A program made the position numbers and the translations under genes. Positions 1 through 36,071 of a stretch of DNA of 36,071 nucleotides are shown here, piece after piece. Position 1 is the stretch's first letter. Each line of letters opens with the position of its first letter. Under the pieces are notes generated by a model. That model worked only from the letters and a program-made list of their open reading frames with translations. It was not told the DNA's origin and made no database searches. This DNA comes from a bacterium (GTDB taxonomy: Bacteria > Elusimicrobiota > Elusimicrobia > UBA1565 > UBA9628), in NCBI GenBank assembly GCA_021783355.1, contig JAJXTZ010000005.1:1-36071 (forward strand). The letters are read 5' to 3'.

Positions 1-3000
1 CCGCCGCCCGCACCGCCGCCGCCGCCGAACCCGCCCAGGGAGGACGGAGCCTTCGGCGCGCCTCCGCCCTTGCCGGACGAAGAGTCGTCGCCGCCGCCGC
101 CGCCGCCCCGGCCTCCATGGGCGGGAGGCGTCCGGCGCGTCGCCGCCGTCCCCGAGGCGGGCGCGGTCGGGCCGCCGCCGAGGTTCGTCTTCGACGAAGG
201 CGGCGTGTCGCCGTCCTGGGGAGGAGTCTCGCCGCTGTCGCCCGTCGCGTCGCGGCGGCCGCCGCTGGGGAGCGTGGCCGGCGGAGGCGCCACGGTGAGA
301 AGGTCGGGAGGAGTGACCCCGGGAGGCATCGGACGCGCGGGCTGACTCAGGGCCACGAAGCGCTTCAGGGCGGGGGCCTTGTCGACCAGCCACTCGTTGA
401 ATTTGCGCAAGGCGCTCTTCGGCTCCTCGGGCTTGGCCGCGGCGTCCTCGGGCTTGGCCGCGGCGTCCTCGGGCTTGGCCGCGGCGTCCTCGGGCTTGGC
501 CGCGGCGTCCTCGGGCCGCGCAGGCCCATCCTCTCCGCGCAGGTTCATGCGCGGGCCCGGAGCTTCGCCCTCGGGAGCCCCCAGGGCTTTGGCGGCCCGG
601 GGTTCGGCGGCCTGGACGGCGGGCGCCTCGGCGGCCTTGGCGACCGGCGCGTCCGGCGCGGGGAGAGCCGCGGGCGCGGGGGCGTCGCCTCCGGGGCCGT
701 CGTTGGCGGACGCCCGGGTCCCGACGGGAGCGTCCGCGGACGGGAGGGAGGGATCGGGGGATTTGAAGGCGTCCATCATGCCGCGCCGCGCCGCGATGAG
801 GTCGCGGTATTCGGCATTGGCGCCCTCGTCGCCGGCGGCCAGCCGCGGCTGGAGCTCCACCGCCTTCGCCATGAAGCCCTTGTTGATCTCCTTGGGGGCC
901 GCGTCCGGCGCGACCTCCAGGACCTCGTGCGGGGCCGGCATGCGCACCGGCAGCTCAGGAGGCTCGGAGGCGAAGCTCGGCTCGTAGCGGACCGGCAGTT
1001 GCGGACGCGGGACCGGGAGCTGGACCTTTTCCGGCACGACCGGCTCGGCCGGCGCCGCCGGCGGAGCCGGGGGCGGGACCTCCTCCACCTTCGGGATCGG
1101 GGCGGCGTCGGGGCCCTTGGAGAAATGGTGCGCGGCCAGCACGCCCATGAAGGCGGCGTCCGCCGTGATCTTGCCGAGGTCCGACCAGCGCGCGCCCTCG
1201 TCGTTCCAGTCGGTCACCAGATGACTGACGTCATTGTACACCATGCCGCCCATGGCGGCCGTCATCGTCACGTCGAAGGTCTGCGCCGCCACGCGTCCCA
1301 CCTTGGCGATCGTGGGCGCCAGGCGGGGCACCACCGCCTCGGCGCCGACCGAGAGGCCCTCGCCCAGCATCGAAAGGCCGCCGCCGGCCACGACGACCAC
1401 CGCGGCGGTCTCCACCAGGCGGCCGCTCATCGAGGCCAGGAAACCGCCGACCTTGTTGCCGTGCGCGGCCATGTAGTCGCCGGCCTCGAACTTGCTGGCG
1501 GCCATCAGCATCTCGCTGTCCAGAGGGGGGGTTTCGCCGGCCATGCGGTACGCGATCGGAGCGCGCGTCCGGCTCATGCCGTTTTCGGCCATGGTCTTGA
1601 GGCGGTTCTTGACCGCCGTCTCGCGCAGCATCCCGGTCTGGTCATTGGTCAAGCCGCCCAGAAGCGACTTGTCGGCGTCGCTCATCAGCAGGCGGTTGGC
1701 CGGGTTGTTGTACCACTGGGTCTTGGCCTCCAGCCGCATCGCGTCGGAGCCGGCGACGGTGCCCACGGCCTCGTCCCAGCCCGCGCGGGCATACATCCCG
1801 ACCGAACTGAAGGCCCCGCCCACCGCCTGGACCGCGCCGACGTCGCCGAGGTGGGACAGCGCCGAACCCTTGGTGATCTCATACCGGAAGGCCTTCGACT
1901 CCCAGCACTGGCCCTTGGCGCAGTCCTCGGCGGTCTTCCACGCCCCATTGGCCTGCGTCCAGCGCTGGGCGCGGACGTGCATGACGGTCTTGGACTCCGC
2001 CCAAGGCTTGTACCAGGGCTGCTCGACCGCCTGGGCGGACTCGCCCCAGTGCAGCTTGGAGCCGTCGAAAAGGTACTCCCACTGGATCTTCTGGTCGAAA
2101 TTGCTCGCGTGCCCGTCGGCTCCGATCAGGGCCTGGCCGATCACGCCGAAGGAGAACCGCCCCTGCTTGCGGTCGCGGTACACCGGGGCGTCCTTGAAGA
2201 CGCCGCTGGTCACCCGCTTGGTCCCGTCCCGGAACGCGTAGATCAAGGTGAACTCGCGGTGGTCGTTGATGGAGAGCCGCACGGGCGGGCCCAGGCGCGG
2301 GTCCTGCAGGGCGTCGTTGACCGGGATCGCGTTGTCGTACAGGAAATTGGCCAGCTCCGCGGTCCGCTCCGGGTCCGCCGTCCCGTACAGGGCCTTCACC
2401 GCCTGGGCGGCCAGGCTCTGCGCCTTCCGTCGCCGCGCGGCCTGGTCGCGCGTGGAGACCAGGGCCATCACCGAGACGTTCCAGCCCAGGGTCTTGCCCT
2501 TGTCGTCCAGGAGCTGCGTGACGTCCGGGGAGCGCACGACGATCTGGTGGCCGTTCTGGAGGACCATCTTCGACAGCGCGAAGCGCCCGTACGCGTCGAT
2601 CTCGCCGACGCGCAGGGTCACCGCGCCCGGCGTCCCGGCGGGGGCGGGCTTGGCGCGGATCTCGACGCGGCGGTCCTTGCCGATCGTCGTCACCGAGCCG
2701 CTGAGCAGGTCCTGGATGCGGTGCTCGCCGGTCTTGGCGTCCACGCTCTCCACGCGCACCGCGCGCCCGTCCTTGAAGCTGGTGACGCGGTTGACGCCCT
2801 TGACGGCGTCGTAGGCTTGGCGGCTGGCCAGGCGTCCCGAGACGAACGCGTCCGAGAGCGCGGAGCGGACCTTCCCGGCGCCGTCGAAATCGACCTCGGT
2901 GATCGCCGTCTCGGCGGCCTTGCGCTGGATCAGCAATTGGGCCAGGACGCCCGGCGAAGTGCCGCGGAAGGAGGTCGATCCGTCGGGCGCCCGCGTCTCC

Positions 3001-4133
3001 AGGCCCACGTAGCTGCGCCCGTCGCGCGTGTAGCCGGCGAGGGTCGCCCCGGTCGAGCCGGCGCCGGCGGGGTAGATCTCCCAGGGCTGGAAGGTCTGGC
3101 CGAGGGGGACGCGGCGGGCGGCGACCTCGCGCTGAAGGAAGCCGCGGTAGTACCACAGCTCCTTCAGGAAGTCGCCCAGGGCCGGCCGGGCCAGCCCGAT
3201 GCGGTTGAGGCGCTCGCCCAGCCCCGACAGATCCTTGAGCTCGGCGGGCATGCCCAGGTTGCGCGCGATGTAGGACTCCTGCGATTCCAAGTTCGCGACC
3301 ATCGCGTCCAGGCTGGGGAAGGAGGCGGGATCCTGGCCGAAGCTGCGCTCCGCGCCGCCCGCGAGGGCCAGCAGGTTGGCCCGGAGGCGCGCGCGCTCGT
3401 CCAGGAACTTCTTCTCGCCGCCGTCCGGCAGCGCGTACCGGAAGGGCTGGAGAGCGGCGCCCAGGGCCGAGACGATCCCGCCCGAGGCGACCGTCCGTCC
3501 CTTGACCGGCGGGGCGGCGCGGCGCTCCGCCGGCGCCGGGATGACCTCCCGCTTGGTGCGGATGGAGCGCAGGGTGTGAGGGTCGCTCTCCGGCGTGTAA
3601 TCCACCGCGGTCTTCGCCGCGGGGGCCGCGCCGGAGCCGTCGCGCGGCTTGGTCTTCAGGCCCGCGCGGTCCCGCGACGCGTCGAAGACGCGCCCGGCCT
3701 GCTCCGGATGGACCGAGAGGCCCGCCAGCTGGCGCCCCACCAGGGCCAGCGCGTCGGCCTGGCGCGCGGGAGGGACCGCCTCGGCGGCGCGCAGCCCCTT
3801 GAGCGCGGCCGGATCCAGGGGTCCCGTCTCGGACAAGAGCTCGGCGCCCAGGGCCAGCCGCGCCGACACGATCTTGCGCGTGGAAGTCTCAAGCCCCGCG
3901 CCGGCCGCGTCGAACTCGGACCGCAGGACGCCTAGCCGCGCCTTCAGGCGGGTCCGGGAACCGGAGCCCGACTCCCGGAAGGCGACGATCGTCTTGAGCA
4001 GGGCCGCCGAGCTCTCCGGGAGGCTCGCCGCGGGGGCGCCCGCCGCGGCGGCGGACGACCGCGACGGAGAGACCGCCGCGAAGGCCATCGCGGCCGCTAA
4101 GAGGAGGGAGGGCGTGCGTCGCAGGCGCATCAT
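1..4133 (-). CDS. Giant secreted protein with degenerate J-like segment, 3' end outside window
   Basis: The minus frame stays open from ATG 4133 (a second in-frame ATG is at 4130) to the window edge, at least 1377 codons; I spot-checked the translation at several places. The N-terminus is basic followed by an Ala/Leu-rich stretch, a typical signal peptide, so export is inferred. The central ~900 residues match no family I recognise. A hydrophobic stretch lies around 1480-1250. Near residues 1062-1117 (about 780-950) the text HEVLEVAPDAAPKEI and a later EYRDLIAARRG resemble a DnaJ J-domain, but the HPD signature reads QPR. After this come Pro/Ala-rich sequence, four copies of EDAAAKP, and a Gly/Ser-rich tail. 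The promoter and a perfect palindrome lie just upstream. Function is unknown; a cell-surface or matrix protein is only a guess. Confidence 0.8.
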   Translation of the reverse strand, partial: MMRLRRTPSLLLAAAMAFAAVSPSRSSAAAAGAPAASLPESSAALLKTIVAFRESGSGSRTRLKARLGVLRSEFDAAGAGLETSTRKIVSARLALGAELLSETGPLDPAALKGLRAAEAVPPARQADALALVGRQLAGLSVHPEQAGRVFDASRDRAGLKTKPRDGSGAAPAAKTAVDYTPESDPHTLRSIRTKREVIPAPAERRAAPPVKGRTVASGGIVSALGAALQPFRYALPDGGEKKFLDERARLRANLLALAGGAERSFGQDPASFPSLDAMVANLESQESYIARNLGMPAELKDLSGLGERLNRIGLARPALGDFLKELWYYRGFLQREVAARRVPLGQTFQPWEIYPAGAGSTGATLAGYTRDGRSYVGLETRAPDGSTSFRGTSPGVLAQLLIQRKAAETAITEVDFDGAGKVRSALSDAFVSGRLASRQAYDAVKGVNRVTSFKDGRAVRVESVDAKTGEHRIQDLLSGSVTTIGKDRRVEIRAKPAPAGTPGAVTLRVGEIDAYGRFALSKMVLQNGHQIVVRSPDVTQLLDDKGKTLGWNVSVMALVSTRDQAARRRKAQSLAAQAVKALYGTADPERTAELANFLYDNAIPVNDALQDPRLGPPVRLSINDHREFTLIYAFRDGTKRVTSGVFKDAPVYRDRKQGRFSFGVIGQALIGADGHASNFDQKIQWEYLFDGSKLHWGESAQAVEQPWYKPWAESKTVMHVRAQRWTQANGAWKTAEDCAKGQCWESKAFRYEITKGSALSHLGDVGAVQAVGGAFSSVGMYARAGWDEAVGTVAGSDAMRLEAKTQWYNNPANRLLMSDADKSLLGGLTNDQTGMLRETAVKNRLKTMAENGMSRTRAPIAYRMAGETPPLDSEMLMAASKFEAGDYMAAHGNKVGGFLASMSGRLVETAAVVVVAGGGLSMLGEGLSVGAEAVVPRLAPTIAKVGRVAAQTFDVTMTAAMGGMVYNDVSHLVTDWNDEGARWSDLGKITADAAFMGVLAAHHFSKGPDAAPIPKVEEVPPPAPPAAPAEPVVPEKVQLPVPRPQLPVRYEPSFASEPPELPVRMPAPHEVLEVAPDAAPKEINKGFMAKAVELQPRLAAGDEGANAEYRDLIAARRGMMDAFKSPDPSLPSADAPVGTRASANDGPGGDAPAPAALPAPDAPVAKAAEAPAVQAAEPRAAKALGAPEGEAPGPRMNLRGEDGPARPEDAAAKPEDAAAKPEDAAAKPEDAAAKPEEPKSALRKFNEWLVDKAPALKRFVALSQPARPMPPGVTPPDLLTVAPPPATLPSGGRRDATGDSGETPPQDGDTPPSSKTNLGGGPTAPASGTAATRRTPPAHGGRGGGGGGDDSSSGKGGGAPKAPSSLGGFGGGGGAGG
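431..514. repeat. Four tandem 21-bp repeats inside the giant secreted protein gene
   Basis: The unit gcttggccgcggcgtcctcgg occurs four times head to tail (431-451, 452-472, 473-493, 494-514). It keeps the reading frame and encodes the heptad EDAAAKP on the minus strand. It looks like a flexible linker that has grown by slippage; copy number may vary among strains. Confidence 0.9.
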
Positions 4134-4187
4134 AGCCAGGGTATCCCCAAGGGACCCAACCGGGCAGGGGCCCAAGACCCATCGGCT

Positions 4188-4207
4188 CCTAGGACTAAAG
4201 TCCTAGG
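4188..4207. promoter_or_regulatory. Perfect 20-bp palindrome (candidate operator)
   Basis: Arms CCTAGGACT (4188-4196) and AGTCCTAGG (4199-4207) are exact reverse complements around a two-base centre. The palindrome sits between a candidate promoter (4228-4256) and the start of the giant secreted gene at 4133. A two-base loop is unfavourable in RNA, so a dimeric protein-binding site is more likely than a terminator. A related shorter palindrome lies in the pilT promoter. Confidence 0.6.
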
Positions 4208-4227
4208 CGTCCCGAGGGGCTGACGGT

Positions 4228-4256
4228 AGCATAACCCCGCCGGACGGCCCGCGCAA
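4228..4256 (-). promoter_or_regulatory. Candidate sigma-70-type promoter of the giant secreted gene
   Basis: On the minus strand TTGCGC (4256-4251) is followed after 17 bases by TATGCT (4233-4228). The same TTGCGC box with a 17-base spacer precedes tRNA-Lys in this window. Transcription would start near 4221, putting the palindrome in the early leader. Confidence 0.45.
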
Positions 4257-4264
4257 GGGCTAAT

Positions 4265-5164
4265 TTAAGAGGGCTTCAGGGCGGACAAACGCTCCTCGAA
4301 CCGCGCCTGGGCCTTGCTCCCTTCCTCTTTGAGGAGATGGTACTTGCTGGCCTTGGGCGACAGGATGACGAGGAACTTCGCCGGGACGCCGGCGCGGCGG
4401 TAGGCGGCGACCTTGTGGTGGCCGTCCAGGAGGAAGCCGGCCATGAAGGAGTGCAGGGTCTTGTTCGTGCCCTTCTTGACCTGCTCCGGAATGCCGCGCT
4501 GGTACATGCCCAGCATCAGCACGCGCGGGCGGTCGCCGTTCTGGATCATCTGCTGGTAGAGCTTGACGTACTCTTCCTTGAGCGCGGCGCGGGGGACCAG
4601 CGGGATCACGAAGTCGTACTGCTTCTCGACCACGCCGCCGTCGGCGTGGCGGAAGATGCGCGGACGCTGGCACTCGTAGTGCTCCCAGCCGGAGAGGAGT
4701 CCCTCTTCCTTGGGGTCCTCGATGTCCCAGAGCTCCATGAACTCGCTCTGGAAGAAGTAGGACGCCTCGTCCTCGGAGTCGTACGGCCCGGCCAGGTTGA
4801 CCGAGGTCTCGAAGACGAGGTACTCGCCCTTCTCCATCAGGTCCAGCATGGGAGCGAGTTCCTGCACCAGCGCCTCGTCCACGGGGCGAGGGAGCTGGAT
4901 GGTCTTGGGCAGGTTGGCGATCTTGCGGGAGGTGGGCAGGCGCGGCTCCTGCAGCATCTTGAACCAGAAGTGGCAGGTGTCGCAGTCGTTGCCGATCTCG
5001 AACTTGCGCGCCCCATTGACTTCGAGGAACAGCGAGTTCGCCTCGCCGTGGCGCTTCTCCACGGCGACCTTGAAGAAACCTTTGCCCTGCGGGACCTTGA
5101 CGCGAACGACGCCGTCGGCGACGGCCGTCACCTCAAGTTTCGGCGGCTTGGTCTCTGAAGTCAC
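4265..5164 (-). CDS. ParB/sulfiredoxin-like protein with N-terminal Cys-x2-Cys-His motif
   Basis: A 299-residue soluble protein with no signal peptide. The GTG start at 5164 is chosen because GGAGGAG lies a few bases upstream; the same frame runs open further upstream but would cross the divergent gene at 5321. Two motifs stand out: CDTCHFWF at residues 61-68, a possible metal or redox site, and DGHHKVAAYRRAGVP from residue 247, which resembles the DGHHR core of the ParB/sulfiredoxin-like nucleotide-binding fold. In that family this loop binds CTP or ATP. The rest, rich in acidic and aromatic residues, is unfamiliar. It is divergent from the coiled-coil gene. A ParB-like nuclease or nucleotide-binding role is possible but unproven; chromosome partitioning is unlikely because no ParA is adjacent. 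Confidence 0.75.
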   Translation of the reverse strand: MTSETKPPKLEVTAVADGVVRVKVPQGKGFFKVAVEKRHGEANSLFLEVNGARKFEIGNDCDTCHFWFKMLQEPRLPTSRKIANLPKTIQLPRPVDEALVQELAPMLDLMEKGEYLVFETSVNLAGPYDSEDEASYFFQSEFMELWDIEDPKEEGLLSGWEHYECQRPRIFRHADGGVVEKQYDFVIPLVPRAALKEEYVKLYQQMIQNGDRPRVLMLGMYQRGIPEQVKKGTNKTLHSFMAGFLLDGHHKVAAYRRAGVPAKFLVILSPKASKYHLLKEEGSKAQARFEERLSALKPS

Positions 5165-5212
5165 TCGCTCCTCCGCGCCGCGGGTCTTGCCGTCGCCCGG
5201 CGGTGCCCCGTC

Positions 5213-5241
5213 AGTGTAGCTGATTCTCTCGTCGGCGTCCA
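5213..5241 (-). promoter_or_regulatory. Weak candidate promoter for the ParB/Srx-like gene
   Basis: On the minus strand TGGACG (5241-5236), a 17-base spacer and TACACT (5218-5213) fit a loose sigma-70 pattern, with a leader of about 40 bases before GTG 5164. Confidence 0.3.
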
Positions 5242-5289
5242 GTTCGCCTCGGCGGACTCCTCTCCTGGCCGGCGGGAAGGCCATATTTC

Positions 5290-5314
5290 CGTAATACGCC
5301 TCCCTTATATTACG
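5290..5314. promoter_or_regulatory. Inverted repeat CGTAATA-N11-TATTACG between divergent genes
   Basis: Seven-base arms at 5290-5296 and 5308-5314 are exact reverse complements. This is an AT-rich island in GC-rich surroundings, overlaps a TATATT box (5306-5311) and lies just before the coiled-coil gene start at 5321. It may be an operator for the coiled-coil gene. Confidence 0.4.
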
Positions 5315-5320
5315 AGGCGA

Positions 5321-7777
5321 ATGGAGCAGTGGGACGAGCAGGCCCTCCGGGAGATCAACAACCTCGACGCCGCGCGGCTGGCCATCCGCGGGGCTCTGGC
5401 CACCATCCGCGACCTGCAGGACGCCAACGCGGGGCTCAAGGGCCAGGTCCAGGACGAGGCGTCCAAGCGCAAGGTCCTGGAGACGCGCCTCGCGGCCCTC
5501 GACGACCGCCTGGCCGACTGGCAGGCAAAAGCCGCCGAATGGGAGAAGGAGCGTCAGGAGCGCGAGCGCGGCATGCAGGCCTGGAAGAACGAGGCCCGGC
5601 AGGAGGTCCGCGGCGAGGAGCGCGCGCGCATCGAGGAGGACCGCCGCCGGACCGAGGAGATCGTCGCCCGCCTGCGCGCGGACCTGGCCGCGATGGCCCA
5701 GGCGCAGAAGGGCAAGGAGGAGGCCTGGGCCACCCTGCGCGGAGAGCTCGAGAAGCGCGACCGCGAGATCGCCGCCCTGCGCCGCGACAAGGAGGAGTCC
5801 CTCGACCGCGCGCGGCACGACCTCGACATGGTGGAGGAGCTGCGCACGGCCCGCGACCGCGAGATCGCCGCCGCGACGCGCGCGCGCGAGGTCGAGCTGC
5901 AGGACAAGGCCAACGAGATCGCCGCGCTCAAGCGCGCCAACGACGAGGCGCGCCAGGCGCTCGAGGAGCTCTCCCGCGACCAGGAGCTGCGCGCCAAGGC
6001 CCGCGAGGAGCAGTTCGCCAAGGCCTACCAGCTCAAAGAGAAGGACCTGGTCGCGCGCTACCAGCGCCGGGAGTCCGAGTTGCAGGCGCAGTGGTCGGAG
6101 CTCGAGCAGGGGCTGTGGGCGAAGGCCAAGCAGTCGCGCGCCCAGCTCGACGAGGCGGTGCGCCAGCAGTTCGACGAGCGCGCCCGCCAGCTCGCCGACC
6201 GCGCCAACGAGATCGAGGCCCTGCTCGCGCGCCGCAAGACCGAGCTCGACGAGGACTTCACGCGGCGCTGCTCAGAGGCCGAGGCGCGCTACGCCGACGC
6301 CGAGAAGCGCCTGCTGGCCGGCTGGGACGAGAAGGAAAAGCGGGCGTCCCTGCGCGCGCAGTCCGAGCTGGCGGCCGAGCGCGAGACGATGCGCGCCGAG
6401 TGGGAGGAGCGGCGCAAGGCGCTGGAGAACGAGGCCGCCGAGCGCCTGCGCGCCCTGGACGCGCGCGCCGAGGAGGGGGAGCGCGAGCGCAAGCATCTCC
6501 AGCGCCGCCTGCTGGAGGAGGCCGCGCGCAAGGACGCCGAGCGCGTGCGCGCGCAAGACGACTTCGCCGCGGACAAGGCCGCGGAGCTCGACAAGGAGCG
6601 CGCGCAGGCCCTGGCGGAGGCGGCCGAGCGGCGGCGGGCGCTGGAGGAGGAGGCCCGGGCGCGCGAGGAGCGCCGCCAGGCCGATCTGACCGCCCAGCAG
6701 ACCGCGCTGACCGAGGAGCACGAGCGCCGCCGCGCGGAGCTGATGGACGAGCACCGGCGCGCGCTGGCCGCGGAGCGCGCGGCGCTGTCGGCCGAGTTCG
6801 ACGCCCGCCAGCGCGCGCTCGACGACGAGCACCGCGCCAAGACCGCCGAGGCCGAGCGCGCCGCCCGCGCCCTGGTCGAGCAGCACGAGGCCTGGAAAGC
6901 CTCCCTGCGCGAGGACTACCTGCGCAAGGAGAAGGACCTGGACGCGCGCTGGGCCGCCCGGGAGGGGGACCTCGTGCGCCGCTACGACACGGCCGCCGAG
7001 GAGCAGCGCCGCTCCTTCCTCGCCGAGGCCGCCGGGCTGCGAGACCAGGCCGAGGCCCAGCGCCGGCGCGCCGAGGAGGACGCGCTGCGCCGCGAGCAGG
7101 TCCTGCGCCAGGACTACGAGCGCGGCTTGGCCGAGCTGCGGACCGCCCACGCGCGCGACCTCTCCGCCCGCGACGCGGCGCAGGAGGCGCGCCTGGGCGA
7201 GCTGCGCCGCGCCTGCGACGAGGCCGTGAGCCTGGCCCGGGAGAAATCCTTCGAGGAGCTGGCCCGCGACCGCGCGGTCCTGCAGGAGGAGCTCTCCCGC
7301 CTGCACGAGGCCGCCGCCGCCCGTAAGGCCGAGGACGAGCGGCGCGCGACCGCCGACGCCGCCCGCATCCGGGAGCTGGAGGCCCGTCTGGCCGCCGCCG
7401 ACCGCGCGCGCCAGGAGACCGCCGAGGACTCCGCCGCCGCCGCGCGCGACCTGGCCGCCCTGCGCGCCCAGCTGGCCGAGCGCGACCGTCTCTCCGGGCT
7501 GGAGCGCGAGCGCGTGCGCGAGGAGGCCCGCCTGGCCGCCTCCGCCGAGCTCGCCAAGACCCTGCAGGAGGCCGAGAACGAGCGCGCCAAGGCCTTCGCC
7601 GCACGCGTGGCCGAGAACGAGAAGGCCGCCGCCGCGCGCCGCCGGGCGCTGGACGCGGCCTTGGCCGAGCGCGCGCGGGCCTTGGACGACCGCGAGCGGC
7701 GCCTGGAGGAGGACGCGGCGGTGCTCGACGAGGCGCGCCGCGCCGACGAGCAGCGCCGCCGCCGGCCGTCCGCCTGA
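5321..7777 (+). CDS. Long coiled-coil protein (818 residues)
   Basis: ATG 5321 is preceded by GAGG at suitable spacing. Almost the whole protein is Glu/Arg/Ala/Lys-rich with continuous heptad-like patterning, predicting one very long alpha-helical coiled coil. There is no signal peptide, membrane segment, Walker motif or globular domain, and very few prolines after the first residues. The C-terminus ends in a short basic tail. Similarity to SMC or myosin rods would be compositional only. A cytoskeletal, scaffold or spacer role in the cytoplasm is a reasonable inference from shape, not from homology. It is divergent from the ParB/Srx-like gene and is followed by a YtxH-type gene with its own promoter. 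The strong codon bias here generates long false frames on other strands. Confidence 0.85.
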   Translation: MEQWDEQALREINNLDAARLAIRGALATIRDLQDANAGLKGQVQDEASKRKVLETRLAALDDRLADWQAKAAEWEKERQERERGMQAWKNEARQEVRGEERARIEEDRRRTEEIVARLRADLAAMAQAQKGKEEAWATLRGELEKRDREIAALRRDKEESLDRARHDLDMVEELRTARDREIAAATRAREVELQDKANEIAALKRANDEARQALEELSRDQELRAKAREEQFAKAYQLKEKDLVARYQRRESELQAQWSELEQGLWAKAKQSRAQLDEAVRQQFDERARQLADRANEIEALLARRKTELDEDFTRRCSEAEARYADAEKRLLAGWDEKEKRASLRAQSELAAERETMRAEWEERRKALENEAAERLRALDARAEEGERERKHLQRRLLEEAARKDAERVRAQDDFAADKAAELDKERAQALAEAAERRRALEEEARAREERRQADLTAQQTALTEEHERRRAELMDEHRRALAAERAALSAEFDARQRALDDEHRAKTAEAERAARALVEQHEAWKASLREDYLRKEKDLDARWAAREGDLVRRYDTAAEEQRRSFLAEAAGLRDQAEAQRRRAEEDALRREQVLRQDYERGLAELRTAHARDLSARDAAQEARLGELRRACDEAVSLAREKSFEELARDRAVLQEELSRLHEAAAARKAEDERRATADAARIRELEARLAAADRARQETAEDSAAAARDLAALRAQLAERDRLSGLERERVREEARLAASAELAKTLQEAENERAKAFAARVAENEKAAAARRRALDAALAERARALDDRERRLEEDAAVLDEARRADEQRRRRPSA

Positions 7778-7795
7778 GCGCCGCAGCCTGACCGC

Positions 7796-7824
7796 TTGAC
7801 AGGCCCGGACCCAAGTGGCATCAT
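7796..7824 (+). promoter_or_regulatory. Sigma-70-type promoter of the YtxH-like gene
   Basis: TTGACA (7796-7801), a 17-base spacer and CATCAT (7819-7824) form a plausible promoter with a consensus -35 box, giving a leader of about 50 bases before ATG 7883. Confidence 0.5.
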
Positions 7825-7882
7825 AAACCCAAGAGGCCCAGGCGTCCTCTGGGCCGTCGAGAGTGAGTCGCACGGAGGGCTT

Positions 7883-8164
7883 ATGGCCGACAACGAAGGT
7901 TCGAACGGTCTTTTCTATTTCCTGGCCGGCACCGCGCTGGGCGCCGCGTTGGGAGTGCTCCTGGCCCCGCGCTCGGGCCGCGAGACCCGCGAGCAGTTGG
8001 GCGAGTGGCTCGATGAGCGCCGCGCCAAGGGCGCCGAGCTCCTGCACAAGGTGAAGGAGGAGTCCCTGGTCAAGAAGGACGCGGTCGCCGCCGCCGCCAA
8101 GGCCGCCAAGCAGGCCTACGGCGAGACGAACGCGAAGCATCATCACGACGCCGTCGCCGCTTAA
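7883..8164 (+). CDS. YtxH-domain small membrane protein
   Basis: A 93-residue protein. ATG 7883 is chosen over an upstream in-frame start at 7796 because GGAGGG lies directly before it and the upstream start falls inside the promoter. A single hydrophobic glycine/alanine-rich helix (FYFLAGTALGAALGVLLAP, about residues 11-29) is followed by RSGRETREQL, the standard YtxH signature, then a charged amphipathic helix and a His-containing tail. YtxH-family proteins are membrane-anchored and often stress-associated, with no known enzyme activity. It is monocistronic, ending before a strong hairpin shared with the converging operon. Confidence 0.85.
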   Translation: MADNEGSNGLFYFLAGTALGAALGVLLAPRSGRETREQLGEWLDERRAKGAELLHKVKEESLVKKDAVAAAAKAAKQAYGETNAKHHHDAVAA

Positions 8165-8190
8165 GGACCGGGCGGGACGCGCGCCGGACA

Positions 8191-8218
8191 CGAGGGCTCC
8201 CCGCGAGGGGGGCCCTCG
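8191..8218. terminator. 12-bp hairpin between converging genes, likely bidirectional terminator
   Basis: Arms 8191-8202 and 8207-8218 pair over 12 positions (one G-T wobble) around a GCGA tetraloop. It lies between the stop of the YtxH-like gene (8164) and the stop of the oppositely oriented reductase gene (8219). There is no real U-tract on the plus side, so efficiency is uncertain. Confidence 0.65.
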
Positions 8219-9055
8219 CTATGTCTTGGGGCGCGCGCGCCGCACGACGCCCGCCTGCTCGACGAAGCGCAGGTAGGGCACGCCGCCGACCGAGGCACCG
8301 CCGTCCACGACCAGGACCTCGCCCGCCACGTAGCGGGTCTCGGGCGCGCAGAGAAAGAGCACGGCCTGGGCGACGTCCTCCTCGGTGCCGAAGCGCCGCG
8401 CGGGCACGCCGTCGAGCAGGCGCTCGCGCATCCACTCCTCGGGCCACAGGCGCTCGCGCGACTGCGGGGTGTCGATGATGCCCGGGCAGACCGCGTTGAC
8501 GCGCACGCCGCGCGGGGCCCACTCGACGCCCAGGGTGCGGGTCAGGGCCACGACTCCGGCCTTCGCGGAGGCGGACGGGGCGAAGCCCGGCGCCCCGGTC
8601 CACGCGTAAGAGGCCACCAGGCTCACGATCGCGCCCTCGCCGCGCGCCAGCATCCGGCGTCCGGCCTCCAGCGCGCAGTGGAACGACCCGTTGAGGACGA
8701 TGTCCACCACCTTGCGCCAGCGCACGGGCGTCAGCGCCTCCGACGGCCGCACGAAGTTGGCCGCCGCCCCGTTGATCAGCGCGTCCACGCGGCCGAACTC
8801 GGCGTCCACGCGCTCGAAGAGCGCCTTGACCGAGGCGGGGTCGGCCACGTCGGTGGCGACGCCGAGCGCCCGACGGCCCGTCGCGCAGGCCACGGACGCC
8901 GCCGCGGCCTCCAGGCGCGCGGCGTCGCGCGCGGCGAGGACCACGTCGGCCCCGTGCGCCGCCAGCTCCCGCGCGACGCGCAGGCCGATGCCGCTTCCGC
9001 CCCCGGTCACCACGGCGACTCGGCCCGCGAGCAGATCCGGCGCGAAGGTCTTCAC
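8219..9055 (-). CDS. fadH: 2,4-dienoyl-CoA reductase, SDR type
   Basis: A 278-residue short-chain dehydrogenase/reductase. The nucleotide-binding motif TGGGSGIG is at residues 17-24. It lacks the ordinary YxxxK pair: four residues before Lys165 is a Ser. The local text PSASAKAG and the tyrosine 15 residues before the lysine (Y150, in VASY) match the arrangement in mitochondrial DECR1 (Tyr199/Lys214, from memory). GNF/ANF-type and DIVLNG segments also match. The family reduces 2,4-dienoyl-CoA with NADPH, needed to degrade polyunsaturated fatty acids. The symbol follows the Bacillus SDR-type use, not the E. coli flavoprotein. The start overlaps the stop of the upstream isomerase by four bases, supporting a joint pathway. 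A generic SDR is the alternative. Confidence 0.8.
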   Translation of the reverse strand: MKTFAPDLLAGRVAVVTGGGSGIGLRVARELAAHGADVVLAARDAARLEAAAASVACATGRRALGVATDVADPASVKALFERVDAEFGRVDALINGAAANFVRPSEALTPVRWRKVVDIVLNGSFHCALEAGRRMLARGEGAIVSLVASYAWTGAPGFAPSASAKAGVVALTRTLGVEWAPRGVRVNAVCPGIIDTPQSRERLWPEEWMRERLLDGVPARRFGTEEDVAQAVLFLCAPETRYVAGEVLVVDGGASVGGVPYLRFVEQAGVVRRARPKT

Positions 9056-9822
9056 GCGCCCTCCCAGCGCGGACGGCGCTTGTCGCGCAAGGCGGCCACG
9101 CCCTCCTTCGCCTCGTCGCCCGCGAACACGGCGGAGAATTCCTCCAGCGCGCGGCGGCGCACGCCTTCGGCGGCGGCGGCCGCGTTGAGCGCGCGCTTGA
9201 CCGCGGCGAAGGCGCGCGGGGGGGACTTAGCCAGGCGCGCGGCCAAGGCCCGGGCCGCGGGGCGCACCTCCGCCTCCGGCACGACCTCGTCGAGCAGGCC
9301 CGCCGCCAGCGCCTCCGTCGCGCCCAGGGCCTTGCCGCGCAGGACCATCTCCTTGACGGCCCGCGGGTCGCCCGCCAGCGACGACAATCTCCCGATCAGG
9401 GCCGAGGTGGGCGTCAGCGCGGCTCGGATCTCGGCCAGCGAGACCTTCGCCGTGGGCGCGGCCAGGCGCCAATCGCAGGCCATCGCCAGCACCCACCCGC
9501 CCAGCAGCGCCGAGCCCGACAAGGCCGCGACCACGGGCTTGGGGCACTCGAGGAGGTCCCGGTACGCCTCCAGCAGGGACTCGAAGGGCTCCCGCCGGCG
9601 CGCCTCCGGCAGCGCGGCCAACTCGGCCAGGTCCAGGCCGCTGGAGAAGTAGCGCGGGATCTCGGAATCGAGCACGAGCGCCCGGACCGAGGGGTCCCCG
9701 ACGGCGCGGCCCAGCGCCGCGCGCAGCGCGGCCAGCGCGGCCAGGTCCAAGGCGTTGCCCGGCGGGCGGGCCAGGGTCAGGACGCGCACGGGACCCAGCG
9801 CGCTCTCGCGCAGGCCGCTCAT
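9052..9822 (-). CDS. Enoyl-CoA isomerase-like crotonase
   Basis: A 256-residue crotonase-fold protein, with ATG 9822 overlapping the upstream stop by four bases (ATGA). Oxyanion-hole segments are present: FSSGLDLAEL (59-68) and LLGGWVLAMACDWRL (106-120). Hydratases use two glutamates; here the first position is Val111 while the second is kept as Glu131 (SLAEI). One retained glutamate is the pattern of delta3,delta2-enoyl-CoA isomerases such as mitochondrial ECI1, whose GGFLLALTCDYR region is also similar (recalled, not aligned). The predicted reaction moves a 3-enoyl-CoA double bond to the trans-2 position during breakdown of unsaturated fatty acids. The dienoyl-CoA reductase gene follows directly. 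Weak hydratase or other crotonase activity cannot be excluded. Confidence 0.8.
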   Translation of the reverse strand: MSGLRESALGPVRVLTLARPPGNALDLAALAALRAALGRAVGDPSVRALVLDSEIPRYFSSGLDLAELAALPEARRREPFESLLEAYRDLLECPKPVVAALSGSALLGGWVLAMACDWRLAAPTAKVSLAEIRAALTPTSALIGRLSSLAGDPRAVKEMVLRGKALGATEALAAGLLDEVVPEAEVRPAARALAARLAKSPPRAFAAVKRALNAAAAAEGVRRRALEEFSAVFAGDEAKEGVAALRDKRRPRWEGA

Positions 9823-10703
9823 CGCGCGCGCGCGCCCAGGCGCAGGGTCTTCAGCAGGCGCTGGAAGGCCGGCAAGTAGGTCTCGTAGGAGTCGGACGGG
9901 GCGCTGTACACGAAGGAATAGTACGACTCTTTGGAGAGCGGGAGATAGACGGAGCGCGTGTCGCCCGGGACATAGGTCATGTGCGCCTGGAGGCCGGCCA
10001 CGGGCACCAGGCCGCCGTCCTTGGCTCCCTGCCAGTCGAAGTCCCGGGACATCGCGGCGTCCATGTCCTGGTAGGTGGTCTGCTCCTGCTGGAGGTAGCT
10101 GACCGTGATGGTCACGGGCTTGCCCGGGCGGCCGTCGTCGAGGCTCAGATAGATGGTGGGGACGTCGTCTCCCCAGGAGTCCTGGAGGCGGAAGGAGCGC
10201 GGGTACTCGAAGGAGATGCGCCGCGCGCGGGTGTAGCGCGTGAAGGTGGCTGGGTCCACGACCCGCAGGCGCGAGGCCTGGGCGACGCAATGATACGGCT
10301 CCAGCGGGTCGGTGGTGCGCACGGGGACCTTTCCCGGCGGACAGCCAGCCGAGCCCGTCGACGCCTGCGCGGGACCCGGGGCCCTCGGCGAGCCCGGCAG
10401 CGGGGCAAGTTCCGGGTCGGTGCTGGGCGCGCCGGACACGACGCAGCGATAGGGCTGGAGGGAGTCGCCCGTGGACACCGGGCGCGATCCCCGCGGGCAG
10501 CGAGGGCGGAACTCGAAGCCCTTCGGGCCGTCCACCTTCCCCAGCGCGCTCTTCGCCGGCGAGCCGTCCTTCTCGCAGTGAAAGGGATCGTAAGGGTCGT
10601 CGGTCAGGACGCGATGCGTCCCCGACGGACACTCGGCCGGCGCCTCCCCGGCCGCCGCGGGCCGCGCCGCCAGCAGGGCGGCCAGGAGGAGCGCGGCGCT
10701 CAC
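9819..10703 (-). CDS. Secreted protein with three Cys-x17-Cys repeats
   Basis: A 294-residue protein starting at GTG 10703, whose GTGA overlaps the upstream stop. Residues 1-19 form a signal peptide ending in an Ala-rich cleavage region. Three similar units follow, each opening with CP(S/R/P)G and closing with P(F/Y)xC: Cys25/43, Cys69/87 and Cys121/139, always 18 positions apart, with a conserved TxDxxxPYxC ending. This suggests three small disulfide-closed modules. The C-terminal half (about 150-294) has the look of a beta-rich PsbP/DUF1795-like domain, with ISFEYPRSF near its start and LPAFQRLLKTLRL near its end. No family is firmly recognised. Its place downstream of pilT suggests an envelope role, but nothing proves it. 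Confidence 0.75.
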   Translation of the reverse strand: MSAALLLAALLAARPAAAGEAPAECPSGTHRVLTDDPYDPFHCEKDGSPAKSALGKVDGPKGFEFRPRCPRGSRPVSTGDSLQPYRCVVSGAPSTDPELAPLPGSPRAPGPAQASTGSAGCPPGKVPVRTTDPLEPYHCVAQASRLRVVDPATFTRYTRARRISFEYPRSFRLQDSWGDDVPTIYLSLDDGRPGKPVTITVSYLQQEQTTYQDMDAAMSRDFDWQGAKDGGLVPVAGLQAHMTYVPGDTRSVYLPLSKESYYSFVYSAPSDSYETYLPAFQRLLKTLRLGARAR

Positions 10704-11152
10704 CGCGCGCTCCGCTGACGGGCCAGCCCTTTCAGGTGCTCGGCAAGCGTCGGGTTATTCTGAAGGATGTAGCCGACATCCTCGAACGCCAGGCGGAAGA
10801 CGAAGGTCGGCGCGCTCGCCGTGACCGAAGCCGTGCGCACGCCGTCGGCGAGGAGCGCCATCTCGCCCACCACGGCGCCCGGGCCCAGCCGCCCCACCTC
10901 GGCGGCCAGATATTCCACCTTGTACTGGACGCCGGCCTCCCCGGCCAGGATCAGGAGGAGGTCGCGACCGGTCTCCCCCTGCTCGATGAGCTTCTCGCCG
11001 GCGCGGAACTGCTCCACGCCGCTGCGCGGGAACACCTTGGCGCAGAGCTCCGCGCTGAACTCGGGGAAGAAGCCCAGCAGGTCGAAGGCCTTGGAGACGG
11101 CCTCGGCCGTGGGTTCGTCGACGGGGAGGCTCCGGGGGCGGACGGACGCCAT
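10700..11152 (-). CDS. Cyclic nucleotide-binding domain protein
   Basis: A 150-residue protein beginning ATG 11152, sharing one base with the pilT stop (TGATG). Residues from about 40 form a CRP-like cyclic nucleotide-binding beta-barrel: FRAGEKLIEQGETG is the typical early strand-turn and VVGEMALLADGVRTASVTA carries the phosphate-binding cassette with its glutamate and arginine. There is no DNA-binding helix-turn-helix, so it is probably not a transcription factor. With conserved Glu and Arg, binding of cAMP or cGMP is plausible but untested. Direct coupling to pilT suggests it could sense a nucleotide and modulate pilus retraction. Confidence 0.85.
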   Translation of the reverse strand: MASVRPRSLPVDEPTAEAVSKAFDLLGFFPEFSAELCAKVFPRSGVEQFRAGEKLIEQGETGRDLLLILAGEAGVQYKVEYLAAEVGRLGPGAVVGEMALLADGVRTASVTASAPTFVFRLAFEDVGYILQNNPTLAEHLKGLARQRSAR

Positions 11153-12210
11153 CAGCGGGTGAGGAGCTCCGGGTTGCGCATGTGCTCGAGCCCGGTCTCC
11201 TTGGTGATGAGCTTCTTCATGAACAGGTTCTTGATCGAGGCGTCCTTGGAGATCATGCCGGTCTGCGCGCCGGACTGGATGGCGTCGTTGATGGCGTCCA
11301 GGCGGTTCTCGCGAATCAGTTGGCGCACGGCGGGCGTGGCCACCAGGATCTCGCAAGCCACCACCAGCCCCTTGCCGTCGGCGCGGGGGAGGAGCTCCTG
11401 GGAGATCACGGCCTCGAGCGTCCCGGCCAGCTGCTCGCGCATGGCCTCCTGGTCGGTCGCACCGACCGCGGAGATGATGCGCTGGGCGGTCTTGGACGCG
11501 TCGCGGGTGTGCAGGGTGGTGAGCACCAGGTGGCCGGTCTCGGCGGCCAGCAGGGCCGCGCGGATGGACTGCGGGTCGCGCATCTCTCCGATGCACAGGA
11601 TGTCCGGGTCCTGGCGCAGGGAGTCCAAGATGCCGATGTCGAAGGAGGGGGTGTCCACGCCCACCTCGCGTTGGACGAAGATCGAGCGGCAGGGCTTGAA
11701 CAGCGTCTCGATCGGGTCCTCGATGGTGATCACCTTGCCCGGACGCCCGGTCTGGTTGATCCACTCCAGCATCGCGGCCATCGTGGTGCTCTTGCCGGAA
11801 CCGGTGGAGCCGGTCACGAAGATGATGCCGGAACGCCGGTGCGCGAGGTTCCCGACGACCGGCGGCAGGCCCAGCGAGGAGAGCGGGTAGGTCTTGGTCG
11901 GAATCACCCGGATGGTGGCGCCGACGGTGCCCAGCGCGAGGTACAGGTTGAAGCGGAAGCGGCCTACCTCGGGAATGGTGTGCGAGAAGTTGACCCGCAT
12001 TTCCTCCTTGAAAGTCCTCTTGTGCGCCTCGTGCAGGTACGGCTCGAGGATGCGTAGAATCACCTCGGAGCTCATCGCCGGATACGGGAGGGCACCGATC
12101 TCTCCGGCGATGCGGGCGATCGGGGGGATGCCGTGGATCAGGTGGAGGTCGGAGCCTCCGCGCGAGACCACGTCGGCCAGCAATGTTGGAAGGTCGGCGG
12201 TGTCGGCCAT
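11152..12210 (-). CDS. pilT: Type IV pilus retraction ATPase PilT
   Basis: A 352-residue GspE/PilT-family hexameric ATPase that powers pilus disassembly at the inner membrane. Walker A GSTGSGKST is at 134-142, the Asp box ITIEDPIE at 161-168, Walker B ILCIGEMRD at 204-212 and the His box TTLHT at 231-235. AVRQLIRE near the C-terminus matches the AIRNLIRE motif specific to PilT retraction ATPases, separating it from the extension ATPase PilB. ATG 12210 is preferred; an in-frame TTG at 12219 has an AGGA upstream but falls inside the proposed -10 box. It is first in a five-gene operon, with no other pilus gene in the window. Twitching or DNA uptake depends on pilus genes elsewhere. Confidence 0.93.
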   Translation of the reverse strand: MADTADLPTLLADVVSRGGSDLHLIHGIPPIARIAGEIGALPYPAMSSEVILRILEPYLHEAHKRTFKEEMRVNFSHTIPEVGRFRFNLYLALGTVGATIRVIPTKTYPLSSLGLPPVVGNLAHRRSGIIFVTGSTGSGKSTTMAAMLEWINQTGRPGKVITIEDPIETLFKPCRSIFVQREVGVDTPSFDIGILDSLRQDPDILCIGEMRDPQSIRAALLAAETGHLVLTTLHTRDASKTAQRIISAVGATDQEAMREQLAGTLEAVISQELLPRADGKGLVVACEILVATPAVRQLIRENRLDAINDAIQSGAQTGMISKDASIKNLFMKKLITKETGLEHMRNPELLTR

Positions 12211-12218
12211 ACGCCGCA

Positions 12219-12247
12219 AGGATAGGAGTCCTATCGAAAAAAATCAA
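12219..12247 (-). promoter_or_regulatory. pilT operon promoter overlapped by a palindrome
   Basis: On the minus strand TTGATT (12247-12242), a 17-base spacer and TATCCT (12224-12219) form a promoter. A palindrome with arms GATAGGA (12221-12227) and TCCTATC (12229-12235) covers the spacer end and -10 box, the classic place for a repressor. The start point would fall close to ATG 12210, leaving almost no leader. Confidence 0.55.
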
Positions 12248-12320
12248 GCCCGGCGCGGTAAAATCCGAGTAAAGCCCCCCGCGCTCGTCGAAGCGGCGCC
12301 CGCAATCGCCCCGGCTTTGG

Positions 12321-12326
12321 TATAAT
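12321..12326 (+). promoter_or_regulatory. Consensus -10 box of tRNA-Asn
   Basis: TATAAT ends ten bases before the mature tRNA 5' end. I see no convincing -35 hexamer at 16-18 bases upstream. Confidence 0.55.
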
Positions 12327-12336
12327 GGCGGCCGAT

Positions 12337-12411
12337 TCCGGGCTAGCTCAACGGTAGAGCAGACCGCTGTTAACGGTAAGGTTGTAGGTTCGAATCCTAC
12401 GCCCGGAGCCA
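12337..12411 (+). tRNA. tRNA-Asn (anticodon GTT)
   Basis: The cloverleaf folds fully: acceptor TCCGGGC/GCCCGGA, D arm GCTC/GAGC, anticodon loop CTGTTAA with GTT, T arm GTAGG/CCTAC with TTCGAAT, discriminator G and encoded CCA (12409-12411). Pair 27-43 is a G-A mismatch. The 3' end is the left boundary of the restriction-modification island. Confidence 0.95.
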
Positions 12412-12419
12412 CTCTGACG
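12405..12419. repeat. Left 15-bp direct repeat at tRNA-Asn 3' end (attL-like)
   Basis: GGAGCCACTCTGACG starts in the acceptor stem, includes the CCA and eight bases beyond. The identical sequence occurs at 15330-15344. This is the typical footprint of tRNA-targeted site-specific integration. Confidence 0.8.
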
Positions 12420-12425
12420 CTGGTC

Positions 12426-12489
12426 AAAACTGACCTTGTCGCCATCGACGGACCATCCGAGGTCCGGCAGAGGGCGCAAGGTCAGTTTT
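12426..12489. repeat. 13-bp inverted repeat just inside the left island end
   Basis: AAAACTGACCTTG (12426-12438) is exactly complementary to CAAGGTCAGTTTT (12477-12489). The 38-base centre holds a second stem, CGGACC/GGTCCG (12449-12454 and 12461-12466). It could be a structured end recognised by a recombinase, or a transcript hairpin acting as the present tRNA terminator. Confidence 0.6.
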
Positions 12490-12549
12490 ATTTTCGACGC
12501 CTGCGTGTCGCAGACGATATCGGCCATGAGGAGAGCCTCTGAAGGTTCA

Positions 12550-12587
12550 CCCCGCCAGGACGGGGAATAAACTCGGCGAAAGTCGCC
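12550..12587 (-). terminator. Two small hairpins downstream of the methyltransferase gene
   Basis: GGCGA/TCGCC (12575-12587) and CCCCG/CGGGG (12550-12565) lie within 65 bases after the stop at 12613 on the minus strand. Neither has a long U-tract, so termination is tentative. Confidence 0.35.
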
Positions 12588-12612
12588 TAGCCCAACAATG
12601 GGGGAGGAATTC

Positions 12613-14298
12613 TTATCGTCGCGTGTCGACGAAGTCGAATTGGGGGAGGGACTTCAGCTTGTAGGCGCGAAGCGCTAGAACGTCCAGCCGCTTGAAGTCG
12701 CGCGCGGTGAAGGCCTCGCGGAGATCGCTGGCTAATTGCGGGGCGATATCGTCCGGCTTCGGAATCCGGATACGCCGGAGATACTGCGCCTGGAAGCGCA
12801 GATAGCTGCCCCGCATCTTCGTCGCGTATGACCAGATGAAGAACAGCGCGACCTTGGAGCTGAGGAGCCCTCCAAGCACGGCCATGTCCCAGGCATCGGA
12901 CGTGACGTAGTAGAGATTATGATGCGGATGGTAATGCCCCTTATCCAAGGCCACTTCATTCGATCCAGCGATGTCTGGGATCAGGAGTTTCGGGACCTTC
13001 ACCAGCTCCGGGTAGACTCGGTCAATCGTCCGGAACCACGAGTCCGGGTTCTTTTGCGCGACATGCCGGCGCTTAACCTCAAGGCCGTGAGCGTCGAGGT
13101 GCTTCCGCAGGTGGGGGTAGTCTGCCAGCGTGATCGCCCGGCCCGCTTCATCGAACGTGTTGATCACGAAATGATGGTTGTTTTTGAGCTTGCCGTTTTC
13201 GATGTCGGCGCGCATGACCAAGGGGACAAGGCGGTCCCCTTCGATGCCCGAATCATCGCCGACAATGTAGGCTGCATCGCAACCCGTCGCGACACCAATG
13301 CGGACCTTGGTCTTGCCATCGGCCTCAATCGGAGCGAAGCGCGATTCCAAGTCGCGCAATACTTTCAGGTGCTCGGGGGGGCTCAACACCCAGGGCTCGT
13401 CAGCGATGAACCAGGCTGGGTACGTCGATATCGTCGCGTTCTTCGATCCAACTCGCAGACCCCGGATCAGATCCGCGCATTCGTCAGCAGAGGCGTCAGA
13501 CAGACGCGCGACAGGAACAGGTCCTGGAATTCCGGGGGAGATGGCGAAGATCGACGGATATGCGATGACTTCCGATTCGAAAGGCGAGGCGTGATGAAGA
13601 TCGACGTATGCCTTCACTTGGAATTTCTCTGCGATGATCTTGCGCAACGGCGCGCCATAACGATTCAGGGTCCAGCGATCGGCGCAGATGAATGAGAGCA
13701 CTCCGTCAGGCCTCAGCAGGCCCAAGCTCCTTTCGATAAATGCCACGTAGAGATCGGCCCGGTCGAAGAGCGACTCGTATCGGCGGCGATACTCGCTCTG
13801 CAGCTCTGGAGCCAGCTGCTCGATCCGAATGTAGGGCGGATTCCCGACAATCGCATCGAAGCCCTCGTCTCCAAGCGGCGCAAGGAGGTAATCGTCCTCA
13901 TGAATCCAAGACTCGACAAGTCTCTTGGCCGCGCCGTTCCCGATGCCTTCTTCGTTCAGAACTGCCTCGACCGCGCGCTTGGTCGCTTCCACATGAACGC
14001 GATCAATGTCGTAAGCGCGAATGCAATCAGAAAGCTGCGAGGGCTTCCGGCTGTGCCGCCGCGCGGACCTGACAAGGCGTCGGGCGGCAGGAATGAGAAA
14101 CGCCCCGGTGCCGCAGGACGGCTCCAAGAGCCGGAGGTTCGCCAAGTCGCGATTCTCTGAATACCCCGCGAGATCCAGGATCATGTTGACGATATGAGGC
14201 TTGGTCAACACAACGCCATGAGTCTCGCCGGACGTGCGCTTGCCGTAGTCGTAGGCCTCGGGGGGAAACTTGACTCCGAGGTTTAGGAGGGGGTGCAT
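12613..14298 (-). CDS. Type II N6-adenine DNA methyltransferase, PaeR7I/XhoI-type system
   Basis: A 561-residue protein beginning ATG 14298, seven bases after the endonuclease stop. The SAM-binding motif EPSCGTGAF is at residues 59-67 and the catalytic motif NPPY at 153-156, the order of gamma-class N6-adenine methyltransferases. The C-terminal ~300 residues, with aromatic and basic segments such as MRGSYLRFQAQYLRRIRIP, fit a fused target-recognition domain. Length and layout are like M.PaeR7I (about 530 residues). It would protect host DNA by methylating the adenine of the site cut by the neighbouring enzyme, probably CTCGAG. It lies in the tRNA-Asn island and differs in codon use from flanking genes. 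Confidence 0.9.
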   Translation of the reverse strand: MHPLLNLGVKFPPEAYDYGKRTSGETHGVVLTKPHIVNMILDLAGYSENRDLANLRLLEPSCGTGAFLIPAARRLVRSARRHSRKPSQLSDCIRAYDIDRVHVEATKRAVEAVLNEEGIGNGAAKRLVESWIHEDDYLLAPLGDEGFDAIVGNPPYIRIEQLAPELQSEYRRRYESLFDRADLYVAFIERSLGLLRPDGVLSFICADRWTLNRYGAPLRKIIAEKFQVKAYVDLHHASPFESEVIAYPSIFAISPGIPGPVPVARLSDASADECADLIRGLRVGSKNATISTYPAWFIADEPWVLSPPEHLKVLRDLESRFAPIEADGKTKVRIGVATGCDAAYIVGDDSGIEGDRLVPLVMRADIENGKLKNNHHFVINTFDEAGRAITLADYPHLRKHLDAHGLEVKRRHVAQKNPDSWFRTIDRVYPELVKVPKLLIPDIAGSNEVALDKGHYHPHHNLYYVTSDAWDMAVLGGLLSSKVALFFIWSYATKMRGSYLRFQAQYLRRIRIPKPDDIAPQLASDLREAFTARDFKRLDVLALRAYKLKSLPQFDFVDTRR

Positions 14299-14305
14299 GC
14301 TATTC

Positions 14306-15043
14306 TTACGATTGACCCGCTAAAATTGTTCCAATGTGGCCGCCGAGACTGGCGAAGAATTGCTTTGCCTGCAGGTCGGCCGCGGGCTCTTTGTATTGGC
14401 CCTTCTTGCCTTCTGCTTCAGTCGCCACGAGGAACGTCGCGGCGTCGTAGAGGCGTTCGCGGACGAGGCGGCGAAGCAGCAGCTCGTAGCGCTTCATGTA
14501 CGACGTCCCTTTGAACTCGGGGAAAACGGGGAAGTGCGGCTCATCCACGGAAACCGGCGAGCGGGAATCCTCGCAGTCTTCCAGCAACATCAACCAGCCG
14601 AGCCACGGCCGCGGACTCTCGGTAAACGCGCCTTCGCGGTACGCGGTCCAAAGGTCGTGCGCCGTGCCGATGGCCTCTTCGGAACGATTGTTGAAGTTGT
14701 TGCCGAAGGAGGGCCCGCGCTGTGATTTAAATTCCATCGCGGCGACCAACTTCCCCTTGTAAACAACAACGAGGTCCCATCTTTTGGTCGGTCGAAAGAA
14801 GCCCGGAAGCTCAAGCTTCTTATCCAGATGGATATGTGCCTCTGGCATCCCGTTCGCGACGAGAACGTCACTGACGAGACGGCAAAAGCCGTTCATCTGC
14901 TTGCCGGCAACAACGGCGGCGCGGCCTGCTCGGTCAGCCTTCTTGCCCTTGCGCTGCTTTCGAGACTGGCTGGCGAGCGTTTTCCAATAATGCGCTACCG
15001 CGAGTCCAACCTTTTGCTCTAAGTCCTTTGGGATAACTGCCAT
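14306..15043 (-). CDS. PaeR7I/XhoI-family type II restriction endonuclease
   Basis: A 245-residue protein starting ATG 15043. Long stretches match the PaeR7I family as I recall it: PGFFRPTKRWDL, EFKSQRGPSFGNNFNNR, EEAIGTAHDLWTAYREGAF and PHFPVFPEF. Asp90, Glu104 and Lys106 (WDL...MEFK) form a PD-(D/E)xK nuclease core. Length equals the family's (~246). PaeR7I and XhoI cut CTCGAG, so the same site is predicted here. Sites occur in nearby host genes, for example at 5747, 5960, 6101 and 35465, so the partner methyltransferase should be active. The nuclease gene precedes the methyltransferase gene in one operon. No obvious controller protein is adjacent. Confidence 0.92.
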   Translation of the reverse strand: MAVIPKDLEQKVGLAVAHYWKTLASQSRKQRKGKKADRAGRAAVVAGKQMNGFCRLVSDVLVANGMPEAHIHLDKKLELPGFFRPTKRWDLVVVYKGKLVAAMEFKSQRGPSFGNNFNNRSEEAIGTAHDLWTAYREGAFTESPRPWLGWLMLLEDCEDSRSPVSVDEPHFPVFPEFKGTSYMKRYELLLRRLVRERLYDAATFLVATEAEGKKGQYKEPAADLQAKQFFASLGGHIGTILAGQS

Positions 15044-15061
15044 TGACCGGGGCCTCGGACG

Positions 15062-15277
15062 CTAAGCGGTGATGCATTCTACCAAATTCATGCGGCCAGA
15101 GCGGGGAAGCTGGGCGCGCCGATTATTCGAGAACTGGCATCGCTGAAGTGGCAGCGCCTCAAGTTCTGCGAGAAGTTCGCCACAATTATCGATCGACTCT
15201 GGGACGACGACCCATTTCTCACCGACGCCCGACGCCTCGTCTCTTGAGATCGTCAACGTTAAGATAAATCGAGTCAA
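15062..15277 (-). CDS. Possible small protein at the head of the restriction operon
   Basis: A 71-codon frame beginning with TTG 15277 and ending 18 bases before the endonuclease start. The product has no helix-turn-helix pattern, so it does not look like a restriction-modification controller, and I recognise no family. The TTG start coincides with a TTGACT sequence that could equally be a -35 box. The opposite strand is open in part too. Together with 15278-15329 and 15383-15486 this leaves 15044-15486 with no securely supported gene; the rest of it holds the right island end and a terminator. Confidence 0.2.
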   Translation of the reverse strand: MTRFILTLTISRDEASGVGEKWVVVPESIDNCGELLAELEALPLQRCQFSNNRRAQLPRSGRMNLVECITA

Positions 15278-15307
15278 CGAGGCGAGTGGCGCTTGATGTC
15301 ATCCTCG

Positions 15308-15329
15308 CCAGAACCCTGATCTGTTCTGG
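15308..15329. repeat. Inverted repeat CCAGAAC-N8-GTTCTGG at the right island end
   Basis: Seven-base arms (15308-15314, 15323-15329) abut the right-hand direct repeat. A comparable short inverted repeat, GGTC-N6-GACC, lies at 12422-12435 by the left copy. These could be recombinase binding arms. Confidence 0.45.
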
Positions 15330-15344
15330 GGAGCCACTCTGACG
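15330..15344. repeat. Right 15-bp direct repeat (attR-like)
   Basis: An exact copy of the tRNA-Asn 3' end and its first downstream bases (12405-12419). Identity stops on both sides: G instead of C before it and A instead of C after it. Confidence 0.8.
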
Positions 15345-15346
15345 AG

Positions 15347-15382
15347 GACGCCTCCCGGCCGCGCGCCGGGAGGCGTCTTTTT
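15347..15382 (+). terminator. Intrinsic terminator, probably the original tRNA-Asn terminator
   Basis: Arms GACGCCTCCCGG (15347-15358) and CCGGGAGGCGTC (15366-15377) form a perfect 12-bp stem followed by TTTTT (15378-15382). It is the strongest intrinsic terminator in the window. On this strand nothing upstream needs it except tRNA-Asn, now 2.9 kb away. Confidence 0.88.
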
Positions 15383-15486
15383 CGTCCCGCCGTCATTTGC
15401 GATGTTAGGGCGTCGGCGGGGCCGTCAGCGGCTTCCTGGGCCGCCTGGCGCGGAAGCGCGCGCGCGAGGAGCCGGCCGGCGGCGCC

Positions 15487-15894
15487 CTATTTCCGGCCCG
15501 CCGCCGCGGTCTCCGCGGGCGGCGGCTTGCCGGCGGTGCCTTCGGGGAAATCCTGGTCGCCCTCCAGTCTCCGGTGGGACAGATACGCGGTCATGCCGCC
15601 CAGGAAGACCAGCGCGGCGGCCCAGCCGAAGGGGCCGCCCAACCCGGCGTAGACCACGTAGCTCATCCAGCCCAGGCCCGCGACGCCCGCCGCGGCGCCG
15701 CCGGCCTGGGCGGTCTTCAGGACGCGGACCTCGGAGGGGGAGACGCGGGGCGCGGTCACGGTGATGGTGGAAACGCTCAGGATCACTTCCGGCGCAGAGC
15801 CGGAGGCGGGCGCCGTCGAGGGGACCTCCGCCGCGGGAGCCGCGACGGCGTTCCACGCCAACGCCACGGCGATTAGGACGGCCAGGGGCTTCAT
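15487..15894 (-). CDS. Small membrane protein with signal peptide
   Basis: A 135-residue protein. ATG 15894 has a strong AGGAGG five bases upstream, so it is preferred over an in-frame extension. Residues 1-20 form a signal peptide or first helix (MKPLAVLIAVALAWNAVAAP). After a Pro/Ser/Val-rich stretch come hydrophobic segments at about 68-84 and 89-106, the second ending in SHRR. The C-terminal tail is Pro/Ala-rich. No family is recognised. It follows the M3 peptidase gene on the same strand after a 60-base gap holding a hairpin, so it may be transcribed separately. Confidence 0.65.
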   Translation of the reverse strand: MKPLAVLIAVALAWNAVAAPAAEVPSTAPASGSAPEVILSVSTITVTAPRVSPSEVRVLKTAQAGGAAAGVAGLGWMSYVVYAGLGGPFGWAAALVFLGGMTAYLSHRRLEGDQDFPEGTAGKPPPAETAAAGRK

Positions 15895-15933
15895 GGCGCC
15901 TCCTTCCGGAAGGATACGCCCGCATCGTTCCGA

Positions 15934-15951
15934 CCGCAAGGGTCCTTGCGG
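15934..15951. terminator. Perfect 18-bp palindrome after the peptidase gene
   Basis: CCGCAAGG (15934-15941) and CCTTGCGG (15944-15951) are exact complements around GT. It lies three bases beyond the M3 peptidase stop and before the next gene. There is no U-tract; it may be a processing or attenuation hairpin, or an operator. Confidence 0.4.
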
Positions 15952-15954
15952 GCC

Positions 15955-17646
15955 CTAGGACAGGGCGCGGAGCTCGGCCTTGATCTCGGCCAGCAGGGGG
16001 CGCAGCGCGCCCTCGTCCATCCCGAAGCGCCCCCCCGCGGCGCGCAAGAGCGCCGACAGGGGCCGGCTCCCGCCCAGGGACAGCGCGCGGCGGTAGGCCC
16101 GCAGGGCGCGCGCGTAGCCGCGGCGCGAGTCGCGCCAGACCTGAAGGGCGCCGATCTGCGCGATCCCGTACTCCAGGTAGTAGAACGGGAAGGAGAACGG
16201 ATGCTGCTGGCGCTGCCAGGAGCGGCCGCGCGCGCGCGGCAGGTCCGACCAGTCCTCGCGGCCGCCGAAGCGGCTCATCAGGCTTTCCCAGGCGGCCGCG
16301 CGGGCGCGGGCCGTGTGGCGCGGGTGCGCGTAGAGCCAATGCTGGAAACGGTCGACCGCGGCGACCCAGGGGAAGAGGCCCACGATCTTCTCCAGGTGCT
16401 CGCGCCGCGCGCGGCGCGCGTCGGCGGGGGAGTAGAACTCGTCGAGATAGCGCGAGCCCAGGAGCTCCATCGACATCGAGGCCACCTCGCGGAACTCGAT
16501 GCCCGGCAGGCGCGTGAAGGAGAGCTCCTTGCCCCGGTTGGACAGCGAGTGGAACGCGTGGCCCGACTCGTGGAGCAGCGTGATCAGGTCCCGGTGCAGG
16601 CCCGCCCCGTTCATGAAGATGAACGAGGTCTTGGAGACCGGCAGGTAGTAATGGAAGCCGCCCGGTCCCTTGCCAGGACGGCTCGCCAGGTCCAGGCCCT
16701 GCGCGCGGCGGATGGACTCGAATTGGGCGGACAGCGCCTTGTCCAGCCGCTTGAATATCCGCGAGACGCCCGCGACCAGGTCCTTCTCCCGGCGGTAGGG
16801 CTTGAGCTCCGGCGCGCCGGGCAGCGGCGCGGACAAGTCCCACGGGTTCAAGCGCGGGGTCCCGAGCGCGCGGCGGCGCTCTTCCTGGATGCGGCGCATC
16901 TCGGGCACGAAGAGCTTCTCGACGGCCGCCGCGAAGCGCTCGGAGTCCCGCGGGCCGTAGTCGAGCTTGCGGCGCGCCAAGGCGTTGAGGCGAGCGTAGC
17001 CGGCGGCGCCGAGGCCCGCGTTCCTCGCCATCTTCGAGCGCAGGCGGACCAAGCGGTCCATCAGCCGGTCGATGCGGGCCGCGTCCTTCAATCGCCTCGC
17101 CTCGATCGCGCGCCAAGCCTCCTCGCGCAGGGCCGCGTCGCGGCCCGCGAGCAGGACGCCGGCCTGGGCCAGCGTCAGGGACTTGCCGCGCACGCGCGCC
17201 GACATGCGCCCGATCGCCGCCTCGTAGGCGTTGACTAGGCGCGTCTCCTGGACGCCGAGCGGCACGTTCTCCGGCCGGAACGCCCGGACCTCGGCCCGCA
17301 GGCCGGCCAGGAACGGCCGCCAGTCCGGGCCCAGCGAACGGACGCGGGGGGAGGCCAGCAGGCGCTTCTTCAAACGGAAGTCGTACTCGCTGGATTTGGC
17401 CCCGGTGCCGGACACGAAGGCCATGTAGGCTTCTTCCGCGTGTGCGTCGGTGCGGTCCTGGCGGCTGCGGATCAAGCGCCGGCCGCTCTCCTCGGAGAGC
17501 GCGTCGTCCAGCGCGCTCCAGTCGGCCAGCCAGCGCCGGAAGGCCGCGGGCGAATCCAGAGGGCGCTCCAGCAGGTCCTCGTAGAGCGGGCGCACGCGCA
17601 CCCAGTCCGCCAGGTCCAGCTCTTTCGGGACGAAGGCCGGGCTCAC
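15955..17646 (-). CDS. M3-family oligopeptidase (oligoendopeptidase F-like)
   Basis: A 563-residue cytoplasmic zinc metallopeptidase without a signal peptide. HESGHAFH at 359-366 supplies two zinc-binding histidines and the catalytic glutamate; GIEFREVASMSMELL about 28 residues later supplies the third ligand, as in M3B enzymes. HPFSFPFYYLEYGIAQIGA near the C-terminus is another family hallmark of the substrate-binding tyrosine region. The GTG start at 17646 overlaps the stop of the ABC ATPase gene (GTGA) and lacks a strong ribosome site, implying translational coupling. Length is normal for the family. It most likely cleaves short peptides delivered by the transporter encoded directly upstream. 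Confidence 0.92.
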   Translation of the reverse strand: MSPAFVPKELDLADWVRVRPLYEDLLERPLDSPAAFRRWLADWSALDDALSEESGRRLIRSRQDRTDAHAEEAYMAFVSGTGAKSSEYDFRLKKRLLASPRVRSLGPDWRPFLAGLRAEVRAFRPENVPLGVQETRLVNAYEAAIGRMSARVRGKSLTLAQAGVLLAGRDAALREEAWRAIEARRLKDAARIDRLMDRLVRLRSKMARNAGLGAAGYARLNALARRKLDYGPRDSERFAAAVEKLFVPEMRRIQEERRRALGTPRLNPWDLSAPLPGAPELKPYRREKDLVAGVSRIFKRLDKALSAQFESIRRAQGLDLASRPGKGPGGFHYYLPVSKTSFIFMNGAGLHRDLITLLHESGHAFHSLSNRGKELSFTRLPGIEFREVASMSMELLGSRYLDEFYSPADARRARREHLEKIVGLFPWVAAVDRFQHWLYAHPRHTARARAAAWESLMSRFGGREDWSDLPRARGRSWQRQQHPFSFPFYYLEYGIAQIGALQVWRDSRRGYARALRAYRRALSLGGSRPLSALLRAAGGRFGMDEGALRPLLAEIKAELRALS

Positions 17647-18599
17647 AGCACGCACCGGTAAGAGCGGCCGGGGCCCGCCTCCTTGACCGGGGGCTCCGTG
17701 CCCGCGCATTCGGGCTTGGCGACGGGGCAGCGCGCGTGGAACGGGCAGCCGGCGGGCGGGTCGTAGAGGGTCGGCACGTCGCCCTGCAGGATCACGCGCT
17801 CGCTCGGCTTCTCGGGGTCGGGGACCGGGATCGCGGAGATCAGGGCTTTCGTGTACGGGTGCTTCGGGTCGTTGAAGACCTGCTCGGAGGGGCCCTCCTC
17901 GACGATGCGCCCGAAGTACATGACCGCAATCCGGTCGCAGACGTGGCGCACGACGCCCAGGTCGTGCGAGATGAACAGGTACGAATGCCCGAACTCCTTC
18001 TGGAGCTTGACCAGCAGGTTGATCACCTGCGCCTGGACCGAGACGTCGAGCGCCGAGACCGGCTCGTCACAGACGATGAACGACGGGTTCAGCGCGACCG
18101 CGCGCGCGATCGCGATGCGCTGGCGCTGGCCGCCGGAGAACTCGTGCGGGTAGCGATAGAGGACCGAGCCGGGCAGGCCGACCTTCTCGAGGAGCGCGGC
18201 GACCCTCTCCTCCTTCTCGGCCGGCTTCACCAGCCCGTACTCGAGCATGCCCTCGGCGACGAGGTCGAGCACCGTCATGCGCGGGTTCAAGGACGAGTAC
18301 GGGTCCTGGAAGACGATCTGCATGTCGCGGCGCAGCTCGTTGAAGCGCGCGTGCGGCAGGCGCGTCACGTCCCGGCCCTTGAAGACGATCGTCCCGTCGG
18401 TCGGCTCGATGAGGCGCAGGATCGAGCGGCCGGCCGTCGTCTTGCCGCAGCCGCTCTCGCCGACCAGGCCCAGCGTCTCGCCCTTCGCGAGCGTCAGGCT
18501 CACGCCGTCGACCGCCTTAAGGTGGCCGATCGTGCGTCCGAAGATCCCGCCGTGGACCGGGAAATGCTTCTTGAGGCCGCGGACCTCGAGCAGGTTCAC
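17643..18599 (-). CDS. Peptide ABC importer ATPase (OppF/DppF-like)
   Basis: A 318-residue nucleotide-binding subunit. Walker A is GESGCGKT, the ABC signature is FSGGQRQRIAIA, Walker B reads FIVCDEP followed by VSALD, and the switch histidine is in ISHDL. The C-terminal GCPFHARCPVAKPEC cluster is the Cys-rich tail of the oligopeptide/dipeptide class. The N-terminal HFPVHGG is typical of the OppF rather than the OppD member. GTG 18599 overlaps the previous stop. It pairs with the next ATPase to energise peptide uptake. Confidence 0.93.
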   Translation of the reverse strand: MNLLEVRGLKKHFPVHGGIFGRTIGHLKAVDGVSLTLAKGETLGLVGESGCGKTTAGRSILRLIEPTDGTIVFKGRDVTRLPHARFNELRRDMQIVFQDPYSSLNPRMTVLDLVAEGMLEYGLVKPAEKEERVAALLEKVGLPGSVLYRYPHEFSGGQRQRIAIARAVALNPSFIVCDEPVSALDVSVQAQVINLLVKLQKEFGHSYLFISHDLGVVRHVCDRIAVMYFGRIVEEGPSEQVFNDPKHPYTKALISAIPVPDPEKPSERVILQGDVPTLYDPPAGCPFHARCPVAKPECAGTEPPVKEAGPGRSYRCVL

Positions 18600-19579
18600 G
18601 GCGCCCCCCGGACCCAGCACGCGACCAGGTGCTCGTCGTCGACCGCCGAGAGCCTCGGGACCTCGCGGCGGCAGCGGTCCTCGGCCAGCGGGCAGCGCGG
18701 CGCGAAGCGGCAGCCGGGCGGGTAGTCCCGCGGCGACGGGACGTTGCCCGGGATTGAGTAGAGCTCCTCCTTGCCGCCGTGCAGGATCGGCAGGGAGGCG
18801 AGCAGCCCCTCGGTATACGGGTGGCGCGGCTTCTTGAACAGGGAGCGCGCCGGCGCGGTCTCGACGATCCGGCCCGTGTACATCACCGCGACGCGGTGCG
18901 CGGTTTCCGCGATGACGCCGAGGTCGTGCGTGATCATCAGCACCGCCATCCCCATCTCCTTCTGGAGCGAGCGGATCAGGTCCAGGATCTGCGCCTGGAT
19001 CGTCACGTCGAGCGCGGTCGTCGGCTCGTCGGCGATCAGCAGTTTCGGGCGGCACAGGAGCGCCATCGCGATCATCACGCGCTGGAGCATGCCGCCGGAG
19101 AGCTCGTGCGGATAGCGCTTCATGCAGTCGGCCGGCGACGGGATGCGCACGTGCCGCAGCATCTCCTCGACGCGCCGGTCGGCCTCCGCGCGCGGGAGGC
19201 TCTCATGGAGCTCCAGCACCTCGCGCAGCTGGCGTCCGATCGCGTAGACCGGGTTCAGGCTCGACATCGGCTCCTGGAAGATCACGCCGATGTCCCGGCC
19301 GCGGACCTTCCACATCTCCTCGACCGGGAGCCGGTCCAGGCGGCGGCCGCCGAAGACCACCTCGCCGCCGACGATGCGGCCCATCGGCTGCGGGATCAGG
19401 CGGACCAGGCTCATCGCGGTGACCGACTTGCCGCAGCCGCTCTCGCCGACCAGGCCCAGCGTCTCGCCCTTGCCGATCTCGAACGAGACGCCGTCGACGG
19501 CGGGGACCTCCCACTCCTCGGTGTAGAAGCGGGTCGCCAGCCCGTCGACCTTCAGCAGGGGGCCGTCGGACATGCTCAC
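18596..19579 (-). CDS. Peptide ABC importer ATPase (OppD/DppD-like)
   Basis: A nucleotide-binding subunit of 327 residues. Walker A GESGCGKS, signature [15 protein letters not shown], Walker [13 protein letters not shown] and ITHDL are intact, and LSGGMLQR is characteristic of the OppD member. The C-terminal [15 protein letters not shown] cluster follows. GTG 19579 overlaps the permease stop by four bases like its neighbours; ATG 19573 with GGAG five bases upstream is an equally good start that shortens the protein by two residues. It forms a heterodimer with the downstream ATPase. Confidence 0.93.
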
Positions 19580-20616
19580 TCCATCCTCGAGAACTGCTTG
19601 GGGTCGAACGCCTCGCGCACCGCCTCGCCGACGAACGCGGTCAGCAGCAGCGTCACGAACAGCGCCAGGAACGGGAAGACCGACAGCCAGTAGCTCGACA
19701 GGTTGCCGAGGCCCTGGTGCATCAGCTCGCCCCAGCTCGGCGTCGGGGGGGGAAGGCCGAAGCCCAGGTAGTCGAGAGCCGAGATGCTGAAGATCGACGA
19801 GATCAGCATGAACGGCAGCATCGTGATGACCGGAGTCAGGGCGTTGGGCAGGATGTGGCGCCAGATGATCTTCATGCGCCCGATGCCCATCGCGCGCGCG
19901 GCCTCGACGAACTGGAAGTTGCGCAGCGTGTAGAACTCGCCGCGCACGTAGTACGACAGGCCGATCCAGTTGAAGACCGAGTAGATCAGCAGCAGGACCC
20001 AGAAGCCCTGGCCCAGGATCGAGCCGACCAGGATCACGACGAACAAGAACGGCAGCATCCCGAGGACCTCGACGAGGCGCTGGACGACCAGGTCGAACCC
20101 TCCGCCGATGAAGCCCTGCATCCCGCCGATCAGGACGCCGAAGAGGATGCCGACCGCGGTCAGGATCAGCGCGAAGCTCATCGACACCCGGAAACCGTAG
20201 ATCAGGCGCGTCAAGACGTCGCGGCCGCGGTCGTCGGTGCCCAGGGGGTTGCGCCAGGTCGGCGGTGTCGGCGGGTCGCCGGCCAGGCTCTCCAGCAGGG
20301 ACTCGTTCGGTCCGTACGGGATCGGGGGGAAGACCATCGTCCCACCGGCGGCGGCGAACGCGGGGTCCCGGGCGAGCTTCTTGTAGTCCGGCGCGGTGTT
20401 CAGCGTCCCGCCGAAGTCCTTCTGCGGATAGAACTCGACCACCGGGAAGTAGAAGCGCCCCTGGTAATGGACGAACAGCGGCTTGTCGTTGGCGATCAGC
20501 TCGGAGCCCAGCGACAGCGCGTAGAGGCCGGCCAGCAGCAGGAGCGCCCAGTAGCCGCGCTTGATGCTGCGGAAGCGCTTCAGCCGCTTGGCCGTCAGGG
20601 GGGAGAGGCGGATCAC
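19576..20616 (-). CDS. Peptide ABC importer permease (OppC/YejE-like)
   Basis: A 346-residue inner-membrane permease. One N-terminal helix (about 22-40) is followed by a long periplasmic stretch containing FPPIPYGPNE and NPLGTDDRGRDVLTRLIYGFR, the feature that marks the YejE subtype. Five further helices follow, with the EAA loop EAARAMGIGRMKIIWRHILPN contacting the ATPase. GTG 20616 overlaps the upstream stop (GTGA). It forms the channel together with the OppB-like subunit. Confidence 0.92.
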   Translation of the reverse strand: MIRLSPLTAKRLKRFRSIKRGYWALLLLAGLYALSLGSELIANDKPLFVHYQGRFYFPVVEFYPQKDFGGTLNTAPDYKKLARDPAFAAAGGTMVFPPIPYGPNESLLESLAGDPPTPPTWRNPLGTDDRGRDVLTRLIYGFRVSMSFALILTAVGILFGVLIGGMQGFIGGGFDLVVQRLVEVLGMLPFLFVVILVGSILGQGFWVLLLIYSVFNWIGLSYYVRGEFYTLRNFQFVEAARAMGIGRMKIIWRHILPNALTPVITMLPFMLISSIFSISALDYLGFGLPPPTPSWGELMHQGLGNLSSYWLSVFPFLALFVTLLLTAFVGEAVREAFDPKQFSRME

Positions 20617-21644
20617 TTGAAGTTGATGCGCGGGTCGATCAGCGTGTAGCAGAAGTCCGACAGGATGTTGCCGAGGAGCGCCAGCACGGCCTCGAAGATG
20701 ATCAGCCCCATCGCGACGTTGTAGTCGCGGTTGATGATCGAGTTGTAGCTGAGCAGGCCCATCCCGTCGATGTTGAACACGGTCTCGATCAGGATCGAGC
20801 CGGCGAACATCAGAGTGAGCACGCTGCCGAAGCCGGTGGCGATCGGGACCAGGGCGTTGCGCAGGGCGTGCTTGCGCACGGCCTCGTTGAACGGCACGCC
20901 CTTCGCGAGCGCGGTGCGCATGTAGTCCTTGCTCAGCTGCTCGAGGAGCGAGTTCTTCATCAGCAGGGTCAGGAAGGCGAACGAGCCGATCACGTAGCAG
21001 AGGAGCGGCAGGAACATGTGGCGCCCGTAGTCGAGGAGCTTGCCCATCATCGTCAGCGACTCGTGGTTGTCGGCCACCATCCCGGCGATCGGGAACCAGT
21101 TCAGGAACTGGCCGCCGCCGAACAGCACGATCAGCAGGATGCCGAGCGCGAACGACGGAATCGAATAGCCGGCGAAGACCAGGGAGCTCGACACGACATC
21201 GAAGGTGCTCCCATGCTTGAGGGCCTTCTTGATCCCCAGCGGGATGCAGATCAGGTAGGACAGGAAGAAAGAGGTCAGGCCGAAGGTCAGGGAGACGGGG
21301 AATTTCGAGACGATCACGTTCCAGACCGGCTCCTCGTAGAAGTACGACTCGCCGAAGTCCAGGTGGACGACCTTCTTCAGCCAGCGCCAGTAGCGGACCG
21401 TGATCGGCTGATCGAAGCCGTAGTAGGCCTTGATGCGCTCGATCTCCTCCTGGGTCATCTGCGCGCGCGCCGAGCCCGCCGCGACCCCCTCGGACCCGCC
21501 GCTGCCGCCCTTCAATCGCATCACCGCCTGCTCGACCGGGCCGCCGGGGACCACCTGCATGATGCCGAAGCAGACGACGCTGATGCCGAACAGCGTCGGC
21601 ACGATCAACAGCAGGCGGCGCAGGAAGTAGTGCTTGAGGTTCAC
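20613..21644 (-). CDS. Peptide ABC importer permease (OppB/YejB-like)
   Basis: A 343-residue permease. The N-terminus NLKHYFLRRLLLIVPTLFG is the usual OppB/YejB first helix. After an insert rich in Gly/Ser (GGSGGSEGVAAGSA) comes AYYGFDQPITVRYWRWL and five to six more helices, with ALAKGVPFNEAVRKHALRN as the ATPase-contacting loop. The GTG start at 21644 overlaps the binding-protein stop. Both permeases are YejB/YejE-like, but this operon has two separate ATPases rather than the fused YejF. Confidence 0.92.
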   Translation of the reverse strand: MNLKHYFLRRLLLIVPTLFGISVVCFGIMQVVPGGPVEQAVMRLKGGSGGSEGVAAGSARAQMTQEEIERIKAYYGFDQPITVRYWRWLKKVVHLDFGESYFYEEPVWNVIVSKFPVSLTFGLTSFFLSYLICIPLGIKKALKHGSTFDVVSSSLVFAGYSIPSFALGILLIVLFGGGQFLNWFPIAGMVADNHESLTMMGKLLDYGRHMFLPLLCYVIGSFAFLTLLMKNSLLEQLSKDYMRTALAKGVPFNEAVRKHALRNALVPIATGFGSVLTLMFAGSILIETVFNIDGMGLLSYNSIINRDYNVAMGLIIFEAVLALLGNILSDFCYTLIDPRINFK

Positions 21645-23374
21645 CGCAGGTGCACCGGGAAGCGCACCGCCGCGGGCTCGGCCGGCAGGGCCGTCCCCGC
21701 GGCCATCGCCTGCCGCAGGCGCGCGGCCTTCGCCGGATCGTACCACCAATACGAGACCGCCGACGACTCGTCGTCGTACTTGTCCAGGACGGTCTTCGGG
21801 TGGCCGAACTTGTTCCAGTACAGCAGCCGCACGTTGTCGATCGACCACAGCAGAGCGTACGAGTAGCTCTTGTAGAGGATCTTGTCGATGCGGCGATCGA
21901 TCGCGTCGCGGCGCGCGCGTTCGAAGATCGTGCGCTGGGCCGCGATGAGCTTGTCGACCTCGGGGTTCTTGTAGCCCGGATAATTGTCGCTGTTCGGCTC
22001 GTCGGCCCGCTTCGAGTACCAGGTGTCCTCGGGGTCCGGGAACTGCGACGGCTGCCACGAGGCCCAGGTCATGTCGTAGTCGAACTTCTCCATGTTCTTG
22101 AACCACGTCGACGACGACACCAGCTGGAGGTCCATCTTGATCCCCAGCGCCTTCAGGTCCTCCTGATAGGTCGTCAGGAACTTCTCTTCGGAGTCGTCGC
22201 GCATCAGGAAGGTGAACTCGAAGCGCTTGCCGTCCTTGACCAGCCAGCCGTCGCCGTCGGTCTTGTACCAGCCCGCCTCCTTCAGCAGCGCGCGGGCCTT
22301 GCTCGGGGAGTACGGGGTCAGCGGGTTCTTGATCGCGGCCCGGTCCGGGTAGGCGTTGGCGATGTAGCTGTTGAGCAGGAAATATTCGTTGTACATCAGC
22401 TTCTGGTTCATCAGGGGCCGGTTGATCAGCAGCGCCATCGCCTCGCGCACGCGCACGTCCTGGAACAGCGGCCGACGCATGTTCATCACGAAGCCCTGGA
22501 ACGAGGCCGGGCTCTCGTTGAAAATGCGCTGCTTGACGATCCAGTTCTTCTGGAACTTCTCGCCGCCCGTCTCGGTGTGCCAGCGCTTCGAGATGTAGAC
22601 CGGGAACAGGTCGATCTCGCCCTTCTTGAACAGCTCGAAGGCGGCCATCTGCTCCTGCAGCGTCTTGAACTTGATCGTGTCGAAGTTGTACATCCCGCGG
22701 TTGATCGGCTTGTCCGCGGCCCACCAGTCGGTCCGGCGCGCGAGGATCACGTCGCGGCCCTTGTTCATCTGCGCCAAGCGGTACGGGCCGGAGACGACGG
22801 GGAAATCGAAGTTGACCTTGTTGAAGTCCTGGCCCTGGAGGACGTGCTTCGGCAGGACGAAGAAGCCGGAGAAGAAGATGAAGTTCTCCCAGTGCACGGT
22901 CTTCGCGCGGAAGCGGATCTCGCGCGGGCCCAGGATCTCGGGTTTTTCGAAGCGCGACAGGCTCACGCGCGTGACCGAGGTCAAGTTCCGCGGGTCCATG
23001 ATCGTGTCATAGGTGAAGGCGACGTCCTCAGCCGTGATCGGCTGGCCGTCGCTCCAGCGCGCCTTCGGGTCGATCTTGAAGGTGAAGACCTTCTTGTCCT
23101 TCGAGATCGTCCACGACTCGGCGACGTCCGGGCTCGGCTCCAGGTTCGCCGGATGGAGCGCGATCAGCGGCTCGTACATCAGGCCGTAGACCAGGTTCGT
23201 GAACGTGTTGTTGTCGAGGTAGTAGTTGAAGGACTTCGGGAAGGCGCCGTAGTAGACGTTGATCGAGCCGCCCTTCAGGGCGTGCGGGTCGGCGATCGGG
23301 TTGCCGCGCGGCGCGGCCCCGAGGGTCAGGGCTGCGGCGGCGAGAACGGCGACGGCGCGGGCGAGCCTCTTCAT
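21641..23374 (-). CDS. Peptide-binding protein of the ABC importer (SBP family 5, YejA-like)
   Basis: A 577-residue periplasmic protein with a signal peptide (about 1-20, ending LGAAP). ATG 23374 is preceded by GGAGGA. Family 5 features include YEPLIALHP, VAESWTISKDKKVFTFKIDP, ARWSDGQPITAEDVAFT and the C-terminal WSIDNVRLLYWNKFGHP. Length and text are nearest to YejA-like binding proteins, which bring in oligopeptides and peptide antibiotics. It lacks a lipobox, so it is probably soluble in a periplasm, suggesting a two-membrane cell. It is the first gene of a six-gene peptide-use operon. Confidence 0.92.
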   Translation of the reverse strand: MKRLARAVAVLAAAALTLGAAPRGNPIADPHALKGGSINVYYGAFPKSFNYYLDNNTFTNLVYGLMYEPLIALHPANLEPSPDVAESWTISKDKKVFTFKIDPKARWSDGQPITAEDVAFTYDTIMDPRNLTSVTRVSLSRFEKPEILGPREIRFRAKTVHWENFIFFSGFFVLPKHVLQGQDFNKVNFDFPVVSGPYRLAQMNKGRDVILARRTDWWAADKPINRGMYNFDTIKFKTLQEQMAAFELFKKGEIDLFPVYISKRWHTETGGEKFQKNWIVKQRIFNESPASFQGFVMNMRRPLFQDVRVREAMALLINRPLMNQKLMYNEYFLLNSYIANAYPDRAAIKNPLTPYSPSKARALLKEAGWYKTDGDGWLVKDGKRFEFTFLMRDDSEEKFLTTYQEDLKALGIKMDLQLVSSSTWFKNMEKFDYDMTWASWQPSQFPDPEDTWYSKRADEPNSDNYPGYKNPEVDKLIAAQRTIFERARRDAIDRRIDKILYKSYSYALLWSIDNVRLLYWNKFGHPKTVLDKYDDESSAVSYWWYDPAKAARLRQAMAAGTALPAEPAAVRFPVHLR

Positions 23375-23409
23375 GCGTCCTCCAGTCCCGGGAGCCCCGG
23401 GCTCGGCAG

Positions 23410-23438
23410 ATTCTATATCAGTTCGAGTCCGCTGGGAA
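23410..23438 (-). promoter_or_regulatory. Candidate promoter of the peptide-import operon
   Basis: On the minus strand TTCCCA (23438-23433), a 17-base spacer and TAGAAT (23415-23410) give a leader of about 30 bases to ATG 23374. A GAGCC/GGCTC hairpin lies in the leader. Confidence 0.45.
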
Positions 23439-23484
23439 GGAGGTCGCGCGCCGCCCGCGGCACGCTTTCCCGCCGGGGTTTTGC

Positions 23485-23490
23485 TAGAAT
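23485..23490 (+). promoter_or_regulatory. -10 box TAGAAT next to a GTG start
   Basis: TAGAAT ends six bases before GTG 23497, so the transcript would begin at or within a base or two of the start codon. There is no ribosome site in between, consistent with leaderless expression. No clear -35 is visible. Confidence 0.35.
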
Positions 23491-23496
23491 CCGGTC

Positions 23497-23982
23497 GTGA
23501 AGACGCTGGCCGTCGTCGCGGCGCTCGCCGCCTGCCTCGCCGCCTGCCTCGCCGCCTGCTCGGGGGGGGGCTCCTCCGCCGCCCCGCGCCTGCCGGACGT
23601 CCGCCTGCCGACCCTCGGGGGGCCGCTCGGAGGCTCCCTGGCCTCCTGCCCGACCGCCAAGTGCCTGACCGTGCTGGTCGCCCCGTGGTGCCCGGTCTGC
23701 CACTTGGTGACGCCCGAGATCAAGGGATTCCGCCGCTACTTGGACGCCAAGGGCGTCTCCAGCCGCGTCGTCGTCGGCCAGTCCGACGACCTGGGTGCGA
23801 TCAAGGAGTTCGCCGCGAGCTTCGGGGCCGACGCCCTGCTCGACGACGGCGGCGCCGTCCCGGCGCGCGGGGTCCCCTCGTTCATCGTCACAGACCGGAC
23901 CGGCCGCGTGCTGGAGGCCGTCGACGGCTTCCCGCGCTCCAGCGGGCCCGAGGACCTGGCCCGGGACCTGGGGCTGCTTTGA
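23497..23982 (+). CDS. Thioredoxin-fold lipoprotein with WCPVC active site
   Basis: A 161-residue protein from GTG 23497. The N-terminus contains three consecutive LAAC boxes (Cys13, Cys17, Cys21), any of which could be the lipidated cysteine, so it is predicted to be a membrane-anchored lipoprotein. APWCPVCH (63-69) is a thioredoxin-like CxxC, followed by the typical helix, a beta strand at SRVVVGQ, and the cis-proline segment GVPSFIVTDRTGRVLEAVDGF. The family reduces or shuffles disulfides outside the cytoplasm; the direction cannot be told from sequence. A 9-G tract follows the lipoboxes. It lies 34 bases before ald and may be cotranscribed with it. Confidence 0.85.
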   Translation: MKTLAVVAALAACLAACLAACSGGGSSAAPRLPDVRLPTLGGPLGGSLASCPTAKCLTVLVAPWCPVCHLVTPEIKGFRRYLDAKGVSSRVVVGQSDDLGAIKEFAASFGADALLDDGGAVPARGVPSFIVTDRTGRVLEAVDGFPRSSGPEDLARDLGLL

Positions 23983-24016
23983 CTTTTAGAGACGGACCAC
24001 GAGGAGAACAATCGCC

Positions 24017-25126
24017 ATGAAGATCGGAGTGCCGAAGGAAATCAAGAACCGCGAACACCGCGTGGGCCTGGTGCCCGGCGGCGTGCGCGCGCTGGTCAAG
24101 GACGGCCATAAGGTCCTGATCGAGAAGTCCGCCGGCGTCGGCTCCGGGATCCCGGACGACGACTACAAGGCCGCGGGCGCGGCGATCGTGGACAAGAAGC
24201 GCCTGTTCGCCGACGCGGACATGATCATCAAGGTCAAGGAGCCCCTCGAGGAGGAGTACGCCCTGTTCCGCGAAGGCCAAATCCTTTATACGTACCTGCA
24301 CTTGGCCCCCGCTCCGGCGCTGACCAAGGCGCTCCTCAAGGCCAAGGTCCGCGCGGTCGCCTACGAGACCATCCAACTGCGCGACGGCTCCCTGCCCCTG
24401 CTGACCCCGATGAGCGAGGTCGCAGGCAAGATGTCGGTGCAGCTGGGCGCGCAGTTCCTGGAGAAGCACCACGGCGGGCGCGGCGTGCTCCTCGGCGGCG
24501 TCCCCGGCGTGGACCGCGGCGTGGTGACCATCATCGGCGGCGGCGTGGTGGGCATCAACGCGGCCAAGATCGCCATCGGCATGGGCGCGCGCGTGAACAT
24601 CCTGGACGTCTCCGCCCCGCGCCTGGCCTACCTCGACGACGTGTTCGGCAACTCCGTCACCACCCTGATGAGCCACGAAGAGAACATCCAGAAGGCCGTC
24701 GTGCGCTCGGACCTGCTGATCGGCGCGGTGCTCATCCCCGGCGCCAAGGCGCCGCACCTGGTCACCGTGGACATCGTCAAGCAGATGCGTCCCGGCTCGG
24801 TGATCGTGGACGTGGCCGTGGACCAGGGCGGCTGCGTGGAGACCGCGGAGGTCACCAGCCACGACAAGCCCGTCCTCGTCAAGCACGGCGTCCTCCATTA
24901 CGCGGTGCCCAACATCCCGGGCGCCGTCGCCCACACCTCGACCTACGCGCTGACCAACGTCACGCTCAAGTACGCGCGCGACATCGCGCGCTACGGCCTG
25001 GAGGACGCGGTGCGCCGCGACGAGGCCCTGCGCAAGGGCGTCAACTGCTACCGGGGGAGGGTCGTGCACGCGGCCGTCGCCGCGTCGCTCGGCGAGAAGC
25101 CCGTCGAGCTTGAGACGCTGGTCTAG
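24017..25126 (+). CDS. ald: Alanine dehydrogenase
   Basis: A 369-residue NAD-dependent enzyme interconverting L-alanine and pyruvate plus ammonia, normally hexameric and cytoplasmic. ATG 24017 has GAGGAG upstream. The opening [18 protein letters not shown] is diagnostic, with Arg15; Lys74 (KVKEP) and His95 (YLHLAP) are the substrate-binding and catalytic residues. IIGGGVVG is the dinucleotide-binding loop, and [11 protein letters not shown] carries the conserved aspartate. Length is normal. Located beside a peptide importer and peptidase operon, it fits catabolism of alanine released from peptides, or ammonia assimilation in reverse. Confidence 0.96.
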
Positions 25127-26663
25127 CGCGGGCGCCATCGCCCTCCTGCTGGCCGCGGCGCCCGCGCGCGCCGCGGCCAGCAGGCGCGTCTACGATCCCG
25201 AGATCGCCCTGCTGCTGATCGACGTCCAGAGGCAGAGCGTCACGCTGGTGCGCGAGGAGATGCTGCGCCAGGCCGAATGGCTGGGGCTGGGGGGCATGCA
25301 AGTCCTCCTGCCCGCCAAGATGGACGCCTTCGAGGCGCGCGTGCGCCGGCGCCTGACGGTGGACTCCGATGTGGTGGAGGAGTACCGCCGCGCGATCGTG
25401 GACATGAGCCCCGGCGACGCGGGCGAGGCGGACCGCTTGGTCGCCGAGATCCGGCGCTACCACGGGCTGCGCCCCGGCCCGCCGCTGGAGCGCGTGCCAC
25501 TGCCTCCCGTCTCCGGCCCGGGGCCGAAACTGCTGGCGGAGAGCGGCGTGGGCTCGGACGCCGAGGCGGCGCTGGCCGGGTCCCCGCTCCTCGACGAGCC
25601 GGTGGCCTACGCCGAGCGCCGCTTCGGCTCCACGGGCCCGTTCCTGCGCCGGCGCAAGTGGAACCTGGACTTCTACCTGGGCTCCTTCTCCGACCTGATC
25701 CCGCAGTATCGCCGGCTCGGCTACCGGCGCGTCTACCGCCTGCGCGCGCCGTACGTGAGCTTCGGCCGCAGGGCCTACGTGCTGGCGCCGGAACCGGGAC
25801 TGCGCCCGCGCCTGGTCTACTGCTCTTTCTACGGGGCGGACCTCTTCCTGAACACGCGCGCCCAATGGGCGGTGCTGACGCGGGCCGCGCGCGGCCAAGG
25901 GCCCATCGTGCGCACGCTGACCTGCCCGTCCTGCCGCTGGAGCCCGCGCGGCGTGTCCGCCATGCGCGACCTGCTCGCGACCGTCCCGTACCCGGTCGAC
26001 GAGGTGGTCGTCGGCTACGACGACCTGTTCGCGCGGGCCTGGAAGGACCGGCTGCTGGGCATTTACCAGAACGACTACTGGCGGCTGGGCTGCTACCGCA
26101 GCCCCGCCGGGGTCGTAGCCACGCTCCAGCCGCGGCACACCGACTACGGCGAGATCCTGGCCGCCTCGCTGGAGCCCTTGATCCGCCGCGGGGCGCGCGC
26201 CGTGTTCTACGGCGGGCCCGCGGCCGCGGTGGACCCGCGGGCGGACACGGCGGACCTGGCCCTGCCCACGGCCTTCGTCAGCGACGAGGGCAAGCCCATC
26301 CCGTTCGTCAACGCGCTGCGGCCCCCGCGCCGCCGCCCGCTGCTCTTCGGCGGACTGCCCACGCCGCTCTTCGCCACCCGCGAGTGGCTGGCGGCCGCCC
26401 GCAAGCGCGGCGTCAGCGCTTTCGACGGCGAGATGGCGCGCCTGGCCGAGGCCGCGGTCTTCTGGCGGCGGCCGGACGGCACGCCGGTGAGCCTGGGGAT
26501 CGGCGCGGTCCTCGGGGGGCTCTCCGACCTGCACCCCGAGGAGGACCGGACCTTCTACACCCTCGAGTACGCCAACCAGGTGGGCCGGGAGTCGGCCAAG
26601 AGGCAGTTCCTGGCGCGGGTCGTCGCGGCGCTCAAGGCCGCGGCGCGAGATAAAAGTCGGTGA
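25110..26663 (+). CDS. Secreted protein with nucleoside-phosphorylase-like C-terminal domain
   Basis: A 517-residue product. The only workable start is TTG 25110, overlapping ald by 17 bases, which gives a good signal peptide ([20 protein letters not shown]). The middle has no family I know. From about 320 on, [33 protein letters not shown], and [32 protein letters not shown] follow the order of nucleoside phosphorylase signatures: GT/GSxGG, the VPT strand, and a VDxExA-like segment with the conserved Glu. A cytoplasmic fold behind a signal peptide is unusual. Catalysis on extracellular nucleosides is possible, but several active-site positions are uncertain. Its end overlaps the convergent gene by 32 bases. 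Confidence 0.7.
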
Positions 26664-27462
26664 TCAGAGGCTCGTCGGAAAGCCCTTGGACCTCGGCCGG
26701 GGTGCCGCCTAGGGTTGCGGCCAGGTCCTTGGCCAGCCCGGCGCGCTTGCTTGGCGACATCGCGCGCACCCCCTCAGTCCCCGGGTCCAGGTAGACCGGG
26801 GCGTAGCCCGCCTTGGAGATGGACACCGCGTAGCCGCGCCCGTCCAACGGCGGGACCACGAGGCGGTAGCGGCCCGCGGCGTCGGTGCGCGTCGCCACCA
26901 GCCGGTCGCTGCGCGGATCGGAAAACCCCATCCGGCAGCCCGCCAGCGGACGCAGCGTCGTCAGGTCGTAGACGGCGCCGCGCAGGCGCCACTCGCTGGC
27001 GCGGCGGCGGGACGCGGGCGTGACGAAGACGGGCTCGGGAGCCGGGGCCTGGTCGGCGGGGGAGATCGCGATCATCCCCGACCCTTCCGCGCTCGGTGCG
27101 GCGGGAGCGTCCGCCGGCGCGGCGGCCGCCTGGGTCTGCCCGGCGACAACGGCCTCGGCGTCCTGATGCGAGAGGGCGGCCGAGACCGCCGCCGTCGAGG
27201 CGTATTTCAGCAGGCCCATCTTCTGCAGGTCCTTGGAGTTCTCCTCGCCCAGGCTGAAAAGGCCGGTCGCCATCGTCCAAACCACGGCGCCGATCCCCGC
27301 GAACAGGAGGAGAGGGGGCAGGAAGCGGTACCAGGCGGTCTGCTTGAGCGGATTCTGCTCGGAGGCCCCTTCATCCTCCGGGAAGGACATCGGGCAGTTC
27401 GGGCAGTCCCGGGCCTCGGGCGGGAGTTTGGCGCCGCAGCCGGGGCAGCGCTCCGGGGTCAA
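26632..27462 (-). CDS. Zinc-ribbon membrane protein with carboxypeptidase-regulatory-like domain
   Basis: A 276-residue protein. The TTG start at 27462 forms TTGA with the serA stop. Cys6/Cys9 and Cys20/Cys23 (CPGC and CPNC) form an N-terminal zinc ribbon. One transmembrane helix spans about 48-66 (FLPPLLLFAGIGAVVWTMA). After a Pro/Ala-rich linker, RGAVYDLTTLRPLAGCRMGF, RTDAAGRYRLVVPP and YAVSISKAGYAP form a carboxypeptidase-regulatory/CnaB-type beta-sandwich. Topology is probably ribbon inside, sandwich outside. No function is assigned. It closes the clpP-lon-serA gene run. Confidence 0.75.
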   Translation of the reverse strand: MTPERCPGCGAKLPPEARDCPNCPMSFPEDEGASEQNPLKQTAWYRFLPPLLLFAGIGAVVWTMATGLFSLGEENSKDLQKMGLLKYASTAAVSAALSHQDAEAVVAGQTQAAAAPADAPAAPSAEGSGMIAISPADQAPAPEPVFVTPASRRRASEWRLRGAVYDLTTLRPLAGCRMGFSDPRSDRLVATRTDAAGRYRLVVPPLDGRGYAVSISKAGYAPVYLDPGTEGVRAMSPSKRAGLAKDLAATLGGTPAEVQGLSDEPLITDFYLAPRP

Positions 27463-29054
27463 AGCTCCACCCAGTGGGCGCGCCGGACCCCTTCCAGGCG
27501 CTCGAGCCGGGCGCGGACCTCCGGGGGGACCGCGTCGTCCACCGTCAGGACCATCGCCGCTTCGCCGTGCGGGGCGCGGCGGCCGACGCGCATGTCGGCG
27601 ATGTTGACGCCGGCCTCGCCGAGCAGGGCCCCGACCCGGCCGATGACGCCCGGCGCGTCGGAATTGGTCAGCACGATCATCTTGCCCTCGGGGCGCACGT
27701 CCACGCCGAGCGCGCCCAGCCGCACCAGGCGCGGCTCTCCGGGGGCCAGCACGGCGCCGGTGACCGAGACCGGGCCCGCGTCGGTGACCGCGGTGACGGT
27801 CATCTCGCGGCGCGCGCCGTCGCCGGCGCGAGGGGAGACCGACTCGGAGACGCGCAGGCCCCGCTCGGCCGCCACGGCCGGGGCGGAGATCCAGCTCACC
27901 GATGGCCCCAGGATCGGCGTCAGCAGGCCCTTGAGCGCGCTGACGGCCAGCGGCCGGCGCTCCGCGGGCTTGAAGTCGCCCGAGAACGCGCACGCGAACT
28001 CGCGCACGCCGCCCTCCAGGGTCTGGGCCAGGAAGCGGCCCAGGGCCTCGGCGAGGCCCAGCCAGTCGCCGAGGGCGGCCAGGGTCTGCGCGTCGAAGCC
28101 CGGGAGGTTCAAGGCGTTCGGGGCCAGGCCCTTCTCGTGGAACTCCAGCACGGCCTGGGCCAGCTCGGTGGCCACGCGGCCCTGCGCCTCGCGCGTGGAG
28201 GCGCCCAGGTGCGGGGTCAGGACCAGGTTCGGCGCGCCGCGCAGCGGGCTGTCCTCCGGGACGGGCTCCTTCGAGAAGACGTCCAGGCCCGCCGCGGCCA
28301 CGCGTCCGTCCTTGAGCGCCTCGGCCAGCGCCGCCTCGTCGATCAGCTCGCCGCGCGCGCAGTTGATCAGACGCAGTCCCTTCTTGGCGACCTTGAGCGA
28401 CTCCGCGTCGATCAGGTGCCGCGTCTTGGCGCCGCCCGGCACGTGCAGGGTGACGAAGTCGGCCCGGGAGAGCAGGGCGTCGAGCGCCAGCGGCTCCACG
28501 CCCAGCTCGCGCGCCTGCGCCTCGGACACGAACGGGTCGTGGCCGATTACGGTCATGCCGAAGGCCTGCGCGCGGCGCGCGACCTCGCGGCCGATGCGCC
28601 CCAGGCCGACGACGCCCAGGGTCTTGCCGAAGAGCTCCACGCCCATGAACTTCGAGCGCTCCCACTTGCCGGCCTTGACCGACGCGTCGGCCGCGGGGAC
28701 CTGGCGCGCCAGCGACAGCATCAGCGCCAGCGCGTGCTCGGCGGCGGCCAGGGTGTTGGCCGCAGGGGCGTTGATCACGGCGATGCCGCGGCGCGTGGCC
28801 GCCGGCAGGTCGATGTTGTCCACGCCGACGCCGGCGCGCCCGATCAGGCGCAGCCCCGCGGCCTTGCCGATCCACTCCGCGGTCACCTTCGTCTCCGAAC
28901 GCACCAGCCACGCGCCGGCCCCCACGAGAGCCTTCGTCAGGACCTCCGGGCTCGGCGCAATCTCATAGCGCAGCTCGATGTCAGGGCGGCCCTCCAGCGG
29001 CTTGAGCCCCTCGGGATCGATCTTGTCGGTGACGAGGACTTTCAGCGTTCCCAT
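27459..29054 (-). CDS. serA: D-3-phosphoglycerate dehydrogenase, long form
   Basis: A 531-residue enzyme catalysing the first committed step of serine synthesis, 3-phosphoglycerate to 3-phosphohydroxypyruvate with NAD. GRAGVGVDNID (72-82) and the nucleotide loop GLGRIG (150-155) are present, as are INCARGELID and TPHLGASTREAQ with the catalytic histidine. After the catalytic part come the intervening domain and a C-terminal ACT domain (VLTNSDAPGVIGRVGALLGEAGVNIADM), the usual site of serine feedback. ATG 29054 follows the aminotransferase stop by four bases with GAGG upstream. Adjacent genes supply the next step of the pathway. Confidence 0.96.
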   Translation of the reverse strand: MGTLKVLVTDKIDPEGLKPLEGRPDIELRYEIAPSPEVLTKALVGAGAWLVRSETKVTAEWIGKAAGLRLIGRAGVGVDNIDLPAATRRGIAVINAPAANTLAAAEHALALMLSLARQVPAADASVKAGKWERSKFMGVELFGKTLGVVGLGRIGREVARRAQAFGMTVIGHDPFVSEAQARELGVEPLALDALLSRADFVTLHVPGGAKTRHLIDAESLKVAKKGLRLINCARGELIDEAALAEALKDGRVAAAGLDVFSKEPVPEDSPLRGAPNLVLTPHLGASTREAQGRVATELAQAVLEFHEKGLAPNALNLPGFDAQTLAALGDWLGLAEALGRFLAQTLEGGVREFACAFSGDFKPAERRPLAVSALKGLLTPILGPSVSWISAPAVAAERGLRVSESVSPRAGDGARREMTVTAVTDAGPVSVTGAVLAPGEPRLVRLGALGVDVRPEGKMIVLTNSDAPGVIGRVGALLGEAGVNIADMRVGRRAPHGEAAMVLTVDDAVPPEVRARLERLEGVRRAHWVEL

Positions 29055-29058
29055 GGCC

Positions 29059-30150
29059 TCAGGCCTTCGCCTTCGCCAGCCGGGCGGCGAGGGCGTCGAT
29101 GCCCGCGTCCACGTCGGCGCGGGAGATGTACGCCATGTGCGCCAGTCGCGCGATCTTGCCCTTCAGATGCAGCTGGCCCCCGGCGATCGAGATGCCGTCC
29201 TCGCGCAGGACGTCGGCCAGGAGCTTGTCGCCGTCCACGCCCTCGGGAAGGACGATGCCGGTGAGGATGTTGGCCGGGCTCTTGGCGAAGAACGGCAGGC
29301 CCAGGGTCTCGGTCAGGCGCCGGCGCGCGTGGGCGGCCAGCGCGTCGTGGCGCTTCCAGATGGCCTCCAGCCCCTCGGCGCGCAGGAGCTTGAGCGCCGC
29401 GGCCTGGCCGGCCACGATCGAGATCGCCGGGGTCCACGGCGTCTCGCGCGAGGCCAGGGAGCGGCGCATGATCCGCCAGTCGAAGTTGAAGCGGGGCAGG
29501 CGGGCGGACTCGGCGGCTTTCTCCGCGCGCGCGGAGAGCGCGACGAAGGCCAGCCCGGGCGCGTTCATCAGGCCCTTCTGCGAGCCGGTGACGACCGCGT
29601 CCAGGCCCCAGGCGTCGGTCTCGAGCCGCTCGCAGGCCAGGCCGGAGACGGAGTCGACGACGACGAGGGCGTCCGATTCCTCGCGGACGACCGCGGCCAG
29701 GGCTTCCACCGGGTTGAGCACGCCGGTCGAGGTGTCCGTGTGCTGGAGGAAGACCGCCTTCCAGCCCTTGCGCGCGCGCAAGGCCCGGCGCAGGTCCTCG
29801 GGGTCCGCGGCGCGGCCCCACTCGTAGCCCAGCACCTCCGGCTCGATGCCGAACGCGCGGTGGATGGCGGAAAAGCGCTCGCCGAAGGCCCCGGTCGAGA
29901 GCACCAGCGAGAGGTCGCCGGGGGACAGCAGGTTCTGCACCGCCGACTCCATGCCGGCGGTGCCGGAGCCGGTCATCATCAGCGCCGGGCTCTTGGTGCG
30001 GAAGACCCACTGCATGTCCTCCAGGACCTGCGCGAACATCCGCCCGAAGTCCTCGGTGCGGTGGTGGACCAGCGGTCGGGACATCGCCTCGAGCACCTGG
30101 GGGGGCAGGGGCGTCGGGCCGGGCGTCAGCATGATGTTCTTGGGGGACAT
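29059..30150 (-). CDS. Class V aminotransferase, probably phosphoserine or serine/alanine-glyoxylate type
   Basis: A 363-residue PLP enzyme. LTPGPTPLPPQVLEAM is the usual N-terminus; GSGTAGME (61-68) binds the cofactor phosphate, Asp166 (VVVDSVSG) contacts the ring nitrogen and Lys192 (TGSQKGLM) is the Schiff-base lysine. By sequence it looks like the alanine-glyoxylate/serine-pyruvate branch rather than E. coli SerC. Four bases before serA on the same strand, it is the best candidate for transamination of phosphohydroxypyruvate, as class V enzymes of this branch do in several phyla. No phosphoserine phosphatase is present in the window. Substrate is inferred from context. Confidence 0.88.
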   Translation of the reverse strand: MSPKNIMLTPGPTPLPPQVLEAMSRPLVHHRTEDFGRMFAQVLEDMQWVFRTKSPALMMTGSGTAGMESAVQNLLSPGDLSLVLSTGAFGERFSAIHRAFGIEPEVLGYEWGRAADPEDLRRALRARKGWKAVFLQHTDTSTGVLNPVEALAAVVREESDALVVVDSVSGLACERLETDAWGLDAVVTGSQKGLMNAPGLAFVALSARAEKAAESARLPRFNFDWRIMRRSLASRETPWTPAISIVAGQAAALKLLRAEGLEAIWKRHDALAAHARRRLTETLGLPFFAKSPANILTGIVLPEGVDGDKLLADVLREDGISIAGGQLHLKGKIARLAHMAYISRADVDAGIDALAARLAKAKA

Positions 30151-30170
30151 GGGCTCTCGGGGGGCGAGGG

Positions 30171-32587
<2,417 letters not shown>

Positions 32588-32591
<4 letters not shown>

Positions 32592-33196
32592 GGCTTCGCC
32601 GCCTCCACGATCCTGTCGGCCAGCCCGTAGGCGACGGCTTCTTCGGCCGACAAGTAGAAATTGCGCTCGCAATCCGCGTCCACCTTGGCGAAGGGCCGGC
32701 CGCTGTGGCGCGCCAGGATCTCCGACAGGCGGCGGCGCGTCTCGCCCATCTCGGCGCCCTGGATGCGGATGTCGGTCTCCTGGCCGCCCATCCCGCCGCG
32801 CGTCAGCGGCTGGTGGATCATCACGCGCGCGTGCGGCAGGACGAAGCGCTTGCCCTTGGTCCCCGCGGCGAGCAGGACCGCGCCGAAGCTCATCGCCATC
32901 CCCATGCACAGGGTCGAGATCGGCGCGCGCACGAACTGCATCGTGTCGTAGACCGCCAGGCCGGCGGTGACCATGCCGCCGGGGGAGTTGATGTAGAGGT
33001 GGATGTCCTTGTCCGGGTCGTCGGCGTCCAGGTACAGGAGCTGGGAGATCAGGAGGTTCGCCGAGTCGGTGGTGACGGCGCCGCCGTCGCCTCCGACGAA
33101 GATGATGCGCTCCTTGAGCAGGCGCGAGAAGATGTCGTAGCCGACGGCCGAGCCTTGGGTCCAGCGCTCGAGGACTTGGGGGAGAATCGCGGGCAT
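32588..33196 (-). CDS. clpP: ATP-dependent Clp protease proteolytic subunit
   Basis: A 202-residue serine peptidase forming the ClpP barrel. ATG 33196 gives the normal length; an in-frame TTG at 33232 would add 12 atypical residues. FVGGDGG, YINSPGGMVTAGLAVYDTM, Ser103 (GMAMSFGAVLLAAG), His128 (VMIHQPL) and the Asp of YGLAD give the triad. The active-site segment reads MAMSFGA instead of the common QAASMGA, a mild variation. No ribosome site is clear. No ClpX or ClpA gene follows; lon takes that position. Confidence 0.95.
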
Positions 33197-33238
33197 GGAG
33201 AGAGGATACTTCTTTGGGGGGAAGCCCCTCAAGGGAAA

Positions 33239-33263
33239 GGCGGGCGCCGGCCCGGCGCCCGCC
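33239..33263 (-). terminator. GC-rich hairpin between tig and clpP
   Basis: Eleven-base arms GGCGGGCGCCG (33239-33249) and CGGCGCCCGCC (33253-33263) pair around three bases, followed on the minus strand by TTTCCCTT. The short U-tract suggests partial termination after tig, lowering but not abolishing clpP-lon transcription. Confidence 0.55.
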
Positions 33264-33283
33264 CCGTTCCGCGTCCGGCGGCG

Positions 33284-34558
33284 TCAGGCGTCCTTGTAGA
33301 CCGCCTTGTCCTTCAGGAAGGCCATCGTCTTGCGCTCGCGGATCATGTGCTTGATCTGGTCCTTGCGCTTCTCGAAGAGCTCGCGCATCTCCTTCTTCTT
33401 CCCGTCGTTCTCGGCGTCCTTCAGGCCGAGCTCCAGCTCCGCGCCCACCTCGGCGTCGGTCGCCTCGATCTTCTCCTTCTCGGCGATCGAGTTCAGCACG
33501 AAGGCCAGGCGCACCTCGTCCTCGGCGCGCGGCTGCATCTTCTCGCGCAGGTCCTTGAGGACCTTGTCGGACAGGTTCGCCGCCCCGACCAACTGGCGGC
33601 GCATGCGCTCCATCATGCCCTGGAGCTGGCGCTCCACCATCGACGGCGGGAGGGGGAAGCGGTTGGCCTTGGCGAGCGCCTCCTCGATCTGGCGCGTCGC
33701 GTCGGCCTCGGACTCAGACTTCGTCTCGCGGTCCAGGACCTCCTTGAGCTTCGCCTTCAGCTCGTCGAGGGTCTCGAAGCCCAGGTCTTTGGCGAACTCG
33801 GCGTCCAGCGCGGGCAGGATCTTGGTCTTGATCTCCGTGAGCGTCACGGCGAGATCGGCGTCCTGGCCGCCCAGCTTGACCGTGATGGTCTTGGTCTGGC
33901 CGCGCTTCATGCCCTTGAGGCCCGCGGTCAGGCCCTCGACCGACTGCTCGGCGGACATGTCCACCAGCTCCGCGGTCCCCTTCGCGTTGGGCAGGGGCTT
34001 GCCGCCGCGCGAGGCGGCGTAGTCGATCACGGCGAAATGGCCGTCGCCGACGGTCTCGTCCTTGGCGGCCTCCAGGCGCGCGTGGGACTCGCGCAGGTCC
34101 TGGACGCGCTTGTCGAGCGCGGCCGCGTCGGCGGCCTCCGGCTTGCGCGCGACGGGGATCTTCAGGTAGTCCTTGGCGGTGGGCGTCGGGGCGATCTCGA
34201 CGCGCACGGTCAGCGCCAGAGGCTCGCCGTCCTTCCACTTCACGTCCTCCACGGACGGGGTGTCGGCGACGCGCAGCTTGAGCTCCTCCAAGGCCGCGGG
34301 CACGTGCTCGCGGATCAAGGCGTCCAAAGCCTCCTCCCGCGCGTGGCCGGTGAAATGCTGCTTGATCACGTCGAGCGGCGCCTTGCCGACGCGGAAGCCG
34401 GGGATGCGCGCGCGGCTCTGGAGGCGGACCAGGGCGTTCTGCGTGTGCTCGGTCACCTGCTCGGCCGGAATCTCGACGGAGAGGGTGACGACGCAGCCCT
34501 CCTCCTTCACCTTCTTGACCTTCGCCTTGTCCGACTTCGTCGACGTGAAGAGGCCCAT
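33284..34558 (-). CDS. tig: Trigger factor
   Basis: A 424-residue ribosome-associated chaperone. ATG 34558 is preceded by GGAGGAA. The N-terminal ribosome-binding domain carries IPGFRVGKAP, a variant of the GFRPGKAP signature that contacts L23; VxVEIPAEQV precedes it. The middle is a shortened peptidyl-prolyl isomerase-type domain (VIDYAAS...VEGLTAGLKGMKRGQTKTI) and the C-terminal part is the helical cradle, rich in Lys/Glu. An extra basic N-terminus (STKSDKAKVKKVKEEG) is unusual. tig, clpP and lon in this order form a common proteostasis cluster. Confidence 0.95.
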   Translation of the reverse strand: MGLFTSTKSDKAKVKKVKEEGCVVTLSVEIPAEQVTEHTQNALVRLQSRARIPGFRVGKAPLDVIKQHFTGHAREEALDALIREHVPAALEELKLRVADTPSVEDVKWKDGEPLALTVRVEIAPTPTAKDYLKIPVARKPEAADAAALDKRVQDLRESHARLEAAKDETVGDGHFAVIDYAASRGGKPLPNAKGTAELVDMSAEQSVEGLTAGLKGMKRGQTKTITVKLGGQDADLAVTLTEIKTKILPALDAEFAKDLGFETLDELKAKLKEVLDRETKSESEADATRQIEEALAKANRFPLPPSMVERQLQGMMERMRRQLVGAANLSDKVLKDLREKMQPRAEDEVRLAFVLNSIAEKEKIEATDAEVGAELELGLKDAENDGKKKEMRELFEKRKDQIKHMIRERKTMAFLKDKAVYKDA

Positions 34559-34579
34559 GGTTCCTCCGCGGGAGTCGGG

Positions 34580-34660
34580 TGGGCGGGGGGGGACTTGAAC
34601 CCCCACGCCTTTCGGCACGCGGTCCTAAGCCGCGCGCGTCTGCCGTTCCGCCACCCGCCC
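34580..34660 (-). tRNA. tRNA-Leu (anticodon TAG)
   Basis: Acceptor GGGCGGG/CCCGCCC, anticodon stem CGCGG/CCGCG with loop CTTAGGA (TAG), a class II variable arm TGCCGAAAGGCG and T arm GGGGG/CCCCC. Discriminator A; CCA is not encoded. It lies 21 bases upstream of tig on the same strand. Confidence 0.93.
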
Positions 34661-34666
34661 GGAATC

Positions 34667-34693
34667 AAAAAGGACCGAGGAGTCCTCGGTCCT
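34667..34693 (-). terminator. Hairpin and U-run between tRNA-Lys and tRNA-Leu
   Basis: Eleven-base arms (34671-34681 and 34683-34693) around one base are followed on the minus strand by TTTT, so this looks like the tRNA-Lys terminator. The centre AGGACTCCT equals that of the pilT palindrome, so a protein-binding role is also possible. Confidence 0.6.
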
Positions 34694-34714
34694 CGTACGG
34701 CTCAGGAAATCGTC

Positions 34715-34788
34715 TGCACCATCTCGGACTCGAACCGAGAACCTTGACCTTAAGAGGGTCCTGCTCTAACCAGTTGAGCTAATGGTGC
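34715..34788 (-). tRNA. tRNA-Lys (anticodon CTT)
   Basis: Acceptor GCACCAT/ATGGTGC, D arm GCTC/GAGC, anticodon loop CTCTTAA (CTT), T arm CTCGG/CCGAG with TTCGAGT, discriminator A, no encoded CCA. Pair 27-43 is G-A, as in tRNA-Asn here. Confidence 0.93.
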
Positions 34789-34796
34789 CGGCCCAC

Positions 34797-34825
34797 AAGA
34801 TAGCAAAATCGCCGGACGCGCGCAA
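34797..34825 (-). promoter_or_regulatory. tRNA-Lys promoter
   Basis: On the minus strand TTGCGC (34825-34820), exactly 17 bases, then TATCTT (34802-34797), eight bases before the tRNA 5' end. Divergent from the promoter at 34840-34868. Confidence 0.6.
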
Positions 34826-34839
34826 GAGCCGCCCTGGGC

Positions 34840-34868
34840 TTGACGCGCGCGCCCGCGCGGGCTATTCT
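34840..34868 (+). promoter_or_regulatory. Promoter of the GYF-domain gene
   Basis: TTGACG (34840-34845), a 17-base spacer and TATTCT (34863-34868). The leader to ATG 34940 is about 65 bases. A second -10-like TATACT at 34925-34930 sits next to the start. Confidence 0.5.
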
Positions 34869-34939
34869 TCCCGCGAGACCGCGACCCTTAACATTTAAGA
34901 AATCGCGCGAAGCCCGGTCTCCTTTATACTATCGACGCC

Positions 34940-36071
34940 ATGAAATATTGGATCTTCCAGAACAACCAGGTGCTCGGGCCCTACGAGGGCGACGATCTCA
35001 GCCGCATGAACGCCTTCACGGCGGAAAGCCTGGTCTGTCCGGAAGGACGGCGCGGCACCAGCATGGGGGACTGGCAGCGGGCCGGGATGGTCCCCGATCT
35101 CTCGGTCGCCCTGGTCAAGGCCGCGCAGTCGCACTCGGTCAAGTCCCCAGTCGCGACGCTCGCGGGACTGCCCCCGGAGCCGACGCTCAAGGATCTCGCC
35201 GTGCTGGGCAGCCTCCAGGAGAAGGTGGCGATGATGGAGGACGTGGTCCTCCAGCTGCAGGAGGGGCTGCGCGTCAAGGACGCGGAGCTGGCCAGCGTCC
35301 ACCAGGAGCTCGCCGGCAAGGACCGCGAGTCCGCGGAGTTCAAGAGGGAGTCCGACGCGCTGAAGGCCGAGGCCGAGTCGCTCAAGGAGGAGATCGCGGA
35401 GCGCAAGCGCGAGGAGCGCGCCCTGAAGTCCGAGGCCGAGTCCTTCAAGAGCCGCGTGACGGAGCTCGAGGAGCGCGTCGGCGCGGTCGGCCGCCTGGGC
35501 GAGACCATCGACAAAGCCGTCGAAGCGGAGAAAGCCGTCGCCCACGACGTCGAGTCGCACGGCGCCGCCCTTCAGGACCTGGCCCGCGAGATCGAGGCCC
35601 TGCGCGGCGAGATGCAGGAGAAGATCTCCGCCGCCGCGGCCGCGGCCGCGGCCGCCGCCGCTCCGGCGCCCGCGCCGGAGCTCCCGTCCGCTCCCGCCGA
35701 GTTCCCGGCCGCCGCGACCGGAGGCCCCGCGTTCCCGCCTCCCGGCGAGGCCGCGTTCGTCCCGCCGGCGGACTCGCCGTTCGCTCCTTCGGCGCCGGCC
35801 GCGAACGCCGCGCTCGAGATCGAGCTGCCGGACCAGCCCGTTCCCGCGCCCGCCGCCGAGTCCTCCGCGCCGCCGGTCCCGGCCGAGCCCGCGGCCGCGC
35901 CGGTCCCGGCGCCCGCCTTCGACGAGCCGTTCCCGGCCTTCAATCCCGGCCAGCCCTCGTTCGACCCGCTCTCGCCGACGCCCTCTCAGGCTCCGGAAGG
36001 CATGCCCGCGGCCCCGGGCGCCGAGTCCGCCCAGGTGTTCGGCGCCGAGCCAGCCGCGGCGCCGCCGGCGG
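34940..36071 (+). CDS. GYF_2-domain coiled-coil protein, 3' end outside window
   Basis: Open from ATG 34940 to the window end, at least 377 codons. Residues 1-55 form a GYF_2-type module: MKYWIFQNNQVLGPYEGDDL, then SLVCPEGRRGTSMGDWQRAG, the typical 'GPY' and 'W' positions; such domains bind proline-rich peptides. A coiled coil follows (about 95-205, Glu/Lys/Ser-rich), then a run of 11 alanines and a long Pro/Ala-rich tail that could itself be a GYF ligand. There is no signal peptide, so it is cytoplasmic unless membrane segments follow. No ribosome site is evident. Proteins of this layout are common in Elusimicrobiota in my recollection. Function unknown. Confidence 0.82.
   Translation, partial: MKYWIFQNNQVLGPYEGDDLSRMNAFTAESLVCPEGRRGTSMGDWQRAGMVPDLSVALVKAAQSHSVKSPVATLAGLPPEPTLKDLAVLGSLQEKVAMMEDVVLQLQEGLRVKDAELASVHQELAGKDRESAEFKRESDALKAEAESLKEEIAERKREERALKSEAESFKSRVTELEERVGAVGRLGETIDKAVEAEKAVAHDVESHGAALQDLAREIEALRGEMQEKISAAAAAAAAAAAPAPAPELPSAPAEFPAAATGGPAFPPPGEAAFVPPADSPFAPSAPAANAALEIELPDQPVPAPAAESSAPPVPAEPAAAPVPAPAFDEPFPAFNPGQPSFDPLSPTPSQAPEGMPAAPGAESAQVFGAEPAAAPPA

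Follow-up and report, generated by a model that had tools for sequence, protein, structure and literature searches.

The island of about 2.9 kb adjoining tRNA-Asn in the window, that is, the whole 36,071-nucleotide stretch of Elusimicrobiota DNA analysed here, is very probably a remnant, still at its original site, of an integrative element put at the 3' end of the tRNA by a tRNA-specific large serine recombinase (LSR). At the sequence level, this reading was carried by the boundaries of the island, the empty sites in related genomes, the tail of an LSR gene, the intact relatives of that gene at tRNAs, and the hairpins encoded within them. The features concerned are summarized in Table 1. The window's own draft genome (G000) was ~91% complete, and the genomes compared with it were drafts or MAGs.

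Table 1. Features of the tRNA-Asn island and its borders
Feature	Position	Strand	Basis or remark
tRNA-Asn (GTT), integration target	12337..12411	+	ARAGORN
Left repeat copy (attL core), tRNA 3' end plus CTCTGACG	12405..12419	+	
LSR remnant, last ~40 codons	12417..12536	-	blastx and translation
Hairpin plus TTTTATTTT, proposed substitute terminator of tRNA-Asn, antisense in LSR tail	12426..12494	+ (tRNA strand)	
Type II adenine DNA methyltransferase (Eco57I/TaqI_C)	12613..14298	-	NPPY motif intact
XhoI/PaeR7I-type restriction endonuclease	14306..15043	-	Pfam PF04555, E=2.3e-90; PADLOC REase_II
ISL3-family transposase gene fragment	15101..15206	+	fuller copy on own contig C161
Right repeat copy (attR core)	15330..15344	+	
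Native tRNA-Asn terminator, displaced	15347..15382	+	perfect 13-bp stem and T5

As the sequence-only reading had proposed, the insert was bracketed by an exact 15-bp direct repeat, GGAGCCACTCTGACG, with a spacing of 2925. Chance was gauged with 1000 first-order Markov resamplings of the 5 kb on the right-hand side: none of them contained a 15-base word of the tRNA end again, and 4 contained a 13-mer of it. The insert was also AT-richer, as had been stated, with a GC content of 59-60% vs ~70% or higher in the surroundings, and the GC3 values of its restriction-modification (R-M) genes were 0.71-0.73 vs 0.92-0.96 in the flanking genes tested. The strong terminator noted to the right of the second copy was likewise found, beginning 2 nt past the repeat, and no plus-strand gene needing it was found besides tRNA-Asn.

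To follow the check that had been suggested, relatives were searched for tRNA-Asn joined directly to the terminator, and this empty arrangement of tRNA-Asn, short spacer and terminator was present in seven congeners (G015, G002, G001, G006, G010, G005, and G016); the pilT-tRNA-Asn gene order was conserved across many congeners. The tRNA-Asn sites of G003 and G012 were left out of this count. Both had initially been taken for empty; another LSR resides at the G003 site, and the G012 site is ambiguous. The M3 peptidase was abandoned as a right-flank anchor, lying in G012 in another context that does not adjoin tRNA-Asn. In G017, the tail of an LSR gene likewise adjoined tRNA-Asn, and the R-M pair was shared with G000; a 17-bp repeat unlike that of G000 recurred 7.9 kb away, ahead of a terminator. 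The claim of direct boundaries with a reconstructable empty site was thus supported both by the seven empty congeners and by this separately filled site, which has a repeat of its own and a larger, more gene-rich insert. In each genome, the two ends agreed in the bases following the CCA, CTCTGACG in G000 and TTTTGTACGC in G017, but these bases differed between the two genomes and also from the family pattern NTTCAGACG; this is hard to fit simply with a fixed attP and counts against the origin favored here.

At the left end of the island, blastx revealed a 40-aa LSR remnant with 73% identity to the LSR of G013 (531 aa; residues 486-525), an intact relative having Resolvase, Recombinase and Zn-ribbon domains. 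The reading frame of this C-terminal scrap was broken at the tRNA junction, and the catalytic N-terminal domain was absent from the island. The corresponding tail in G017 matched at 91% over 33 aa (blastx); an LSR truncation common to both genomes was considered and dropped, since the remnant boundaries differ. Between the repeats, only the R-M genes and two gene scraps were recognised, with no integrase or transfer genes. The truncated LSR gene at the left end and the transposase fragment at the right end indicated that the island is left over from a larger element that carried an integrase, and the earlier proposal of the R-M pair itself as a 2.9-kb mobile element was accordingly not sustained.

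Most tRNA islands are made by tyrosine integrases. Such an enzyme might have inserted this island as well, the LSR tail then dating from a previous insertion at this hotspot; the 15-17-bp tRNA 3'-end repeats are typical of these enzymes, and the own contig C161 has a tyrosine-recombinase-like ORF next to tRNA-Met. This origin is nevertheless improbable, because neither a tyrosine integrase gene among the ORFs between the repeats nor a remnant of one was seen there, and because the LSR tail meets the left repeat in just the way seen for intact LSR elements. The island thus shares with tyrosine-integrase tRNA islands (Islander, PMC4383910) the tRNA 3'-end target and the short direct repeat marking both ends, but carries instead a serine recombinase tail at its end and no tyrosine integrase.

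The assignment of the cargo as a PaeR7I-type R-M pair was confirmed by Eco57I, TaqI_C and Pfam XhoI domain matches. As in the PaeR7I/XhoI type II systems, from which no notable difference was seen, an XhoI-family endonuclease adjoins an Eco57I-type adenine methyltransferase; the CTCGAG specificity is only predicted. CTCGAG was observed 28 times vs 41.8 expected in ~53 kb, a weak and unspecific depletion in that GTCGAC and GGATCC were depleted too. Between G000 and G017, the dS values were 0.19-0.21 for the R-M genes and 0.42-0.91 for the flanking genes, implying from this closer relationship that the R-M genes moved or were exchanged. These values, together with the repeats differing between the two sites, would also suit an independent mobile cassette consisting of the R-M pair and duplicating its 15-bp target at tRNA-Asn on insertion. 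We regard such a cassette as highly improbable, considering that both genomes have the tail of an LSR gene as the left end, that the insert of G017 extends to 7.9 kb with more genes, and that the island encodes no recombinase. Moreover, relatives of the pair elsewhere mostly lacked a nearby tRNA or LSR, and a general linkage of the R-M pair to tRNAs was hence unsupported.

Since the own draft genome yielded no serine recombinase, self-mobility of the island is unlikely. The island may also be compared with cis-mobilisable elements (CIMEs), which are decayed ICEs or IMEs retaining attL and attR (PMC5704250). It has in common with them a site-specific insertion flanked by att repeats, which were retained in G017 as well, and the keeping of cargo after loss of its own integrase and transfer genes; it differs in having apparently been made at a tRNA by a serine, not a tyrosine, integrase, and its excision is only putative. 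It is possible, though rather doubtful, that the island is such an element still moved by LSRs that other elements of the population supply. Neither repeat copy is damaged, nor is the LSR tail with its attL half-site; the R-M pair postdates the host split, and close LSRs are present in congeners. On the other hand, the own draft genome is without an LSR, excision was not seen, and the boundaries of the LSR tail are not the same in G000 as in G017, so that no common truncated mobile unit was shown.

The origin from a tRNA-specific LSR was further examined against the intact relatives of the remnant in Elusimicrobiota. Among 22 such LSR genes (at least 44% identity), 19 ended antisense at the 3' end of a tRNA-Gln, -Asn or -His, including two, in G223 and G224, whose tRNA-Asn bears an intron and was read by eye. 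The stop codon lay 11-27 nt inside the tRNA in 15 relatives, and two read further through it. Two IMG/VR phage contigs also carried an LSR (52% and 51%), one of which ended in tRNA-His, the other contig stopping at the tRNA end; a second copy of the tRNA end, sought on these contigs for an intact attP, was not found. For the intact elements of G013, G003, and G005, no attR was found by long exact repeats or terminator context, which likewise counts against the favored origin.

Under the proposed LSR-made origin, the enzyme would have inserted the element between tRNA-Asn and its terminator, with the LSR gene adjoining the tRNA and pointing into it; in intact relatives, the stop codon of this gene lies antisense in the T-arm side of the tRNA. 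The integrase body would have been lost later, the last ~40 codons remaining with the attL half-site and a terminator-like hairpin, and the R-M pair and the transposase scrap may have persisted alongside this tail. The R-M pair was probably retained because it defends the cell and its loss can be lethal, and this retention may have protected the island.

The sequence-only reading had described tRNA-Asn as split from its terminator. While the native terminator is indeed displaced, the tRNA still has a terminator-like structure by virtue of a strong T-tailed hairpin (-41.7 kcal/mol, z -8.0) on its own strand within the LSR tail. This hairpin was kept in G017 and in five intact LSR genes, with greater strength in both decayed copies than in the intact genes, and unrelated stems occurred at the same spot in four further lineages of tRNA-overlapping LSR genes. 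Upon synonymous resampling, stems of 12-17 bp were reached in at most 8 of 200 resamples for 9 of the 22 intact genes; a clear excess was absent in the other 13, two of them borderline. Unrelated hairpins in several tRNA-overlapping LSR genes exceed the demands of the protein sequence. Covariation of base pairs in the hairpin alignment was not significant, and the support for the hairpin hence rests on resampling and recurrence. This result, and the absence of such a hairpin from many LSR genes in the wider set, would agree with a by-product of LSR protein sequence and high GC that has no terminator function. That explanation seems unlikely in view of the nine genes exceeding their resamples, the unrelated stems in the further lineages, and the preservation in both decayed copies, and the hairpin is probably a replacement terminator for tRNA-Asn, as judged from sequence. 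If true, such a built-in substitute would explain both how an insertion can harmlessly part a needed tRNA from the terminator and why the LSR scrap is retained after the death of the integrase.

Serine integrases are usually said to avoid tRNA genes or to use them rarely. On balance, the relatives described above point to an old LSR lineage in Elusimicrobiota that would be specialised on tRNA 3' ends, taking its stop codon from the target tRNA and, in some members, encoding an antisense replacement terminator in its last ~25 codons, a double use that may have arisen several times and outlive the integrase, the window being such a case. Serine-family integrases directing integration into a tRNA gene are also represented by that of Ralstonia phiRSM, described as belonging to the resolvase/invertase subfamily and using the 3' 13 bp of tRNA-Ser (PMC4471427), and by those of the Mycobacterium AICEs at tRNA-Leu (PMC3218068). 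By these descriptions, the present clade is set apart in being large and Elusimicrobiota-wide, in its Gln, Asn, His and Ser tRNA targets, in a stop codon that falls within the tRNA, and, for some members, in tRNA-strand hairpins. It would offer integrases with a conserved tRNA end as attB, and the islands made by such LSRs may escape methods expecting a tyrosine integrase at a tRNA. In the tree, a single LSR clade used the Gln, Asn, His and Ser targets, and the LSRs of G013 and G003 were 94% identical yet differed in target, tRNA-Asn vs tRNA-Gln; such switches between close enzymes make the evolution of target choice directly testable.

The 3' end of tRNA-Asn(GTT) was shown to recur exactly, as the sequence-only reading had claimed, in the form of a repeat, GGAGCCACTCTGACG, composed of the final acceptor-stem bases, the discriminator, CCA and eight further bases; 15-base words from the tRNA end recurred in 0/1000 Markov resamplings of the 5 kb after the tRNA. 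The GC content of the insert between the two copies was 59-60% versus about 70% or more in its surroundings, and the GC3 of its genes was near 0.72 versus 0.92-0.96 in the flanking genes tested. The PaeR7I-type restriction-modification (R-M) pair ascribed to this AT-richer insert was identified as a type II adenine methyltransferase (MTase) and an XhoI/PaeR7I-family endonuclease (REase), both encoded on the minus strand and, as judged from their sequences, both apparently intact. In addition, the strong terminator described two bases beyond the right repeat was found there as a perfect 13-bp stem followed by five T. The finding was judged to be real and the direct boundaries of the insert to be right.

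Features of the tRNA-Asn island in the window
Feature	Coordinates	Strand	Remark
tRNA-Asn(GTT)	12337-12411		
Repeat, left copy	12405-12419		exact GGAGCCACTCTGACG
LSR remnant, 40 residues	12417-12536	minus	left end of island
Hairpin in LSR tail	12426-12494	tRNA strand	13-pair outer stem, then TTTTATTTT
ISL3 transposase scrap	15101-15206		near right end of island; fuller copy on contig C161 of the same genome
Repeat, right copy	15330-15344		exact GGAGCCACTCTGACG

The pilT-tRNA-Asn gene order was kept within the genus. When relatives were searched for tRNA-Asn close to a terminator, seven congeners (G015, G002, G001, G006, G010, G005 and G016) showed such an empty site, having tRNA-Asn, a short spacer, and then a hairpin with a T-run. 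Alanine dehydrogenase (ald), located beyond the right end of the island both in the window (24017-25126) and in G017, the nearest relative (record JAJXVH010000005.1, BP5.bin24), lay about 2 kb after the tRNA in G001. G017 carried the same R-M pair at its tRNA-Asn (96% identical in amino acids); the next relatives of the pair were in records titled Elusimicrobia. The repeat of G017, GGAGCCATTTTGTACGC, has copies 7.9 kb apart with a terminator beyond the right one, and because it differs from that of the window, the two insertions are suggested to be separate events. The bases after CCA agreed between both ends within each genome and differed between the genomes, and a dyad GTTYTG...AGC, compared by eye only, was seen around the tRNA end in the attP rebuilt from the two ends (GTTCTGGGGAGCCAC TCT GACGCTGGTCAAAAC). 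Since the dS values between the window's genome (G000) and G017 were lower for MTase (0.19) and REase (0.21) than for pilT (0.66), ald (0.42) and the gene at 10700 (0.91), the R-M genes were gained or exchanged after the host split. In the G017 island (locus L168, 8613-13608), the stretch separating the R-M pair from the right repeat encoded proteins that are possibly further defence cargo: one of HNH type, one of 211 aa (receiver-domain-like on reading), one of 805 aa containing two HATPase domains and one of 448 aa containing an NPPF motif.

The insert had been described as a 2.9-kb element; the tail of a large serine recombinase (LSR) at its left end marks it as a probable remnant of a serine-integrase element and not as a new mobile unit. 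This tail matched residues 486-525 of the 531-aa LSR of the congener G013, which has Resolvase, Recombinase and zinc-ribbon domains, with 73% identity (blastx E-value of 3e-18, the G013 protein being the sole subject sequence). The G017 remnant matched residues 499-531 with 91% identity and was still in frame, with its stop in the tRNA. No Resolvase or Recombinase domain match was detected in the G000 draft genome. Based on the LSR tail, the transposase scrap and this lack of matches, the island is best read as an LSR-borne element decayed in place. R-M systems can be retained by addiction, and the pair in the island may have been kept in this way.

The insertion separated tRNA-Asn from its native terminator, for which the hairpin in the LSR tail is a candidate substitute. 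Its folding energy was -41.7 kcal/mol (z -8.0 versus dinucleotide shuffles); that of the G017 hairpin was -43.5 kcal/mol (z -8.2), and hairpins in intact LSR genes ranged from -31 to -40 kcal/mol. As the hairpin region belongs to the reading frame of intact LSRs, the longest stem of each gene was compared with those of 200 synonymous-codon resamples. For five close LSRs, 0-8 of the 200 resamples had a stem as long as the observed one (12-13 bp). G334, G335, the G003 tRNA-Asn LSR and the G010 tRNA-Asp LSR had unrelated stems of 12-17 bp, mostly bearing T-rich tails, that were equalled by 0-1 of the 200 resamples. The genes of G020 (16/200) and G136 (23/200) were borderline, the eleven other LSR genes tested showed no stem excess, and covariation on eight aligned hairpins was not significant. 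On the simplest reading of these sequences, some LSR genes would have evolved, more than once, a predicted antisense terminator serving the tRNA, which would have been kept after integrase loss. The tRNA-Asn site of G012 (L185, around 9165) was similar to an LSR tail from a second group; possibly this is a further decayed island, of which only the terminator-bearing end was kept.

LSR relatives were present in 82 of 341 genomes of the phylum searched. Among the 22 with at least 44% identity and a readable gene end, 19 ended antisense at a tRNA 3' end, 15 of these with the stop codon 11-27 nt inside the tRNA; the LSR genes of G051 and G038 extended further through it. By our own estimate (roughly 45 tRNA genes, about 2.6 Mb), the chance of such an ending is well under 0.1% per gene. 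The closest LSRs, in G003, G005, G011 and G030 (66-94% identity), were located at tRNA-Gln in the same arrangement as the G013 LSR at tRNA-Asn. In G223 and G224 (L201 1080-1440; L200 2256-2560), the LSR genes ended at the 3' end of a tRNA-Asn uncalled by ARAGORN, with a group I intron (Rfam RF00028) in its anticodon loop, the tRNA halves being read by eye (both in G223, only the 3' half in G224). One LSR clade in the tree included Gln, Asn, His and Ser targets, the Ser rows being long branches. Clade members also occurred on two IMG/VR contigs, one LSR ending in tRNA-His and the other contig stopping at the same tRNA end, and the genes of more remotely related serine recombinases, located at tRNA-Asn, -Asp and -Gln, likewise ended inside the tRNA. 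The attR of intact LSR elements was not found.

A 2011 survey called serine-recombinase use of tRNA genes rare, naming phiRSM1 and a Mycobacterium group at tRNA-Leu (PMC3218068); the phiRSM target is 13 bp of the 3' end of tRNA-Ser (PMC4471427). Given these elements, which likewise place a serine recombinase at a tRNA (tRNA-Ser at its 3' end, and tRNA-Leu, respectively), serine integrases at tRNAs have precedent; our literature search of open-licence papers found no earlier report of the tRNA-ending Elusimicrobiota clade. Serine integrases specialised on tRNA ends, part of them with a putative built-in substitute terminator, form a pattern worth follow-up.

Further tRNA-linked loci were observed. 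On contig C249 of G000 (L006 1224-1372), CTCTAGACG and then a terminator came after tRNA-Gln(CTG); the closest LSRs use sites of this kind, and this one is empty. Contig C161 of G000 (L005) is possibly a second tRNA island: tRNA-Met (626-702) was followed by ORFs at 741-1778 (+), 1804-5136 (-) and 5382-6416 (-), with a tyrosine-recombinase-like ORF directly after the tRNA, neighboured by a 1110-aa ORF (P-loop NTPase-like on reading) and an ISL3 transposase (PF01610), the only one of them compared with Pfam. In Elusimicrobia GWB2_63_16 (L108 1523-8430), an XhoI-type R-M pair lay 3 kb from a different, 497-aa LSR whose stop codon was 11-12 nt inside tRNA-His, and the tRNA-adjoining sequence was repeated in inverted orientation past the LSR gene (near 3306). 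In a distant phylum, Deltaproteobacteria NC_groundwater_501 (L112, reverse strand, 2-77 and about 1828) carried a small tRNA-Asn insertion, in which an 18-bp 3'-end repeat lay 1.8 kb downstream, followed by terminator-like sequence.
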